The notes under the pieces were generated by a model, which was given only the letters and a program-made list of their open reading frames with translations, ran no database searches and was not told the DNA's origin. From Sphingorhabdus rigui (GTDB lineage Bacteria > Pseudomonadota > Alphaproteobacteria > Sphingomonadales > Sphingomonadaceae), in the NCBI RefSeq assembly GCF_014196595.1, contig NZ_JACIEA010000001.1:684845-748844 (forward strand): a stretch of 64,000 bases of DNA. The letters run 5' to 3'. Shown here piece by piece: positions 1 through 64,000 of the stretch. How positions within the stretch are numbered: position 1 is the stretch's first letter; each line of letters begins with the position of its first letter. A program made the translations under genes and the position numbers.

Positions 1-702
1 GGTGACGATACCCCGCTGGAGCATATGACCCAGCAGATGAAGGGTGCGACCCCCGGCGCGGTGCGCGCGCAATTGGGCCGCTTCGGCTTTTCAGGGGCAA
101 AGGCAACGACGAAGGTCGGCAAGCTGTCGGGTGGTGAACGCGCGCGGTTGGCGCTGGCGCTGATTACCCGCGATGCGCCGCATATGCTGATCCTTGACGA
201 ACCGACGAACCATTTGGACGTCGATGCGCGTGAAGCCTTGGTGCAGGCGCTGAATGAATATGAAGGCACTGTGGTGCTGGTCAGCCATGACCGCCATATG
301 TTGGAGCTAACGGCCGACCGGCTGGTGCTCGTCGATGGTGGGACCGCAACCGAATTTTCGGGCACGATTGAGGATTATACCGACTTCATCCTGGGCAAGG
401 GGCCCGCGAAAGAGAAGCTATCCAAGGCCGATCGCAAGGAAGACAAAAAAGCGCAAGCCGCCGCCCGTGAGGCGCAAAGCAAGCTTAAGCGCGAAGTCAG
501 CGATGCAGAGGCAGACCTTGCAAAGCTTGAGGTTGTGTTGAGCGCGATTGATCGGGCGATGTTTGATCCGGCGTCCGCTGCGAATGAATATAAGAACCTG
601 ACGATGGGCGAACTGTCGCAACGACGGGGAAAGATTGTCGCCGCGCAAGAGGCCGCTGAAGCCCGCTGGGTCGCGGCAAGCGAGGCGTTGGAGAAGGCTT
701 AG
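1..702 (+). CDS. ABC-F family ATP-binding protein, C-terminal part
   Basis: This gene runs in from the left edge, so its start and first ATP-binding domain are missing; the reading frame is open from base 1. What remains is the second nucleotide-binding domain: signature motif LSGGERARLALA, Walker B with MLILDEPTNHLDVD, and the H-loop in VLVSHDRHM. A lysine- and alanine-rich stretch predicted to form a coiled coil follows and runs to the end. The DEPTNHLD motif and the lack of membrane segments place it in the ABC-F class (Uup/YheS/EttA type), whose members act on ribosomes rather than as transporters. The C-terminal coiled coil suits Uup or YheS better than EttA. Its stop overlaps by four bases the stop of the convergent kinase gene. 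Confidence 0.9.
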   Translation, partial: GDDTPLEHMTQQMKGATPGAVRAQLGRFGFSGAKATTKVGKLSGGERARLALALITRDAPHMLILDEPTNHLDVDAREALVQALNEYEGTVVLVSHDRHMLELTADRLVLVDGGTATEFSGTIEDYTDFILGKGPAKEKLSKADRKEDKKAQAAAREAQSKLKREVSDAEADLAKLEVVLSAIDRAMFDPASAANEYKNLTMGELSQRRGKIVAAQEAAEARWVAASEALEKA

Positions 703-1214
703 GCCGAGATCGCAGCCAAAGCCGCGGTGAAACGCGCTTCGCCTTCGCCTTGAACCAGCGTGTAGCGGACGCCGCGTCCATCGAGTTCAGCGCGGCATAG
801 GTCGAAAAAGCGTTTGCGCTCGGCCGATTGCGCATAGACGCGCAAGCCGTCGTCGACGAAGGGCAGGTCGATATCGAGCAGCAGATAATGGTCGGCAAAA
901 CCAGCAAAGGCGCCGAAATATCCGTCTGCTGTGCCAAACATCATGTGCGCCCACACCGACGTTATCAGCGGGTCTGTGTCGAACAAAACATAACCAGCGC
1001 CCAGTTCAGCTGCACGCGCGGCCGCGGCGCGGTTCATGGCGTCTTGCGTCTGCGCAATGTGGACAAGCTGCGCCATGCCGATGTCGGTGCCATGTGCCTC
1101 GCAATAAGCGCGGCCATATTCGGGCACGACTTCGCACCCCAAATGCGCGGCAAGCCGCGTGCCCAATGTCGATTTGCCCGTGCTTTCGGGGCCGTGCAGG
1201 CAAATCCGTTTCAT
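699..1214 (-). CDS. NadR-type nicotinamide riboside kinase (AAA ATPase)
   Basis: A 171-residue P-loop protein. The start at 1214 is chosen because the ATG overlaps the TGA of pnuC (ATGA, translational coupling) and the Walker A motif GPESTGKST follows at residues 8-16, as in the C-terminal kinase domain of NadR. VPEYGR and the later LFDTDPL also match the NadR/ribosylnicotinamide kinase family, which phosphorylates nicotinamide riboside to NMN. The adenylyltransferase and repressor domains of enterobacterial NadR are absent, so this is a stand-alone kinase. Sitting directly behind a PnuC transporter, it probably traps imported nicotinamide riboside in the cytoplasm. The family is clear; the exact substrate is inferred from context. 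Confidence 0.85.
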   Translation of the reverse strand: MKRICLHGPESTGKSTLGTRLAAHLGCEVVPEYGRAYCEAHGTDIGMAQLVHIAQTQDAMNRAAAARAAELGAGYVLFDTDPLITSVWAHMMFGTADGYFGAFAGFADHYLLLDIDLPFVDDGLRVYAQSAERKRFFDLCRAELDGRGVRYTLVQGEGEARFTAALAAISA

Positions 1215-1768
1215 GCGCGTTCTGCCTTGCGCCATTCGACAAGGCCGGCAACCGCGAGCACCAGAAACACCCCGTAAAGCCCGGCGGTCAGATGCAGGTC
1301 TTTCACGATATACAGCGGAATGGAGATGATATTGACGACGATCCAATAATGCCAGTTTTCGACAAAGCGCCGGGTCATCAAAATCTGCCCCGCAATCGAC
1401 AACATCGCGATTGATGCATCCCAATAGGGATAGCTGGCATCGGTTTCGGCATGCATCACCGCGCCCCATGCCCAAATGGCCAGGATCGAACCTGCAATCC
1501 ACAACGCATAGCCCGTTGCCGGAAGCCTGCGGACGGAAATCACGCCGCGATCGTCCTTATTCCGGTTCCAGCTCCACCAGCCATAGAGATTGATGGCCGC
1601 GAAAAAGATCTGCAGCCCGGCGTCGCTGTACAGTTTGGCGTCGCGAAAGATGACGAAATATAAAGCGACCATGACAATCGCCACGGGAAAGTTCCAAACC
1701 GATCGCCGGATAATCAGGACGATGTTGGCAATGCCGAGCAAAACGGCGACGATTTCAATCATGCTCAT
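1211..1768 (-). CDS. pnuC: PnuC-family nicotinamide riboside transporter
   Basis: A 185-residue protein with about seven predicted membrane helices. Diagnostic PnuC features are the WNFP segment near residue 26 followed by a long helix, the YGWWSW motif near residue 62, and ENWHYWIVVNIISIPLY near residue 137. PnuC proteins carry out facilitated diffusion of nicotinamide riboside, driven by phosphorylation inside the cell; the kinase that would do this is encoded immediately downstream with a four-base overlap. The gene follows the EAL-domain gene after 45 bases and may share its transcript, though that link looks incidental in function. Confidence 0.9.
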   Translation of the reverse strand: MSMIEIVAVLLGIANIVLIIRRSVWNFPVAIVMVALYFVIFRDAKLYSDAGLQIFFAAINLYGWWSWNRNKDDRGVISVRRLPATGYALWIAGSILAIWAWGAVMHAETDASYPYWDASIAMLSIAGQILMTRRFVENWHYWIVVNIISIPLYIVKDLHLTAGLYGVFLVLAVAGLVEWRKAERA

Positions 1769-1813
1769 TTTGGGTGCTGTAGCGCCGTAACGGAGGGACG
1801 CAAGTGCGGAGGA

Positions 1814-2515
1814 TTATCGCGGCTGCGTAAAATGAAATTCGCCGAAAACCGAACCTTGTCCGTGGGTTGCACCCGCCGCATGAAACATTTCGGCGTCTTC
1901 GATGGATTGGCAGCCGTCAATGATGATCCGTGGGATGCCCATTGCCGCGACCAGATTGACCAGTTTCTGGGCTGGCTGTGGTGCAATGACATTGGCTTTA
2001 AGCATGCTGATCAGGCGGGGATCAATGCGCACGACATCAACATGGTACACCAATGGCCATAATGCAGGCACGGCGGCATAGCCAAAGCCGTCAATACCAA
2101 CGCTGCACCCGACACGCCGCCAATTCTGCATGGCATTGCCGATGCTTTGGTGCGCGGCATCTTCTTGCACGGTCGCCAGCAAGACGGTGATGTGCGTGCC
2201 GCGGGACAATAATGACCGGAGCGTGCGTGCGAGCGCGTGCGAAAGGTCAATTTCGACGAACAGTTCTACCGGAACCGAAAGGAGGATTTCGGGCAGAGCG
2301 ACCGTTTGTACGGCATCCAAAATCTTGGCCATATCAAATGGCGAAAGCTGCATATTGCTATGCGCGAAACCATAATGGTCGCACGACATATATTCAAATG
2401 CCGTAACCTGATGGTCGCCAAGATCAACGACGGGACGAGAGGCTACGACCGATGCAACGCGGGAAGCTTCTTCGTCCTCGCTGAGCAAGGACAGTTGTTC
2501 CGGCTGATTGGCCAT
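1814..2515 (-). CDS. Degenerate EAL-domain protein
   Basis: A 233-residue soluble protein that looks like a shortened EAL domain. The stretch around residues 139-170 (IDGFG, then HVDVVRIDPRLI) corresponds to the DDFGTGYSS...LKID region of c-di-GMP phosphodiesterases, and the end (HAAGATHGQGSVFGEF) to the C-terminal A-x-G-x-x-x-Q-G-F segment. The EAL/EVL motif itself and the second metal-binding Asp are not recognisable, so catalytic activity is doubtful; a role as c-di-GMP sensor or protein-binding domain is more likely. It follows an OmpR-type response regulator by 24 bases on the same strand, so the two are probably co-transcribed. Confidence 0.7.
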   Translation of the reverse strand: MANQPEQLSLLSEDEEASRVASVVASRPVVDLGDHQVTAFEYMSCDHYGFAHSNMQLSPFDMAKILDAVQTVALPEILLSVPVELFVEIDLSHALARTLRSLLSRGTHITVLLATVQEDAAHQSIGNAMQNWRRVGCSVGIDGFGYAAVPALWPLVYHVDVVRIDPRLISMLKANVIAPQPAQKLVNLVAAMGIPRIIIDGCQSIEDAEMFHAAGATHGQGSVFGEFHFTQPR

Positions 2516-2539
2516 TGCTAAACCGGAGCCGTTGTCCGG

Positions 2540-3277
2540 CTATGCAGACAGCGCGATGGGTTCGTGCGCTGCGTTCATGGCGTGCACATCCGCCTGTAAG
2601 GTATATCCAAAGCCATATAACGCATTCAGGCTGATGCCGCATGCGGGGTCAAGTTTCAGGTTCTTGCGTAACCGGGCCACGTGCGTGTCAATCGTCCGCG
2701 ATTGGTAATCGACAACTTTACCCCATAATGTTGCTGCCAAATATTGCCGCGAAAGTAAGCGGTTCGGATTTGTGAAAAACAGCATCGCCATTTCAAATTC
2801 GCGCTTGGGAAGCACCATCACCTCGTCGCGAAGATAGACCGTGGATGTCGATGGGCGCAGCAAATAGGGACCAAGGATGACATTTTCCGCAACATTCTTC
2901 ACTTCGCCCTTGCAGCGACGCAACAGCGATTTGATCCGGAGTGCAAGGATGTCGGCGTCGACAGGCTTGGAGACATAATCGTCAGCGCCGGCCTCTAACC
3001 CGCGCACAACGTCTATATTTTCCGATCGTGCGGTCAGCATGATGGCAGGCATGTCGGGGTGAAATTTCCGAACATACTCCAGCACTTCTATCCCCGACAA
3101 ATCAGGGATCGACCAATCAACGATGAGAAGATCGCATTCCGATTGACGCAATGCCGCCAAAAACTTCTGCGATGATTCATAAACGGCAACGGCATAGCCG
3201 GCCGCGCCCAGAAACTCTTCCAGTTCAGCGGCAAAGGCTCTGTCATCTTCGACGACAGCGATTTGAAAACTCTTCAC
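2540..3277 (-). CDS. OmpR/PhoB-family DNA-binding response regulator
   Basis: A two-domain regulator. The receiver domain (residues 1-120) has the acidic pair EDD at 10-12, phospho-acceptor Asp54 in IVDWSIPD, the LTA motif and the conserved Lys in DYVSKP. The C-terminal winged helix has the typical RTIDTHVARLRKNL recognition region and a GFGY end. The GTG start at 3277 is preferred because AAGGA lies seven bases upstream and the protein then begins five residues before the first strand; an ATG at 3313 would add 12 residues but has no ribosome site. No kinase gene adjoins it; the downstream partner is the degenerate EAL protein, which suggests a link to c-di-GMP signalling. Target genes are unknown. 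Confidence 0.88.
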   Translation of the reverse strand: MKSFQIAVVEDDRAFAAELEEFLGAAGYAVAVYESSQKFLAALRQSECDLLIVDWSIPDLSGIEVLEYVRKFHPDMPAIMLTARSENIDVVRGLEAGADDYVSKPVDADILALRIKSLLRRCKGEVKNVAENVILGPYLLRPSTSTVYLRDEVMVLPKREFEMAMLFFTNPNRLLSRQYLAATLWGKVVDYQSRTIDTHVARLRKNLKLDPACGISLNALYGFGYTLQADVHAMNAAHEPIALSA

Positions 3278-3515
3278 TGTGATGTCCTTCACATTGGACT
3301 GGTTCACTTGCATCTTTTTAATACAGCAAATGTAACTTTTGTAACATTTAAATTGTGAACTAATGCGAAATTATTTTAGTGATGGAACAATTTTCGACAG
3401 GGCGCGTTCGCGTGCCGCCAAAAATTTGACGGAAAATTCAACCGGCCTATTGTTTAAAAAACTGTATTCATTCGACTTTTTTGCCGAAGGAGCATGAGGC
3501 GTCCGATTTGTATTT

Positions 3516-4823
3516 TTAGGACGTCTTTTCCGCTTTGGGGTGGATTTGGCGATGATGACGGACCACCGCGCGCGCAACATTCTGCATGAGGCCGTTTGTG
3601 ACCTCTTTTCCTGCGCGTGTTTCAGCAATCATGACGGCGACCTGATACCGACAACCATCCGGCGCTTTCATCACCCCGACATCGTTAATCGCGGTCGAAA
3701 TCGAACCCAATACTTGCCCCGTCCCCGTTTTGTGGGCGAGGCTCCAGCCCGGCGCGAGCCCTGAACGAAGGCGTGATCTTCCGGTATAGGTCCCCGCCAT
3801 CAATTTCAAAAGCTTTGCCCCCGGATCATTGGGGGCGCGTTCGCCAAAGCGCTTTAGCACAAGCGCGATGGTGCCCGGGGCAGCGCCATCCAAGGGCGAG
3901 GCCAGATATTTGTCGAGCGCTGCGCGCCGTTTTTCCATAGGAATGCGCGAACGCTGTTCCTTAAAGGCATTGCCTTTGCGATATTCAGGTTGCCAGTTCA
4001 GCCCCGCGATGGCGCTTTGCAAAAGCACTTCGCCGGGTCCGAAGCGGATCGATTGCACCTTGCGCCGGTCAAGCATCTGGTTGATCGCCTGCGGGCCGCC
4101 GGCCACGCGTATCAGGACGCTGTTTGCAAGATTGTCGCTGGCGTTGACGGCGTGGGCAAGCAATTCGCGCACGGACATTTCAAAGGAATCTTGGCTGCTG
4201 AGATATTGTTTGATCGGCTGGCTGAACACCACAATATCATCGCGACTGACGCGTATTTTCTTGTCGAGCGACAGCTTGCCCGCCGCTTCTTGTTCCAAAA
4301 TTGTCAGCGCGACCCACATTTTGGAGACGCTTTGCTGGGGGAAACGTTCGGTGTGCCGCCGACCGATAATGTCATCCGAAAATGGCGTGTAAATGGCGAT
4401 GCCCGCACGGCCGGGGAATTTCTTCCAAAGTGTGTCGATGTCATTGCGCAGCGTTTCGTCCGCAGCGGACTGAGCGTTGGTCTGGGCGTTGGTCGGTTTG
4501 TCCTCGAGGCTGGGGATCGTGAATGTCGACGCGCTTGGCTTTGCGACATTTGGCTTTTCCTGCTCGGTTTTGGTGGCCTTTGGTTTGGCTGGGGCCGTTT
4601 TCGCCGCGCTTGGCTTTTCTGCTTTTGGCTTTCCCGCAGTTTGTTTTTCTGCGCTTTGCTTTTCTGCTTTTGGCTTTCCCGCAGTTTGTTTTTCCGCGCT
4701 TGGTTCATACGCGTTGGCGGTCACCGTGATGCCCGTGATCGCGGCCGCAAGGCACAGGCCACCGATCAGGCTGCGTGTTTCAGGAAAACGGAAAGGTCGC
4801 TTAGTGGACATGATATATGTCAT
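3516..4823 (-). CDS. Exported class A beta-lactamase-like serine hydrolase with Lys-rich linker
   Basis: A 435-residue protein. An N-terminal signal peptide ends near TANA-YE, then about 95 residues rich in Lys, Ala and Pro follow, including an exact 15-residue tandem repeat, before the penicillin-recognising domain. That domain shows S-x-x-K (QSVSKMW), SDN (NASDNLAN) and KTG (LAHKTGTGQ), the three class A signatures. A clear omega-loop Glu166-x-x-Asn is not seen, so true beta-lactamase activity is uncertain; it may be a DD-peptidase-like or cell-wall enzyme. The ATG at 4823 lies four bases after the upstream gene; ATG 4811 is an alternative that still keeps the signal peptide. It is probably translated with the upstream membrane protein gene. 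Confidence 0.8.
   Translation of the reverse strand: MTYIMSTKRPFRFPETRSLIGGLCLAAAITGITVTANAYEPSAEKQTAGKPKAEKQSAEKQTAGKPKAEKPSAAKTAPAKPKATKTEQEKPNVAKPSASTFTIPSLEDKPTNAQTNAQSAADETLRNDIDTLWKKFPGRAGIAIYTPFSDDIIGRRHTERFPQQSVSKMWVALTILEQEAAGKLSLDKKIRVSRDDIVVFSQPIKQYLSSQDSFEMSVRELLAHAVNASDNLANSVLIRVAGGPQAINQMLDRRKVQSIRFGPGEVLLQSAIAGLNWQPEYRKGNAFKEQRSRIPMEKRRAALDKYLASPLDGAAPGTIALVLKRFGERAPNDPGAKLLKLMAGTYTGRSRLRSGLAPGWSLAHKTGTGQVLGSISTAINDVGVMKAPDGCRYQVAVMIAETRAGKEVTNGLMQNVARAVVRHHRQIHPKAEKTS
4613..4702. repeat. 45-bp tandem repeat inside the beta-lactamase-like gene
   Basis: Two near-identical copies of a 45-base unit (period 45, second copy beginning at 4658) encode the repeated Lys/Ala/Pro-rich 15-residue segment of the linker. 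Only one base differs over the parts I compared. It is an in-frame repeat, so copy-number change would lengthen or shorten the linker without breaking the gene. Confidence 0.85.
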
Positions 4824-4827
4824 TCGG

Positions 4828-5307
4828 TCATTTCGCAGCTGCGCCTTGAGGACTGGACGTCGGGGCAGGGGCAGGGACGCTTGCTGGTGCACGCGCTTGC
4901 ACGTCGTTCGATGCAGGGATGAAGCCGCCAAGATCGAGCAGGCTGCTGCCCGTGGTCGTGTGTAGACCGACAAGAAGGATGATCTGCAAAGCCACGACGA
5001 TAATGAGAACGAATTTGGCGAGCCGAAGCGTTCGGCCGAACGCGAGGCTGCGCATTTCGATCTCGCGCCGCATCAGATCGGTTGCCATCCGGATTTCGGA
5101 CACCGACGATGCATGATTGTGCTGCAGCTCGACCAGCTCTTCTTTCAGCGCCTTCACCGATGCGATGAGTTCGGCATGATGATGGCGCGCGTCGGCTTGA
5201 ATTTCGTCGATATGGTCGCGGACCATCGCCTCAGCGCCAGCGGGCTTAACCCCCGCAGCCTTCAGCAATTTGCCCAAGCCTTCCAGTTTTTTCATGTCTG
5301 TGGTCAT
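4828..5307 (-). CDS. Small coiled-coil membrane protein of unknown function
   Basis: A 159-residue protein I do not recognise. Residues 1-90 are helical and charged, with a likely coiled coil (VKALKEELVELQHNH), one membrane segment spans about residues 98-117 (FVLIIVVALQIILLVGL), and the C-terminal 35 residues are rich in Ala, Pro and Ser. The layout suggests a cytoplasmic coiled coil tethered to the inner membrane with a short disordered periplasmic tail. It ends four bases before the beta-lactamase-like gene, so the pair is probably one operon; the shared context hints at an envelope role but nothing in the sequence shows it. Confidence 0.65.
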   Translation of the reverse strand: MTTDMKKLEGLGKLLKAAGVKPAGAEAMVRDHIDEIQADARHHHAELIASVKALKEELVELQHNHASSVSEIRMATDLMRREIEMRSLAFGRTLRLAKFVLIIVVALQIILLVGLHTTTGSSLLDLGGFIPASNDVQARAPASVPAPAPTSSPQGAAAK

Positions 5308-5608
5308 CGCAGGAAAATCAGTGCGCCTGATTGGCCAATGACACTGCCCATTGGTGTCGAAAGGCGGCCTGTTGATCGTTCAGCAAAGCAAACTCGGGCA
5401 TTCATACTGGTGCTCCTTAAGGGGCGCATTAAGATGCGCGGCGGCCGTCCTCCAGTTTAGAAGCGCTTGTTTTCAATTGTTAACAATGCGCGCGCTGTTG
5501 GGGCGAAAGCGCTATAGAAGATTTTTGCGCCATTTTCCATCGGGTTGATGCGCGATTGACGCAGGCCGCCGGGCATGTAATTCTTCGTCTTGGGAAGAGG
5601 AGATGCAG
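5308..5608. promoter_or_regulatory. Divergent intergenic region upstream of phaC
   Basis: About 300 bases without a gene separate the leftward membrane-protein gene from phaC. The only striking element is a perfect 12-base palindrome, ATTGTTAACAAT, at 5476-5487, about 120 bases upstream of the phaC start; it could be an operator. I could not pick a convincing -35/-10 pair. The phaC ribosome site GGAAGAGGAG lies at 5593-5602. Confidence 0.4.
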
Positions 5609-7366
5609 ATGGCGACAAAAGCAGGCAGCGGAGCTCGAAAAAAGACCGGAACAAAGCGTGCTAAAAAGAAAGGCGCACCATTTTCCGGCGTTGCAGGCGC
5701 GTTTGACGCCGCCAATGATGCCACGATGGCTCTTGGCCCGTTAGCAGGGTTAGCGCGGGAGGATTTCATCGGCGCCATTGGCCTGATGCTCCGCCAGACC
5801 GCCGCCAACCCCGACAAGGCGTGGAAGGCAACCAGCAGCTTTTCCGAAGATGTCGTCAAAATCATGACCGGAAAGTCGGACCTCGCGCCGGATCCCAAGG
5901 ACAAGCGCTTCATGGACCCGGCGTGGACGTTTAACCCGTTCTTTAAGGCGGGCGCGCAATATTATCTCGCGGTGCAAAAGGGCGTTAAAAGCTATATTGA
6001 GGATTTGGAACTCGACGCACTTGAACGCGACCGTGCCAATTTCATCTCGCAGATCATCATTGATGCGATGTCACCGACCAACACGCTGATCGGCAATCCG
6101 ACCGCGCAAAAACGGTTGGTGGACTCCGGCGGGCTCAGCCTCGTGAAGGGCCTGAAAAACGCCTATAACGACATGGTTCACAACGACATGATGGTAAGCC
6201 AGGTGAACAAAAAGCCGTTCAAGCTGGGTGAGAATGTCGCAACCGCAAAGGGGGCAGTGGTCTATCGCGACGAACGTTTCGAACTCGTCCAATATGCGCC
6301 CACCACCGACAAGGTATTTGCCACGCCGCAGCTGACCATACCGCCACAGATCAACAAAATGTATATCAACGATCTGTCCCCCGAAAAATCGATCATCAAA
6401 TGGCAGACCGACCACGGCATTCAGCCATTCATGATCTCATGGCGCAACCCGACCGACGACATGGGCGTGTGGGGCATGGCCGAATATATCGAAAGCTGCA
6501 TCAAGGCGCTGGATGTCGTGTGCGAAATTACCGGCAGCGACAAGGTCAATATTTCAGGTGGCTGTTCCGGTGGACAGACTATGTCCGTCCTGCTGTCCAA
6601 GCTGGCGTCGATGGGGGACACCCGCGCCAACGCCATTACCATGATGGTGTGCGTGCTTGAACCCAAGCCCGGCGACACCGAGGCGTCGAGCCTTGTGTCG
6701 CACAATGGCATCGCGCTGGCACGGCAACGCGCGGCGAAGAAAGGCGTGATTGAGGGCAGCAGCCTTGCGCGCGGCTTTGCATGGTTGCGGCCAAATGACC
6801 TCATCTGGAACTATGTCATCAACAATTATCTGCTGGGCGATGATCCGCCAGCGTTCGACATATTGTTCTGGAATGCCGACGCGACCAACCTGTCATCGGC
6901 ACTGATGGGTGATTTCTTGGAGCTGTTTGAGGCAAATGCCTACGCCGCGCCGGGCACGTTCGAGATTGCGGGCCATACGCTTGACCTGACCAAGGTGACG
7001 GGCGACCTGTTCGTTCTGGGCGGGACGACGGACCACATCACGCCATGGCGCGCATGTTATCGTTCAACGCAATTGTTCGGCAGCAAAAATGTCGAATTCA
7101 TCCTGAGCCAGGCTGGCCATATGCAGGCGATCCTGAACCCGCCGGGTAACCCCAAGGCGAAATATTGGAAACATTCAAACGGCAAGACGCCCGCCGATGT
7201 CACCGAATGGATGAAAGGCAGCGAAGAAGTGGCCGGCAGCTGGTGGCCACATTGGATGGAATGGCTCCACGCGCGGTCCGGCACAGAAGTCGCTGCCCCC
7301 GCAACGCTCGGCAGCAAAAAGCATCCAGCAATGGAAGCGGCACCGGGACTGTATGTTTTGGAGTGA
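5609..7366 (+). CDS. phaC: Class I poly(3-hydroxyalkanoate) synthase
   Basis: A 585-residue PHA synthase that polymerises hydroxyacyl-CoA into storage polyester at the granule surface. The lipase-like box GGCSGG holds the catalytic Cys319, and the C-terminal Asp (GTTDHITPW) and His (QAGHMQAI) complete the triad. Length and the extended N-terminal domain (residues 1-190, including the N-x-FFKAGAQYY segment) fit class I single-subunit enzymes. ATG 5609 is chosen over ATG 5603 because the strong ribosome site GGAAGAGGAG lies six bases before it and would overlap the earlier codon. The first 20 residues are Lys/Arg-rich. No phasin, phaA/phaB or phaR gene is nearby; the next gene is a PHA depolymerase-like hydrolase. 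Confidence 0.95.
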   Translation: MATKAGSGARKKTGTKRAKKKGAPFSGVAGAFDAANDATMALGPLAGLAREDFIGAIGLMLRQTAANPDKAWKATSSFSEDVVKIMTGKSDLAPDPKDKRFMDPAWTFNPFFKAGAQYYLAVQKGVKSYIEDLELDALERDRANFISQIIIDAMSPTNTLIGNPTAQKRLVDSGGLSLVKGLKNAYNDMVHNDMMVSQVNKKPFKLGENVATAKGAVVYRDERFELVQYAPTTDKVFATPQLTIPPQINKMYINDLSPEKSIIKWQTDHGIQPFMISWRNPTDDMGVWGMAEYIESCIKALDVVCEITGSDKVNISGGCSGGQTMSVLLSKLASMGDTRANAITMMVCVLEPKPGDTEASSLVSHNGIALARQRAAKKGVIEGSSLARGFAWLRPNDLIWNYVINNYLLGDDPPAFDILFWNADATNLSSALMGDFLELFEANAYAAPGTFEIAGHTLDLTKVTGDLFVLGGTTDHITPWRACYRSTQLFGSKNVEFILSQAGHMQAILNPPGNPKAKYWKHSNGKTPADVTEWMKGSEEVAGSWWPHWMEWLHARSGTEVAAPATLGSKKHPAMEAAPGLYVLE

Positions 7367-7488
7367 GGTGGCGTCGCCGCGGTCGCCACGTCGTCACGAT
7401 GCCGAAACGGCTCTTTCTTCCTTGCACAGCCGAGTCCATGCGCTAAACTCGCCGCAACGCCAGCGATAAACGCGGCAGGGGAACCCAT

Positions 7489-8322
7489 ATGACCAAAAAC
7501 CGCGCCCCTAAATTTAGCATGGAGACCGTTGACGGGCGCACTTTGCGGGTTGCGGTTTGGCGGGCGTCGAAGGCGACGAAGAAGCTGCCGATATTGTTCT
7601 TCAACGGCATTGGCGCGAATATTGAGGCTATGGCGCCGATGGCGGAGTTGCTCGATGACCGCGACTTCATCACCTTTGATATGCCCGGCATTGGCGGTTC
7701 GCCCGACCCGGTGGTGCCCTATAACGCGCTATTGATGTCGCGCATTGCGGCGTTGTTGCTTGACCGGTTTGAAATGCCTGTGGTCGATGTGATGGGCGTC
7801 AGCTGGGGTGGGGCGATGGCGCAGCAATTTGCGCTGCAGAATGGCGCGCGCACGAACAAGCTTATCCTTGTTGCGACCAGCGCTGGCATGTTGATGGTGC
7901 CGGGCAATCCCGCTGCGCTGGTCAAAATGGCTGACCCGCGGCGTTATATAGACCCCGATTTCATGGCGAAGCATTTCAAGACGCTGTACGGCGGTGTGGT
8001 GGGCAATAAGTCGGAACATATCGGCCGGATTACACCGCCGTCCAAGACGGGATATTTCTACCAGCTGATGGCGATGATGGGATGGACCAGCGCGCCATTC
8101 CTGCCATTTCTGAAAACGGAAACGCTCATCATGATGGGTGATGATGACCAGATCGTTCCGCTCGCCAATGGCAAATTTTTGAATTTCCTCATTCCGAATA
8201 GCGAACTTTTCGTGGTCGAAAATGGCGGGCATTTGTTCCTGCTCAGCCATGTGGAAGAAAGCATAGAGGCGATCCGCGGATTCCTTGACCGCGGCGCACA
8301 CAAGGCGCGCAAAGCCGCCTGA
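7489..8322 (+). CDS. phaZ: Alpha/beta hydrolase, likely intracellular PHA depolymerase
   Basis: A 277-residue alpha/beta hydrolase. The nucleophile elbow GVSWGG has Ser105, the acid is in MGDDDQIVP (residues 218-220) and His248 lies in NGGHLFLL. The overall pattern (FNGIGAN near the start, FDMPGIGGS, then the elbow) matches the family of poly(3-hydroxyalkanoate) depolymerases linked to medium-chain PHA synthesis. There is no signal peptide, so it acts in the cytoplasm, presumably on native granules. It lies 122 bases behind phaC on the same strand, which supports a role in PHA turnover; an esterase or lipase of other specificity remains possible. Confidence 0.78.
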   Translation: MTKNRAPKFSMETVDGRTLRVAVWRASKATKKLPILFFNGIGANIEAMAPMAELLDDRDFITFDMPGIGGSPDPVVPYNALLMSRIAALLLDRFEMPVVDVMGVSWGGAMAQQFALQNGARTNKLILVATSAGMLMVPGNPAALVKMADPRRYIDPDFMAKHFKTLYGGVVGNKSEHIGRITPPSKTGYFYQLMAMMGWTSAPFLPFLKTETLIMMGDDDQIVPLANGKFLNFLIPNSELFVVENGGHLFLLSHVEESIEAIRGFLDRGAHKARKAA

Positions 8323-8401
8323 TCTTCTGTGTGAAGGTCGCCCTTTCTTTTTGGCGCTGACCCGTTAGCCTGCCGAATCAGGCAATGACGGGGAGTAGGG
8401 C

Positions 8402-9709
8402 ATGCGGCATATCGCAATCATCGGTTCCGGTCCGGCGGGATATTACACAGCAGAAGCCGCGCAAAAGAAATTTGGCGACGATGTGCGGGTGGATATAATT
8501 GACCGCTTGCCCGTTCCCTTTGGCCTCATCCGTTTTGGTGTCGCCCCCGATCATCAGTCGATCAAGGCGGTGGCGGGGCGTTATGAAAAAGTCGCTTTGT
8601 CCGACAATGTCCGGTTTGTCGGCAATGTGACCGTCGGCAAAGACGTCAGCATCGACGAACTTCAGACATTATATGATGCGGTCATTCTCGCCACCGGCGC
8701 GCCAAATGATCGTCCGTTGGATATCGCTGGCGCAGATCTGCCCGGCGTTTTTGGCAGCGCCGCCTTTGTCGGCTGGTATAATGGCCACCCTGATTATGCG
8801 GACCTTCAACCGCCATTGGATGGCCGGCATGTCGTCATTATCGGCAACGGTAACGTGGCGCTGGATGTCGCGCGCATATTGTCCAAAACGCGCGCCGAAT
8901 TTGACGGCTCCGACATTGTCAGCCACGCGCTCGATGTGCTGGAGCATTCCGCTGTTGAGGACATCACCATCTTGGGTCGGCGTGGCCCGCACCAGATTGC
9001 GATGACGCCAAAGGAATTGGGCGAGCTCGCGCATTTGCAGCGGGCAACCCCGCGCGTCGACAAGGACGATCTGCCAGACATCGGCGAGGATGCGCTGTTG
9101 GAACCGGGCATTCGCAAGTCCGTTACACATCTGCGCGAATTCGCCGCCATTCCAGAGGCGTTTCATGCGGATAAGCCGATCAGCATCAATTTCGACTTTT
9201 TTGCTGCGCCCATTGCGATTGAGGGCGATGGCAAAGTGCAGCACATCCGCGTGGAGCGCATGCGGCTGGATGACCAGTATCGCAGTGTTGGCACGGGTGA
9301 GATCTACACCATCGATTGTTCCATGGTCATCAGCTGCATTGGCTATCAAACACCGCCTATTGACGGCGTGCCTTATGAACATGGCCGCGGCCGCTTTGCC
9401 AATCTGGACGGCAGGATATTGCCGGGTCTCTATTGCGTCGGCTGGGCCCGGCGTGGTCCATCCGGCACCATCGGAACCAACCGGCCCGATGGATACAATA
9501 TCATCGATAGCATGGCGGAGGATATGCCCATAAGCGCCGACAAAGATGGTCGTGCCGGTCTGGATGCGCTGCTGGCATTACGCAAGGTCGACATTGTCAC
9601 ATTCAGCGACTGGAAGAAAATTGAAGAGGCAGAGATTGCCCGCGCGCGCGATGGCGCCCCGCGTGAAAAGTTCGTCCGTATCGAAGACATGATTGCCGCC
9701 AGCCATTAA
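8402..9709 (+). CDS. FprA/adrenodoxin reductase-type ferredoxin-NADP+ reductase
   Basis: A 435-residue flavoprotein. It begins with the FAD-binding GSGPAGYYTAEAA motif, then PFGLIRFGVAPDH, a hallmark of the adrenodoxin reductase/FprA group. The NADP-binding part has GNGNVALDVARIL near residue 148, and the C-terminal FAD contact GWARRGPSGTIGTNRPD is also characteristic. The family passes electrons between NADPH and a ferredoxin, often for cytochromes P450 or iron-sulfur systems. No ferredoxin or P450 gene is near, so the partner is unknown. It may be co-transcribed with the preceding hydrolase after 79 bases. Confidence 0.88.
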   Translation: MRHIAIIGSGPAGYYTAEAAQKKFGDDVRVDIIDRLPVPFGLIRFGVAPDHQSIKAVAGRYEKVALSDNVRFVGNVTVGKDVSIDELQTLYDAVILATGAPNDRPLDIAGADLPGVFGSAAFVGWYNGHPDYADLQPPLDGRHVVIIGNGNVALDVARILSKTRAEFDGSDIVSHALDVLEHSAVEDITILGRRGPHQIAMTPKELGELAHLQRATPRVDKDDLPDIGEDALLEPGIRKSVTHLREFAAIPEAFHADKPISINFDFFAAPIAIEGDGKVQHIRVERMRLDDQYRSVGTGEIYTIDCSMVISCIGYQTPPIDGVPYEHGRGRFANLDGRILPGLYCVGWARRGPSGTIGTNRPDGYNIIDSMAEDMPISADKDGRAGLDALLALRKVDIVTFSDWKKIEEAEIARARDGAPREKFVRIEDMIAASH

Positions 9710-9797
9710 TTTCGCGGCGCTGCCGCTTATGTCATCATATGTACATTGATGCTGCGCTACAGCCACATCCTGTTGGAAAGTTTATAAAGGACGCAGC

Positions 9798-10469
9798 ATG
9801 TTCAAAACCATTGGCATCATTACCGGCGTGGACGCCGAAGCCGCTGCGTTGTTCCCCGGCCAAAGCGCCAATAGCGAGCCGTTGCACGGTTTTATGGTCC
9901 GTCAGGTCCAATCCGGTGGCCGCAATATCGCCATTACCTGCAGCGGCATTGGCAAGGTAAATGCGGCGATGGCGGCGATGATGCTGGTCGAACATTATCA
10001 TGCAGATTTGCTGTTGGTGGTCGGCACCGCGGGTAAATTGAGCGACCATGACGGCCACTGTTTCCAGATCACGCAAGCGGTGCAGGGCGATTATGGCGCC
10101 TCGCGTGCCGACGGGTTTGTGCATTATCGGGCAGGGGCATGGCCGATTGGGGAGGCGCACGCCGAACCCTATCACGCCGCGATCATGCCAGAGACGGGGC
10201 TACCAAAAGTGCGTATCATCACAAATGACTGCTTCATGGAAAACGACGACCATGGCCGCCGCCTGCACCGCGTCCTTGGCGGCGACATCATCGACATGGA
10301 AACCGCAGCCGTTGCCCAAGCGGCCGCCCGCATGGACGTGCCATGGGCGGCGATTAAGGCAACGAGCGACAATGCCAATGGCGACAGCTCAGGCGATTTT
10401 CAGGCCAATTTGAAACGCGCCGCCCGCTTGGCCGCCGAGGCAACCGAACGGATGATATCGGCGCTGTAA
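9798..10469 (+). CDS. MTA/SAH nucleosidase-like phosphorylase-superfamily protein
   Basis: A 223-residue protein of the purine nucleoside phosphorylase superfamily. It shows the early IGIITGVDAEAAAL segment, the CSGIGKVNAAMA motif, VGTAGKL and the ribose-binding DIIDMETAAVAQAA near residue 172, followed by an Asp in TSDNAN that would be the catalytic acid. These correspond to 5'-methylthioadenosine/S-adenosylhomocysteine nucleosidase, which cleaves the N-glycosidic bond and feeds methionine recycling and purine salvage. The exact substrate cannot be fixed by eye. It stands alone after a weakly marked 88-base gap. Confidence 0.75.
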   Translation: MFKTIGIITGVDAEAAALFPGQSANSEPLHGFMVRQVQSGGRNIAITCSGIGKVNAAMAAMMLVEHYHADLLLVVGTAGKLSDHDGHCFQITQAVQGDYGASRADGFVHYRAGAWPIGEAHAEPYHAAIMPETGLPKVRIITNDCFMENDDHGRRLHRVLGGDIIDMETAAVAQAAARMDVPWAAIKATSDNANGDSSGDFQANLKRAARLAAEATERMISAL

Positions 10470-10474
10470 TTGGC

Positions 10475-11755
10475 TTAAATCAGCAAGCCAACGGCATGAA
10501 TGACGATGCCTGCCATGCCGCCTACTAATGTTCCGTTAATGCGGATGAACTGGAGGTCACTGCCCACGGCATTTTCTACGCGGTCGGTGATGGTTGATGC
10601 GTCCCAGCGGGCCACAGTATCGGAAACGAGCGTCACGATATTGTCGCCGTAATTTTCGGTGGTGCCGACAATCGCCCGGCGCGCGAAGCGGTTGATTTGC
10701 AGTTTTAGGCGTGAATCTTCCTGAAGCCTGCCGCCAAGCTTTATCAGGGCGTCGCCAAAGCTGCCCGCGAGCGCGGCGTCGGGGTTGCGTGCGGCCTTTA
10801 ACAAGCCATCGCGGCCTTGGTCCCACAGGCTGTTGATCCATTTGCCCATCGCCGGATTTTCGAGCAACTGCCCCTTCCAATGGGCGACTTTTGCCTGCAA
10901 TTCCTTGTCATGGCGTAGGTCGTGCGCAAGGCTGGCGAGGCCCTCTTCGCCCTTTTCCCGCAAAGGATGGTCGGGGTCTTCCGCCATTTCGTGCAGCAGC
11001 TTATTGAGGCCATTGACGATGGCGTTGGCCAATTTGTCATCAAGGCCGGTCCAGCGCATGATCGTGTTGGCGCGTTCCTCCACCATTTGGCGAATGAGAT
11101 GCTCATTGGCCTCCAGCGTGGCCGAGGCCCATTTGATGATACCGTCGAGCACAGGAATATGCCGGCGCTCGCGGATCATCGCAGTCAACAATTGGCCGAG
11201 CAGCGGGGCAATATCGAGCTTGTCGAGCTGTTTGCGGATTTCGCCTTTGGCTACACCGCCGAGCCGTTCATCATCCAACGCGGCGATGATATCCCCCAAC
11301 AGGCGCGAGGCACCCATGCGCATGCGGCCTTCGCCGCCGGCTGGCGCACTCAAAAATTTGCCCATTGCACCCGCGACATCCATGCGCTGCACGCGGCGCG
11401 CGACAACCTTGGTCGTCAGAAAGTTGGTGCGCAGAAAGCTCGCAAGTGTCCGGCCAAGCCGTTCCTTATTATTCGGAATGATGGCGGTGTGCGGAATAGG
11501 GATGCCAAGCGGGTGGCGGAACAGGGCGGTGACGGCAAACCAGTCGGCCAGACCACCGACCATGCCAGCCTCTGCAAAGGCGCGCAGAAAGCCCCAATGG
11601 CCGTCATAGCGGGTTTCCATATATTTGCCGAAGACGAACAAAGCGGCCATCGCCAGCAGCAAGGCCGTGGCGATAATCCGCATTTGACGCAGTTCAGCGT
11701 CGCGTTCGGCGTAACGGATTTTCTCCGACTGTCCCAGTTTATCGGCAGATTTCAC
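10475..11755 (-). CDS. DUF445 family membrane-anchored protein
   Basis: A 426-residue protein with a hydrophobic segment at about residues 26-46 and another at the extreme C terminus (GGMAGIVIHAVGLLI). Between them lie long charged helices. The motif AGMVGGLADWFAVTALFRHPLGIPIPHTAIIP just after the first helix is the hallmark of DUF445 proteins, whose function is not known. The architecture suggests a large cytoplasmic or periplasmic helical domain attached at both ends to the inner membrane. It converges on the nucleosidase gene (five bases between stops) and is downstream of the RND pump genes with 43 bases between. Confidence 0.85.
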   Translation of the reverse strand: MKSADKLGQSEKIRYAERDAELRQMRIIATALLLAMAALFVFGKYMETRYDGHWGFLRAFAEAGMVGGLADWFAVTALFRHPLGIPIPHTAIIPNNKERLGRTLASFLRTNFLTTKVVARRVQRMDVAGAMGKFLSAPAGGEGRMRMGASRLLGDIIAALDDERLGGVAKGEIRKQLDKLDIAPLLGQLLTAMIRERRHIPVLDGIIKWASATLEANEHLIRQMVEERANTIMRWTGLDDKLANAIVNGLNKLLHEMAEDPDHPLREKGEEGLASLAHDLRHDKELQAKVAHWKGQLLENPAMGKWINSLWDQGRDGLLKAARNPDAALAGSFGDALIKLGGRLQEDSRLKLQINRFARRAIVGTTENYGDNIVTLVSDTVARWDASTITDRVENAVGSDLQFIRINGTLVGGMAGIVIHAVGLLI

Positions 11756-11798
11756 ATCACTGCCTTAGCCAAGGCCTGCCAAGCTGCCAAGTAAAGCG

Positions 11799-14700
11799 TC
11801 ACTCCGCAGGCTGAAGTCCGCCGAGGTCGTCCTTGCCCGCTGTTTTGCCAGTTGCCTTTGCAGGCGTGGCAGCGGGCGGAGCGACATCTTCGCCATGCTT
11901 GTCGGGATCATAGGTCAGCAACCGTGTGCGCAACCATGGACCAATGCGTTTTTCAAAGCCATCGGCAAGGCTGAAGCCCGCAGGAACGATCAGCAAGGTA
12001 AGCAAGGTCGAAACGATCAGGCCGCCGATCACGACGGTGCCCATTGGCGAGCGCCACTGGCCGTCGCCGCCAAGCGAGAGCGCGGTTGGCACCATGCCAG
12101 CGGTCATCGCGACCGTGGTCATAACGATTGGCTGGGCACGTTTATGGCCGGCCTCCATGATCGCTTGGAACTTGGGAACGCCGCGCGCCATTTCCTCAAT
12201 CGCAAAGTCGATCAGCAGAATGGAGTTTTTCGCAACGATCCCAAAGAGCATCAATATGCCGATGAACACAGGCATGGAGATTGGCTGTCCAACAAGGCCA
12301 AGGGCGATCAAACCACCCAATGGAGCCAAGAGCAGCGAGCCCATATTGACCAAAGGCGACATGAAGCGATGGTACAAAAGCACCAGCACCGCGAACACCA
12401 GCAATGTTCCGGAAATCAGCGCCACGAGGAAGTCGCGCTGCATTTCCTGTTCCCATTCCTGGCTGCCAAAGGGCGCACGCGACACGCCGGTGGGCAGGTT
12501 TTTCATGATGGGAAGGTTGTTTATCTTTGCGTCCGCATCCGATGACACAATGCCAGGGGCGAAATCCGCGCCGATGAAGATACGGAAATTCTGGTTCCGG
12601 CGTTGGACCGAGGTGGGGCCAGCACCGAAACTGATGTCGGCCACGCGCGACAGTGGCACCGAGCCGCCGCCTGCCAATGGCACCGGCAAGTTGCGGATGA
12701 CATCCAAGTCCTGACGCGATTCCTTGGCAAGCATCACGCGGATCGGGATTTGACGGTCAGACAGCGAAAATTTTGCGCTATTCTGGTCAATGTCACCCAA
12801 CGTCGCAACGCGGATTGTCTGGCTGAGTGCTACCGTCGATACGCCAAGTTGCGATGCAAGGTCATTACGCGGCGTAATGATCAATTCTGGACGCTGCAAA
12901 TCAGCGGAAATACGCGGCGCGCGCAATTCGGGCAGCGTCTTCATCTGTTCCACAAGCGTTGCCGCTGTCCGGTCAAGCATTTTGGGGTCTGATCCGGACA
13001 ACATGACCGAAACGTCGCGACCTGAACCGCCGCCACCGCCGCCCGGGCCGTTCGCCTGAAACGTAACGCGTGCGTCGGCGATTTTTGTGAGCGATGGTGT
13101 CAGATCTTCTTCAAACTGTTGGCTGGACCGTACACGGTCTTCATGCAAGGTGATGAAAATGCTGGCGCTGCCTTCGCGCACGCTTTGAAGGGCGGTTTTT
13201 ACCTCAGGCTGCTTTTCGATAATCGCAGCAGCCTCATTGGCAATTTCGCGGGTCCGCTCAAGCGTCGTGCCCGGAACCATTTCAATACGCACGCGGCTGA
13301 AATCGGTATTGCCATCGGGGAAGAACTGCTTTGGCAGGACGATTAACAACGCGATGGTCAGGCCCAAAGCGGCTGCGCCAATACCCATCATCCAGCGGCG
13401 ATGGCCAAGCGACCAGCGCAGGATTTTCATGTACCGGTCGATCCAGCTCGCCTCGCCATGTTCGGCCATGCCGGCGGATTTGAGGAAATAGGCTGCGATC
13501 ATCGGCGTAATCATGCGCGCGACGGCAAGGCTCATGAGAACCGAAGCCACAACGGTCAGTCCGAAGTTTTTGAAGAATTGCCCCGCGACGCCGGGCATTA
13601 AACCAACGGGCAGGAACACCGCGACAATCGAGAATGTGGTGGCAACCACCGCAAGGCCGATTTCGTCGGCCGCATCAATTGATGCCTGATAGGCGGATTT
13701 GCCCATCCGCATATGCCGGACGATGTTTTCGATTTCCACGATAGCATCATCGACCAGAACCCCGGCGACGAGGCCGAGCGCGAGCAGTGACATGGTGTTG
13801 AGCGTAAAGCCCAATAGGTCAAGGAACCAGAAAGTCGGAATAGCGGACAGTGGAATGGCAATCGCGGAAATGATCGTCGCACGCCAATCGCGCAGGAACA
13901 GGAACACAACGACGATGGCGAGCAAGGCGCCTTCAATCATCGCGGCCATTGAGCTTTTATATTGCCCCTTGGTATAATCGACGCTGTTGAACAGCGTGAT
14001 GAAATTTACACCGGGATTTTCTTTTTCGATCTCGGCGATTTTGACCATCGCGTTGTCAAAAACGGTGACATCAGAAGCGCCCTTGGCACGTGACATGCCA
14101 AAGGTGACGACCTGTTTGCCGCCGGCAAATGCCATGGACCTCTGTTCGCTGAAGCCGTCAGTGACCTCGGCAACATCGGAGAGCTTAATCGAACGGCCAC
14201 CGCCAAGGCTGATTTGCGTTTGGCTTAAGGCGAACGCATCGGTTGCGTTGCCAAGGACGCGCACCGACTGGCGCGATCCCGCGATTTGCGATTGTCCGCC
14301 CGACGCGTTGACGTTTTGTTGACGTAGGACGCTGTTGATCTGGCTTGCGGTCACGCCAAGAGACTGCATTTTGGCGGGGTCAAGAACGATACGAATTTCA
14401 CGGTTTACGCCGCCATTGCGGTTAACTGACGCCATGCCTTCGACAGACAGCAATCGCCGTGCGACGGTATCATCGACAAACCAGCTGAGTTGCTCAAGCG
14501 TCATATCACTGGCTTCGACCGCGAAGTAGGCGATCGGGTCACTGGACGTTGCGACCTTGAAAATCTGCGGTTCCAAAATGCCGTCGGGCAAATCGCTGCG
14601 GATTTGGTCGACCGCGTTTTTGACTTCGCTGACCGCAGCATTGATGTCGTCGCCAATTTCGAACTCGGCGCTGACCGTCGTGTTGCCTTCGTTTGAGGTG

Positions 14701-14954
14701 GCATCGATGTTGCGCACACCCTGAACACTACGGATCGCGGATTCGACCTTTTGGGTGATCTGCGTCGTGATTTCGGTAGGCGCTGCGCCCGGTTGGGAAA
14801 TCGACACAACGACAACGGGGAATTCGATGTCAGGATCGTTCTGCACGTCCATATTCATGAACGACATGACGCCCGCAATGGTGAGCGCGACGAACAAAAC
14901 GATCGGAACCACGGGGTTCCGGATGGACCATGCGGAAATGTTATTTAAATTCAT
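11799..14954 (-). CDS. RND-family multidrug efflux permease
   Basis: A 1051-residue inner-membrane transporter of the AcrB/MexF/HAE1 class. The N-terminal helix (NPVVPIVLFVALTIAGV) is followed by a periplasmic porter domain, then a block of helices with the proton-relay motif GVLVDDAIVEIENI (two Asp in helix 4), and the same arrangement repeats in the second half (MLFGIVAKNSILLIDFA). A Gly-rich loop (six consecutive Gly-type residues near 650) sits in the second porter domain. The length is normal. It lies 26 bases behind the membrane fusion protein gene, forming a two-gene efflux operon; no outer-membrane channel gene is present here. The C-terminal 50 residues are Ala/Pro/Lys-rich. Confidence 0.93.
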   Translation of the reverse strand: MNLNNISAWSIRNPVVPIVLFVALTIAGVMSFMNMDVQNDPDIEFPVVVVSISQPGAAPTEITTQITQKVESAIRSVQGVRNIDATSNEGNTTVSAEFEIGDDINAAVSEVKNAVDQIRSDLPDGILEPQIFKVATSSDPIAYFAVEASDMTLEQLSWFVDDTVARRLLSVEGMASVNRNGGVNREIRIVLDPAKMQSLGVTASQINSVLRQQNVNASGGQSQIAGSRQSVRVLGNATDAFALSQTQISLGGGRSIKLSDVAEVTDGFSEQRSMAFAGGKQVVTFGMSRAKGASDVTVFDNAMVKIAEIEKENPGVNFITLFNSVDYTKGQYKSSMAAMIEGALLAIVVVFLFLRDWRATIISAIAIPLSAIPTFWFLDLLGFTLNTMSLLALGLVAGVLVDDAIVEIENIVRHMRMGKSAYQASIDAADEIGLAVVATTFSIVAVFLPVGLMPGVAGQFFKNFGLTVVASVLMSLAVARMITPMIAAYFLKSAGMAEHGEASWIDRYMKILRWSLGHRRWMMGIGAAALGLTIALLIVLPKQFFPDGNTDFSRVRIEMVPGTTLERTREIANEAAAIIEKQPEVKTALQSVREGSASIFITLHEDRVRSSQQFEEDLTPSLTKIADARVTFQANGPGGGGGGSGRDVSVMLSGSDPKMLDRTAATLVEQMKTLPELRAPRISADLQRPELIITPRNDLASQLGVSTVALSQTIRVATLGDIDQNSAKFSLSDRQIPIRVMLAKESRQDLDVIRNLPVPLAGGGSVPLSRVADISFGAGPTSVQRRNQNFRIFIGADFAPGIVSSDADAKINNLPIMKNLPTGVSRAPFGSQEWEQEMQRDFLVALISGTLLVFAVLVLLYHRFMSPLVNMGSLLLAPLGGLIALGLVGQPISMPVFIGILMLFGIVAKNSILLIDFAIEEMARGVPKFQAIMEAGHKRAQPIVMTTVAMTAGMVPTALSLGGDGQWRSPMGTVVIGGLIVSTLLTLLIVPAGFSLADGFEKRIGPWLRTRLLTYDPDKHGEDVAPPAATPAKATGKTAGKDDLGGLQPAE

Positions 14955-14980
14955 GATTTATATCCCGACAGGCCCAAAAC

Positions 14981-16156
14981 TTACTGCTTTTTCAAGAGTT
15001 TGGGATTGATCGTTTCACCTGGATTGAGGAAGCCACCAGCGTACAAAACGACGCGTTCGGTGCCATCAAGACCCTGTTCGATAATCAAACCATTTGCAGT
15101 GACGGAACCGACCTTCACGGGACGTTGCTTCACCTTGTTATCCTTGCCAACAATATAGACAAAGCTGCCTTCACGGCCTGTTTGCACCGCGGATTCTGGC
15201 AGAACCGGTGCCGTCATCGCGCCTGCCTTAATCTCGACCGACGCAAATCCGCCCGGACGCAATGCTGTGTCAAACGGCAGTGCGATACGCGCCATGCCCT
15301 GACGGCTTTGGGCGTCAATCATCGGCGCAATCTGCCAGATGCTGCCGTTGAATGCGCGATCTGTCCCCACGGGCGTGACGGTTGCCGGAATGCCGACTGC
15401 AATTTGACCGAGATCGTCTTCGCTTAACTTCGCCTGCAGTTCAAGCTCGCCATCTTTGGCGATGCGGAACAGGATTCCGCTGCCTGCGGATACCGTTTGA
15501 CCGGGTTCAACCTTGCGTTCCAGCACGTAACCGGAAACCGGCGCACGGACATCAAGCCGCGCGTTGCGCGCACGGGTTTCGGCAAGCTGCGCATTGGCGA
15601 CGTTGACGCGCGCACGTGCCGCGTCGCGTGTTGCGGTCTTGCGATCGACATCCGCCTTTGAAATGAAGCCGCGCTCAACAAGCTGCATCGCACGTTCGAG
15701 TTCATTTTGCGCGAGTTGAAGGTCTGCGCGCGCGACACCAATTTGTGCCTCAAGCGCGGCGGCTTGTTGTGTCTGGACCGAGCTGTCAACGCTTACGAGA
15801 ACCTGACCTTGGCGCACCCACGCACCCGCATCGACATATACCTGAAGAACGCGTCCACCTTCGCCAACGACACCAACGGGAATTTCGCGGCGTGCGGCAA
15901 GCGTGCCTGTGGCGTTTATGGCGCGCACAACAGAATCGCGACCAGGGGCGACAACGGTGACGGTTTGCGCCTGGCCAGCCTTATCAGCGTCAGTCGGAGC
16001 CGCGGTGCTGCTGCCAAAGAAATAATAAGCGCCGCCCGCAACGGCCAAAATTGCGGCAACAATCAGCGCGATGTTCCGCCGACGCCGATTGCGTTCTGCG
16101 TTATCCACCACCAAATCGCTATCCAGCGAACTGCTCAAAGTTGTTTCGTAATTCAT
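14981..16156 (-). CDS. RND efflux periplasmic adaptor (membrane fusion protein)
   Basis: A 391-residue HlyD/AcrA-type adaptor. An uncleaved N-terminal membrane helix lies around residues 29-46, the lipoyl halves flank a coiled-coil hairpin (residues about 100-190), and beta-barrel and membrane-proximal domains follow. The start at 16156 is chosen over an ATG 45 bases upstream because GGAA lies eight bases before it and the sequence upstream carries no family features. The adaptor would link the RND permease encoded just downstream to an outer-membrane channel encoded elsewhere. Expression probably comes from the promoter at 16220-16248. Confidence 0.9.
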   Translation of the reverse strand: MNYETTLSSSLDSDLVVDNAERNRRRRNIALIVAAILAVAGGAYYFFGSSTAAPTDADKAGQAQTVTVVAPGRDSVVRAINATGTLAARREIPVGVVGEGGRVLQVYVDAGAWVRQGQVLVSVDSSVQTQQAAALEAQIGVARADLQLAQNELERAMQLVERGFISKADVDRKTATRDAARARVNVANAQLAETRARNARLDVRAPVSGYVLERKVEPGQTVSAGSGILFRIAKDGELELQAKLSEDDLGQIAVGIPATVTPVGTDRAFNGSIWQIAPMIDAQSRQGMARIALPFDTALRPGGFASVEIKAGAMTAPVLPESAVQTGREGSFVYIVGKDNKVKQRPVKVGSVTANGLIIEQGLDGTERVVLYAGGFLNPGETINPKLLKKQ

Positions 16157-16219
16157 ACCGATGTTCCAAATTCTGTCGCGGGAGCGCGTTAAGCAACCCA
16201 ATGTTTTTATAGCGGAGCT

Positions 16220-16248
16220 GTATTACCTTAATAAGTCACTATCTGCAA
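16220..16248 (-). promoter_or_regulatory. Putative sigma-70-type promoter of the RND efflux operon
   Basis: On the minus strand a TTGCAG box (16243-16248) and a TAATAC box (16220-16225) are 17 bases apart. A short inverted repeat, TATTA-AGG-TAATA, overlaps the -10 box and might be an operator. Transcription would start near 16213, about 57 bases before the adaptor ATG. The rest of the 16157-16466 gap contains only this promoter and the sciP terminator. Confidence 0.55.
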
Positions 16249-16410
16249 GCCGCAGAATACCAACAGCTAAACCGCCTTATTGGTCCATATACGATAGTGG
16301 AAAAGCTTGTCCGCAACAATAGGAACTGTCGTCGATATGTTTCGACGAACAACAGTTGCGGACGGCCAAAACACTGACCGCGTCAAAAAGAAGCCATGAT
16401 CCGTGCGCAA

Positions 16411-16435
16411 GAAAAACCCCGCACAAGGCGGGGTT
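16411..16435 (-). terminator. Rho-independent terminator of sciP
   Basis: An 8-bp stem, AACCCCGC/GCGGGGTT, with a five-base loop is followed on the minus strand by a T-rich run. It lies 32 bases past the sciP stop codon. Confidence 0.85.
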
Positions 16436-16466
16436 GGTCTTTTCGCTGACAATTGAAAACGCGCGA

Positions 16467-16766
16467 TCAGTATTTCTGCTGACGCTCGTACAAGTCGCGA
16501 TAATGCTGAATACGTGTCACGCGCAGGCCGGGCATGCCCGACCGGTCGACAGCCCGCTGCCAAGACGCAAATTCTTCGAGCGTCAGATCGTAGCGTTCGC
16601 ACACGTCATTAATGGACAACAGCCCGCCATGTACAGCCGCAACGACTTCAGCTTTGCGGCGGACGACCCAGCGCGTTGTGCCAGGGGGTGGCAAGCTGTC
16701 CAGCGTGAGCGGCTCGCCCAATGGACCAATGACCTGCGCTGGACGGAAGTTTTGGTTTTCAATCAT
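16467..16766 (-). CDS. sciP: SciP-type CtrA inhibitor (DUF1153)
   Basis: A 99-residue protein. The conserved LPPP-x-TRWVVRRKAEVVAAV segment followed by GGLLS, a helix-turn-helix (CERYDLTLEEFASW) and GLRVTRIQHYR is the signature of DUF1153, the family of Caulobacter SciP. SciP binds CtrA and DNA and blocks transcription from CtrA promoters in G1 phase. The start at 16766 is preferred over 16793 because family proteins begin with a similar short lead. A small open frame of unknown function overlaps its start by eight bases. Its presence implies a CtrA cell-cycle circuit in this organism, consistent with the CtrA site at 57045-57060. Confidence 0.88.
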   Translation of the reverse strand: MIENQNFRPAQVIGPLGEPLTLDSLPPPGTTRWVVRRKAEVVAAVHGGLLSINDVCERYDLTLEEFASWQRAVDRSGMPGLRVTRIQHYRDLYERQQKY

Positions 16767-17133
16767 AATTCTTTTTCTGCTCCATGCCCGCAAGGGTTAA
16801 CTCGGTTCCTGGTTCATCAATAGTTAGGAGCTGGTCTTTGATATTAACTAAAGCGGCGTGGTAAATATTTGGTTCATCCATTTTTTCTGGACCGGTTTCT
16901 TGCAAGAAAGCGCCGCCTACCGCGAACCCCGCATTCGGATTAGCCGCGAAACATTGAATTCGGGCAGCGAGCTCATCGGGTTCCGGCGCGCCACTTTGTT
17001 CGGCCTGGTGAAGGAACCGGACCGTACGGCTGTTCGCTTGACGCAAGCGGGCAGCATCAAGGGCGGATTGTCTGTCCTTCCGGCTGATATCCGAATCTTG
17101 GCGTAACGCGTGATGGGGAAAGTTCATTTCCAT
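16759..17133 (-). CDS. Hypothetical protein upstream of sciP
   Basis: A 124-residue open frame that I do not recognise. It is charged and helical in its first half (RKDRQSALDAARLRQANSRTVRFLHQAE), with a GFAVGGAF segment in the middle, no signal peptide and no membrane helix. It overlaps the sciP start by eight bases, as co-translated genes often do, and the reading direction agrees. There is no clear ribosome site at either candidate ATG (17133 or 17127). It may be a real small gene in a sciP operon or a chance open frame. Confidence 0.45.
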   Translation of the reverse strand: MEMNFPHHALRQDSDISRKDRQSALDAARLRQANSRTVRFLHQAEQSGAPEPDELAARIQCFAANPNAGFAVGGAFLQETGPEKMDEPNIYHAALVNIKDQLLTIDEPGTELTLAGMEQKKNYD

Positions 17134-17302
17134 GACGCTGTTATAGCACCAGATGTTCTAACAATGGGTAAAGGCGATCTTCAAAGGATGTTAGGCAAGT
17201 TTAACAGCCATTACCTCCCGCCGACCTCTCCGTTCGCGGTCACGCGCGGATTCTTACGGAAAACTGGCTTTTGGAACTTCAAGCCATTAGGGAGGCACTC
17301 GC

Positions 17303-18427
17303 ATGACTGACGATATTTATCATTCTGATTTCCAACTCGGGCCTGATCTTGCCGGCAAACGAATCGTTGTTGCCATGTCGGGTGGCGTTGATTCCTCTGT
17401 GGTTGCGGCCTTGGCTGCGCGCTCGGGCGCCGAAACCATTGGTGTCACGCTGCAACTATATGACCATGGCAGCGCGGTAAAACGCGCTGGTGCCTGCTGC
17501 GCGGGGCAGGATATTCGCGACGCGCGCGCCGTTGCCGATAAATTGGGTATCGCGCATTATGTGTTCGATCATGAAAGCCAGTTTCGCGAATCAGTAATCG
17601 ACCATTTTGCCGATGAATATATGGCGGGTCGCACACCCATTCCGTGCGTTCGGTGCAACATGGGCGTTAAGTTTACCGATCTGTTCCGGCTGGCGCGCGA
17701 GCTTGGCGCAGATTGCCTTGCCACCGGCCATTATGTCCGCCGTGTTGAAGGACCAGCAGGCGCGGAATTGCACCGCGCTGCTGATCCTGCACGCGACCAG
17801 AGCTATTTCCTGTTTGCAACGACGCAGCATCAGCTGGATTATTTGCGCTTTCCTTTGGGTGGCATGCCCAAGCCACATGTGCGCGCGATTGCCCAGGAAA
17901 TGGGGCTAGTCGTGGCCATGAAGCCCGACAGTCAGGACATCTGCTTTGTACCCGATGGCGATTATGCCAGCGTTGTACGCAAAATCCGGCCGGATGCAGA
18001 GGTCGGCGGCGATATCGTCCATTTGGACGGCCGCACGCTTGGCCAGCACAAGGGCCTGATCCATTACACCGTCGGGCAGCGTAAAGGGTTAGAGGTTGGC
18101 GGTCAGCCAGTGCCTTTATATGTCATCCGGCTTGATCCCGCCACGCAGCGCGTGATCGTTGGACCGCGCGAAGCGCTGGCGGTGGAGGCTGCGCGCGTTA
18201 TCGATGCCAATTGGTTGGCCGACATCGGGGACCGGCCCGTGATGGCCAAAGTACGGTCAATGTCCCGCCCGGTTCCCGCCCGCATGGATGGCGAATGGCT
18301 GCGCTTCGACGCGCCCGAATATGGCGTCGCTCCGGGGCAAGCCGCGGTATTATATGACGGTGACCGCGTGCTTGGCGGTGGCTGGATTGAGGAAACGATG
18401 GCGGTGGAAATGGCGACGGCTGCGTGA
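17303..18427 (+). CDS. mnmA: tRNA-uridine 2-sulfurtransferase
   Basis: A 374-residue enzyme that adds the sulfur at position 2 of U34 in tRNAs for Lys, Glu and Gln. The ATP-binding PP-loop SGGVDSSV is at residues 29-36. The two catalytic cysteines are visible in [12 protein letters not shown] and [12 protein letters not shown]. The C-terminal beta-barrel region ([11 protein letters not shown]) is also typical. The length is normal. GGAGG lies eight bases before the ATG at 17303. It may be transcribed with the small membrane protein gene that follows after 34 bases. Confidence 0.95.
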
Positions 18428-18461
18428 CATAAAGCCGGCTTCTGAGGGGGAGAGAATTTAC

Positions 18462-18992
18462 ATGCATTTGGGAGAAGCGCAGCGCGACATGCGCCGGGCA
18501 TATGTCAACGGCGGGGTCGGTATCTTTGCATCGGGCCTTGTCTGGACATTGTCCGGACTGGTCACCATGAACATCAGCCTGATCGCTGGCATGGGGACGT
18601 TGTTCTTTGGGGGCATGGCCATTCATCCCATATCGGTTCTGCTGGCGCGTTATGTCTACAGACGCGGCAAAACCCGATCACCCAACCCAATGGAGATGCT
18701 GGCGTTGCAGTCGACGGCGTTTCTGATCATCGGCCTTGTCATTGCATATCTGGTCAGCAGCACGTTCAGTCAGTGGTTCTTTTCGATCGCCTTGTTGACG
18801 GTTGCGGCGCGCTATCTGGTGTTCCAGACTGTGTATGGAATGCGCCTTTATCTGGTGCTCGGCGTCCTATTGATGCTTATTGCCAGCTTGGCATTCTGGG
18901 TACCGGGAGTGACGCCCGCGTTCATCGCGTTGACCGCGGGCATAATCGAACTGCTGTGTTCTGCGCTTATCCTCGTGCCCGCAAAACGGTAG
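18462..18992 (+). CDS. Small integral membrane protein of unknown function
   Basis: A 176-residue protein with about five predicted membrane helices and short loops; I cannot name a family with confidence. The N-terminal 15 residues (MHLGEAQRDMRRAYVNG) are soluble, followed by GVGIFASGLVWTLSGLV and paired helices. The ATG at 18462 is chosen because the purine-rich GAGGGGGAGAG lies just before it; a longer open frame upstream overlaps mnmA and would be read over its end. Convergent with the next gene, two bases apart. Confidence 0.7.
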   Translation: MHLGEAQRDMRRAYVNGGVGIFASGLVWTLSGLVTMNISLIAGMGTLFFGGMAIHPISVLLARYVYRRGKTRSPNPMEMLALQSTAFLIIGLVIAYLVSSTFSQWFFSIALLTVAARYLVFQTVYGMRLYLVLGVLLMLIASLAFWVPGVTPAFIALTAGIIELLCSALILVPAKR

Positions 18993-18993
18993 G

Positions 18994-19368
18994 TTACAGC
19001 GCGTCTATTTCTGCCTGATTAAGCTGAATGCAGCCATTAGCGCCACGGCGTTCGGCAACAGCTTCGGCCAAAAAAGGAACAGACGCGTAAATCCGCTTGT
19101 TTTCGGGATCATCGCTTAGGCGCACGATTTCCAAGCCCTTTTCCTTGTCAGTCTCACAAGAGGCCATGTCGCGACCTTCGATATAACGGCACGAACAGGT
19201 GATGTGCGCGCCATAAGCGGCGCCCACGCGCGCTTGGCCTTTGATGCTGTTCCAGTTCCAGGCGAGCCATAAGGCCGCGATCACGGCCAATGCTGCGATG
19301 ATTATTTTCAGGGTCTTGAACCGAGGTTGCTGCGCTTTTTGCCCAGCTGTTGAAGTTGCGGTTGCCAT
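18994..19368 (-). CDS. Small membrane-anchored protein of unknown function
   Basis: A 124-residue protein with one hydrophobic segment (about residues 23-41, IIIAALAVIAALWLAWNW), then a soluble domain containing a Cys-x-Cys (TCSCRYIEG), a further Cys in MASCET and one near the end (GANGCIQL). Four cysteines after an N-terminal anchor suggest a periplasmic domain with disulfides. The ATG at 19368 has GGAGGGTCT immediately before it; longer frames upstream run into the divergent hydrolase gene. The two divergent starts are only 31 bases apart, so their promoters must overlap. Confidence 0.7.
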   Translation of the reverse strand: MATATSTAGQKAQQPRFKTLKIIIAALAVIAALWLAWNWNSIKGQARVGAAYGAHITCSCRYIEGRDMASCETDKEKGLEIVRLSDDPENKRIYASVPFLAEAVAERRGANGCIQLNQAEIDAL

Positions 19369-19399
19369 AGACCCTCCATTTGGTGCATCGAACTGTAAT

Positions 19400-20536
19400 A
19401 TGCCTAGAAACAATTTCCGCCGCGCCGCAACCGCTTTTTCTGCATTCACTGCACTTACCCTCGCCGGATGCGGCGCAGAGCCGCCTGCAAAGCCCGTTGG
19501 CCCTGGTTTTACCCAGATCGCCGACGACGCAGCGGTGAGCCAAGAGAAGCTTGCCGATGCCATCGCGCCGTTTTTCGAAGATCCTGCTGTCGGCGAAACC
19601 CGCGCGCTGGTCGTCATGCAAGGTGGCCGCATTGTTGCGGAACGTTATGCGCCGGGATACGGTCCTGACACGCGGTTGATTAGCTGGTCCATGGCCAAAA
19701 GCGTTACTGCTGTATTGGTTGGCCTGATGGTAGCAGACGGTCGCCTTGCGTTGGATGAGCCCGCAATTGTCTCCGAATGGCAAGCACCGCGCGATAATCG
19801 CGCCAAAATAACGCTGCGGCATTTGCTGCATATGTCGTCAGGCCTCGACCACACCGAAATGGCTGAAGGTGACATCGAGATTTTTGATGCCGACACCCCG
19901 CGGATGTTGTTTCTGGATGGCCGGGAAAATGTTGCGCGTTACGCCGAGACACGCCCGCTTGAGGCCAATCCGGGCGAAAAATTCGAATATAGCACGGCAA
20001 CGAGCCATATTCTTGCGGACATCATGACCCGGTCGCTGACCGACAGTAAGGATCCGGTGGTGCGCCGCGACGCCATGCTCGAATATGCCCGTGGGCGGTT
20101 GTTCGAGCCCTTGGGGCTCACGAGCTTTGTCCCGGAATTCGACCGGAATGGCACCATGCTGGGCGGAAGCATGATCCACGGCACGGCGCGCGACTGGGCT
20201 AAGTTCGGTGAATTTCTGCGCAATAACGGGTCGGTTCAGGCCGCGCAGTTGATGCCGACAAGCTGGATGCGCTTTATGAAAACGCCCAGCCCGAATAACC
20301 GCAGTTATGGCGCGCATATCTGGCTGAACCGCACGGGAAATGACGCGCGCAATCAGGTGCTGTTCCCCGGAAAAGCGCCGTCGGATGTGTTCGCCGCGCT
20401 GGGGCATCTGGGCCAATTTGTCGTGGTGTCACCGCAGCATCGGTTGACGATCGTGCGGCTTGGGATGACGCCCGATGATCAACTTGATCCGGTCAACGAC
20501 CAATTGGCCAAGCTCATTTCGGTTTTCCCGAAATAA
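19400..20536 (+). CDS. Lipoprotein serine hydrolase, class C beta-lactamase/EstB fold
   Basis: A 378-residue protein with a lipoprotein signal (LTLAGC at about residues 24-29). The S-x-x-K motif is in SWSMAKSVT, the Tyr motif appears as YST in FEYSTATSH (usually Y-x-N), and the last motif as HLG in ALGHLGQFV, as in the beta-lactamase family that includes esterases and the 6-aminohexanoate-dimer hydrolases. This is the group of exported serine hydrolases, not a proven beta-lactamase. The start at ATG 19400 places the lipobox correctly; an upstream in-frame Met would bury the signal. Divergent from the small membrane protein. Confidence 0.82.
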   Translation: MPRNNFRRAATAFSAFTALTLAGCGAEPPAKPVGPGFTQIADDAAVSQEKLADAIAPFFEDPAVGETRALVVMQGGRIVAERYAPGYGPDTRLISWSMAKSVTAVLVGLMVADGRLALDEPAIVSEWQAPRDNRAKITLRHLLHMSSGLDHTEMAEGDIEIFDADTPRMLFLDGRENVARYAETRPLEANPGEKFEYSTATSHILADIMTRSLTDSKDPVVRRDAMLEYARGRLFEPLGLTSFVPEFDRNGTMLGGSMIHGTARDWAKFGEFLRNNGSVQAAQLMPTSWMRFMKTPSPNNRSYGAHIWLNRTGNDARNQVLFPGKAPSDVFAALGHLGQFVVVSPQHRLTIVRLGMTPDDQLDPVNDQLAKLISVFPK

Positions 20537-20549
20537 TAAAGTCTGATGA

Positions 20550-20840
20550 CTAGGCTTTGGCCACCGGTGCGTCGTCGCCAAGGTCTTCGAACCAAGCTTC
20601 GACAGGTCCGCTGAGTTTGATCAGCAATGGGTTGCCCTTGCGATCGCGTGCTTTGCCGGCCTGAACCTTAATCCAGCCTTCGGAAATGCAATATTCCTCA
20701 ACAGTTGTGCGGATTTCGCCCTTGAAACGAATACCCACGCCGCGCGACAACAAATCGCCGTCGAAATGCGGGCTCATCGGGTTAATCGACAAGTGATCGG
20801 GTGGGGTATCTGCCCCTGCAGCTTTGGTCTCTTCAGTCAT
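20550..20840 (-). CDS. DUF3297 family protein
   Basis: A 96-residue soluble protein. The conserved core DHLSINPMSPHFD...LLSRGVGIRFKG followed by VEEYCISEGWIKV and GKARDRKGNPL fits DUF3297, a small family common in alphaproteobacteria with no known function. The start at 20840 (MTEETKAAG) is chosen over 20876, which would push upstream into the divergent gene's leader. The protein is likely cytoplasmic. It converges on the lipoprotein hydrolase with 13 bases between stops. Confidence 0.82.
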   Translation of the reverse strand: MTEETKAAGADTPPDHLSINPMSPHFDGDLLSRGVGIRFKGEIRTTVEEYCISEGWIKVQAGKARDRKGNPLLIKLSGPVEAWFEDLGDDAPVAKA

Positions 20841-20905
20841 GCGCGCGGCTTTGCCGCAAAGCATAGCACTTGGCAATATGGCGCGGGCAGTGCAGGGGGT
20901 TCAAA

Positions 20906-22117
20906 ATGGCAATTTCGAACAACTATGATGTAATAATTTTGGGCGCTGGCGGCGCTGGACTGATGTGTGCGCTGACCGCAGGGCAACGCGGACGGCGCGT
21001 GCTGGTCATTGACCATGCAACGGGACCGGGCAAGAAAATCCTGATTTCGGGCGGTGGCCGGTGCAATTTCACCAACGTCAACGCGACAACGGTCCATGCA
21101 CAAGAACGCTATCTGTCCGCCAACTCGCATTTTTCCAAGTCGGCGTTGGGACGGTACACGCCGCAGGACTTTATCGAACTGGTGCGCAGCTATGGCATCG
21201 CCTTTCATGAAAAAACGCTTGGCCAGCTGTTCTGTGACGGATCCGCGCGCCAGATTGTCGAAATGCTCATGGAAGAATGCGACCGGTCACAAACGCTTGG
21301 CGGCCGTGTGGACTTTGCGTTCAATTCCCCCGTTGGTGAGATATCGCACGACGGCAGCGTCTATCATGTCATGTATAACGGCCTGCGCGCATCTGCCGCG
21401 TCTCTGGTCATTGCCACGGGCGGCCCAAGCATTCCGAAAATGGGTGCTACCGCATTTGCGTATGATCTGGGCCGGCAATTTGGGCTGAAGATTATCGAGC
21501 CAAGGCCGGCTTTGGTGCCGCTGACGCTGGGCGGGGATGATGTCCTGTTCCGCGAACTGTCGGGCGTATCGGCCGAAGTCGTTGCGCAGCATGGTAAAAC
21601 GGCATTCCGCGAAGCAGCCCTGTTCACGCACCGCGGACTGAGTGGCCCTGCGGTGCTTCAAATCAGCAGCTATTGGCGGCCAGGCGATCGTGTGGGGATT
21701 GATTTCCTGCCAGATCATGATGCGCCGGCATGGTTGTTGTCCGAAAAGCGGGCCCGGCCAAAGGCCACCATCAAATCGACGCTTGATCGCGTCCTGTCAG
21801 CCCGGCTGGCGGAGGCTTTGGCGGATAAGCTTGCGCTGCACGGGAACCTTGCCGACCAAAGCGACGTCAAGCTGGCAGAGGCGGGCGCATTGCTCGACTG
21901 TTGGCCATTCGTGCCCAATGGCAGTGAGGGCTATGCCAAGGCGGAGGTGACGCTTGGCGGGATCAGCACCGACGGCCTGTCGCAACAAACAATGGAAGCC
22001 AAGAAAATGCCGGGGCTGTTTTGCATTGGTGAGGCTGTGGATGTCACGGGCTGGCTGGGCGGCTATAACTTCCAATGGGCATGGGCGAGCGGCGTCGCTG
22101 CGGGTGAAGCAGTTTAG
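20906..22117 (+). CDS. HI0933/BaiN-family flavoprotein
   Basis: A 403-residue NAD(P)/FAD-dependent oxidoreductase. It starts with YDVIILGAGGAGLMCALTAG, followed by KKILISGGGRCNFTN, the signature of the HI0933 family, and ends with the FAD contact AVDVTGWLGGYNFQWAWASG. The family includes BaiN of bile-acid-metabolising clostridia, but most members have no assigned substrate. The ATG at 20906 is preceded by GGGGG at proper distance. The gene ends 50 bases before the shared terminator with typA. Confidence 0.88.
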   Translation: MAISNNYDVIILGAGGAGLMCALTAGQRGRRVLVIDHATGPGKKILISGGGRCNFTNVNATTVHAQERYLSANSHFSKSALGRYTPQDFIELVRSYGIAFHEKTLGQLFCDGSARQIVEMLMEECDRSQTLGGRVDFAFNSPVGEISHDGSVYHVMYNGLRASAASLVIATGGPSIPKMGATAFAYDLGRQFGLKIIEPRPALVPLTLGGDDVLFRELSGVSAEVVAQHGKTAFREAALFTHRGLSGPAVLQISSYWRPGDRVGIDFLPDHDAPAWLLSEKRARPKATIKSTLDRVLSARLAEALADKLALHGNLADQSDVKLAEAGALLDCWPFVPNGSEGYAKAEVTLGGISTDGLSQQTMEAKKMPGLFCIGEAVDVTGWLGGYNFQWAWASGVAAGEAV

Positions 22118-22172
22118 TTTGTCCGTCTCTCGAGGCAATCCGTTTCTAGGCGAACCGGACATTCCGAATAAG

Positions 22173-22201
22173 AAAAGGGCGCCAAAGTGGCGCCCTTTTT
22201 T
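22173..22201. terminator. Bidirectional terminator between the HI0933 gene and typA
   Basis: A 7-bp perfect stem GGGCGCC/GGCGCCC with loop AAAGT is flanked by A4 on the left and T6 on the right, so it should stop transcription from both sides. It lies between the two convergent genes. Confidence 0.92.
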
Positions 22202-22203
22202 GT

Positions 22204-24024
22204 TTATGCAGCCTGTTTGGCGCGTGATGCTTTTTTCCGCTCGTTCGGATCAAGCAAGCGCTTGCGCAAGCGGATGTTCTTTGGCGTGACCTCAACCATT
22301 TCATCGTCATCGATATAGGCAATGGCTTGCTCAAGCGTGAGACGCTTTGGCGGGGTGAGGCGGATGGCGTCGTCCTTGCCGGTCGAACGGAAGTTCGTCA
22401 GCTGCTTCGACTTCATTGGGTTCACTTCCAAATCGTCTGGCTTGGCGTTTTCGCCGATGATCATGCCTTCGTACAAAGCTTCACCTGGCGATACCATCAA
22501 GATGCCGCGCTCTTCCAATGGGCCAAGCGCGTAAGCAACGGCTTCACCCGCACCATTTGAAATCAACACGCCATTCTTGCGGCCTTCGATTGCACCACGA
22601 TGTGGGCCATATTTTTCGAACAAGCGGTTCATGATGCCGGTGCCGCGCGTGTCGGACAGGAATTCGCCATGGTAACCTATCAGGCCGCGTGATGGTGCGC
22701 TGAAGGTGATGCGGGTCTTGCCGCCACCTGAAGGACGCATGTCGGTAAGGTCGCCCTTACGCACGGCCATTTTTTCAACGACGGTACCGGAATATTCATC
22801 ATCAACGTCGATGACGACCGTTTCATATGGCTCGGTCTTCTGGCCTTTTTCGTCTTCGCGGAACAGCACGCGTGGGCGACTGATACCAAGTTCAAAGCCT
22901 TCGCGGCGCATCGTTTCGATAAGAACGCCCAGCTGAAGTTCGCCGCGGCCAGCCACTTCAAAGCTGTCCTTGTCTTCGGCTTCGGTAATACGGACAGCGA
23001 CGTTGCTTTCGGCTTCGCGCATCAGACGGTCGCGGATCATGCGGCTCGTGACCTTCGTGCCTTCACGGCCAGCCATCGGGCTGTCGTTCACGGAAAAGCG
23101 CATCGACAATGTTGGCGGATCGATAGGCTGTGCCTGCAATGGCTCGGTCACAGTTGGTTCTGCAATCGTGTCAGCCACAGTCGCGGTGGTCATACCGGCG
23201 ATCGAGATAATGTCGCCAGCCTTCGCTTCGTCAACAGGAACGCGCTCAAGGCCACGGAATGACATGATCTTGGATGCACGGCCGGTTTCGACAATCTTGC
23301 CGTCGGGGTTCAATGCGTGGATCTGTTGGTTCACCTTGACGGTACCCGACAGCACGAGGCCAGTCAGGATACGGCCAAGGAAGTTGTCGCGGTCAAGCAA
23401 GGTGACAAGCATCTTGAACTCGCCATCAACGTCGGCCTTTGGCTCTGGAACATGGCTGACGATGGTTTCGAACATCGGGGTCAGCGTGCCTTCGCGTAAG
23501 CTTGGATCCGCCGACGCATAGCCATTACGGCCCGACGCATACAGCACAGGGAAATCGAGCTGCTCATCGGTGGCATCAAGCGAAACGAAAAGGTCGAACA
23601 CTTCGTCCAATACTTCCTGAATACGCTCGTCAGGACGGTCGACCTTATTGACGACGACGATTGGCTTCAAACCAAGTGCCAAAGCCTTACCGGTAACGAA
23701 CTTCGTCTGTGGCATGGCGCCTTCGGACGAATCGACCAGCAGGATAACGCCGTCGACCATCGAGAGGATGCGCTCAACTTCGCCGCCGAAGTCGGCGTGG
23801 CCTGGGGTGTCGACGATATTGATGCGGGTATCGTTCCATTCGACCGATGTGCACTTGGCAAGAATGGTGATGCCGCGTTCTTTTTCGAGGTCGTTGGAAT
23901 CCATGGCGCGCTCTTCAATGCGCTGGTTGTCGCGGAAGGTACCAGACTGACGAAACAGTTGGTCAACAAGGGTGGTTTTGCCGTGATCGACGTGCGCGAT
24001 GATGGCGATATTACGCAATGACAT
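22204..24024 (-). CDS. typA: Ribosome-associated GTPase TypA/BipA
   Basis: A 606-residue translational GTPase. GTP-binding motifs are [10 protein letters not shown] (residues 10-19), [14 protein letters not shown] and NKVDRPDER. Domains like those of EF-G follow, and the C-terminal BipA-specific domain contains the [19 protein letters not shown] region. BipA acts in ribosome assembly and stress or cold adaptation. The length is normal. The start is supported by the [10 protein letters not shown] beginning seen across the family. Confidence 0.96.
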
Positions 24025-24159
24025 TTAGAAATGGGCCTTTTGGAAGGTCTTCATGGTAGCCACATGCCACCAGATTCTCGCGGGCCCTTAACGCAATATG
24101 TGTTGCGGCGCAACATCGCTGGTGTTGCAATAGGCGATTGTTCAGGTCAAAGCGTCGCC

Positions 24160-25122
24160 ATGATTGCCCGTATCTTTGCTGACCGCTTCGTTCTTTTGCT
24201 GCTTGGCACGATATTGCTGGCAAGCTTTCTCCCCGTGCGTGGGGAGGCTGCAAATGTTGCAGCCATGATCTCGTCCGCCGCGATTTTCGTGCTCTTTTTC
24301 CTGAACGGTGTCCGGTTGCCGCGGCAAGAGGTCGTCAACGGCGTGCGCAATTGGCGGCTGCAGGGCGCGATTTTCCTGTTTGTATTTGGGGTGATGTCCG
24401 CCGCCGGACTAATGCTGTCGCATATTTTCGACAATGTCCTTCCGGCCACGCTGGCGCTCGGTATATTGTTCACCGGCATTTTGCCATCAACGGTGCAGTC
24501 GGCCGCTGCCTATTGCGCATTGGCCAAAGGCAATGTTGCCGCATCGGTGGTGGCAGCCGCGTTGATTAACCTTGTCGGCGTGGTCCTCTCGCCTGTGCTG
24601 TTCGCTTTGCTGGCGCATGTGGGCGAAGGCAGCGTGTCGGGGGAAGCCGTGGGACGGATTGCGTTGATCTTGCTGCTGCCCTTTGCACTTGGCCAGATGA
24701 TGCAGCATTGGTTCAAGCCATGGGTCGATGGGCACAAATCGCTCGCGACATGGATGGACCGCATATCGATTGCAATTGCGGTCTATGTCGCATTTTCCGG
24801 CGCCGTGGTTGCGGGTATCTGGAGTATTGTGCGGGGCGATGAACTGGCTTGGCTGGCGGTGGCGCTGTCGATCATGCTTGTCATCGGCTTTGGCGGTGCG
24901 TGGGTGCTGGGCGGGGTCATGAAATTGCCACGCGGTGACCGGATTACCATGCTGTTTTCAGGCGGGCAGAAAAGCATCGCCATTGGCGCGCCGCTGGCTG
25001 CGACGATATTTCCGCCTGCCATTGCTGGCATGGTGCTGTTACCGACGCTGGCGTACCATATGGCGCAGTTGATATTGTCGGCGCCTATGGCGACGCATTT
25101 GGCTGCAGATAAAAAACCTTAG
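24160..25122 (+). CDS. SBF/bile acid:sodium symporter-like transporter (YfeH type)
   Basis: A 320-residue membrane protein with about ten helices. The motif FTGILPSTVQSAAAYCALAKGN (mid-protein) and the later FSGGQKSIAIGAPLA resemble the SBF-like group (YfeH/Rch1 type) of the bile acid:sodium symporter superfamily; the substrate is unknown. ATG 24160 is chosen because the frame upstream lacks hydrophobic or family features; it is divergent from typA, whose start is about 135 bases away. A longer start at 24031 is possible but would overlap the promoter of typA. Confidence 0.8.
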   Translation: MIARIFADRFVLLLLGTILLASFLPVRGEAANVAAMISSAAIFVLFFLNGVRLPRQEVVNGVRNWRLQGAIFLFVFGVMSAAGLMLSHIFDNVLPATLALGILFTGILPSTVQSAAAYCALAKGNVAASVVAAALINLVGVVLSPVLFALLAHVGEGSVSGEAVGRIALILLLPFALGQMMQHWFKPWVDGHKSLATWMDRISIAIAVYVAFSGAVVAGIWSIVRGDELAWLAVALSIMLVIGFGGAWVLGGVMKLPRGDRITMLFSGGQKSIAIGAPLAATIFPPAIAGMVLLPTLAYHMAQLILSAPMATHLAADKKP

Positions 25123-25137
25123 TTCTACGGTGAATAT

Positions 25138-27636
25138 TTAAAGGCTCCTGAGCGCCTCCGAAGGCCGTGCCGCCAATATCGGCAGTGAACCGACAATCCC
25201 GAGTATGAATGTCAGCCCAGCGCCACCGACCAATGTCAGCATTAATATGCCATAATCGGGCGCGAAGCTGAAATCGAAGATGTGCACCACGACATAATAT
25301 GCCGCCCCCATGCCAAGCGCGAGCGAGAGCAAGCCGAGCACCACGGCCAAGATGCCATATTCCATCGCCTGCGCGCCCAATATCTGGCTGCGTGTGCCGC
25401 CCAGCATCTTGGTGATCACTGCGTCATAGATGCGCGATTGGCGCGCAGCGGCGATGGCACCGACCAGAACGGCGATGCCCGCCAATATCGCGATGGACGC
25501 AGCCGCCGCGATGGCTTGTGCCATTTGGCTCAGCAAATTGGTGATCTGCGCAGTGACCTCGCCAACCTCAATCAGGGAGGATGAAGGGAAGGCGGGCGGT
25601 AAGGATTTGGCCAAGACGCGCTCGGCGTCCTTTGACACCGTCAACGTTGCAACCATATTGTGCGGCGCGGCGTCGAGGCTGCCGGGTGAGAAGACCATCA
25701 CATAATTGAGGCCAAAATTCTCCCAATTGACGGTGCGCAGTGACGCAATTTTGGCGGGGACTTCGACCCCAAGCAGGCTGATGGTCAGGCTATCGCCAAT
25801 GCCAACATCGAGCACTTTAGCGATTTCGGCGTCTAGGCTGACCAAGGCTGGCCCTTTATAATCGGCGGGCCACCATTTGCCCTCTACGAGCTCGCTACCT
25901 TTTGGAATATCGGCGCTGTAGGTCAGGCCGCGGTCGCCGTTGAGCACCCATGCGCCTTCAGGCAGTTCTTCCAATTGATCGACGCGCTGGCCGCCATATT
26001 CGATAATCGTGCCACGCAGCGCGGGGATGAGGTTGATCGTGGCGGTAGGGTCTGCGTCCTTGACCATGCTCGTGAACTTCGCAGCCCCGTCGCGTGGGAT
26101 ATCGAGCACGAAAAAGCTTGGTGCGCGTTCGGGGACGCTGTTCTTGATCTCGTTATTTATGCTGGTCTGAATGGCCGCCAGTGTGACGAATAAGGTCAGA
26201 CCAAGGCCCAAGGCGACGACGAACGCCTGTGTCTGTGCGCCTGGCCTATGCAAGTTGGCGAGCGCCAACCGGGGCAGTGGGGCCTTTGGACGGGGCAGGC
26301 GAATGGCAATGAAGCGCAGCAGGAATGCGATGCCGGTGAGCAAAAGCAATAACCCGAACGCCGCGCCAATGAACGCAAGCGAGAACATCGGCTCGCGTGC
26401 TGTGACAACCGCCAGCGCCACGATTGCGGAAATCGCGCCAACGACCCAGATGGTGCTTTTGCGGTCGATGCGGCTGTTACCTTCGACGATCGCGCGGAAC
26501 AGACCTGCGGCAGGTACCGAGCGGGCACGCGCAAGCGGGGGCAGGGCAAAGGCGAGCGCAATCAGCAAGCCGTAGATCGCGCTGACCGCCAAGGGGAGCG
26601 GATGCACGTTGAAACCCGGCGCAACGGGCAGGATGTCGCCTGCGACCCAGCCAATCGCCATCGGCATGACGCTGCCGACGCCAAGGCCAACCAATATCGC
26701 GACGGACGCGACCGCAAGGATTTGCAGCATATAGATGCGGAAAATCGTCTGGCTGTCCGCGCCCGTGACCTTCAATGTCGCGATGCTTGCGCGTTTGCTG
26801 GCAAGATAGCTGCCCACGCCATTGCCGACGCCAATACCGGCGATCACCAATGCGGCGAGGCCAACAAGCGTTAGGAATTGCCCCATGCGCTCAATGAAGC
26901 GCCGTGTTCCCGGCGCGCCGTTTGACCGGTCGGTAATATCCCATCCTGCGGAGGGAAATTGTGCCTTGAGCGCTTTGGCGACGGCTGCGGCGTCCTCTTG
27001 CGGGGCAAGTTTGATGCGGTATTTGCTTTCATACATGCTGCCCGGCTGGATGAGGCCAGTGTCCGGCAGTGACGCCATGTTGATGATGGCGACTGGCCCA
27101 AGCGTGAAGCCTTCGCCCAAACGGTCGGGCTCTTCCGCGATGATGCCTGCCACCTTGAACGTCGCTTCGCCAAAACGGACGGTGCCGCCCGTTGCGATAT
27201 CAAGCCGTTCGGACAAGGTTGGTCCGATGTAGATTTCACCCTTTGCGGGCGCTTTGGCCGGGCCGCCTTCGCGCAATTTCAGCACGCCATAATGCGGATA
27301 GACATTGTCGATGGCCTTGAGTTCCGCGAGCAGGCTGTCGTTACCAATTGCCATTGCGCGCAAACGGATGGTTTCGGAAACCGCACCCGCCTTGCGCATC
27401 GCCGCCATTTCCGCGGCGCTCGCCTCGCGCTGTGCAATGCCAATCTCAATATCCCCGCCCAGGATGGTCTGGCCGCGGCGGGAAAGCTCGTCTGAAATCC
27501 CGGCCGTCAGGCTGCCAATCGCCGCCAATGTCGCGACACCCAGAAACAGGCAAATCGCGAGCAGCCGAAGCCCGCGAATGCGTGCGGATAGATCGCGGCG
27601 CGATATGCGCCAAATGGCAGCGAGGGGTAGGGTCAT
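25138..27636 (-). CDS. FtsX/MacB-type ABC transporter permease (YbbP-like)
   Basis: An 832-residue membrane protein. An N-terminal helix (residues about 20-42) is followed by a MacB-like periplasmic domain, then two FtsX domains in tandem (around residues 255-400 and 700-832) separated by a second extracytoplasmic region. This duplicated layout matches E. coli YbbP. The ATG at 27636 is chosen because sequence above it belongs to a repeat element. The ATPase partner lies upstream with the REP-like element in between, and a TesA-type lipase is divergent, the same order as the E. coli ybbAP-tesA locus. A role in lipid or lipoprotein export from the inner membrane is inferred. Confidence 0.88.
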   Translation of the reverse strand: MTLPLAAIWRISRRDLSARIRGLRLLAICLFLGVATLAAIGSLTAGISDELSRRGQTILGGDIEIGIAQREASAAEMAAMRKAGAVSETIRLRAMAIGNDSLLAELKAIDNVYPHYGVLKLREGGPAKAPAKGEIYIGPTLSERLDIATGGTVRFGEATFKVAGIIAEEPDRLGEGFTLGPVAIINMASLPDTGLIQPGSMYESKYRIKLAPQEDAAAVAKALKAQFPSAGWDITDRSNGAPGTRRFIERMGQFLTLVGLAALVIAGIGVGNGVGSYLASKRASIATLKVTGADSQTIFRIYMLQILAVASVAILVGLGVGSVMPMAIGWVAGDILPVAPGFNVHPLPLAVSAIYGLLIALAFALPPLARARSVPAAGLFRAIVEGNSRIDRKSTIWVVGAISAIVALAVVTAREPMFSLAFIGAAFGLLLLLTGIAFLLRFIAIRLPRPKAPLPRLALANLHRPGAQTQAFVVALGLGLTLFVTLAAIQTSINNEIKNSVPERAPSFFVLDIPRDGAAKFTSMVKDADPTATINLIPALRGTIIEYGGQRVDQLEELPEGAWVLNGDRGLTYSADIPKGSELVEGKWWPADYKGPALVSLDAEIAKVLDVGIGDSLTISLLGVEVPAKIASLRTVNWENFGLNYVMVFSPGSLDAAPHNMVATLTVSKDAERVLAKSLPPAFPSSSLIEVGEVTAQITNLLSQMAQAIAAAASIAILAGIAVLVGAIAAARQSRIYDAVITKMLGGTRSQILGAQAMEYGILAVVLGLLSLALGMGAAYYVVVHIFDFSFAPDYGILMLTLVGGAGLTFILGIVGSLPILAARPSEALRSL

Positions 27637-27659
27637 AAAATGCGCGCTTTCAACAAACA

Positions 27660-27784
27660 CCGTAGCCCTGAGCAGCAGCCGGATCCGGCTGCGTCCGTCG
27701 AAGGGCGTCCAGAACTTTGCTCCAAGGCCGAGGGGCGCCCTTCGACGGACGCGGATGCTCCGCACCCGCTGCTCAGGACTACGG
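27660..27784. repeat. REP/BIME-like palindromic element, copy 1
   Basis: An inverted repeat about 125 bases long. Outer arms at 27660-27675 and 27769-27784 match in 15 of 16 positions (CCGTAGCCCTGAGCAG against the reverse of CTGCTCAGGACTACGG). Inner arms at 27691-27707 and 27736-27752 are a perfect 17-bp match. It shares CCGTAGCCCTGAG and the ACTACGG end with copy 2 at 30535-30601. It sits inside the ABC operon, between the ATPase gene and the permease gene. Confidence 0.85.
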
Positions 27785-27808
27785 TTGTTTTTGACATCGA
27801 CGTGCGCA

Positions 27809-28495
<687 letters not shown>

Positions 28496-28525
28496 GTTAA
28501 CCGGAGCGTGCAAGGAAGCATCCTT

Positions 28526-29233
28526 ATGAGTAGAGGTTTTTGGCTATATGGTGCGCTTATTGTCGCAATCCAAGGGCTGGTTGCATGCGGGTCTAACCCT
28601 GTAGCGGAAAATACGGCGCAAGCGCAGGAGACGGCAAAGGTCCAAAAATATGACCGGCTGGTCGTGGCCTTTGGGGACAGCCTGTATGCGGGCTACAGGC
28701 TTGCACCCAATGAAGGGCTCGCGCCGCAATTGCAGGCGGCGTTGCAGGCCGATGGTATCAATGCGCGGGTCCACAATGCTGGCGTATCAGGCGACACAAC
28801 AGCGGCGGGAAAAACGCGGCTGGCATTTGTGCTGGATAATCTGGAGCGCAAGCCGGATCTGGTTGTGCTTGGGCTTGGCGGCAATGATATGTTGCGCGGT
28901 ATTAAGCCTGCAGAAACCAAAGCAAATATGGTCGCGATGCTGGACGAGCTGAAGCGGCGCGAAATTCCCGTTATGCTAACAGGTATGATAGCCGCGCCGA
29001 ACCTGGGTCAGGATTATGGCAATGCTTTCAATGCGATATTCCCGCAACTCGCGAAGAAATATGACGCGCCATTATATCCGTTTTTCCTCGAAGGCGTGGT
29101 GACCGATGGCGCGCTGATGCTGCCCGATAACATCCATCCCAATGCCAAAGGGGTATCGCGGGTCGTCGAAGGATTATCGCCGCTGGTCGAAGCCGCTTTG
29201 AAGGAACAAGGCGACGCTGTATTAGAAAAATAA
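28526..29233 (+). CDS. tesA: TesA-type GDSL arylesterase/lysophospholipase, lipoprotein
   Basis: A 235-residue SGNH hydrolase. The N terminus is a lipoprotein signal ending in LVACGS, then a short linker. The four SGNH blocks are visible: GDSL in VAFGDSLYAG (block I), Gly in GVSGDTT (II), GGND in LGLGGNDML (III) and DNIHPN near the end (V, His and Asp). TesA of E. coli is periplasmic rather than lipidated, so the signal here differs. It is divergent from the YbbAP-like transporter genes, as in E. coli. AGGAAG lies eight bases before the ATG at 28526. Confidence 0.88.
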   Translation: MSRGFWLYGALIVAIQGLVACGSNPVAENTAQAQETAKVQKYDRLVVAFGDSLYAGYRLAPNEGLAPQLQAALQADGINARVHNAGVSGDTTAAGKTRLAFVLDNLERKPDLVVLGLGGNDMLRGIKPAETKANMVAMLDELKRREIPVMLTGMIAAPNLGQDYGNAFNAIFPQLAKKYDAPLYPFFLEGVVTDGALMLPDNIHPNAKGVSRVVEGLSPLVEAALKEQGDAVLEK

Positions 29234-29315
29234 TACAGCTGGGGACGCTAAGTGCTTGAAATGGTCAGGCACGCGCTCCATCTGTTGTGCTATAGAATTA
29301 CTGAGGGATTTAGCG

Positions 29316-30521
29316 ATGTCGACTGAAACCGTTACCCAAACCGTACCAGAGCTGAAGCTGACTCCGCCCGACCCCGTGCCAACCGTCGCGCCACAACAGG
29401 CGATGGGCTTGGTTCCGGTGACCGATGAACAGCAAAGCAAGCTTGCGCAGCGCGTTGAAGCCTATGTCGCTGACTTGGTGGCGCAGGATGTGAATAGCCC
29501 GGAATTCGGCAAGCGCGTGGACCAATTGACCAACATGGGCCGCAAGGAAATTATGGAAGCATCGGCGCAGTCGAACCGCTTCCTCGATAAGCCCATTCGC
29601 CGCATGGATGAAAGTTCAGGCGTCGGCGCGGATCTCGCCGAATTGCGCCGCGTTGTTGAAGATCTGGACCCGTCCAAAAAGGGCAATTTGATGACCAAGC
29701 AAAAGCTGTTTGGCATCATTCCCTTTGGCAACAAGCTGCGCAATTATTTTGACAGCTATCAAAGTTCGCAAACGCATATCAGCTCGGTTCTTGCCCGTCT
29801 TGGCAATGGCAAGGATGAGCTGTTGATGGACAATGCCGCGATCGACGTCGAGCGGCAGAATCTGTGGGTTGCCATGGGCAAGTTGGAACAGATGATTGTC
29901 ATGTCCAAGCAGTTGGACACGAAACTGGAAGAAAAAGCCGCTGAGCTTGAACTGTCCGACCCCGCCAAGGCGCGTGCGATAAAGGAAAGCGCGTTGTTCT
30001 ATGTGCGCCAACGTACGCAGGATTTGCTGACGCAAATGGCGGTGACGGTGCAGGGTTATCTCGCGCTCGATCTGGTCAAAAAGAACAATGTCGAACTGGT
30101 CAAAGGTGTCGACCGCGCATCGACCACCACGGTTGGAGCATTGCGCACGGCGGTTACCGTGGCGCAGGCGATGACGAACCAAAAACTCGTTTTGGACCAG
30201 ATTACCGCGCTCAACACGACGACCGCGAATATTATCGACAGCACCGGTCAGTTGCTGCGCGACAATACGGGCCGTATCCATGAACAAGCCGCCGGCGCCA
30301 CCATCCCGTTGGAAACGTTGAGTCGTGCATTCCAGAATATTTACGATACGATGGACGCAATCGACACCTTCAAGATGAAGGCGCTCGACAGCATGAAGCA
30401 AACGTCCGAGGCGCTCGAAAAAGAAGTCGAAAAGTCCAAGGGCTATATCGCGCGGGCCGAAGGGCAGGCGCAGGCGACCAAGTCTGTGCAGGACAGCGGT
30501 TTGCTGTCACTTGAGGCATAA
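29316..30521 (+). CDS. TelA-family toxic anion resistance protein
   Basis: A 401-residue soluble, mostly helical protein. The central NRFLDKPIRRMD segment and the later GNKLRNYFDSYQSSQTHI, then ALRTAVTVAQAM, are typical of the TelA/YaaN family (tellurite and other toxic anion resistance, possibly linked to envelope stress). No ter genes are near. The ATG at 29316 has GAGGGA upstream. It is followed, after a REP-like element, by a membrane protein on the same strand, a pairing often seen for TelA and XpaC. Confidence 0.88.
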   Translation: MSTETVTQTVPELKLTPPDPVPTVAPQQAMGLVPVTDEQQSKLAQRVEAYVADLVAQDVNSPEFGKRVDQLTNMGRKEIMEASAQSNRFLDKPIRRMDESSGVGADLAELRRVVEDLDPSKKGNLMTKQKLFGIIPFGNKLRNYFDSYQSSQTHISSVLARLGNGKDELLMDNAAIDVERQNLWVAMGKLEQMIVMSKQLDTKLEEKAAELELSDPAKARAIKESALFYVRQRTQDLLTQMAVTVQGYLALDLVKKNNVELVKGVDRASTTTVGALRTAVTVAQAMTNQKLVLDQITALNTTTANIIDSTGQLLRDNTGRIHEQAAGATIPLETLSRAFQNIYDTMDAIDTFKMKALDSMKQTSEALEKEVEKSKGYIARAEGQAQATKSVQDSGLLSLEA

Positions 30522-30534
30522 TGACGATATATTA

Positions 30535-30601
30535 CCGTAGCCCTGAGCCCCTCGAAGGGCGCTTGTCGGCTGGACGTACTTCGACAGGCTCAGCACTACG
30601 G
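30535..30601. repeat. REP/BIME-like palindromic element, copy 2
   Basis: A 67-base inverted repeat. The arms 30535-30557 and 30579-30601 pair in 19 of 23 positions and end in CCGTAG and CTACGG. It lies in the 100-base gap between the TelA gene and the membrane-protein gene, starting 13 bases after the TelA stop. The ends match copy 1 at 27660-27784. Confidence 0.85.
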
Positions 30602-30621
30602 TTTGCACATCAAGGTACAAT

Positions 30622-31347
30622 ATGAACAGCCCTGCATCCAATTCCGATGACACCCTTAACGCCGCGGCACGGTCGCTGCGCAATGTCCGCTTTGCCCCCA
30701 TCGGGACAAAGTCGCAGGCGCTGCGCCGCGCACATTTCTGGGGTAAACTCAGCAAGGCGACAATGGCGGTTGGTGCTGTCTTAATTGGCGCAGGCATCAT
30801 CGGCGGGATTATTGGCGGCATCGGTTTTTGGGGCGTTATGATCACCGCCCTGCTGGTGACAACCGCAGCCTATGTCCTGATGCGTTTCCCGCAAATGCCG
30901 ATGCCCACGGCGGAGAGCCTGAAGATCACCGATCTGGGCACATTGGCGGGAAAAACAGAGATTTGGCTTGAGGCACAGCGCCCTGCATTGCCCGCGCCTG
31001 CGGTGTCGTTGATGCAAGATATCGGCGTCCGGTTGGACCAGCTTGCGCCGCAACTGCAAACGCTCGACGACAATGACCCTGCGGCCCGTGAAGTCCGGAA
31101 ACTTGTGGGGGAACATCTGCCCGAGCTGATTAACGGCTATAAGCGCATTCCCGATAGCCTTCGGCACAAAGAGCATGCCGGAAAGACACCTGCGCAGCAG
31201 TTGGTCGATGGCCTGAAGACCATCGACCGCGAAATCGAGACGATGACCGGCCAGATTTCGCGCGGTGAGCTCGATAAACTGGCGGTGCGTGGCCGGTATC
31301 TTGAAATACGTTATGATAACGCTGCCGAAAATGGTCAGGGCGTATAA
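30622..31347 (+). CDS. Membrane protein next to TelA, XpaC-like
   Basis: A 241-residue protein with one double-length hydrophobic region (about residues 51-92, rich in Gly and Ile) that could form two helices, and a helical C-terminal soluble domain (LDQLAPQLQTLDDNDPAAREVRKLVGEHLPELINGY). This layout and the place behind telA resemble XpaC-type proteins, which pair with TelA in many bacteria. The name rests on context more than on motifs I can see. It is probably co-transcribed with the TelA gene despite the repeat element between them. Confidence 0.6.
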   Translation: MNSPASNSDDTLNAAARSLRNVRFAPIGTKSQALRRAHFWGKLSKATMAVGAVLIGAGIIGGIIGGIGFWGVMITALLVTTAAYVLMRFPQMPMPTAESLKITDLGTLAGKTEIWLEAQRPALPAPAVSLMQDIGVRLDQLAPQLQTLDDNDPAAREVRKLVGEHLPELINGYKRIPDSLRHKEHAGKTPAQQLVDGLKTIDREIETMTGQISRGELDKLAVRGRYLEIRYDNAAENGQGV

Positions 31348-31408
31348 GCGCTCAATTATGAAAGCGCGTGTCGCTATAGATTGATAACGACATGCACAGG
31401 AAAACGGC

Positions 31409-32509
31409 GTGACCCAACCCAGCTTACAGCGTGACATTTTTGGAACGCTGGCCAGTGGTGAAGCTGTCCACGCGGTGACGCTGACCAATGCCGCCGGCAT
31501 GTCGGTCAGGATCATCAGCTACGGCGCGTCTATCCAGTCGGTCTGTGTGCCCGACGCCAACGGTCACTTTGCGGACGTTACAACGGGCTATGCCGATATT
31601 GCGGAATATGTCGCGCAGCGGCAGTATTTCGGCGCGACCGTCGGCCGGGTCGCCAACCGTATTGCCGGTGCGCGCTTTGAACTTGATGGCAAGTTGTACA
31701 GCATTCCCGCCAATGACGGCACGCATTCGCTGCACGGGGGCGATGTCGGGTTCGATCAGGTGAACTGGACGATCACGGATTGTGATGAAGAGGCCTTATC
31801 GGTGACGCTGTCGCATATTAGCCCCGATGGTGATCAGGGATATCCCGGCAAATTGACCGTTACCGCAACATACCAATTGCACCCCGACAATGCGCTGTCG
31901 GTGCATTACGAAGCCGTCACCGACGCGCCGACCTGCGTGAACCTGACGAACCATGCCTATTGGCATTTGGGGGGCGAGGGGGCTGCCTATGATGCGATGG
32001 ACCATGTGCTGATGATCGCGGCTGAACAATTTCTGCCGGTGGACGCGACGCTGATCCCAACGGGAGAACGCCGCAGCGTTGCTGCCACGCCATTTGATTT
32101 TCGTGAACCCATGCAGATCAGCAAATATGTTCGCAGCAACGCGGACATTCAACTGACCCATGGCAGCGGATATGACCATAATTGGATCATGGGTGCGGAA
32201 GCCGCCAGCGAACCCCGATTGATGGCACATTTGGAAGATCCAGTGTCCGGACGGACGATGACGTTGCTGTCCAACCAGCCGGGGCTGCAGTTCTATTCTG
32301 GCAATTTCTTTGACGGAACGACATCGGGCAAAGCAGGCAAAAGCTATGGAGTCGGCGATGCGATTGCGCTTGAGCCGCAAATGTTTCCGGACGCACTACA
32401 CCAACCGTCTTTTGCGTCAGTTGTTCTCCGTCCAGGGGAAACCTATTCCAATATGATCATGTGGCGCTTCGGTATCGGCCGGTTGTTTTCTCCTAATATG
32501 AACAGGTAA
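31409..32509 (+). CDS. galM: Aldose 1-epimerase (galactose mutarotase)
   Basis: A 366-residue enzyme that interconverts alpha and beta anomers of sugars such as galactose. GRVANRI, NDGTHSLHGG (substrate His) and NLTNHAYWHLGG (catalytic His) are all present, and the catalytic Glu lies in IALEPQMFPDALHQP. The start is GTG, preceded by GGAAAA. No other sugar-use gene adjoins it. The length is usual for bacterial GalM. Confidence 0.93.
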   Translation: MTQPSLQRDIFGTLASGEAVHAVTLTNAAGMSVRIISYGASIQSVCVPDANGHFADVTTGYADIAEYVAQRQYFGATVGRVANRIAGARFELDGKLYSIPANDGTHSLHGGDVGFDQVNWTITDCDEEALSVTLSHISPDGDQGYPGKLTVTATYQLHPDNALSVHYEAVTDAPTCVNLTNHAYWHLGGEGAAYDAMDHVLMIAAEQFLPVDATLIPTGERRSVAATPFDFREPMQISKYVRSNADIQLTHGSGYDHNWIMGAEAASEPRLMAHLEDPVSGRTMTLLSNQPGLQFYSGNFFDGTTSGKAGKSYGVGDAIALEPQMFPDALHQPSFASVVLRPGETYSNMIMWRFGIGRLFSPNMNR

Positions 32510-32627
32510 ACAGACGAAAAGCTAAAACGTCTGGGCCACTTGCGATACGGTGCCTGTTTTGGATGTAAAACGGGTTGAAATCAGATATGCATATACACTA
32601 GCAGAAAATGCATAATTGGGATGTTAC

Positions 32628-33035
32628 ATGAATTCACTGCTGAACGGGGCCAGCGCCCAACAATTTCATTCGTCCTCAAGCATTTTGCTTATCGATGACG
32701 AGTCCGAAATTTTGCCCGAATATCAGGAATTTTTCGAACTCGCGGGGTTCAGAACGTTCACCTGTGCTGATCCCGTTCAAGGCATGGCAATGGTGCTTGA
32801 AACGCCAGACATTGCGGTTGTCATCACTGACCTGCGCATGGCACATCTGGATGGCATCAGCATGATTAAAGACCTTCGGGCGTCGCTACCAGCCGAAAGG
32901 CACGTTCATTTCATGATATTAACAGGTGATGCCAGCTCCGAGCTATGCGATGATTTGGCAGACATTCCCATATTTCTGAAGCCAGCGGACACGGACGCAT
33001 TGGTCGCAGCTATCCGTTCGGTGTTGGTGTGTTGA
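32628..33035 (+). CDS. Single-domain response regulator
   Basis: A 135-residue receiver domain without an output domain. The acidic pair lies in LLIDDESEI, phospho-acceptor Asp68 in VVITDLRM, the LTGD motif and Lys in IFLKPAD near the C terminus. The ATG at 32628 is preferred over an in-frame TTG 12 bases upstream. Its end overlaps the start of the histidine kinase gene, so the two are translationally coupled and form a pair; phosphorylation of this receiver would be the direct output. Confidence 0.85.
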   Translation: MNSLLNGASAQQFHSSSSILLIDDESEILPEYQEFFELAGFRTFTCADPVQGMAMVLETPDIAVVITDLRMAHLDGISMIKDLRASLPAERHVHFMILTGDASSELCDDLADIPIFLKPADTDALVAAIRSVLVC

Positions 33036-35734
33036 GCCGCCGCTGGACCGGGTTCCTGGCGATCCGGGATATTCCCAAAACAGAACTTCTGATTGCGCTA
33101 TTTATCGGTGTTGCAGGGCTTTTTCTGAACGCTTTCGAGCTTAAGCTTGGCTGGGGCACGAACTTTGTACTCGGCAACGCGCTGGTATATGTGTTTGTGC
33201 GCGTGCTGGCTCCGCAGTCTCTGGTGCTTGCGGTTTCAGTATCAAGCATCGGGTCGATCATCTTGTTGAACCACCCATGGGGTTGGATCGTGTCGGTATG
33301 CGAAGCGGCATTTATAGCCATTGTTGCGCCCCGCTCATCGCCTGTACGCAGCGTTGTTCTTTACTGGATAGTGGCAGGCGCGCCTTTATTGTTCTTATTC
33401 TATGGCGGCATCCTGAAAATGGATCAGCTGTCGCTTGCCCTTGTGGTCGCAAAGCAAATCGCCAACGGGATACTGAACGTTGTTCTTGGTGAGATCATCT
33501 ATGTTGCCATTTTGAGCCGAAATCCATTCGGAAAATTCGGACATTGGCCAAAGCTCAGGGTTGAATGCTTTACGGTGATGTTATTCATGGGAACGGTGCT
33601 GATCCCGGCGACGGTGTATATGGCGCTGGATAGGCCGTCGCGTGAACGTGCCGCGATGGAAGAGGTTAACCGAAATCTTGAATCGCGCATCAGCGTCGCG
33701 GACGCGCAGTTGAGTGCATGGGTCGATTCACGAACGATGCTGCTGCGCGCCTACGCAGATAATGGCGAGTTGCCCCGCGGCCCGTCCGAGGCGCGTTTGC
33801 CGAAGGAATTCTCGGCTGAATTTCAGAAAATTGCTTTCTTGGCCCCCAATCAAAGCCTGGCGGAGTTTGTATCGGCGCAAGGCGGTTCGCTTATCGGAGC
33901 AACGTCGGCCAAAGCCGATCTATCGCCTTTAACGGACAATCGGGCGCGCTTGGTCGCGTTAAATCTTGGGCCAGCGCGATCGAATGTCGATTTTGCATTG
34001 GTCGTTCCGCATGTTCGAAACGGCCAAGCGGAAGATATTGTCGCAATATTACGTCCGACAACCCTGCACGATCTTGTCGAAATCCCCGGCCAGCACGTCA
34101 TGGACAATATCTTTTTCATCAGTCCTGCCCAAGGGACATTCGCGCTGACGCATGTCACCGCACATGTGCGCACTCTTGTCGGTTCCATGTCCCAAAGTCA
34201 GCAGGCGACGGCTTTTACAAAACCCGTGCTTTTAAGTGACGTCGATTATGATCGTGCAATCACGTCCGATCTGCGTGACACGCAAATCGTTCGCCTGAAC
34301 CCCATCGCTGCTCTTCCGCAATGGCAAGTCGCTTCAGTGCTTCCGCTTGGACCTGCGGTACTGAAGGCGCGCGCGGTACAACTGCTTCATTTTCTTGCGG
34401 TCATCACGTTCGTTTTTCTGATTGGGCTGTTGGCATCGCATATGAGCTTGAAGGCGTCGAATGTATTACGGCGTGTGTCGCAGGCAGCCGCGGACCTTAC
34501 GCAGTTTGGGAGATCACAACCTGCGTCCGACCACATATTTATTGAGGAAGTTAGCGAGATTTCGGGAACGATTGCGATGGCAGCGGCTTCGTTCGGACGC
34601 GAGCGCGGAGCGCTGGCAAGCTATCAACGCCGGTTGAACAGCATCGCACAGCATGCGCCTATCATCGTCTATGCGGTTGACGTCGCGAATGGGGAAGGGA
34701 CGGACATGACCTACATAAGCCCGTCACTCGAAAAAATGCTGGGCTATTCGACGGCCGAAGGTTTGACGGAAAACTGGTGGAGCCGCTCCATTCATCCGGA
34801 CGACTATGAATATTGCATGGCTGCGTTTAGACATTTGAAGCCGGGAAAAGTTTACGCGGCTGAATATCGCCTCCGGCACAAAAACGGCAGCTATGTCTGG
34901 GTATATGACACGCTATCCGTTGAGCCCACGGCGCAGGGGGCAGAGCAAGAAGCAGTTGGCATCATCATGGATATTTCCGAACAAAAAGCGTCCGAGGACC
35001 AGCTTTTGCAATCGGACAAGATGGCAAGTCTCGGCCGGATGATGTCGGGTACGGCGCACGAGTTAAACCAGCCGTTGAATTTTATCAAATTGGCGGCGTC
35101 AAACTTGCGCGAGAACGCGGTTCGGGGGCGATTAGAAGCAGAAAAATTCATTCCGAAACTTGAAAATGTTGTGGCGCAGGTCGAACGTGCCTCTGCCATA
35201 TTGCTGCAGATGCGGATATTTGGCCGGACGTCAAAGGAAGCACCCTCCGCGATCAATATCCAAAGCACCGTTGAAGCCGTCATCCTGATGGCCGAACCAC
35301 AGATGGAGCTCGACGGGACACAACTGGTCACTGAAGTGAAAGCGTCCGGCATTTACGTCCGGGCGATGCCCGTGATGCTGGAGCAGGTTTTTCTGAACCT
35401 GTTCATCAATGCCAATGACGCCATTCGCAGCCGGCATGACGCGGGTGATAGCGCAGAGGGTGAAATAAAAATCACCATTGATCGCAATGATCGGTCGGCG
35501 TTTATAACGGTGGCTGACAACGGCCCTGGTATCGCCCCGGATGTCTTGCCCAAGATATTCGAGCCCTTTTTCACGACTAAGCCGCCGAAGGAAGGCACTG
35601 GGCTTGGACTATCGATTAGCTATGGCATCATTCGCGACATGGGCGGCGTGTTGCGCGCCGAAACGAGCCGCAAAGGCGCGCGGTTCATTATTGAACTGCC
35701 ACTTGCCGATGTCACAGCAACCGAGGCCGCTTGA
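33029..35734 (+). CDS. Membrane-bound PAS sensor histidine kinase
   Basis: A 901-residue kinase beginning at GTG 33029 inside the response regulator gene (TTG 33032 is another option). Residues 1-200 form about six membrane helices of MASE-like appearance, an extracytoplasmic sensor region lies at about 210-450, another helix at about 455-475, then a PAS domain with PAC end (about 535-655). The phospho-acceptor His677 is in GTAHELNQPLN, and the ATPase domain shows N-box NLFINANDAI, DNGPGI and GTGLGLSI. The His box of HELNQPL type is typical of DctB/FixL-like kinases. The sensed signal is unknown. Confidence 0.88.
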   Translation: MLSRRWTGFLAIRDIPKTELLIALFIGVAGLFLNAFELKLGWGTNFVLGNALVYVFVRVLAPQSLVLAVSVSSIGSIILLNHPWGWIVSVCEAAFIAIVAPRSSPVRSVVLYWIVAGAPLLFLFYGGILKMDQLSLALVVAKQIANGILNVVLGEIIYVAILSRNPFGKFGHWPKLRVECFTVMLFMGTVLIPATVYMALDRPSRERAAMEEVNRNLESRISVADAQLSAWVDSRTMLLRAYADNGELPRGPSEARLPKEFSAEFQKIAFLAPNQSLAEFVSAQGGSLIGATSAKADLSPLTDNRARLVALNLGPARSNVDFALVVPHVRNGQAEDIVAILRPTTLHDLVEIPGQHVMDNIFFISPAQGTFALTHVTAHVRTLVGSMSQSQQATAFTKPVLLSDVDYDRAITSDLRDTQIVRLNPIAALPQWQVASVLPLGPAVLKARAVQLLHFLAVITFVFLIGLLASHMSLKASNVLRRVSQAAADLTQFGRSQPASDHIFIEEVSEISGTIAMAAASFGRERGALASYQRRLNSIAQHAPIIVYAVDVANGEGTDMTYISPSLEKMLGYSTAEGLTENWWSRSIHPDDYEYCMAAFRHLKPGKVYAAEYRLRHKNGSYVWVYDTLSVEPTAQGAEQEAVGIIMDISEQKASEDQLLQSDKMASLGRMMSGTAHELNQPLNFIKLAASNLRENAVRGRLEAEKFIPKLENVVAQVERASAILLQMRIFGRTSKEAPSAINIQSTVEAVILMAEPQMELDGTQLVTEVKASGIYVRAMPVMLEQVFLNLFINANDAIRSRHDAGDSAEGEIKITIDRNDRSAFITVADNGPGIAPDVLPKIFEPFFTTKPPKEGTGLGLSISYGIIRDMGGVLRAETSRKGARFIIELPLADVTATEAA

Positions 35735-35775
35735 GCCCGTCTAAGGTTTGGAACTAAAAAGTATTGGCCCTTGGA

Positions 35776-36351
35776 TCAGTTCACGCGCTGTTCGGCAGAC
35801 ATCAAACCCTTCGCGAGTGCGGCGAGAGCTAACGCAATGACTACATGATATATGTGCCACGCCACAGCCTCATCCAGCCAAGCGGCACGCCGAATGAACA
35901 ACGTATTTGCAAGCATCACGGCGCAACCCACGGGCACAAGCCACGTCCGCCCCGACGGGCCGGGTCGCACGATTGAGGCAAGAAATACGATCACTAACGC
36001 CAATAGGAAAACAGGGCCGAGCAGCGGTTGCGCGAACAAAAAGATCGCGGTCGCGGCGCACAGGATGAGTGCGATTATCCATATCGTGTGTCTATCCGCG
36101 GGGCGTAACAGATAACCGGATAATATGGCCACGGCGCCAGCAAGGCCAAACAATTGAGACGCACCGGCATGTACAGCCGCGAGCTGATCTTGCAAACCAG
36201 CCCCAAAACGCACCACGCCGATGAAGGCTGCTACGCCAAAACAGGCCATCGCAAATGCCGGCAAATGCCGACCGCTTCGCCAAAGCGCATTTCCGGCAAT
36301 AATCGTGACCAACACAATGGCGGCGTCGGATAAAGCGTAATGGGCGGGCAT
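35776..36351 (-). CDS. Small multi-pass membrane protein, unknown function
   Basis: A 191-residue protein with about six membrane helices and few charges; I do not recognise a family. Its start overlaps the stop of the sterol-desaturase-like gene, so it is translated with it. Conserved-looking polar residues in the helices (RFGAGLQDQLAAVHAGASQL, AWHIYHVV) might bind something, but nothing else can be said. Confidence 0.65.
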   Translation of the reverse strand: MPAHYALSDAAIVLVTIIAGNALWRSGRHLPAFAMACFGVAAFIGVVRFGAGLQDQLAAVHAGASQLFGLAGAVAILSGYLLRPADRHTIWIIALILCAATAIFLFAQPLLGPVFLLALVIVFLASIVRPGPSGRTWLVPVGCAVMLANTLFIRRAAWLDEAVAWHIYHVVIALALAALAKGLMSAEQRVN

Positions 36352-37286
36352 CAGGCGTTCGTAAGCGTTATTGCCGCGGTGGTTTCAGGGAGCAAACCAG
36401 CCTCCCGTTTAATGTCTTCGGACGTCAACCGTGACCCATCATGACTCCAGCCTGGCGGCGCAAAAATGTAACAAAAGCGCTGCCACAGGCTCAGCCCGCG
36501 CTGCGACGCATCTTGCACTATCCCGACATATTCGTGCGTTAAGATCGTGAATGGATTAAACGTCTCAAGGTTTTTGACCAAGCCATAGTCAACCGGCACG
36601 GCGCGGTCTTCCTCGACGAATGTGCCAAACATGCGATCCCAGATGATCAAAGTACCGGCAAAATTGGCATCCAGATATTCTGGGTTGCGGCCATGGTGCA
36701 CCCGGTGATGGCTCGGCGTGTTGAAAATATATTCAAACCACCGTGGCAAACGGTCGATCGTTTCGGTGTGGAGGAAAAATTGGTAGGTTGCGTTAAGGAT
36801 CCCGCAAAAAACAACCAATGCCGGATCAAAGCCGATTAAAATCAGCGGAATTTTGAGCATCATCGTTCCGGTAAAGTGCTTCATCCAACTTTGGCGGAGC
36901 GCAATGGGCATGTTGAAATTGGTGGATGAATGATGGACCACATGCATGGCCCAGCCCCAACGGACGCGGTGGCATATGCGATGGTGCACGTAAAATCGCA
37001 GATCATCGAGCACGAAGCACAATAAGAACGATCCCCATGTGATCGGTATTTCACCAAGCGCAAAGGGCGCTGTCGCAAATAAAGCGGCGGTGGTGATGAA
37101 CGCAAATATTGCATTTACAGGATCACTTGCAAGCCCAAGAAATATGGACAGCAACGAGTCTTTTGCCGGGACGTTGCCCTTCCGTTTGAGGAAGCGAATG
37201 GCACCCAGTTCAAACAAAATGCCCAGCCCAAAAGCAGCAAGCGATATGACGACCCAATTTTGGTTGATGAGCTGCGTAACTGTCAC
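36351..37286 (-). CDS. Sterol desaturase/fatty acid hydroxylase family protein
   Basis: A 311-residue integral membrane di-iron enzyme. The histidine boxes are visible as HHRICH near residue 99, HVVHHS near 116 and HHRVHHG near 192, spaced as in the fatty acid hydroxylase superfamily. Four membrane helices surround them. The start is GTG with the strong ribosome site GGGGGAG seven bases before it. A lipid or terpenoid C-H bond is the expected target. It lies upstream of a LysR gene read in the other direction, suggesting that LysR controls it, and the coupled downstream gene is a small membrane protein. Confidence 0.88.
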   Translation of the reverse strand: MTVTQLINQNWVVISLAAFGLGILFELGAIRFLKRKGNVPAKDSLLSIFLGLASDPVNAIFAFITTAALFATAPFALGEIPITWGSFLLCFVLDDLRFYVHHRICHRVRWGWAMHVVHHSSTNFNMPIALRQSWMKHFTGTMMLKIPLILIGFDPALVVFCGILNATYQFFLHTETIDRLPRWFEYIFNTPSHHRVHHGRNPEYLDANFAGTLIIWDRMFGTFVEEDRAVPVDYGLVKNLETFNPFTILTHEYVGIVQDASQRGLSLWQRFCYIFAPPGWSHDGSRLTSEDIKREAGLLPETTAAITLTNA

Positions 37287-37376
37287 AAAATTCTCCCCCG
37301 CGATTAATACAAGGAATAGTCTGGTTGGCGATATAAAAAATTGAATAATAAATGCATATTATGTAATTATTGGAAC

Positions 37377-38279
37377 ATGAATATTAATCTGAACAGACTG
37401 TCCCGGTTCGTCGCGGTTTATCGGCACAAGAGTTTCAGTCGCGCCGCCAGCGAGCTTGGCATGACGCATTCGGCACTGACAAAATCGGTGCAGCTGCTTG
37501 AACAAGAACTGGGCGCAGAATTGTTCAACCGGACCACGCGCAGTGTCGTCCCCACCGATGCCGGCAACCGTCTTGCGCAAAGGGCGGAGGAGCTTTTGGC
37601 TCTGGCTGATCAAATCGGCGATGAGGTCTTAACGGGTAGCCGGCATCTGCGGCTGATTGCGGGCCCTGCGGTCATCGAAGCATCATTGGCGCCAGCACTT
37701 GCTGCATTTTACAAGTCGCATCCGAACATCCGCGTGACGGCGGAAACCCTGCCTCTCGACATAGCCGCAGCACGGTTGCGCCAGCGGGAAGCGGACTTAA
37801 TACTTTTCCACTCAACGACCGTCAGCGCCATTCCCGAAAAGCGGTTGTTTCAGATAAGTCGGATAATCGATGAGGCCTATGTCGCGGTTATGCGTCAGGA
37901 CCATCCCGCGTTGCACCGCGACTTCAGCATTGATGAGATGCTGCGATATAAATGGGCCATTCCCGGCTATGGGAAAATCTACCGCTCTGCCATTCCAACC
38001 GACATAGAAGAAAAATATCGCAACGCAGGTTTCCCGCATTACCGCGTTCTCAGTCTTGTCTCGTGCTTGGCCTTGGTCGCCGACAGCGACATGATTACAT
38101 TATTGCCAGCCTCGTTCGCCCATAGGGACGCGCGTGCGCTCGGCCTGACGGTCGTGCCGATGCACCCAAGCTATGCTGCACGCTATGACGTAAGTGCAAT
38201 CACGCTCAAAAATGGCGGGGCTGACCCTGTGTTGGATGCATTGAAAAACGCTTTTGCGACACAGGCTGGCATAGGCTGA
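37377..38279 (+). CDS. LysR-family transcriptional regulator
   Basis: A 300-residue regulator. The N-terminal winged helix-turn-helix (NRLSRFVAVYRHKSFSRAASELGMTHSALTKSVQLLEQELG) is typical of LysR proteins, followed by the effector-binding domain of two Rossmann-like halves. The start at 37377 is chosen over an earlier Met because it gives the usual N terminus. The 90-base gap to the divergent sterol-desaturase-like gene holds AT-rich sequence with ATGCATATTATGTAAT (37352-37367), a possible LysR site. The effector is unknown. Confidence 0.88.
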   Translation: MNINLNRLSRFVAVYRHKSFSRAASELGMTHSALTKSVQLLEQELGAELFNRTTRSVVPTDAGNRLAQRAEELLALADQIGDEVLTGSRHLRLIAGPAVIEASLAPALAAFYKSHPNIRVTAETLPLDIAAARLRQREADLILFHSTTVSAIPEKRLFQISRIIDEAYVAVMRQDHPALHRDFSIDEMLRYKWAIPGYGKIYRSAIPTDIEEKYRNAGFPHYRVLSLVSCLALVADSDMITLLPASFAHRDARALGLTVVPMHPSYAARYDVSAITLKNGGADPVLDALKNAFATQAGIG

Positions 38280-38303
38280 ATTTCTGCAAACATCGCCGTG
38301 CGA

Positions 38304-39932
38304 TCAGTTGGCCCAATAGACATATTCCTGATCTTTTTTCCATGCCGCGTTGAGCGGAACATCGATCCGGATCGGGGCTTCGAGCAAGCCGGGCCAAAGG
38401 GGCTTGGGCAAACCGGCGTTTTGCGCTTCAATCAACTTGCGCAGTTCCGCAACGCGCGCCGGATCCTTGGCCGCCAAGTTGACTTGCTCGGTGGGATCGG
38501 TGGCGAGGTTGAACAGCCACACCTTGTTGGGACGTTCGGAAACCTGCAATTTCCAGTCGCCTGCGCGCACAACGCGGTAATGCCCCGAACGCCAGAAGGT
38601 CACTTCGCGTTTCGGTCCGGCGCCAAACAGGTTGAAGCTGTCCATCTTGCGATCGGTAGGGATGCGCGCACCGGTTGCCGCGGCAATGGTTGCAAACATA
38701 TCAAGATGCTGCGCGACATCGCTGCGAACCGTCCCCGGCGCAATCTTGCCGGGCCAGCGCATCATCATCGGCACATGAATGCCACCTTCGAAGAAGGTGC
38801 CTTTATACCCACGATAGGGCGTGTTGTGATCCTTGATACCGGTATACCAAGCCCCGCCATTGTCGCTGGTAAAAATAACAAGCGTATTGTTGTCGAGCCC
38901 GGTGTCCTTCAATTTTTGCAGCACGTCGCCAATCCGCCGGTCAAGCTGACGTATCATTGCGCCATAGACGCGCTGGGTATGGTCCTTAATCTGCGGTAAC
39001 GCGTCATAGTCCGATTTCAGCGCCTGCAGCGGGGTATGGGGCGCATTATAGGCCAGATACATGAAGAAGGGCCGGTTCTTGTTCGCGTCAATTGCGGCCA
39101 GCGCATTGTCGGTGAAATAGTCGGTCAGGTGGCCTTTGGGGCGGAAGCGCGCACTGTCCCCCCAATAGACGGCATGCGGCAGGTTTGCCCATAAAAAGCG
39201 GTCGATCGGGTCCCATGGCAGCTTTGCATTGACGACCTGCGGGTCATCTTCGGCCATAAACAAATCGCCGCCCGCGCGCATGCCCAGGCTTTCGTCAAAG
39301 CCCTGTGACGTTGGCCGCAATGGCTTTGCTTCACCCAGATGCCATTTGCCGATGTGGATATTGTGATAGCCTCTTGCTTTCAATATCTCGGGCAACATGA
39401 TTTCCGCATTGGGCACACCCATATCGGCATAAGCCGGCAGGTCGCGGTTTAGCTCTTCATGATAGATGGTCGGATAGGGTGAATTCCCATCATTGTGCGC
39501 CAGATTTGAGGCAAATGCGGCTGGAATAGACGTAAATTCAAAACCGAACCGTGTCGGATAACGCCCCGTCATCAATGCTGCGCGCGAAGGGGAGCAGGTG
39601 GCATTGGCGGCATAGCCATTGGCAAAGCTGACGCCCTGTTTGGCAATGGAATCGATATTGGGCGTCGGCACCGCGCCACCGGCAACCCCGCCACCGTACA
39701 GAGAAATGTCGTTCATGCCCAAATCGTCGGCAACAATCAGGATGACGTTGGGCGGACGTTTGCCAGAGGGCGCGACCGCAGGGCCCTGCGCCCATGCAAT
39801 GGGACGGTTTTCGCCAATCGGTTCGCGCCATTCGCTGATGATACCGGGAATATAGATTTTATATTGTTGAAAACCCAAATAGCCCGCGCCGATCAACAGC
39901 GCCAATGCTCCGATCCATGTCCATTTTTTCAT
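38304..39932 (-). CDS. Membrane-anchored sulfatase
   Basis: A 542-residue sulfatase of the alkaline phosphatase superfamily. The formylglycine site is Cys113 in CSPSRAALMTGRYPTR, and the metal-binding pair is in LIVADDLGMND. It begins with one hydrophobic helix (residues 4-22), so the catalytic domain should face the periplasm, either anchored or after cleavage. Such enzymes hydrolyse sulfate esters after a formylglycine-generating enzyme converts the Cys; a candidate FGE is encoded at 42030-42947. It is the last gene of a four-gene leftward operon with overlaps of four bases. The substrate is unknown; arylsulfatase is one option. Confidence 0.9.
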   Translation of the reverse strand: MKKWTWIGALALLIGAGYLGFQQYKIYIPGIISEWREPIGENRPIAWAQGPAVAPSGKRPPNVILIVADDLGMNDISLYGGGVAGGAVPTPNIDSIAKQGVSFANGYAANATCSPSRAALMTGRYPTRFGFEFTSIPAAFASNLAHNDGNSPYPTIYHEELNRDLPAYADMGVPNAEIMLPEILKARGYHNIHIGKWHLGEAKPLRPTSQGFDESLGMRAGGDLFMAEDDPQVVNAKLPWDPIDRFLWANLPHAVYWGDSARFRPKGHLTDYFTDNALAAIDANKNRPFFMYLAYNAPHTPLQALKSDYDALPQIKDHTQRVYGAMIRQLDRRIGDVLQKLKDTGLDNNTLVIFTSDNGGAWYTGIKDHNTPYRGYKGTFFEGGIHVPMMMRWPGKIAPGTVRSDVAQHLDMFATIAAATGARIPTDRKMDSFNLFGAGPKREVTFWRSGHYRVVRAGDWKLQVSERPNKVWLFNLATDPTEQVNLAAKDPARVAELRKLIEAQNAGLPKPLWPGLLEAPIRIDVPLNAAWKKDQEYVYWAN

Positions 39933-40387
39933 TCTGGGCTCTCCGGTTGGGTTTGACGTGATCGCCGCACAGATAGCCACAGAAACAGCAGAATTACGGG
40001 CAGCGAAATCAGGCTGGCATAATGTTCGGGCGGGTGATGGCCGCTGACGGGCACATGCTTTACCCAGCCCGACCAGCTCAGCAACAGGCGCTCGATCAGA
40101 GACACCAAAAGGAACAGCGGCACGAGCGCGCGGTAGCGTAATGCGACCAAGAGGGTGACGATGCCGTGCGCAATCTGCGTCGCGCCCGCCCAGGCAAACA
40201 TGCCGAAAATCATCGTTGGATTATGGCTGAGATCAAGCCCTGCAATGACGCCTGCGCCACCATCAGGCAGGAAACTGTGGATCATCCCCGGCACGATCCA
40301 GCCAATGCCATAAAATGCCAAAAACCACGCAGAGTAACGGGATCCACGATAGTGGATATTCGTACTGGGTGGAACGAAAGCGTTCAT
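39929..40387 (-). CDS. Small membrane protein in the sulfatase operon
   Basis: A 152-residue protein with about four membrane helices (for example WFLAFYGIGWIVPGMIH and PLFLLVSLIERLLLSW); no family recognised. It overlaps both neighbours by four bases (ATGA), so it is tightly co-translated with the sulfatase and with the DUF1330-like gene. A transport or scaffold role for the sulfatase pathway is possible but unsupported. Confidence 0.7.
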   Translation of the reverse strand: MNAFVPPSTNIHYRGSRYSAWFLAFYGIGWIVPGMIHSFLPDGGAGVIAGLDLSHNPTMIFGMFAWAGATQIAHGIVTLLVALRYRALVPLFLLVSLIERLLLSWSGWVKHVPVSGHHPPEHYASLISLPVILLFLWLSVRRSRQTQPESPE

Positions 40388-41016
40388 CCGGTAACTGTCA
40401 GGACGGCCAGATGCGCAAGTGCCGCCGCAAGCGCCAAGATGAGCGCAACCGTCACGCGCGGGCTGGCGTAGAACGACACGACCCGCTGTGTCGGGAATGA
40501 AAATGTCGCAAGCGTACCCAGCAGCTTGTCGGGATGGCCCTCCATAAAAGCGGGGTCCTTAACCAGCTTTATCATGTCGCGGCGGCTTCGGTAACGCATA
40601 AGGCCAAAGATCGTCCAGTCGGGGTCCGCCTCGGTGTTCCAAGCATCAATATATCCGCCAACCTTGCGTCCGACCATGCCGGGATGGCCGCCATTGCGGA
40701 ACAGAACTGGCATGAAGCGTTTCGAATAGCGTTTGAGCAGATCGAAGCCTTGGACCATTTGCCCGGTTTTGGGGTCCTCAACTTGCTCCATCTGCGCCTT
40801 CACCAGATTGAGCATGACAAACTCGCGGCCGTCATCAGCTTCAAGGAATGCGCGCATTACCTGTTGGCTATTTCCAGTGCCCTCGAAACGCCCCGCCATT
40901 TGCGCAAGAAACGCATCAATTTCCACAGGTTTCAGCGGGCCTGACCAATTGTCATACCAGAGCCGAAATAGCCCATAGGCAATCAACGCCGTTCCCCAGA
41001 TTATCCATGCTGTCAT
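40384..41016 (-). CDS. Membrane-anchored protein with DUF1330-like domain
   Basis: A 210-residue protein. A helix at the N terminus (residues 4-20) and one near the C terminus (VALILALAAALAHLAVL) flank a domain that looks like the dimeric alpha/beta-barrel DUF1330 type: FVMLNLVKAQM, then GGHPGMVGRKVGG, WTIFGLMRYRSRRDM and DPAF. Such ferredoxin-like domains often bind small aromatics or act as monooxygenases or decarboxylases; here the role is open. It belongs to the sulfatase operon, overlapping the next gene by four bases. Confidence 0.65.
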   Translation of the reverse strand: MTAWIIWGTALIAYGLFRLWYDNWSGPLKPVEIDAFLAQMAGRFEGTGNSQQVMRAFLEADDGREFVMLNLVKAQMEQVEDPKTGQMVQGFDLLKRYSKRFMPVLFRNGGHPGMVGRKVGGYIDAWNTEADPDWTIFGLMRYRSRRDMIKLVKDPAFMEGHPDKLLGTLATFSFPTQRVVSFYASPRVTVALILALAAALAHLAVLTVTG

Positions 41017-41019
41017 GGC

Positions 41020-41271
41020 CTAATTACCCTTTTTCTTGGCGCGCTCGGCATCGCGCCGCGCTTTTGCGGCCTCTTGACAGGCGGGTGATGTTTTCTTGAT
41101 ATTCTTGATAAGGCAGGCGCGGACATTGTCGCGGCTGAAAGTCGCCAATTCTGCAGAGCAGTATTTACGGATATCGGGCATGCACGCTTGGCGCACATTG
41201 TCTTGCGCCGCCAGCGGTGCAGTTGACAGCAGCAGGGCCGACGCCGCCAAAATGAAAACGGTTTTTGACAT
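41020..41271 (-). CDS. Small exported cysteine-rich protein
   Basis: An 83-residue protein with a signal peptide ending about AQDN and a mature part holding four Cys (ACMPDIRKYC...ACLIK...PACQEA), spaced as in Cys-rich repeat proteins found in proteobacteria, then a Lys/Arg-rich tail. The ATG at 41271 is chosen because a longer frame upstream would run through the operator. It is the first gene of the sulfatase operon, three bases ahead of the DUF1330-like gene. Confidence 0.75.
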   Translation of the reverse strand: MSKTVFILAASALLLSTAPLAAQDNVRQACMPDIRKYCSAELATFSRDNVRACLIKNIKKTSPACQEAAKARRDAERAKKKGN

Positions 41272-41331
41272 CTTTGCCTTCTTCCTCACCCAGCGATATT
41301 TTTCGTCGCCCAACAAAGCGGCGGAATATTA

Positions 41332-41350
41332 TTGGCATTAATTGTGCCAA
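41332..41350. promoter_or_regulatory. Inverted-repeat operator between the sulfatase and TetR operons
   Basis: TTGGCA-TTAATTG-TGCCAA, a perfect 6-bp inverted repeat with a 7-base spacer. It lies midway between the divergent starts at 41271 and 41413 (about 70 bases from each), where it could control both. The same pattern recurs at 42961-42984 and 47643-47669. Confidence 0.7.
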
Positions 41351-41412
41351 AATACATTTGCAATCGCTTTTGTCGCTTGCGCCAGCGGCCGTTTGCCGCA
41401 AAACATGCTCGC

Positions 41413-42033
41413 ATGACCAACGCATCGCACAAAATGACATCACGCGCAGAAGCGCCACTGGCCGATGGTCGGCGGGAACGCAGCCGGTCGAGCCGCTCAA
41501 AGATCGTTGCAGCCATGCTTGATCTGGTCGGTGAGGGCGATGTCGCACCTAGCGCCGCGCGTGTTGCGGAGGTCGCGGGCGTCGGGCTCCGCTCGGTTTT
41601 CCGACATTTTGACGATATGGACGAGCTGTATCGCGAAATGGGGGAGGTGATTGCGGCGCAGGTGATGCCGATCATCCTCGAACCGCCCAGCGGCGCAAGC
41701 TGGAAAGAAAAGCTGTTCGACATTGCGGACCGGCGGGCAGTGGTTTTCGAAACCATCCTGCCTTACCGGATTTCGGCCAGTCTCAAACGCTTCCAATCGC
41801 CCTATTTGATGCAGGATTATCGCCGGATGCTGCGGCTCGAATCCGACACGACCGAGGCGCATTTGCCGGTGTCGGTGAAGGCCGATGTGGCGGGTACCCG
41901 CAGCCTCAATGTGATATTGAGTTTCCAGACATGGCGACTGTTAAGGCATGATCAGGAATTGCCTATTGAGGACGCCAAGGCCGTTGTGCGGCGTTTGCTC
42001 AGCGATGCCATGTCGGGCATGCCGGAGGAATGA
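41413..42033 (+). CDS. TetR-family transcriptional regulator
   Basis: A 206-residue protein. The N-terminal helix-turn-helix (RSKIVAAMLDLVGEG, then VAPSAARVAEVAGVGLRSVFRHFDDMDELYREM) matches TetR/AcrR proteins, with a variable ligand-binding C-terminal domain. A start at 41434 (MTSRAEAP) is an alternative. It overlaps the FGE gene by four bases, so both are co-translated. The shared inverted repeat in its own promoter and in two other promoters of the region makes it the likely regulator of the sulfatase/dehalogenase genes; the ligand is unknown. Confidence 0.87.
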   Translation: MTNASHKMTSRAEAPLADGRRERSRSSRSKIVAAMLDLVGEGDVAPSAARVAEVAGVGLRSVFRHFDDMDELYREMGEVIAAQVMPIILEPPSGASWKEKLFDIADRRAVVFETILPYRISASLKRFQSPYLMQDYRRMLRLESDTTEAHLPVSVKADVAGTRSLNVILSFQTWRLLRHDQELPIEDAKAVVRRLLSDAMSGMPEE

Positions 42034-42947
42034 TGCAACGCGTCGCGTTCGCTCTCGGTATAGCGCTGCTGCTGTCTGGCTGCGGCGATGCATCTGGGCC
42101 GCCCGAAACAATGTGCACCGGCTTGCCAGACAATGAAATGGTCTGGGTTCCGGGCGGTAGCTTTGTGATGGGGGACGATCCGCATTACGCCGAGGAAGGT
42201 CCGCCGCAGACTGTGGCTGTTGAGGGGTTCTGGATTGACGCTTATGAAGTGACCAACGCCCAATTCGCGGCCTTTGTAAAAGCGACCGGCTACAAGACCA
42301 TGTCCGAGCGCGATCCGCCCAAGCTGCCCGGTGCGCCGCCCGAAATGCTGGTCCCGGGTTCTGCTGTGTTCAATATCCCGTCGGACGACGACCCGCGTTG
42401 GTGGCGCTGGGTTGTGGGGGCGCAATGGCGCCATCCTTCCGGCCCGAAAGAGACCATCGTTGGTCGCGACAATGAACCCGTTGTCCAGATCGCCTATCAA
42501 GATGCAGAGGCCTATGCACAATGGGCGGGCAAGGAATTGCCGAGCGAGGCGCAGTGGGAATATGCTGCGCGCGGCGGTGCGGTGGCCTTGCCGGAGCCGG
42601 TCGATGCAAAGGGCCAGCCGCAAGCGAATTATTATCAAGGCGTCTTCCCGGTCAAAAACCTGAATACCGACGGCTATATCGGTCGCGCGCCGGTGGGCTG
42701 TTTCAAACCGAACGGATACGGTCTGTATGATATGATCGGCAATGTTTGGGAATGGACGCGCAGCAGCGGTTCGCGCGCCGATGCCAGCGAACCTGTTAAC
42801 ATCATAAAAGGCGGATCCTATCTCTGCGCCGCCAATTATTGCGCGCGCTATCGCCCTGCGGCGCGTCAGTTTCAGGAACGCGGATTAGGCACCGACCATA
42901 TCGGGTTTCGGCTGGTTGATACGAAGAAGGCTGGGCCAGCGTCTTGA
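42030..42947 (+). CDS. Formylglycine-generating enzyme, lipoprotein-type
   Basis: A 305-residue FGE/SUMF1-domain protein. Conserved pieces are MVWVPGGSFVMG, YEVTNAQFAAFV, PVVQIAYQDAEAYAQWAGKELPSEAQWEYAARGG, NVWEWT, and the active-site region SYLCAANYCARYR with Cys266 and Cys271, spaced like the two catalytic cysteines of human FGE. These oxidise the sulfatase Cys to formylglycine. Unlike cytoplasmic bacterial FGEs, it begins with a lipoprotein signal (LLLSGCGD), which would place it outside the cytoplasm, where the two exported sulfatases of the region are. It follows the TetR gene with an ATGA overlap. Confidence 0.9.
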   Translation: MMQRVAFALGIALLLSGCGDASGPPETMCTGLPDNEMVWVPGGSFVMGDDPHYAEEGPPQTVAVEGFWIDAYEVTNAQFAAFVKATGYKTMSERDPPKLPGAPPEMLVPGSAVFNIPSDDDPRWWRWVVGAQWRHPSGPKETIVGRDNEPVVQIAYQDAEAYAQWAGKELPSEAQWEYAARGGAVALPEPVDAKGQPQANYYQGVFPVKNLNTDGYIGRAPVGCFKPNGYGLYDMIGNVWEWTRSSGSRADASEPVNIIKGGSYLCAANYCARYRPAARQFQERGLGTDHIGFRLVDTKKAGPAS

Positions 42948-42959
42948 CCCGCCATTGAT

Positions 42960-42984
42960 AATATGACACTTTAAGTGCCAATAT
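42960..42984. promoter_or_regulatory. Inverted-repeat operator in the dehalogenase promoter
   Basis: ATGACA-CTTTAAG-TGCCAA with an inner perfect palindrome CACTTTAAGTG at 42967-42977. It fills the gap between a TTGATA box (42955-42960) and a CAATAT box (42979-42984), 18 bases apart, on the plus strand. Repression by a bound regulator would therefore be direct. It resembles the repeats at 41332 and 47643. The dehalogenase ATG follows at 43007 after AGGGA. Confidence 0.65.
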
Positions 42985-43006
42985 CACCAATTTTAGGGAT
43001 TAATGC

Positions 43007-43897
43007 ATGAAAGTCCTACGCACACCCGACAGCGCCTTTGCCGCAATCGACGATTTCCCTTTTGCGCCAAATTATGTGGAGATTGCCGATCCCTCGGACG
43101 GCACGCCATTGCGTGTGCATTATGTCGACGAAGGCCCCCGCGATGCGCCGGTGGTGCTGATGATGCATGGTGAACCAAGCTGGAGCTATCTGTACCGTCA
43201 CATGATCGGTCCGGTCGTCGCGGCCGGCTTTCGCGTTGTCGCGCCTGATCTGATTGGCTTTGGTAAATCGGACAAGCCCACGAAAAAAACCGACTATAGC
43301 TATGCACGCCATGTTGGCTGGATGCGCCAGTGGATTGAGGCGGTTGGTCTGAGCAATATGACGCTCGTCTGTCAGGATTGGGGATCGCTGATCGGGCTAC
43401 GCCTTGTCGCGGAAATGCCGGATCGCTTTGCCAGCGTCGTGCTGTCGAATGGCGGCTTGCCCGAAGGCGGCCCGCCACCGCGCGCTTTTGCTATCTGGCG
43501 CGCTTTTTCCAAATGGAGTCCGTTTTTCCCCATCGGCAGAATCGTCAACGCCGGGGCAAAGCGTGCGCTCAGCGCGGCTGAGATCGCCGCTTATGACGCG
43601 CCGTTCCCCGACAGCAGCTACAAGGCCGGCGCGCGGATATTCCCGAGCTTCGTTCCGTTCGAGAATAATGTCGCGATCCCCGATCAGAAACGTGCGTGGG
43701 CAGTGTTTGAGAAATGGGACAAGCCATTCCTGTGCTGTTTCAGCGACGGCGATCCCGTCACGCGCGGTGGCGAGAGCCGGTTCATCGGCCGCGTTCCCGG
43801 TACAGCGGGTCAGCCGCATTGCACGTTGAAGGGCGGTCATTTCATTCAGGAAAATGACCCGCAGGGCTTCGTCGACTGCATCCTAAAAGTGCGATAG
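43007..43897 (+). CDS. Haloalkane dehalogenase, DhlA-like (copy 1)
   Basis: A 296-residue alpha/beta hydrolase. The nucleophile Asp124 is in LVCQDWG and is followed by Trp125, one halide-binding residue; a second Trp aligned with DhlA Trp175 is Trp164. MHGEPSWSYLYR and the APFPDSSYKAGARIFP block in the cap match the HLD-I subfamily typified by DhlA. The acid lies in FSDGDPV and the base in GGHFIQEN. Such enzymes release halide from haloalkanes by hydrolysis. The protein has no export signal. It is the first gene of a pair, two bases ahead of copy 2. The natural substrate cannot be read from the sequence. Confidence 0.88.
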   Translation: MKVLRTPDSAFAAIDDFPFAPNYVEIADPSDGTPLRVHYVDEGPRDAPVVLMMHGEPSWSYLYRHMIGPVVAAGFRVVAPDLIGFGKSDKPTKKTDYSYARHVGWMRQWIEAVGLSNMTLVCQDWGSLIGLRLVAEMPDRFASVVLSNGGLPEGGPPPRAFAIWRAFSKWSPFFPIGRIVNAGAKRALSAAEIAAYDAPFPDSSYKAGARIFPSFVPFENNVAIPDQKRAWAVFEKWDKPFLCCFSDGDPVTRGGESRFIGRVPGTAGQPHCTLKGGHFIQENDPQGFVDCILKVR

Positions 43898-43899
43898 TC

Positions 43900-44796
43900 A
43901 TGCAGGTCTTGCGCACCCCTGACAACGCTTTCGCCGACCTTCGGGACTATCCCTTCGCGGCACATTATGTTGAGGTTGAAACGCAGGGCACGCCAGCCTT
44001 GCGGTTGCATTATGTCGATGAAGGCCCCCGCGACGCTGCGCCGATCCTGCTGCTGCATGGAGAGCCGACCTGGTCCTATCTCTACCGCAAATTTATACCA
44101 CCGCTCGCCGCCGCCGGGCACCGCGTGCTGGCACCCGATTTGATTGGCTTTGGCAAGTCTGACAAGCCGGCCAGCCGCGACGATTATAGCTATGAACGCC
44201 ATGTTGCGTGGATGAGCGACTGGCTGACGCAGCTTGATCTCAACAACATCACGTTGTTCTGTCAGGATTGGGGCGGGTTGATCGGACTGCGGCTGGTTGC
44301 GGCTTTTCCGGATCGTTTTGCGCGGCTGGTGATTTCAAACACTTATTTGCCCGTTGGCGAGAATATTGGTCCCGGTTTCGATGGCTGGCGCGCCTTCAGC
44401 CAGGCCACGCCCGAATTCAAAAGCGGCCGGATCGTTGATGGCGGCTGTAACCGCGCACTGACGAGCGCCGAGATCGCCGCATATGATGCGCCGTTCCCTG
44501 ATGAGAATTTCAAGGCCGGCGCGCGCCAGTTTCCTGTGCTCGTGCCTGTGACCCCTGACCATCTGTCGGTTGCGGAAAATTCTGCCGCTTGGGCACAGCT
44601 GGAACGTTTCGACAAACCGGTGCTCACCTGCTTTGGTCATCAGGACAAGGTGCTCGGTCATCTCGATACGGAAATTCAGCGCCGTATTCCGGGTGCGAAG
44701 GGGCAACCGCATTGCCGGATCGACGCCAGCCATTTCTGTCAGGAAGATCAGCCGGAACAGCTGGTCGCGTTGATCCGCAATTTCATCCCGGCCTAG
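43900..44796 (+). CDS. Haloalkane dehalogenase, DhlA-like (copy 2)
   Basis: A 298-residue paralogue of the preceding gene, and the two begin alike (M-x-VLRTPD-x-AFA). The nucleophile is Asp123 in LFCQDWGG, the halide-binding Trp are 124 and 163, the acid lies in FGHQDKV and the base in ASHFCQED. The differing cap region (NTYLPVGENIGPGFDGW) suggests a changed substrate pocket. It starts two bases after the first copy's stop, so both are one operon under the 42960 operator. It converges on the downstream sulfatase gene. Confidence 0.88.
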   Translation: MQVLRTPDNAFADLRDYPFAAHYVEVETQGTPALRLHYVDEGPRDAAPILLLHGEPTWSYLYRKFIPPLAAAGHRVLAPDLIGFGKSDKPASRDDYSYERHVAWMSDWLTQLDLNNITLFCQDWGGLIGLRLVAAFPDRFARLVISNTYLPVGENIGPGFDGWRAFSQATPEFKSGRIVDGGCNRALTSAEIAAYDAPFPDENFKAGARQFPVLVPVTPDHLSVAENSAAWAQLERFDKPVLTCFGHQDKVLGHLDTEIQRRIPGAKGQPHCRIDASHFCQEDQPEQLVALIRNFIPA

Positions 44797-44811
44797 GCGA
44801 AGGTCCGGCGG

Positions 44812-46605
44812 TTAAGCTGCCCTTCGCCGCCGTCTGCGCCACCAGACTAAAGTCGCTGTTGCTATCAATAGTAGCGCACCCACCGGCCACAACGCGATAA
44901 GCCGCGGTATCAGCAAGGTGCGGAGCGCATTTGCGAATATCTGTTTGGGCGCGGTGTAACCATCCGGCATGGGCAGCACGTTGTTTGCCTTGGCAAAGGC
45001 GGCGTAATCGGATTGCATATCCGCAAAACGTTGCGGGTCTGAACCGGACATATCGTTGGTCTCACCGGGGTCGGTGGTAATGTTGTAAAGCCGCCAGCGG
45101 CCATCGCCATAAGGCGGCAGGTTTTTGACGAGCTTGTAATCGCCTTTGAACAGCACCGCATTGCCCGACAATTCATAGCCCAAAGGCGTGTCCGCCGAAT
45201 GCACGGACGATGCAGCCCCTGTGAGCATGGGTGTCAGGTCCATCCCAATCATGGGCTCGACGCGGCGTCCCGAAAAACTGCCTTGCTGCGGCGCGACGCC
45301 TGCGAGCTTCAGCAACGTCAGCGGCATGTCAGTCACGTGCGCAAAACCGGACGTAATGGTGCCGCCCTTAATCGCCCGGTTGCCGGGCCAGGCGATGATC
45401 ATCGGAACACGCAAGCCTCCTTCGTTCGCGGTAAACTTGTAACCACGCAGCGGCGATACCGATGCGCTGGCAAATCCCGCACCTTGTGCGGTCAGCGAAC
45501 CCGGGCGCCCTTGTTGGGCGATGCTTTGATCATAAAGGTGATTGGCGTTCCAGCGCGTAAATGCGCCCATGGTCATTGGGTCAGTCGCTTCCGCGCCATT
45601 GTCCGACAGAAACACGAAGATGGTGTTTTCATATGCACCGATGGCCTTCAGATGCGCAACTAATCGGCCGATTTCGCGGTCCATCGCCGTGCCCATGGCA
45701 GCATAAGCGGCCATTGCACCCGCACGTTGCCGCTTTTGCTCTGCCGATAATTTCGACCAATCACCACTGGTGTCCATGGTCACCATCGCAACGTCCGCGG
45801 GCATCACGCCTTTGGCAATCGCTGCGGCGCGGCGCTCTTTGCGTAGCGTGGTCCAGCCAGCATTATAGCGCCCGGCATAAGCCGCAATGTCCGCATCGCG
45901 TGCCTGCACCGGAATATGGTTCGCGATAAAATTGACGGATGCCAGAAACGGTTTTCCGCTCGCCCTGCCGCGGTCGATATAGCCGATCATTCTGTCGACA
46001 ATCAGCGTTGAGGAGTAAAAGCGTTTCGGCAGTTTGGCCGGCTTTCCATCGTCGCTCCACTCGGTCTTGTCATAAATCAGCAGATTGGGCTTATCTTCAA
46101 AATTGTCGGCGCCCGATTGCGCCAGCGCGAGCGCGTGGTCATAGCCGCGTGCCGTCGGCAAAGTATCGGGCGTGTGGCCCAGATGCCATTTTCCGGTCAG
46201 ATAGGTGCGATAGCCCCCCGCGCGCAGCTGGTCCGCAATGGTCACGACGCGGTTGTTCAGATGCGCCTCATAACCCGGTTTGCCGAGATGTTCCGGCGGA
46301 ATTGTCTCTGGCATATTGCCCAGACCCGCGCGGTGGTTGATCACGCCGGTTTGCAGCATCGCGCGCGTTGGGGAGCAGGACCCTGCCACATGGAAGTTCG
46401 AAAAACGCACGCCCTTGGCGGCAAGCGCGTCGATATTGGGCGTCGCAATCTCTCCGCCGAAGGCCCCGACATCACTAAAGCCCCAATCATCGGCTAATAG
46501 GATGACGATATTGGGGGCTTTTGCGGGCGCAGACTGTGCGCCAAGCGTGGCCGGGCTAAGCAACGCCAGCGCCGTCAATAGGGTTGCCGGTCCTTTCAGC
46601 TTCAT
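44812..46605 (-). CDS. Exported arylsulfatase-type sulfatase with C-terminal anchor
   Basis: A 597-residue sulfatase. A signal peptide (residues 1-24, ending TLGAQS) precedes the catalytic domain with LLADDWGFSD and Cys77 in CSPTRAMLQTG, the formylglycine motif. After the sulfatase domain, a C-terminal hydrophobic helix (WPVGALLLIATATLVWW) followed by a cluster of Arg would anchor the protein to the inner membrane with the catalytic domain outside. The motif GSLTAQGAGFASASVSPLRGYKF matches bacterial arylsulfatases. It overlaps the GST-like gene by four bases and is expressed with it. Confidence 0.9.
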   Translation of the reverse strand: MKLKGPATLLTALALLSPATLGAQSAPAKAPNIVILLADDWGFSDVGAFGGEIATPNIDALAAKGVRFSNFHVAGSCSPTRAMLQTGVINHRAGLGNMPETIPPEHLGKPGYEAHLNNRVVTIADQLRAGGYRTYLTGKWHLGHTPDTLPTARGYDHALALAQSGADNFEDKPNLLIYDKTEWSDDGKPAKLPKRFYSSTLIVDRMIGYIDRGRASGKPFLASVNFIANHIPVQARDADIAAYAGRYNAGWTTLRKERRAAAIAKGVMPADVAMVTMDTSGDWSKLSAEQKRQRAGAMAAYAAMGTAMDREIGRLVAHLKAIGAYENTIFVFLSDNGAEATDPMTMGAFTRWNANHLYDQSIAQQGRPGSLTAQGAGFASASVSPLRGYKFTANEGGLRVPMIIAWPGNRAIKGGTITSGFAHVTDMPLTLLKLAGVAPQQGSFSGRRVEPMIGMDLTPMLTGAASSVHSADTPLGYELSGNAVLFKGDYKLVKNLPPYGDGRWRLYNITTDPGETNDMSGSDPQRFADMQSDYAAFAKANNVLPMPDGYTAPKQIFANALRTLLIPRLIALWPVGALLLIATATLVWWRRRRRRAA

Positions 46606-47597
46606 TGGCTTAGCAAAGCCTCAAGGCAGCCCGTCTGCGCGAGCAGCGGATCAATGCGCGCCCGCGCATGTGCATCCAACGCGGCATAACGCGCGCGCAA
46701 ATCGGCGAGGCACTTCACCTGATATTTGAAAACACCCTGCGTATAGGGCAGGCCCATTGCGGTGATGTGGAAACTATCTTCGCCTGCCGCAATTGCCGCG
46801 GCGTTGGCGAGCAGGAAGGGCATGTAGATTTCGCCCACCTGTTGCAACCAAGCGGTGATAATTGGCGCAAAGGGCGCATCCGCCGTATCCCATTTGCCCG
46901 TTATTCCCGACATATCGTCAATATGGAGCAGCCAGCGGAAGCTGTAAGGGAAATCTTTGCGCATCATCGCCTGCGCCGTGGGGTCAACGCCAAGCTGTGA
47001 CAATTGGCCGTACATCCCGAACTCCGCCATGCTTGGACGCGTACCGAACAGGCAATGTTGATCCACCACATGCGTTTCCAGCGCACCCAGAATCGCGCGG
47101 GTTGACGCCTCGATCAACGGGAAGTTTTCGGCGGCGCAGCCGACAATCGCCATGCGGCCGACCTGGCGCGCGCGGAACTGTTCGGCATAGCCCTGACTCG
47201 TCGCCAGCCCGCCGCCCTTCATCGCGTCAAACGCGAGCCAGCGGCTCATCTGGATCTGGTCGACCTCCTCCAGCCAGCGATACCCGAACATCGCCTTTGT
47301 TACCCACTCATCGGCGAAATCCTCAATCAAATGCGCGATAAAGGCGTGCGCTGGATCGGGCGGGATGACCGAACGTTCGGAATGCCGCGCCTCCAGATCA
47401 TAGATCAACGGCGTTGAATCATTGTGAAATGTCCCATCGGGATATTCCATCACGGGAATGACAGGGGCCTTGACCTTGCTGAGTGCATCGCGCGAATCTG
47501 CGCCGTGTACCCACAGATGCGGGATGCGCCGATACCGCATAAGCGCGCGCATCTTCATCGAATAGGGCGACCCGAGTGCGCCGTTGATTATATACAT
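46602..47597 (-). CDS. Glutathione S-transferase-like protein
   Basis: A 331-residue protein. The N-terminal thioredoxin-like domain (residues 1-80) begins MYIINGALGSPYSMKMRALMRY and has the cis-Pro region VIPVMEYPDGT followed by DSTPLIYDLEARH, as in GSTs; the helical part is longer than usual. The start at 47597 is chosen over 47618 because GGAAGGA lies nine bases before it. A conjugating or isomerising step on the pathway substrate is likely but unproven. It is the first gene of a two-gene operon with the sulfatase, under the operator at 47643-47669. Confidence 0.8.
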   Translation of the reverse strand: MYIINGALGSPYSMKMRALMRYRRIPHLWVHGADSRDALSKVKAPVIPVMEYPDGTFHNDSTPLIYDLEARHSERSVIPPDPAHAFIAHLIEDFADEWVTKAMFGYRWLEEVDQIQMSRWLAFDAMKGGGLATSQGYAEQFRARQVGRMAIVGCAAENFPLIEASTRAILGALETHVVDQHCLFGTRPSMAEFGMYGQLSQLGVDPTAQAMMRKDFPYSFRWLLHIDDMSGITGKWDTADAPFAPIITAWLQQVGEIYMPFLLANAAAIAAGEDSFHITAMGLPYTQGVFKYQVKCLADLRARYAALDAHARARIDPLLAQTGCLEALLSQ

Positions 47598-47642
47598 GGC
47601 AGTCGTTCCTTCCGTCATCGTCCGGCATTATGTGTAATGGGC

Positions 47643-47669
47643 TATATTGACATTATCAATGTCAATATA
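47643..47669. promoter_or_regulatory. 27-bp perfect inverted-repeat operator upstream of the GST-like gene
   Basis: Two perfect 12-bp arms separated by three bases (TATATTGACATT and its reverse complement), the strongest member of the TTGRCA-N7-TGYCAA set in this region. It lies 46-72 bases upstream of the GST-like start and overlaps likely -35 sequence on the minus strand. The neighbouring genes are read leftwards, so it can serve only the GST-like/sulfatase operon. Confidence 0.8.
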
Positions 47670-47764
47670 TGGGCCGAGACGCTGACAGCATGTGGATGAA
47701 TGATCAGATTGTTCCGCCGCTGCGTGCGCTGCTGTTGCCGTTGCAAGACGCGCGCGGTCAAAAA

Positions 47765-48496
47765 TCAAGGTGCAACAATGCGGTGTTGGGCCAGATGTTC
47801 ATAGTCGGCCATGCAGGCATCCGCGACGGCGCGGGCTTCATCATCGAGGTTGAGCGGCCGTATATCTGGTTTTTGGAATCCCGTGCTGGCCGCAACCGCG
47901 TCATACCAATGGCTTGCCCAAATGCCGTCATCTGGATGGATACCAGCGGGCCATGACAACATGGCGGGATCCCATGCGATGTTGAGCGCATCACATAGCA
48001 AAGCTAGCGTCTTTGCGGGATTTTTAAGAATGTCCGCGCTGTCGACGACCGGTGGGGCATGGCCGGTCCGGTCGGCGATACGATCAAAGAACGCACGCTG
48101 GGTTGCGTAACCAAGATCTTCGACGTTCACGCTTTCTCGCTTAACGCGGTAGCTGGCCACCATATACGCAGGCTCGCGAACCAGAAAGGCGTGGCGGCAG
48201 TTGGTCAAATCATCGGGTTGGATTGGGCCGACCATATGGTGGGTCATCTGCTTTTGATACCATAAGGGCGCACCCCCCGGTGCGGGGCCGGAAAGGCGGG
48301 CGGCTACGCTGGACCAGTCGCAATCCATATCTGCGATGACTTCTGCTGCCATGGGGTGCGGCTCCCCGCTATGTGCAAGGAAACAGCCGTAAAAGGGTTC
48401 GTCACTGACCGCGCAATCCGCGCGCGACGAAAAGCTGCGCATCATCGCCGTCGAGATATTTCGTGGTCCCGACCACATGCATATCCGCTGCGTCAA
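47765..48496 (-). CDS. Sulfotransferase-like protein paired with a class IV aminotransferase
   Basis: A 243-residue protein with an N-terminal P-loop-like segment WSGPRNISTAMMRSF and a later FLVREPAYMVASYR, the phosphosulfate-binding pattern of sulfotransferase-fold proteins, though the fit is loose. Its gene overlaps the aminotransferase gene by four bases, an arrangement that suggests a joint function. No signal peptide. The role is unknown. Confidence 0.65.
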   Translation of the reverse strand: MTQRICMWSGPRNISTAMMRSFSSRADCAVSDEPFYGCFLAHSGEPHPMAAEVIADMDCDWSSVAARLSGPAPGGAPLWYQKQMTHHMVGPIQPDDLTNCRHAFLVREPAYMVASYRVKRESVNVEDLGYATQRAFFDRIADRTGHAPPVVDSADILKNPAKTLALLCDALNIAWDPAMLSWPAGIHPDDGIWASHWYDAVAASTGFQKPDIRPLNLDDEARAVADACMADYEHLAQHRIVAP

Positions 48497-49413
48497 GGTC
48501 GGCTCTGGCCCGCAATATCGCGTTCGATGAAGGCGCGGTAGAGATTTTGCAGACGCTCAACGACTGGCCCCTTTCCATCGGTCAAGACACGCCCATCGAT
48601 GGTGTGCGCGGGAACAACCCCGGCAAAGGTTCCGGTGACAAAAGCTTCATCGGCACCATAGACATCGGTCATTGAGAAGTTGCGTTCGAACACAGGAATA
48701 TCATTCTCCCGGCACAGGCGAATGACGTTGGCGCGCGTGATTCCGGCGAGGCAATAATCACCGGTTGAGGTCCACACCTCGCCCTTTCGGACGATAAAGA
48801 AATGCGTGGAATTGCATGTGGCGACAAAGCCGTGCGGGTCGAGCATCAAGGCTTCATCTGCGCCCGCTTGCGCCGCCTGAATACACGCGGTGATGCAATT
48901 GAGCTTGCTATGCGAATTAAGCTTGGGATCCTGCACCGCCGGATCACCGCGACGGACGTGGACGGTAAACAGTGACAGGCCGCGATCAACCGTTGCGGGA
49001 AGCGGGTCTTTATATTCGGCAATAATGACAATGGTCGCGGGTGAGACGACCACACGTGGATCTTGGTACGGCGTTGAACGGATGCCACGTGTGACCATCA
49101 GCCGGATATGGCATTTGTCCATCTGGTTCGCGTCGATGGTCGCATAGAGGCGTTCCTTCATTTCCGCGCGGGAAATACCGATGTCCATGGCAATTGCCTT
49201 TGCGCCTTCCCACAAACGGTCAAGATGCTGGTCCAAAAAGGCCATGCGCCCTGCGTGAACGCGGATTCCCTCCCACACCCCGTCACCCAGCATGAAGCCG
49301 CTGTCAAAGACAGAGACCATAGCCTGCGCACGGGGCGTAAGCTGACCATTAACGTTGATGAGGATCGCGTCATTGCGCGAATCAGAGACGAAATCATGAG
49401 TTCCAAGTGCCAT
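48493..49413 (-). CDS. Class IV aminotransferase
   Basis: A 306-residue PLP enzyme of fold type IV (branched-chain, D-amino acid or aminodeoxychorismate lyase type). It shows GDGVWEGIRVHAGRM near residue 42, the PLP Lys in NSHSKLNCITA, and the later EALMLDPHGFVATCNSTHFFIV and AGITRANVI. The Thr-rich TGTFAGVVPA loop is also typical. The substrate cannot be fixed by eye. It is the first gene of a two-gene operon with the sulfotransferase-like gene and begins about 155 bases from the tRNA gene. Confidence 0.85.
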   Translation of the reverse strand: MALGTHDFVSDSRNDAILINVNGQLTPRAQAMVSVFDSGFMLGDGVWEGIRVHAGRMAFLDQHLDRLWEGAKAIAMDIGISRAEMKERLYATIDANQMDKCHIRLMVTRGIRSTPYQDPRVVVSPATIVIIAEYKDPLPATVDRGLSLFTVHVRRGDPAVQDPKLNSHSKLNCITACIQAAQAGADEALMLDPHGFVATCNSTHFFIVRKGEVWTSTGDYCLAGITRANVIRLCRENDIPVFERNFSMTDVYGADEAFVTGTFAGVVPAHTIDGRVLTDGKGPVVERLQNLYRAFIERDIAGQSRP

Positions 49414-49567
49414 GTTGTTGACCGTAACGTTGGCCGGGCGCGCGCGTCAAATAGGAACGCGCAACGTCCATCTCGTAAAGCTTCGCAGAGAACCGCAGCT
49501 TCAACATGCGTTTGACATTTGGCGGAAACGAAACGGAACCAAGGGACATCTTGATTACGCGTGCGGT

Positions 49568-49641
49568 TGGTTCCCCGGTAAGGATTCGAACCTCAATAGA
49601 CGGAGTCAGAGTCCGTAGTCTTACCGTTAGACGACCGGGGA
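49568..49641 (-). tRNA. tRNA-Gln (CTG anticodon), CCA encoded
   Basis: A complete cloverleaf on the minus strand: 7-bp acceptor TCCCCGG/CCGGGGA, D arm GTCT/AGAC, anticodon stem ACGGA/TCCGT with loop CTCTGAC (anticodon CTG, reading CAG), T arm TGAGG/CCTTA with loop TTCGAAT, discriminator A, and the CCA end encoded at 49568-49570. A sigma-70-type promoter lies 12 bases upstream. Confidence 0.96.
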
Positions 49642-49653
49642 ACAGAAGGCGCG

Positions 49654-49682
49654 CCTATATGCTGGTGCCCGAGCAGGGTCAA
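49654..49682 (-). promoter_or_regulatory. Promoter of tRNA-Gln
   Basis: TTGACC (49677-49682) and TATAGG (49654-49659) on the minus strand with exactly 17 bases between. The start of transcription would fall just before the mature 5' end at 49641. Confidence 0.75.
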
Positions 49683-49809
49683 GCCGCTGAATTTCGCCGG
49701 TTGCGCCGATATTCAAAAATGTTGAATTTTTAACGTGCAGCGCCTATCGAGGCGTCAGGTACCGGCAGCACATCTGCCCGGATAGAAAATAAGAAGTGAG
49801 TGTACGGCT

Positions 49810-50994
49810 ATGGGCGAGAATGTCGCGCCATCGCCGCAACAGGGACGCGGGCGTAAACGTAAAAAACCGCCCCGTCGCAAGAATGCGGCACCCAAGGCTG
49901 CAAAACTGCAGCAAGCTTCGGCTGAGGGCGCAGCGCGTGCACACACATCCAGCCCGTCTCCGAAACCCGCTAAGGGCTTTGTTCCTGCCGATAACGCGGC
50001 TTTGCGGCGTAACTGGCTTGATCGGACAGCATATGCTGCGCTTGATCTTGGAACAAACAACTGTCGTTTGTTAATCGCGCGGGCTGGCGGAGATGATTTC
50101 ACCGTCGTCGATGCATTTTCGCGGGTCGTCCGGCTGGGCGAGGGGCTTACTGCGACGGGCCGGATGAGCGATGAGGCCATGGACCGCGCGGTTGAGGCAC
50201 TTTCGGTATGCGCCGAGAAGTTGAAAAAACGTAATGTCGTTCTGGCGAGGTCGGTTGCGACCGAGGCATGCCGTCAGGCCGTCAATGGCGCGCAGTTCAT
50301 TGAGCGCGTCAAGCGCGAGACAGGTATTCATCTCGACATCATCAGCCCAAAGGAAGAGGCGCGCCTTGCCGTCATGGGATGCCATGCCTTGCTTGAACAG
50401 GGGGACGGCCCAGCGCTGATATTCGATATTGGCGGCGGATCAACTGAGCTTGTGCTGGTGTCGACAAGTGGCCTTGTGCCCGAAATATTGGACTGGGTGA
50501 GCGTTCCATGGGGCGTGGTTTCGTTGACGGAAAGTGAACGGGCCGAGGCGGAGACGCCTGAGCAGCTAAACGCTATTTACGCATCGATGCGCGCAAAGGT
50601 GATGGCAAGCTTTGCCGAGTTCGCGGCACGTTTGCCGGAGGATGGCGGGGACCGCAGGCTTTTAGGGACGTCGGGAACAGTGACCACGCTTGCCAGCGTC
50701 TATCTGAAACTGAACAGCTATGACCGCCGCGCTGTCGATGGGCTGCATTTGCCGACCGCCGCGATGCGCGAGATTAGCCGCGAGCTTGCCGGCCGCACTA
50801 TAGAGGGGCGTGCTGAATTCCCGACCATTGGGCATGAGCGCGCTGACTTGGTCGTTGCCGGCTGCGCCATCCTTGAGGCTATTTTTGATATATGGCCCGG
50901 TGAGCGGCTGGGCGTTGCGGATCGCGGAATTCGCGAGGGCATTTTGCGTGCGCTGATGGCCAGCGACGCCAAGCGTAGAAATCGACGGAACTGA
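49810..50994 (+). CDS. Ppx/GppA-family exopolyphosphatase/pppGpp phosphatase
   Basis: A 394-residue protein of the actin/ASKHA fold. ALDLGTNNCRLLIA is the phosphate-binding motif 1, VARSVATEACRQ and FDIGGGSTELV the later family motifs. The first 55 residues are an added, basic, proline- and lysine-rich extension, which is common in sphingomonads. Members hydrolyse polyphosphate or pppGpp, linking phosphate storage with the stringent response. It lies directly ahead of rlmE with two bases between, suggesting an operon. Confidence 0.9.
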   Translation: MGENVAPSPQQGRGRKRKKPPRRKNAAPKAAKLQQASAEGAARAHTSSPSPKPAKGFVPADNAALRRNWLDRTAYAALDLGTNNCRLLIARAGGDDFTVVDAFSRVVRLGEGLTATGRMSDEAMDRAVEALSVCAEKLKKRNVVLARSVATEACRQAVNGAQFIERVKRETGIHLDIISPKEEARLAVMGCHALLEQGDGPALIFDIGGGSTELVLVSTSGLVPEILDWVSVPWGVVSLTESERAEAETPEQLNAIYASMRAKVMASFAEFAARLPEDGGDRRLLGTSGTVTTLASVYLKLNSYDRRAVDGLHLPTAAMREISRELAGRTIEGRAEFPTIGHERADLVVAGCAILEAIFDIWPGERLGVADRGIREGILRALMASDAKRRNRRN

Positions 50995-50996
50995 AA

Positions 50997-51683
50997 ATGG
51001 CAGACAATTTATTTGGTGGTAAAGATTCCGGCCGGACACTGGCTGGTAAACAGAAGGTCAAGACGGCCAAGCGGCGCACCGCTGGCTCAACCCGCTGGCT
51101 TGAGCGGCAGTTGAACGACCCATATGTAAAGCGCGCGCATGGCGAGGGCTATCGCAGCCGCGCGGCGTATAAGCTGGTCGAGTTGGACGAGAAGTTTCAC
51201 ATATTGCGCGGCAAGAAAGCCGTGGTGGATTTGGGCGTCGCGCCGGGCGGTTGGGCACAAGTGGTGCGCAGGCAACAGCCAAAGGCAGCCATTGTGGGTA
51301 TCGATCTGTTGCCGGTCGACCCGCTCGAAGGCGTGGTGCTGCTCGAAATGGATTTCATGCACGACAGCGCGCCGGATAGGCTGATTGCCGAACTCGGCTG
51401 CGCGCCGGACCTCATCTTGTCAGATATGGCGGCCAACACCGTCGGTCATAAACAGACCGACCATTTACGCACAATGGGTCTGGTCGAAGCGGCCGTCGAT
51501 TTTGCTATTCAGGTCCTGCAGCCCGGCGGTGATTTTGTCGCGAAAGTGTTTGCCGGGGGAACCGACCCGGTGATGCTAAGCATATTGAAAAACAACTTCA
51601 CCACGGTCAAACATGCCAAGCCGCCGGCAAGCCGCAAAGGATCGGTGGAATGGTATGTGATCGCGCAGGGAAAGAAAGCTTAA
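50997..51683 (+). CDS. rlmE: 23S rRNA 2'-O-ribose methyltransferase
   Basis: A 228-residue FtsJ-type methyltransferase that modifies U2552 of 23S rRNA. The N-terminal SRAAYKLVELDEKF helix and the SAM-binding VVDLGVAPGGWAQV are hallmarks, and the K-D-K-E tetrad is represented by Lys in the helix, the Asp in ILSDMA, Lys in FVAKVF and Glu in SVEWY. A short basic N-terminal extension precedes. It starts two bases after the ppx stop and is overlapped by the stop of the DsbA-like gene. Confidence 0.95.
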   Translation: MADNLFGGKDSGRTLAGKQKVKTAKRRTAGSTRWLERQLNDPYVKRAHGEGYRSRAAYKLVELDEKFHILRGKKAVVDLGVAPGGWAQVVRRQQPKAAIVGIDLLPVDPLEGVVLLEMDFMHDSAPDRLIAELGCAPDLILSDMAANTVGHKQTDHLRTMGLVEAAVDFAIQVLQPGGDFVAKVFAGGTDPVMLSILKNNFTTVKHAKPPASRKGSVEWYVIAQGKKA

Positions 51684-52489
51684 GCGGCTTTACGCGCTTT
51701 CGCGACCGCGGCTTTCAGGGCATCTAGGCCAACCGCGCCTTCCAATATCTGGTCGCCGATAATGAAGGTCGGGGTGCCGCCAAAGCCGACTTGCTGCATG
51801 ATCGCAATGTTGCTTTCGACCTCGGCAATCGCTTCACGCGAGCGCGCAAATTTTTCGGCAGCGGCCAGGTTCATCCCTGCTTTTGAAGCGGCCGCACGGA
51901 TGCTTTGGGCATCAGGGCGTCCACCGCTGAACATCGCGTCATGAAATGCCTTATGCTTGCCTTGCTTGGCGGCTGCGAGTGCCCATAAGGCCGCATCGCG
52001 GCTGGTCGCGCTGAGGATCGGTACCTCGCGGATGACAACACGGATATTGCTGTCGCTATCGATAAGCTTCTGCACATCTGCAACGCTGGAGCGGCAAAAT
52101 CCGCAATTATAATCGGTGAACTCGACGAGCGTGACATCACCATTGGGGTTTCCGAACTCCGCCCCGGGGAAGGGCTCGGTCAGCTTGCCGCCCGCGGCGG
52201 TGAGGCGCTTGGTTGCCTCACGCTTTTGCAATACGCCAATGGCTTCTGTAATAATCTCCGGATTTTCCAATATATATGCGCGTACAATCGCCTCGGTCGC
52301 TTTGCGGTCGTCGGCGTTCATGCCCGCGGCTGCGGCAGCCTTGGCGGCCTCCTCTGATGCAATGCCTGCTGGTTCTTGCACGGACATGCTATCTTTTGGC
52401 CAAAACAGATAAGCGCTGATGGCTGCTAGCAAAAGTGTAGCGGACAGAATGAGGATAAGCGGCGTGCGCGTCTTTATTTGGTTGTTCAT
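51680..52489 (-). CDS. DsbA-family thiol:disulfide oxidoreductase, membrane-anchored
   Basis: A 269-residue protein. A signal/anchor helix (residues 10-28) is followed by a helical region rich in Ala, then the thioredoxin fold with CGFC in EFTDYNCGFCRSS, and the cis-Pro in GGTPTFIIGD. The sequence EAIVRAYILENPEIITEAI in the N-terminal part is a common lead for Com1/ScsC-like DsbA proteins. It forms or isomerises disulfides in the periplasm. The stop overlaps the rlmE stop by four bases. Confidence 0.88.
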   Translation of the reverse strand: MNNQIKTRTPLILILSATLLLAAISAYLFWPKDSMSVQEPAGIASEEAAKAAAAAGMNADDRKATEAIVRAYILENPEIITEAIGVLQKREATKRLTAAGGKLTEPFPGAEFGNPNGDVTLVEFTDYNCGFCRSSVADVQKLIDSDSNIRVVIREVPILSATSRDAALWALAAAKQGKHKAFHDAMFSGGRPDAQSIRAAASKAGMNLAAAEKFARSREAIAEVESNIAIMQQVGFGGTPTFIIGDQILEGAVGLDALKAAVAKARKAA

Positions 52490-52531
52490 AGCGGCCCGAT
52501 TAGCCCCCGCCGCACCCAGTGGCCAGCCAAT

Positions 52532-53899
52532 TCAGCGCTTCCGCTTTTTCATCTGCGCAAGCTTTGCTTCGGCAACCATGTTGATGTCCTGAGCGCGTAT
52601 CCAATCGGGTGAATATTCGGGTAGGCCAGCCATTGCGGTCTGTGCGTTAGGCAACGCCAATTGCGGCGCGCCTTCCATCAAGTAACGCTCCGCACTGGCG
52701 AGGGCCGCGCGCGCGCTATCGCCCTTTTGTTCGTAAACGACGCCCAATTGGTACCAGGCAAAAGGATTTTGATTATCTTTGGTGACTGCGGCCTTCAGTA
52801 CCTGAGCCGCCTCATCGAGCTTTGTCTTGTCCTCGGTGGCAATCAACGCATGCCCGAATATGGCGGCGATCAGCGGCTGATTGCCCGTCAGGTTTACCGC
52901 TTTGCGTAACGGTATGATTGCGTCGGCTGGACGGCCGGATTCGAGCAAAATTTGCCCATGCAATTCAAGGAAATAGGGATCGTCGGGCGCCGATGCGACG
53001 AGTGATGAAGATTCATCCAGCGCCTTTTGCGGATAGGCAGACTTATGCCACGCATAGGCACGCGCATAGCGGGCAGGAACGCTTTGGTCGTTTTCGGGAT
53101 AATCGCGCATCGTTGCCGTCGGGTCAGACAGATAACCCGTCAGCTTTGCCTTGATCCGTTTGAAATCACTCTCCCACTTTGGATTTAGCGGTGCATCCCA
53201 AGCCGGATCGGCGGAATATTTGTCCTGCAGCACCGAAATACGTTCGCCCGACAAGGGGTGGGTGCGACCATAGCTATCCTCTTGCGGGATGCCGAGGCGG
53301 AATTCGAAATTCTGCAGCTTTTTGAAGAAGCTGATGGAGCCACGGCCCGAAATGCCTGCGGTGGAAAGATATTGCGCGCCCGACGCATCGGCTGTGCCTT
53401 CTTGCCCACGGCTATAGGCAAGGAACTTGCCCATCGCGGCTTGCTGGCCCGCGGATAATATACCCATGCCAGCTTCGCCCGCGCCAGCCGCCATGGCCGC
53501 AGCGGCAAGGATGAGGCTGGCAATGCTGATGCCGCTTGCGACCGAAGTACCTTCGTCATAGCGCACGGCGTGGCCGCCGGCGACGTGGCCAAGCTCATGC
53601 GCAATCACGCCTTGTACTTCATTTGCGGTCGTTGCGGCGTCAATCAATCCGCTATGCAGATAGACCGCTTGGCCGCCCGCGACGAATGCGTTGATAGATT
53701 TGTCATTGATCAGGATGATGTCGACATTGTTCGGGTCAAGCCCGGCCGCGGTAATCAACGGCGCGGAAATTTCTTTGAAAAAAGCTTCGGTTTCGGCATC
53801 GCGCAAAATGGACTGCGCCATAACCGGGCGCGCCGATATCCATATGGCAAGAAACAGCACCAATGCTGTTCGCAGGGCACGAAATACAGAATTGTTCAT
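52532..53899 (-). CDS. M48-family metalloprotease with TPR repeats (BepA-like)
   Basis: A 455-residue exported protease. The signal peptide ends near VMAQS, the zinc motif is VIAHELGHVAGGH, and the C-terminal half has tetratricopeptide-like repeats (PDDPYFLELHGQILLESGRPADAIIPL and neighbours). This combination matches BepA, which guards outer-membrane protein assembly and LptD maturation. The start at 53899 is chosen because upstream Met codons would place basic sequence ahead of the signal peptide. It lies beyond the rne terminator. Confidence 0.9.
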   Translation of the reverse strand: MNNSVFRALRTALVLFLAIWISARPVMAQSILRDAETEAFFKEISAPLITAAGLDPNNVDIILINDKSINAFVAGGQAVYLHSGLIDAATTANEVQGVIAHELGHVAGGHAVRYDEGTSVASGISIASLILAAAAMAAGAGEAGMGILSAGQQAAMGKFLAYSRGQEGTADASGAQYLSTAGISGRGSISFFKKLQNFEFRLGIPQEDSYGRTHPLSGERISVLQDKYSADPAWDAPLNPKWESDFKRIKAKLTGYLSDPTATMRDYPENDQSVPARYARAYAWHKSAYPQKALDESSSLVASAPDDPYFLELHGQILLESGRPADAIIPLRKAVNLTGNQPLIAAIFGHALIATEDKTKLDEAAQVLKAAVTKDNQNPFAWYQLGVVYEQKGDSARAALASAERYLMEGAPQLALPNAQTAMAGLPEYSPDWIRAQDINMVAEAKLAQMKKRKR

Positions 53900-53949
53900 A
53901 TGCAGTGAATGGCGCGAACTGGATGAACGCGCAATGAAGAAGTTGGGCA

Positions 53950-53983
53950 AAACAAAACCCCGCCAGTCAATGACCAGCGGGGC
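53950..53983 (-). terminator. Terminator of the RNase E gene
   Basis: A GC-rich hairpin (CCCCGC and GCGGGG arms, with an inner GTC/GAC pair after a two-base internal loop) is followed on the minus strand by TTTTGTTTTG. It lies 24-57 bases after the rne stop codon. Confidence 0.8.
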
Positions 53984-54006
53984 TTTGTGTACACAATGAA
54001 TCGGGT

Positions 54007-56646
54007 TTAACCGAACGTGCGTTGCCACCAACCTGAACGTGGCGGGCCATCGTCGGTTCCACCAGCTTCGGTTGTTGATGTTACATCCTGTGCAACATCT
54101 TTGGCAGCTGCTTTCTTGCGCGGCGCCTTGGCTTTGGCCTTTGGTGCCTCCGCCGTTTCGTCGGCTACGGCTTCAGCTACCGGTGCTTTTGCACGGCTGC
54201 GTGGCTTTGCGGGTGCCTTCGCTTTGGCAGCAGGGGCTTCTTCGGCCGCGCTTGGGACTTCAGTTGCTTTCGCTTCCGATGCATCGGCTTCAACAACAAC
54301 TTTTTCAGCCTTTGGCTTCGCTCGGCTTGCGCGCTTTGGCTTTGCCGGTGCTTCGACAGGCGCTTCAGCAACTTCCGCTTCAGCTACAACTGGTGCTTCG
54401 GCTGTTGCCTCGCCTACAGCCGTTTCACGGTCGCGATCACGGCCTCTGCCGCCACGACGACCACGACGGGCCTTTGGCTTGGTTTCGCCTTCGACGTCGC
54501 CGTCCGCCTGGACTGTTTCAGCGTTGCTTTCGCCTTCTGGACGATCTGCAGCGTCGTTTTCACCAGCAACAGCATCTTCGCCTTCCGGACGGCCATCGCG
54601 ATCACGGCCCTTGCCACCACGACGTCCACGACGACGTTTACGCTTGCGGCCTTCACCACCTTCGCCTTCTTCGCGTGGACGCTCTTCACGCGCACGGCGT
54701 GGTTCGCGCTCAACCTCTTCCGCTTCGACTTCATCGTCGAAATCGTCGATTTCGTCTTCGATATCATCTTCTTCGATGTCGATAATCGGTGGCAACGTGG
54801 CTGGGCGCTCTGGACGTGGTCCTGAGCTTGATACGGCAAGCTTTGCACCCTCGGTTTCGCCATTGGGCACAATCAACACGCGGACGTGATAGCGCTCTTC
54901 AATCGCGGCCAGTTCGGCACGCTTGTTGTTGAGGCAGTAGATTGTGGCTTCCTGGCTCGCCTGCAGAACGATCTGGCTGCCATGACCCTTGGCTGCTTCA
55001 TCTTCGATGAGGCGCAGGGCTGACAACGCAGCAGACGATGCCGTGCGGACAAGGCCAGTGCCTTCACAATGCGGACATTCGCGGGTGGACGCTTCGAGCA
55101 CGCCGGTACGCAAACGCTGACGGCTCATTTCCATCAAGCCAAAGCTGGAAATACGGCCAACCTGAATACGGGCCCGGTCGTGTTTCAATGCTTCCTTCAT
55201 CGCGCGCTCGACTTTGCGGGCGTTCGAATGATGCTCCATGTCGATGAAGTCGATGACGACAAGGCCAGCCATGTCGCGCAGGCGCAATTGACGGGCAATC
55301 TCGCGTGCAGCTTCCAAATTGGTGGAAAGCGCGGTTTGCTCAATGCCATGTTCTTTGGTTGAACGGCCTGAGTTGATGTCGATCGATACCAATGCTTCGG
55401 TCGGGTTGATGACGATATAGCCACCTGACTTCAACTGCACGATGGGCTGATACATTGCGTTCAGCTGGTCTTCGACATGGTAACGCTGGAACAGCGGAAC
55501 CGGGTCTGCATAATGCTGCACGCGTTTCGCGTGGCTTGGCATCAGCAGCTTCATGAAGTCCTTGGCGGCTTTATATCCGTCAGGCCCCTCGACGAAGACT
55601 TCGTCAATGTCCTTATTGTATATGTCACGGATGGCACGCTTGATGAGGTCGCTGTCGGTGTGGATCAGCATCGGTGCTGCACCACCAAGCGTACGCTCAC
55701 GAATTTCGTCCCAAAGGCGGGCGAGATAATCAAAGTCGCGCTTGATTTCAGGCTTCGTGCGGGCAAGACCAGCGGTGCGGATGATGCACCCCATGGTGGA
55801 TGGCAACGTCAGGTCCGAAATAATCGACTTCAAACGCTTACGGTCAGCCGCGCTGTGGATTTTACGGCTAATGCCGCCGCCATGCGACGTATTTGGCATC
55901 AGAACGCAATAACGGCCGGCAAGGCTGAGATAGGTGGTAAGAGCAGCGCCCTTGTTGCCGCGCTCTTCCTTCACAACCTGAACCAGCAAAACCTGACGGC
56001 GATGAATGACGTCCTGAATTTTGTAGCGGCGACGCAGGTTCATGCGCTTTGCACGGACTTCGTCGCTGGCCTTTGGTGCGCGGGTTTCGCCATTGCGTCC
56101 ACCACGTCCACGGCGACGGCGGTTGTTACGGCCATTTTCGCCGCGTTCGCCTTCGCCTTCGTCTGACGCATCGTCGCCATTGCTGCCAAGGTCGGGCTCT
56201 TCGCCCTCGGTCATGTCGATGGTGTCGACGCTGTCGTCGCTATCGACTTCAATTAAGTCAGTGACGTCGTCTTCGCGCTCTGCAGAACCCTGCATAATGT
56301 CCGAAGGCTCGTCGCTTTCTTCCTCTTCCTGCTCACGCAGCGCCGCTTCTTCAGCGGCGGCTTCGGCTTCTTCAGCCAACAAACGCTCGCGGTCTTCGCG
56401 CGGAATTTGGTAATAATCAGGGTGGATTTCGGCAAACGCCAAAAAGCCGTGGCGGTTGCCACCATAGTCTACGAACGCCGCCTGAAGCGAAGGTTCAACT
56501 CTTGTTACTTTTGCGAGGTAGATATTGCCTTTGAGCTGCTTGTGCTCGGCCGATTCAAAATCGAATTCCTCAATCTGGTTTCCTGTGACGACGGCGACCC
56601 GGGTTTCCTCCCGGTGCCGCGCATCGATTAGCATACGCGTTGTCAT
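54007..56646 (-). CDS. rne: Ribonuclease E/G
   Basis: An 879-residue endoribonuclease. Motifs of the catalytic core are present: MTTRMLIDARHREETRVAVV at the start, an S1 domain, RTAGLARTKPEIKRDFDYL, FIDMEHHSNARKVE, and the zinc-binding ECPHCEGTGLV. The S1 domain carries a long insert of about 120 residues, acidic then Arg-rich. The C-terminal third is Ala/Lys/Arg/Glu-rich, the disordered scaffold that binds degradosome partners and RNA. Start 56646 has GGAG eight bases upstream. RNase E controls mRNA turnover and rRNA and tRNA processing. Confidence 0.95.
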   Translation of the reverse strand: MTTRMLIDARHREETRVAVVTGNQIEEFDFESAEHKQLKGNIYLAKVTRVEPSLQAAFVDYGGNRHGFLAFAEIHPDYYQIPREDRERLLAEEAEAAAEEAALREQEEEESDEPSDIMQGSAEREDDVTDLIEVDSDDSVDTIDMTEGEEPDLGSNGDDASDEGEGERGENGRNNRRRRGRGGRNGETRAPKASDEVRAKRMNLRRRYKIQDVIHRRQVLLVQVVKEERGNKGAALTTYLSLAGRYCVLMPNTSHGGGISRKIHSAADRKRLKSIISDLTLPSTMGCIIRTAGLARTKPEIKRDFDYLARLWDEIRERTLGGAAPMLIHTDSDLIKRAIRDIYNKDIDEVFVEGPDGYKAAKDFMKLLMPSHAKRVQHYADPVPLFQRYHVEDQLNAMYQPIVQLKSGGYIVINPTEALVSIDINSGRSTKEHGIEQTALSTNLEAAREIARQLRLRDMAGLVVIDFIDMEHHSNARKVERAMKEALKHDRARIQVGRISSFGLMEMSRQRLRTGVLEASTRECPHCEGTGLVRTASSAALSALRLIEDEAAKGHGSQIVLQASQEATIYCLNNKRAELAAIEERYHVRVLIVPNGETEGAKLAVSSSGPRPERPATLPPIIDIEEDDIEDEIDDFDDEVEAEEVEREPRRAREERPREEGEGGEGRKRKRRRGRRGGKGRDRDGRPEGEDAVAGENDAADRPEGESNAETVQADGDVEGETKPKARRGRRGGRGRDRDRETAVGEATAEAPVVAEAEVAEAPVEAPAKPKRASRAKPKAEKVVVEADASEAKATEVPSAAEEAPAAKAKAPAKPRSRAKAPVAEAVADETAEAPKAKAKAPRKKAAAKDVAQDVTSTTEAGGTDDGPPRSGWWQRTFG

Positions 56647-57129
56647 TGATATTACTCCAGCGAGCATGGCGCCCGGTTGTCAGCCAAAGGCCGCTCGCTT
56701 TATTGTTGATGCATTGCCAGACCGAACGCACAGCGTTCCTGTCGGCAAAGCGATATGGTGGGAATGTAAGAATTGCGTCTGCTGCTTGTGCATGGCGGGC
56801 GTGTATCGCGCGCGCTTGATTTCCAGCCCATGCGCCAGTCCCTGTGCGGGCGGCGTTGGTGGAAATATCATGCCTCATGCAGCGTCAACCTGTTAATGTG
56901 CCGAGCGGAAAAGAACCGAAGGCGGATTGGCGGGAAGATCAGATGAAATTCCCTGTAGCTATTCGCTAGCACTCCAGCAGGTTGTCGGCAAGGGCATCGC
57001 GCGAAATAGCTTGCTATTATGGATGGAAAAGCGGGTTTTTAGCCTTAATGCGCCATTAACCCCTTCTGGACACCAGCGTTTACGCGCCCGCGGCTTACAA
57101 TCCACTAATCAGGTAGGCGGAGCTGGGGC
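56647..57129. promoter_or_regulatory. Divergent leader region between rne and the amidase gene
   Basis: About 480 bases without a convincing gene. The part next to rne probably encodes its long 5' untranslated leader, which in other bacteria allows RNase E to control its own mRNA. The part next to the amidase contains the CtrA site at 57045-57060. Short open frames here show no coding character that I trust. Confidence 0.5.
57045..57060 (+). promoter_or_regulatory. CtrA-binding site
   Basis: TTAATGCGCCATTAAC, an exact match to the CtrA consensus TTAA-N7-TTAAC. It lies 70 bases upstream of the amidase GTG, a usual place for a CtrA-controlled promoter. Confidence 0.75.
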
Positions 57130-58104
57130 GTGGACGAAAAAATTTTCTGGACGAAGACAACGGCTCGAACCCATAAGCACTATATGTTCGCTGCTGCGCT
57201 TTTCGCCGCCTTACCGGTTTTCGCGTCACCCGCGATTGGCGCAGCCATTGAGCACATTTCGGTGCAGGGGGCAGTAGGGCATCGAAAAACCCAAATCCTG
57301 CGGCCATTGGCATTTCGTTCTGAGCCACCACAGCGGCGCTATGAAGTTACCGCACCCATTCGCACCAACGTCGGCAAAGGCTTGCCGAAAATAAGCGGCC
57401 CTGCGGATGCAAGCTTACCACTTGTTGTCATTGACGCAGGGCATGGGGGGCATGACCCGGGCGCGATCAGTCCACATGGTGGGCAGCGGGAAAAAGAGGT
57501 CACATTGGCGATTGCCAAGGCGGTGCGTGATGAAATGCTCAAAAGCGGCCGTGTCCGCGTCGCGTTAACGCGGGACGCCGATAAATTTATCGTGCTGCAG
57601 GACAGGTACCAGATCGCACGCAAGCTGAATGCCGACCTGTTCATTTCTATTCACGCGGACAGCGCCGAAAATCCGCAAGCCCGCGGCGGCACCGTCTATA
57701 CGCTGTCCGAAATTGCGTCCGATCGCGAGGCACAACGGCTTGCTGCACGTGAAAACAAGGCGAACATCCTCAATGGCGTTAATCTGGGCGGCGCTGATGC
57801 CAATGTATCGTCAATCCTCATCGACCTGACGCAGCGCGAAACCATGAATGTGTCTGCCGATTTCGCAAAGCTGTTGCTGCGTGAGGCAACGCCAAACATG
57901 CGTATACGTGGAAATTCGCACCGCTTTGCGTCGTTTATTGTGCTCAATGCACCAGATACGCCGTCGGTTTTGTTCGAAACAGGTTATCTGAGCAATGCAT
58001 CCGATGTCAGCTTTTTGGCATCATCAACCGGACGTCAAAAAGTTGCCCGGGCAGTGGCAAATGCCATTCAGGTCCACTTTGCACGCAGGATCGCGACCCG
58101 ATAA
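57130..58104 (+). CDS. N-acetylmuramoyl-L-alanine amidase
   Basis: A 324-residue exported cell-wall hydrolase of the AmiC/Amidase_3 type. The zinc ligands are in VIDAGHGGHDPGA, REKEVTL and SIHADSAE, with the catalytic Glu in LFETGYLSN. The signal peptide lies within residues 18-38 (MFAAALFAALPVFA), so a shorter start at ATG 57184 is possible; GTG 57130 has GGAGCTGGGG before it. The enzyme cuts the bond between muramic acid and the stem peptide and acts in daughter-cell separation. The CtrA site upstream suggests cell-cycle control. PBP1a is encoded 82 bases downstream. Confidence 0.9.
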   Translation: MDEKIFWTKTTARTHKHYMFAAALFAALPVFASPAIGAAIEHISVQGAVGHRKTQILRPLAFRSEPPQRRYEVTAPIRTNVGKGLPKISGPADASLPLVVIDAGHGGHDPGAISPHGGQREKEVTLAIAKAVRDEMLKSGRVRVALTRDADKFIVLQDRYQIARKLNADLFISIHADSAENPQARGGTVYTLSEIASDREAQRLAARENKANILNGVNLGGADANVSSILIDLTQRETMNVSADFAKLLLREATPNMRIRGNSHRFASFIVLNAPDTPSVLFETGYLSNASDVSFLASSTGRQKVARAVANAIQVHFARRIATR

Positions 58105-58186
58105 CCTGCCAGTGCGGTAAAAATCGTGTCATGATGCAGAACAAGATTCTGGACCTGTCCGGCAAATCGGCTAGAGAGGGCCGATA

Positions 58187-60703
58187 ATGGATAACTCGTC
58201 TCCGACCACTGAAGAGCCAACTGCGATCAGTTACAGACTGAAACGCGAAGCCGAAGGTTTTATCGGCAAGTGGCAGGTCTGGTGGCAAAGCAAACGGTTT
58301 CGGCGCGCGACCTACGGGGTGGGCGCGTTTGTTCTGTTTCTCATGCTCTTTTGGGTGCTTTTTGCGCGCAATCTTCCCGATGCCGAAGCGCTGATCGAAT
58401 ATGAATCGCCGCTGCCAACGGTGGTGCGCGACGTTAACGGCGAACCATTTCACAGCTACGCGCGCGAACGCCGCGTTCAGCTGGAATATGCTGACTTCCC
58501 CAAATTACTGGTCCGGGCCTATCTGGCCGCGGAAGATAAGACATTCTTCAGCCATGGCGGTATTGATTATCCCGGTATCGTTTCGGCGATTTTTGACAAT
58601 ATCTTCAGCAGCAAGCGCTCGCGCGGTGCGTCGACCATCACGCAACAGGTCGCCAAAAACCTGTTGCTGACGAACGAGTATAGTTACACCCGTAAGGTCA
58701 AAGAAGCGATTTTGGCCAAGCGCATTGAAAGTGCGCTGACCAAGCAGCAGATCCTGTCGCTGTACCTCAACGAAATTGCGCTCGGTCGGCAGGCGTTTGG
58801 CGTGGAAGCCGCAGCGCAGGCCTATTTCGCCAAAAGCGTGGATCAGCTTCAGCTGCATGAAATGGCCTTTCTCGCGATCTTGCCCAAGGCACCAGAACGT
58901 TATGGTCGCGCAAAGAATGCGAAGCTTGCCATTGCCCGACGCAACTGGGTGCTGGGCGAAATGCGCAAGAATGAATGGATCACCGACGCACAATTAGCTT
59001 CTGCCCGTGCCAAACCCCTTGGCCTGGTTGCACAGCGCGGTACCGGATATAAAAATGTCGGCGGATATTTCGCGGAAGAAGTGCGCCGCCAACTGATTGA
59101 GCGCTTTGGTGAAACCGATGCCGACGGACCCTATAGCGTCTATTCGGGCGGTCTTTGGGTACGTTCATCGATGAACGCCGATTATCAGATACTCGCGACC
59201 CAGGCACTGCGCGACGGTTTGCTGCGCTATAACGCCGGCAAAGCGTGGAAAGCCAATATGGGCACGATCGACGTGTCGGACGACAAATGGGCGTCACGAT
59301 TTGCAGCGACCAATATTGCCATTGATTACGCCAATTGGCGCGCTGGTGTGGCTTTGGGCAAAGGCAAAGTGGGTTTTGCCGATGGCAGCATTGCGCAGTT
59401 AGATGGCGCGCCATCCGCGATGAAAGCTGGCGATGTTATTGCTGTCGCACCCAATGGTACGAATAGCTACGCGGTGCGCAGCGTTCCAGAAGTCGGCGGC
59501 GGCATGGTGGTGCAAAACCCAATGAATGGCCGCGTTTTGGCGATCCAAGGCGGTTTTGATAACCGCATTTCCAGCTTCAATCGCGCAACACAGGCGCAAC
59601 GTCAGCCAGGTTCGACGATCAAGCCATTCGTCTATGCGACGGCGCTGGATAACGGCATGACGCCGACATCGATCATCGTCGATGGGCCATATTGCGTGTG
59701 GCAAGGGGCATCGCTTGGCCAAAAATGCTTCCGAAACTTCACCGGTAATGGCGCAGGGCCGCAAACAATGCGTTGGGGGTTGGAGCAATCGCGCAACCTG
59801 ATGACGGTGCGTGCGGCGGCGGAATCGGGTATGGACAATGTGACCGATACCTTCCGCGCTATGGGCATCGGCGATTATCCGGAATATCTTTCTTATGCCT
59901 TGGGCGCGGGTGACACGACCGTGCTGAAGATGGTCAATGCCTATTCGATGCTGGTCAATCACGGCCGCGAATTGAAACCGACGCTCATCGATTTCGCGCA
60001 GAACCGTAAAGGTAAAGTCATTTTCCCTGCCAAGTGGAAACCGTGCAAGGGCTGCCTTGCCAAGGATTGGGACGGCAAGCCAATGCCGCGCTTCGCTGCC
60101 GCGGGTAAACAGGTCATGGACCCAATTACCGCTTATCAAGTCGTCCACATGCTTGAAGGCGTCATTGAACGCGGCACGGCGGTCACATTGCGCGAACTGG
60201 ATCGCCCGTTGTTTGGGAAGACCGGCACGACAACCGGTCCCACCAACGTATGGTTCATTGGCGGATCGCCACATCTGGTTGCAGGGCTCTATTTGGGCTT
60301 TGATCAACCGCGGAATATGGGTGGCTATGCGCAGGGTAGTTCACTTGCGGCCCCCATCTTCAAACAATTCGCGCGGTCCGCGATGGCCGGCATGCCAAAG
60401 ACACCGTTTATCGCGCCCGCGGGAACCCGGTTGGTGCGTATCGATCGCAAGACCGGCAAGCGCGTCTATGGCGCTTGGCCGGGCAGAGACCCCATGAGCG
60501 CGGTGATTTGGGAAGCATTCAAGGCTGAGACCGAACCGAAACGCTCCATTCGCCAAGAGGAGCTAGCTGCGCGCGAAGACAAGCCCAAGGAAGCATCCGA
60601 GGTGCAGTCCAATAGCGCAACGCGATCGTCGGCATCGGCGAGCACCAGCGTCGGGACAAAACGCGATCAGGAGTTTATCCAGCAAGAGGGCGGAATATAC
60701 TGA
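58187..60703 (+). CDS. mrcA: Penicillin-binding protein 1A
   Basis: An 838-residue bifunctional peptidoglycan synthase. After a cytoplasmic tail and membrane helix (residues 43-64), the glycosyltransferase domain shows AAEDKTFFSHGGID and RGASTITQQVAKNLLL. The transpeptidase domain has Ser476 in QPGSTIKPF, SRN in EQSRNLM and KTG in FGKTGTTTGPTN. The C-terminal 60 residues are charged and low-complexity. It lies behind the amidase gene, with GAGAGGG ahead of its ATG, and the two may share the CtrA-linked promoter, joining wall synthesis with wall cleavage. Confidence 0.95.
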   Translation: MDNSSPTTEEPTAISYRLKREAEGFIGKWQVWWQSKRFRRATYGVGAFVLFLMLFWVLFARNLPDAEALIEYESPLPTVVRDVNGEPFHSYARERRVQLEYADFPKLLVRAYLAAEDKTFFSHGGIDYPGIVSAIFDNIFSSKRSRGASTITQQVAKNLLLTNEYSYTRKVKEAILAKRIESALTKQQILSLYLNEIALGRQAFGVEAAAQAYFAKSVDQLQLHEMAFLAILPKAPERYGRAKNAKLAIARRNWVLGEMRKNEWITDAQLASARAKPLGLVAQRGTGYKNVGGYFAEEVRRQLIERFGETDADGPYSVYSGGLWVRSSMNADYQILATQALRDGLLRYNAGKAWKANMGTIDVSDDKWASRFAATNIAIDYANWRAGVALGKGKVGFADGSIAQLDGAPSAMKAGDVIAVAPNGTNSYAVRSVPEVGGGMVVQNPMNGRVLAIQGGFDNRISSFNRATQAQRQPGSTIKPFVYATALDNGMTPTSIIVDGPYCVWQGASLGQKCFRNFTGNGAGPQTMRWGLEQSRNLMTVRAAAESGMDNVTDTFRAMGIGDYPEYLSYALGAGDTTVLKMVNAYSMLVNHGRELKPTLIDFAQNRKGKVIFPAKWKPCKGCLAKDWDGKPMPRFAAAGKQVMDPITAYQVVHMLEGVIERGTAVTLRELDRPLFGKTGTTTGPTNVWFIGGSPHLVAGLYLGFDQPRNMGGYAQGSSLAAPIFKQFARSAMAGMPKTPFIAPAGTRLVRIDRKTGKRVYGAWPGRDPMSAVIWEAFKAETEPKRSIRQEELAAREDKPKEASEVQSNSATRSSASASTSVGTKRDQEFIQQEGGIY

Positions 60704-60852
60704 TTATTCGGCTGATGTAGGGCGCGTCGTCCTAAATTGGGGCCCTCATGTTGGTAGGTGTAACCACGTTTGCGCAATTAGCTGGCTTTGACTTCGCGGG
60801 CGTTTCGGTTAAAGGCCGCGCCTGACATTTTTCATTCCCTTGGAGTTTCCCC

Positions 60853-61980
60853 ATGCGCGCCGACGCAGAAGGCTATGTTGCCCGCATTGATGCTGCCCTT
60901 AACCTGGTCAAGATGTCGCTTGATTGGGACCGCGCATTGCGCCGCCTTGATGAGTTGAACGCAAAGGTGGAAGACCCGACCCTGTGGGACAATCCCAAGG
61001 CCGCTGAAGAGGTTATGCGCGAGCGCCGCCGCCTTGATGCCGCCATCAGCACCGTGCGCGAAATTGATGCCGACAAGAGCGGAACGGTCGAACTGATTGA
61101 GCTTGCCGAAATGGAAGGCGATGCAGAGCTTGGCGACGAAGGTGCGGCCGCGCTTAAGGCGTTGGCGGATCGTGCGGACAAGGACAAGGTCATGGCGCTG
61201 CTGTCGGGCGAAGCCGATGGCAATGATACCTTTATCGAAATTCACGCTGGCGCAGGCGGCACGGAAAGCCAGGATTGGGCCGAAATGCTACAGCGCATGT
61301 ATTATCGCTGGGCCGAGCAGCGCGGTTATAAAGTCGAAATGGTGGATTATCAGGCGGGTGATCAGGCGGGCATCAAGTCGGCGACGTTGCTGGTCAAAGG
61401 CGAAAATGCCTATGGCTATGCCAAGACCGAAAGCGGCGTCCATCGCCTCGTCCGCATCTCGCCTTATGACAGCGCCGCCAAGCGCCACACCAGCTTCTCC
61501 AGCGTTTGGGTCTATCCTGTCATTGATGACAATATCGACATTGAAATCAACGAAGGCGATTTGAAGATCGACACCTACCGCGCATCAGGCGCAGGTGGGC
61601 AGCACGTTAATACGACCGACTCCGCCGTGCGTATCACCCACAAACCGTCCGGCATCGTCGTGGCCAGCCAAAATGACCGCAGCCAGCACAAGAACCGCGC
61701 CACCGCGATGGGCATGTTGAAGGCGCGCTTGTACGAAGCCGAACTTCGCAAACGTGAAGAAGTCGCATCGGGCGAATATGCGGCAAAGACCGAAATCGGC
61801 TGGGGCCACCAAATCCGTTCTTATGTGCTGCAGCCCTATCAGATGGTGAAAGACCTGCGCACGGGCGTGACGTCGCCAACACCCAGCGATGTGCTGGACG
61901 GTGACCTCGACAATTTCATCGCCGCAGCATTGGCCCAGCGCGTGACAGGCGAGGCTGTTTCCGTTGACGATGTTGATTGA
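60853..61980 (+). CDS. prfB: Peptide chain release factor 2
   Basis: A 375-residue factor that ends translation at UAA and UGA. The peptidyl-tRNA hydrolysis motif GAGGQHVNTTDSAVR is intact. The stop-reading loop shows SPY (RISPYDSAAKRHTSF) where E. coli has SPF. The gene is read in one open frame from ATG 60853, so it lacks the programmed frameshift of E. coli prfB. GGAG lies eight bases before the start. Upstream is the PBP1a gene with 149 bases between. Confidence 0.95.
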   Translation: MRADAEGYVARIDAALNLVKMSLDWDRALRRLDELNAKVEDPTLWDNPKAAEEVMRERRRLDAAISTVREIDADKSGTVELIELAEMEGDAELGDEGAAALKALADRADKDKVMALLSGEADGNDTFIEIHAGAGGTESQDWAEMLQRMYYRWAEQRGYKVEMVDYQAGDQAGIKSATLLVKGENAYGYAKTESGVHRLVRISPYDSAAKRHTSFSSVWVYPVIDDNIDIEINEGDLKIDTYRASGAGGQHVNTTDSAVRITHKPSGIVVASQNDRSQHKNRATAMGMLKARLYEAELRKREEVASGEYAAKTEIGWGHQIRSYVLQPYQMVKDLRTGVTSPTPSDVLDGDLDNFIAAALAQRVTGEAVSVDDVD

Positions 61981-61983
61981 CGC

Positions 61984-62766
61984 TTAATCGCCCGGAGACG
62001 CTGAAGACCCTGCCAATAGGCCGCCGTCCAGATGCACTTCGCTTCCGGTCATATAGGTGGCGTCATCCGATGCCAGCATCAGGGCAATTGCCGCGACTTC
62101 TTCGACCGTGCCGAACCGCTTGAGCGGTGTGTCTGCGACCATTGCGGCCATGCGCGCCGCACGATCTGGTCCATCGCCAATTAACGCTTCCCACATCGGT
62201 GTCATGATCGCGGCGGGATGGATGGAATTGCAGCGAATCTTCAACCCTTGCCCCGCGCAATATAGCGCCACGGATTTGGTGTGGTTTCGGATCGCGGCTT
62301 TGGACGAAGCGTAGGCCGCAGCACCGGGAATACCCACCAAGCCAGAGCGCGAGGACATGTTGATGATGGAGCCCGCTTTCTTGGCGCGCATCGCCTTGAT
62401 CGCATAGCGGCAGCCCAAGAACGTTCCGTCCAGATTGATGGCGTGGACGCGGTGCCATTCGGCCAGCGTGGCGTTTTCAGGGTCATGCGGGCCGGGGCTG
62501 TCTTCGAACCCGGTTATACCGGCATTATTCACGACGATGTCGATGCCTGGCTGCTGTTTGGCCAAATTGTTCCAATCCTCTTCGGACGAGACATCAAGCG
62601 CAACGAAAGTGCCGCCGATTTCTGATGCGACGCGCGTACCGTTTTCGGCATCAACGTCGCCGATGACGACCATCGCACCTTCTTTCGCGAAGCAGCGGGC
62701 AATCGCCTCGCCAATCCCGCGGGCACCGCCAGTCACGAGCGCGGATTTATTCTGTAATTTCGGCAT
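61984..62766 (-). CDS. Short-chain dehydrogenase/reductase
   Basis: A 260-residue SDR of the classical type. The nucleotide-binding motif [12 protein letters not shown], the NNAG motif, the catalytic Ser in MSSRSGL and Tyr-x-x-x-Lys in AYASSKAA are all present. DVDAEN at the end of the second strand points to NAD as cofactor. It would oxidise or reduce an alcohol/ketone substrate that cannot be named by eye. It converges on prfB (three bases between stops) and is divergent from acs. Confidence 0.9.
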
Positions 62767-62923
62767 GTGCGTTTCCTGTATTCAAAGGATATTTGACCAC
62801 CGCAACGCTGTGCGGCGGCTATCTGAGCCGTGTGAAGAGCGTTTGCACTCTTTAGCCTTGAATCACTGGACCTACTCCACTTAAGCAGGCCATAAAGATT
62901 AACACGGTTACGGGAGAGAGCAA

Positions 62924-64000
62924 GTGAGTGAGCATCAGGACTGGTTTCCAATTCCCGAGACGGCTGCCCGTAACACGCAATGTAGCGCTGCGGATTATGA
63001 CCTTATGTATGCGCAAAGCATCAGCGCGCCCGATGCATTTTGGGCCGAGCAAGCCAAGCGGATCGATTGGTTCACGCCGCCAACGAAAATTGGCAACTGG
63101 TCGTTCGACCCCGTGTCGATCAAATGGTATGAAGACGGTGTTTTAAACCTCTGCCACAACGCCGTTGACCGCCATGTTGCCGCGGGCAAGGGCGACGCGA
63201 TTGCGTTTATCTTTGAGCCTGATGACCCGGCCAATGATGCGCGCCGGGTTTCCTATTCCGAGCTGCTGGCAGAGGTTAAGCGCATGGCTGGCGCGCTCAA
63301 GACCCTTGGCGTTGGCAAAGGGGACCGCGTCACAATCTATATGCCCATGTGCGTTGAGGGCGCGGTTGCGATGCTCGCCTGCGCACGGATCGGCGCGGTG
63401 CACAGCGTTGTTTTTGGCGGCTTCTCGCCGGAGGCGATCGCTGGGCGTATTCAGGATTGCGGGAGCCGGTTTGTGGTCTGCGCAGACACGGCGTTGCGCG
63501 GTGGCAAGTCGGTGCCGTTAAAGGCGAATATCGATGCGGCGCTGACGAAAGTGGACGGCGTCGATGCCGTTTTGGTTGTGCAGCACACAAGCGAACCCGT
63601 TGCGATGCAGGCTGGCCGCGACCATTGGTATCACGACTTTGGCGCGTCGGACGATTGCCCCTGCGAACCCATGAACGCCGAAGACCCTTTGTTCATATTA
63701 TACACTTCAGGATCAACGGGCAGCCCAAAGGGTGTGTTGCACACCGTCGGTGGCTATTCGGTCTGGACCGCGAGCACATTCCATTATGTCTTCGACTATC
63801 GCCCCGGCGAAGTCTTCTTTTGCTCGGCGGATATTGGTTGGGTCACGGGGCACAGCTATGTCGTGTACGGGCCGCTACAAAATGGCGGCACCAGCCTGAT
63901 ATTCGAAGGCATCCCAAGCTACCCCGATAGCGGGCGTTTCTGGGACATTATTGACCGGCATCAGGTGAACATATTTTACACTGCGCCAACGGCCCTGCGC
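62924..64000 (+). CDS. acs: Acetyl-CoA synthetase, N-terminal part
   Basis: The frame is open from GTG 62924 to the right edge, so 359 residues of a protein usually about 650 long are visible. The start has GGAGAGAG just before it. AMP-forming family features are [17 protein letters not shown], the P-loop [15 protein letters not shown], and [17 protein letters not shown], which fit acetyl-CoA synthetase (or the close propionyl-CoA synthetase). It activates acetate with ATP and CoA. The first residues ([15 protein letters not shown]) are an N-terminal lead. Divergent from the SDR, with 157 bases between. Confidence 0.9.

Follow-up and report, generated by a model that had tools for sequence, protein, structure and literature searches.

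Three palindromic sites in a 64,000-nucleotide stretch of the Sphingorhabdus rigui genome (the window) are very probably the operators of the TetR-family regulator encoded at 41413–42033 (+ strand), which in the absence of an inducer would repress four transcription units carrying two type I sulfatases, a sulfatase maturase, two haloalkane dehalogenases and a GST-like protein. What is observed directly is the sites and how they are conserved, together with their link to the presence of TetR and their place ahead of homologous genes elsewhere.

Arrangement of the sites and their genes

Site 1 (TTGGCATTAATTGTGCCAA, 41332–41350) lies in the divergent promoter region between tetR and a gene for a small cysteine-rich repeat protein, 60 bp from the start codon of the latter and 62 bp from the TetR ATG at 41413; a longer, TTG-started frame of the regulator runs from 41332. 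Site 2 (ATGACACTTTAAGTGCCAA, 42963–42981) is 25 bp ahead of the ATG of haloalkane dehalogenase 1. Site 3 (TTGACATTATCAATGTCAA) has its core at 47647–47665 within arms spanning 47643–47669 and precedes the GST-like gene by 49 bp, or by 28 bp if that gene starts at 47618 and not at the more probable 47597. All three are putative operators, to which no strand is assigned. The original prediction contained each of these inverted repeats, with site 1 placed exactly, site 2 two bases off (42961–42979) and site 3 one base off (47646–47664); the perfect 27-bp palindrome that it described holds for the two 12-base arms over 47643–47669 and not for the 3-base centre, which is not self-complementary.

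Four presumed transcription units face these sites. The leftward unit behind site 1 (− strand) begins with the cysteine-rich protein (41020–41271; PF00839 21 bits, cut-off 22) and continues with a conserved 210-aa protein (40384–41016) that has no Pfam match and stands beside TetR in most of loci L064–L072, a 152-aa membrane-like protein judged DoxX-like by eye (39929–40387) and type I sulfatase A (38304–39935). Rightwards, tetR is followed by the gene for a formylglycine-generating enzyme (FGE, the sulfatase maturase; 42030–42947, + strand), which overlaps the tetR stop and is presumably in one operon with it. Site 2 faces the tandem dehalogenases 1 (43007–43897) and 2 (43900–44796), both on the + strand, and site 3 the GST-like protein (46602–47618, − strand), the first gene of an operon with type I sulfatase B (44812–46605, − strand). 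A sulfotransferase-like gene (47765–48496) was considered as a further member and rejected, being near the module in L042, L045 and L181 and not near it in L043, L046, L047 and others.

The enzyme assignments rest on profile matches and motifs. Both sulfatases match PF00884 (198 and 182 bits) and carry the C-x-P-x-R signature, as CSPSR in sulfatase A, whose nearest solved relatives are carrageenan sulfatases, and as CSPTR in sulfatase B, whose nearest solved relative is arylsulfatase 1hdh. The FGE matches PF03781 with 251 bits and aligns at 205 bits with 1y1e, a solved FGE of the human type; the two share GGSY-x-C-x4-C-x-RYR and both C-terminal cysteines, a pair that we presume to have a role in the enzyme. 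The dehalogenases match NF002043 at 431 and 457 bits (cut-off 265), have 5esr, 4mj3 and 6f9o as their best solved relatives and retain the HGEP and QDWG motifs and the catalytic His, with motif positions at 53–54, 122–123 and 278. We take them to be of class HLD-I, with QDWG as the nucleophile/halide-Trp motif and with HGEP and the His in the roles usually assigned to them.

Rarity and conservation of the motif

Matches to the loose pattern TTGRCA-N7-TGYCAA are frequent: with up to two mismatches it occurs 19 times in the window (10.6 in shuffles), and with up to one mismatch at 69 places in the genome. The genome scan proposed with the original prediction therefore gives an ambiguous answer on this pattern alone, and we discarded it as the deciding test. 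By comparison, WTTGRCAYTWWNNRTGYCAAW with 0–1 mismatches occurs in the genome solely at the three sites and at C2:49339, and the strict pattern WTGRCAYWNNNWRTGYCAW, composed after the sites had been seen, finds exactly three places in the 2.47-Mb genome, namely sites 1–3, all in the locus.

A sharper motif was derived from 80 retrieved loci that encode TetR relatives (L042–L121). The full matrix was built from 33 promoters (the window and L042–L075, with L071 and L074, which were read as having no such site, excluded) holding 23 distinct sites, and the other-family matrix from eight TetR promoters outside the genus (L064–L070 and L072) holding seven. Over the 64 kb of the window the other-family matrix ranks the three sites first, second and third (35.1, 26.3 and 23.9 bits; the next match scores 16.5), a result that is partly dependent on the window itself, as the matrix sites had been located by the full matrix, which was started from window site 3 among other seeds and has window site 1 as one of its rows. 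In 200 shuffles the best score per shuffle averaged 12.3 bits and reached 24.5; site 2, the weakest, is thus inside the shuffle extreme when taken alone, and the trio together is outside it.

Conservation extends to the individual target genes. With the full matrix, site 2 reaches at least 20 bits in 21 of the 22 dehalogenase 1 loci (L042–L060, L062, L063 and L073), the remaining one, L073, scoring 14.4 bits. Thirteen of the loci L042–L063 hold the GST gene, and nine of these have site 3; the full-matrix scan did not find it in the other four, L057–L060. In the cultured Sphingorhabdus wooponensis 03SU3-P (L053) sites 1 and 2 are present and site 3 was not found. The match at C2:49339 (23.4 bits) was rejected as a fourth site, being unconserved in near relatives: among 12 retrieved loci the score of 23.4 is confined to that of the own genome, and none of the others exceeds 11.0. 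By eye, the genes on either side of it encode RNase PH and a nucleotide pyrophosphatase. Another match, C4:14733, scores 24.0 bits and lies in a stretch present in only 2 of 37 genomes, so that conservation is uninformative there.

The TetR-family regulator

The regulator has 206 amino acids and is the predicted operator-binding protein. Taken alone it matches TetR_N (PF00440) at 20 bits, under the 24-bit cut-off, while 37 of its 43 homologues match at E 0.001. Its AlphaFold model consists of helices only (mean pLDDT 90.2), and the nearest PDB folds are TetR-family regulators, at modest E-values (best 4.9e-4). A genome search with PF00440 gave ten matches, one of them within the window, in agreement with the earlier statement that the only TetR gene of the region adjoins site 1.

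Residues R60, S61, V62, F63, R64, H65, F66 and D68 are invariant across the 43 homologues, down to 28% identity, and fall mostly within the predicted third helix (59–66). Such invariance of the recognition-helix block is expected if the operator is conserved. The palindrome is kept upstream of the TetR gene in L042–L070, L072, L073 and L088; L067 and L068 (Maricaulis, Hyphomonadaceae) have it as the close variant TTATTGACACTTATCATGTCAATAT. No such site was found upstream of the homologues in L071 and L074, nor a strong one upstream of the TetR gene itself in L076–L087 and most Parvibaculum loci. Autoregulation is likely for the regulator in its own locus and, to judge from these promoters, not general among its homologues.

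Operator and TetR presence across genomes

The strict pattern was run on 61 genomes and is present in 28. Among the 37 of the same genus (own genome included; TetR ortholog defined as a match with E <1e-80) it occurs in all 18 that have the ortholog, at 46 places, and in 4 of the 19 that do not, at five places (Fisher p = 5e-7, kinship ignored); the reversed pattern, used as a control, had no match in these 37 genomes. Of the 46 places, 42 share a contig with TetR and lie no more than about 9 kb from it. The other four comprise two ahead of GST–sulfatase B on broken contigs (G017 and G028), one in G028 (28.8 bits) without a clear target and one in G027 below 17 bits. The five places in genomes lacking the ortholog were rejected as true module sites: that in G036 (27.6 bits) precedes an ATP-synthase-like gene, identified by eye, and those in G005 (two places), G011 and G026 show no site at the 15–17-bit display thresholds. 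In the other-order genomes the pattern occurs in 6 of 24 (10 places), none of which has a strong TetR match; one of these, G044, holds a 27.5-bit site inside a large transporter-like gene and a 23.4-bit site elsewhere, and none of its three inspected places is near module genes.

The dehalogenase promoters allow a further comparison. Thirteen same-genus genomes without TetR hold a dehalogenase match at 1e-50, seven at 41–49% identity and six at 65–80%; the comparison covered the latter six. The site was not found in the 200 bp upstream of the dehalogenase homologue in any of the six (best −0.6 bits), whereas six TetR-bearing comparators score 22–30 bits upstream of the dehalogenase. A different short palindrome (GTCAT-TAT-ATGAC) is seen upstream of the dehalogenase in L200 and L201.

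The site in distant bacteria

In 46 loci outside the matrix (L076–L121, 577 kb) there are 43 sites of at least 20 bits, distributed over 22 loci, compared with a mean of 0.08 and a maximum of 1 in shuffles; the remaining 24 loci have no site of at least 20 bits. Forty-two of the 43 are just upstream of a module gene, here meaning either a counterpart of one of the window's genes or a gene of the MBL-fold, MDR reductase, DUF2855, DUF1330, second GST-like or TonB-receptor type. This number is in part circular, as the extra gene labels were taken from L078, L152 and L159 and so partly from loci that are themselves counted; L088 is also in the training group. Distances from site to start codon in these other loci are mostly 20–100 bp. 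Relatives also have an enone-reductase-like enzyme, and the MBL-fold protein has arylsulfatase 8gyg as its best solved relative.

Eight distant whole genomes contain one to four strict matches each, 20 in all (controls 0–1). Fourteen of the 20 precede module-type genes, those in L148 and L152 by general family only, and six are away from module genes (L144, L147, L149, L153, L158 and L171). Clear cases include homologues of sulfatase B (L146) and sulfatase A (L150), the MBL-fold gene (L145) and DsbA-like genes (L154 and L159). L170, from Parvibaculum, has a weaker site (24.3 bits) ahead of a run of dehalogenase, sulfatase A and DoxX-like genes. L168 has a 32-bit site flanked by the sulfatase B side and by a long-chain acyl-CoA synthetase. 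By its predicted operators the regulon is wider elsewhere, with MBL-fold, DsbA-like and TonB-receptor genes added behind a similar site, and related putative regulators with such a site exist in other bacterial groups.

Proposed mechanism and alternative explanations

In the proposed mechanism a TetR dimer would bind TTGRCA-N7-TGYCAA near the start codons (in relatives WTGRCAY-N5-RTGYCAW, with AT-rich flanks). When the inducer is absent, transcription of the cysteine-rich/210-aa/DoxX-like/sulfatase A, tetR/FGE (autoregulation), dehalogenase 1/2 and GST-like/sulfatase B units would be blocked, and a small molecule of the pathway would release TetR from its operators. From the sequence data we infer TetR binding, repression, a ligand and the operon limits. 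Neither site 1 nor site 3 showed a recognisable sigma-70-like promoter, and the match at site 2 reaches just 9 of 12 and is on the opposite strand; as no overlap with a promoter was recognised, repression is deduced from the short distance to the start codons. That one TetR protein probably governs all four operons, as originally proposed, is supported by the operator before TetR homologues of other families, the co-occurrence of operator and TetR ortholog (18/18 versus 4/19 same-genus genomes), the lack of the operator at six of six dehalogenases examined from TetR-less genomes, the invariant recognition-helix block and the operator ahead of distant homologous genes. Counter-evidence comes from sites of 23–28 bits that stand at unrelated genes where the genome lacks this TetR.

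It is improbable that the sites are operators of another regulator, such as another TetR or the product of the LysR-like gene at 37341, with the neighbouring TetR incidental. The genome does encode nine other TetR proteins and the window that LysR-like protein, G017 and G028 carry another TetR-like gene in divergent orientation at site 3, and the motif has good matches in genomes that lack a strong TetR match. However, the operator precedes TetR homologues in L064–L070 and L072, where homologues of LysR, sulfatase A and the dehalogenases were not found in the retrieved flanks; the matrix from these promoters recovers all three window sites, and among same-genus genomes operator presence follows TetR. 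We consider it equally doubtful that the TetR protein is an activator, or activator and repressor at once. A few TetR-family members do act as activators, and the sites have no recognised promoter overlap; yet they lie 25–62 bp from the start codons in the window, and mostly 20–100 bp elsewhere, where a bound protein would obstruct RNA polymerase, and TetR repressors typically show just such a divergent, autoregulatory arrangement.

That the palindromes function in RNA, as hairpin or terminator, or are chance or repeat sequence is extremely unlikely. They could form hairpins, the loose pattern is frequent, and a terminator-like match (stem 41301–41326; shuffle mean 0.5) adjoins site 1, with its tail extending into the site; but there is no such match at sites 2 and 3 and none with a palindrome as its stem, base identity is conserved across families beyond what pairing demands, and the enrichment over shuffles is extreme (43 sites vs 0.08). 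Repression of all four units by the TetR protein is our preferred reading.

Pathway and substrate

The combination of sulfatases with their own maturase and dehalogenases, together with the acyl-CoA synthetase and enone-reductase-like enzyme of relatives, suggests the breakdown of sulfated, possibly halogenated lipids; chlorosulfolipids as the substrate are a guess. A bolder and unlikely reading casts this TetR subfamily as the master switch of a so far undescribed pathway for sulfated halogenated algal lipids (e.g. chlorosulfolipids) in Sphingomonadales, Parvibaculum and relatives, SAR92/Halieaceae and perhaps Actinomycetota. The pathway would comprise uptake by a TonB receptor, desulfation through type I sulfatases with their own FGE and perhaps an MBL-fold arylsulfatase, dehalogenation through the haloalkane dehalogenases and GST/DsbA-like proteins, and activation through a long-chain acyl-CoA synthetase. 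In G019, G022 and G032, all of the same genus, TetR and a dehalogenase occur with no FGE match at 1e-50, and no sulfatase is labelled in the retrieved stretches of G022 and G032; sulfate is therefore not always involved, and these genomes count against the chlorosulfolipid idea. Bacterial breakdown is not a topic in the excerpts of the open-licence papers on chlorosulfolipids listed.

To our knowledge, little has been established about what haloalkane dehalogenases act on in nature. With a shared regulator the problem can be approached by screening for ligands, the operator permits candidate pathway genes to be listed in these genomes, and the master switch, if real, would supply a natural substrate class for the enzymes.

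Comparison with known systems

A search of the open-licence literature, outside which most subscription papers lie, returned nothing relevant on a regulon tying sulfatases, FGE, haloalkane dehalogenases and a GST-like protein, in line with the earlier view that it is undescribed, and no mention of DUF2855. Palindromic operators are commonplace among TetR repressors; the gene combination is new as far as that literature shows.

The lipid-sensing TetR repressors FadR of B. subtilis and KstR share the TetR fold and are among the fold matches of the model, where they have only 13–17% identity to the window protein and are likened to it by fold alone. In Rhodococcus, DhaR, the regulator that goes with the dehalogenase gene dhaA, is of the TetR class. 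The likeness is that a regulatory gene adjacent to a haloalkane dehalogenase operon may repress it when no halocarbon is present; the genes named there are those for alcohol and aldehyde dehydrogenases, with no sulfatases or FGE (PMC3414701). The SLF alkyl-sulfate module of Psychrobacter plasmid pP62BP1 differs in that SlfR is of the AraC/XylS type and in that the excerpt lists the slfCHSL genes without FGE or dehalogenase (PMC10779009). It resembles the present system in having a sulfatase operon under negative control, with a pathway aldehyde as the inducer, and a fatty-acid-CoA synthetase (PMC10779009).

Reduced versions of the regulon are seen in G032 and G022, with operators at L165:8842 and 9569 and at L166:9188 and 9925, respectively, that precede the TetR and 210-aa genes and, in addition, a dehalogenase; no sulfatase is labelled within the fetched stretches L165 and L166. 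Other TetR-like genes also lie near genes of the module. Besides its TetR ortholog, G004 carries a second, more distant paralogue (L167:6260-6955, 36% identical), which adjoins DsbA-like and MBL-fold genes. In two relatives, what appears by eye to be a different TetR-like gene (L181:3838-4530 and L180:7167-7859) is divergent from the GST-like/sulfatase B genes, with the operator of that operon, site 3, in between.

Scoring with the full operator matrix, built from the promoters of TetR homologues, gave a weaker fourth match in the window at 59316-59334 (TTGCCATTGATTACGCCAA, 17.4 bits). Elsewhere in the same genome, an operator-like site of 24 bits (C4:14733, equivalent to L130:1502) is located 5' of a gene that, by eye, we take to resemble SapC; the surrounding stretch is present in just 2 of 37 genomes. 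Two genomes without a strong TetR match also contain operator-like sites, one of 27.6 bits before an ATP-synthase-like gene (L164:6748, same genus) and one of 27.5 bits within a large transporter-like gene (L163:4986, another order), which are attributed either to chance or to another regulator.

A pair of TTGRCA-N7-TGYCAA-like palindromes at 14041-14101 of the window (TTGACCATCGCGTTGTCAA and TTGGCACGTGACATGCCAA, spacing 42 bp) scores below 10 bits with the same matrix, and these may be sites of a different regulator. A short palindromic repeat, TGTCATTCCCGCGAAAGCGGGGATGACA, is found at L125:1521-1548, and several related genomes contain further copies of ∼24-base pieces of it, G007 and G021 most often. 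In two TetR-less genomes (L200 and L201), a different short palindrome, GTCAT-TAT-ATGAC, lies 5' of the dehalogenase homologue, where it may be a site of another regulator.
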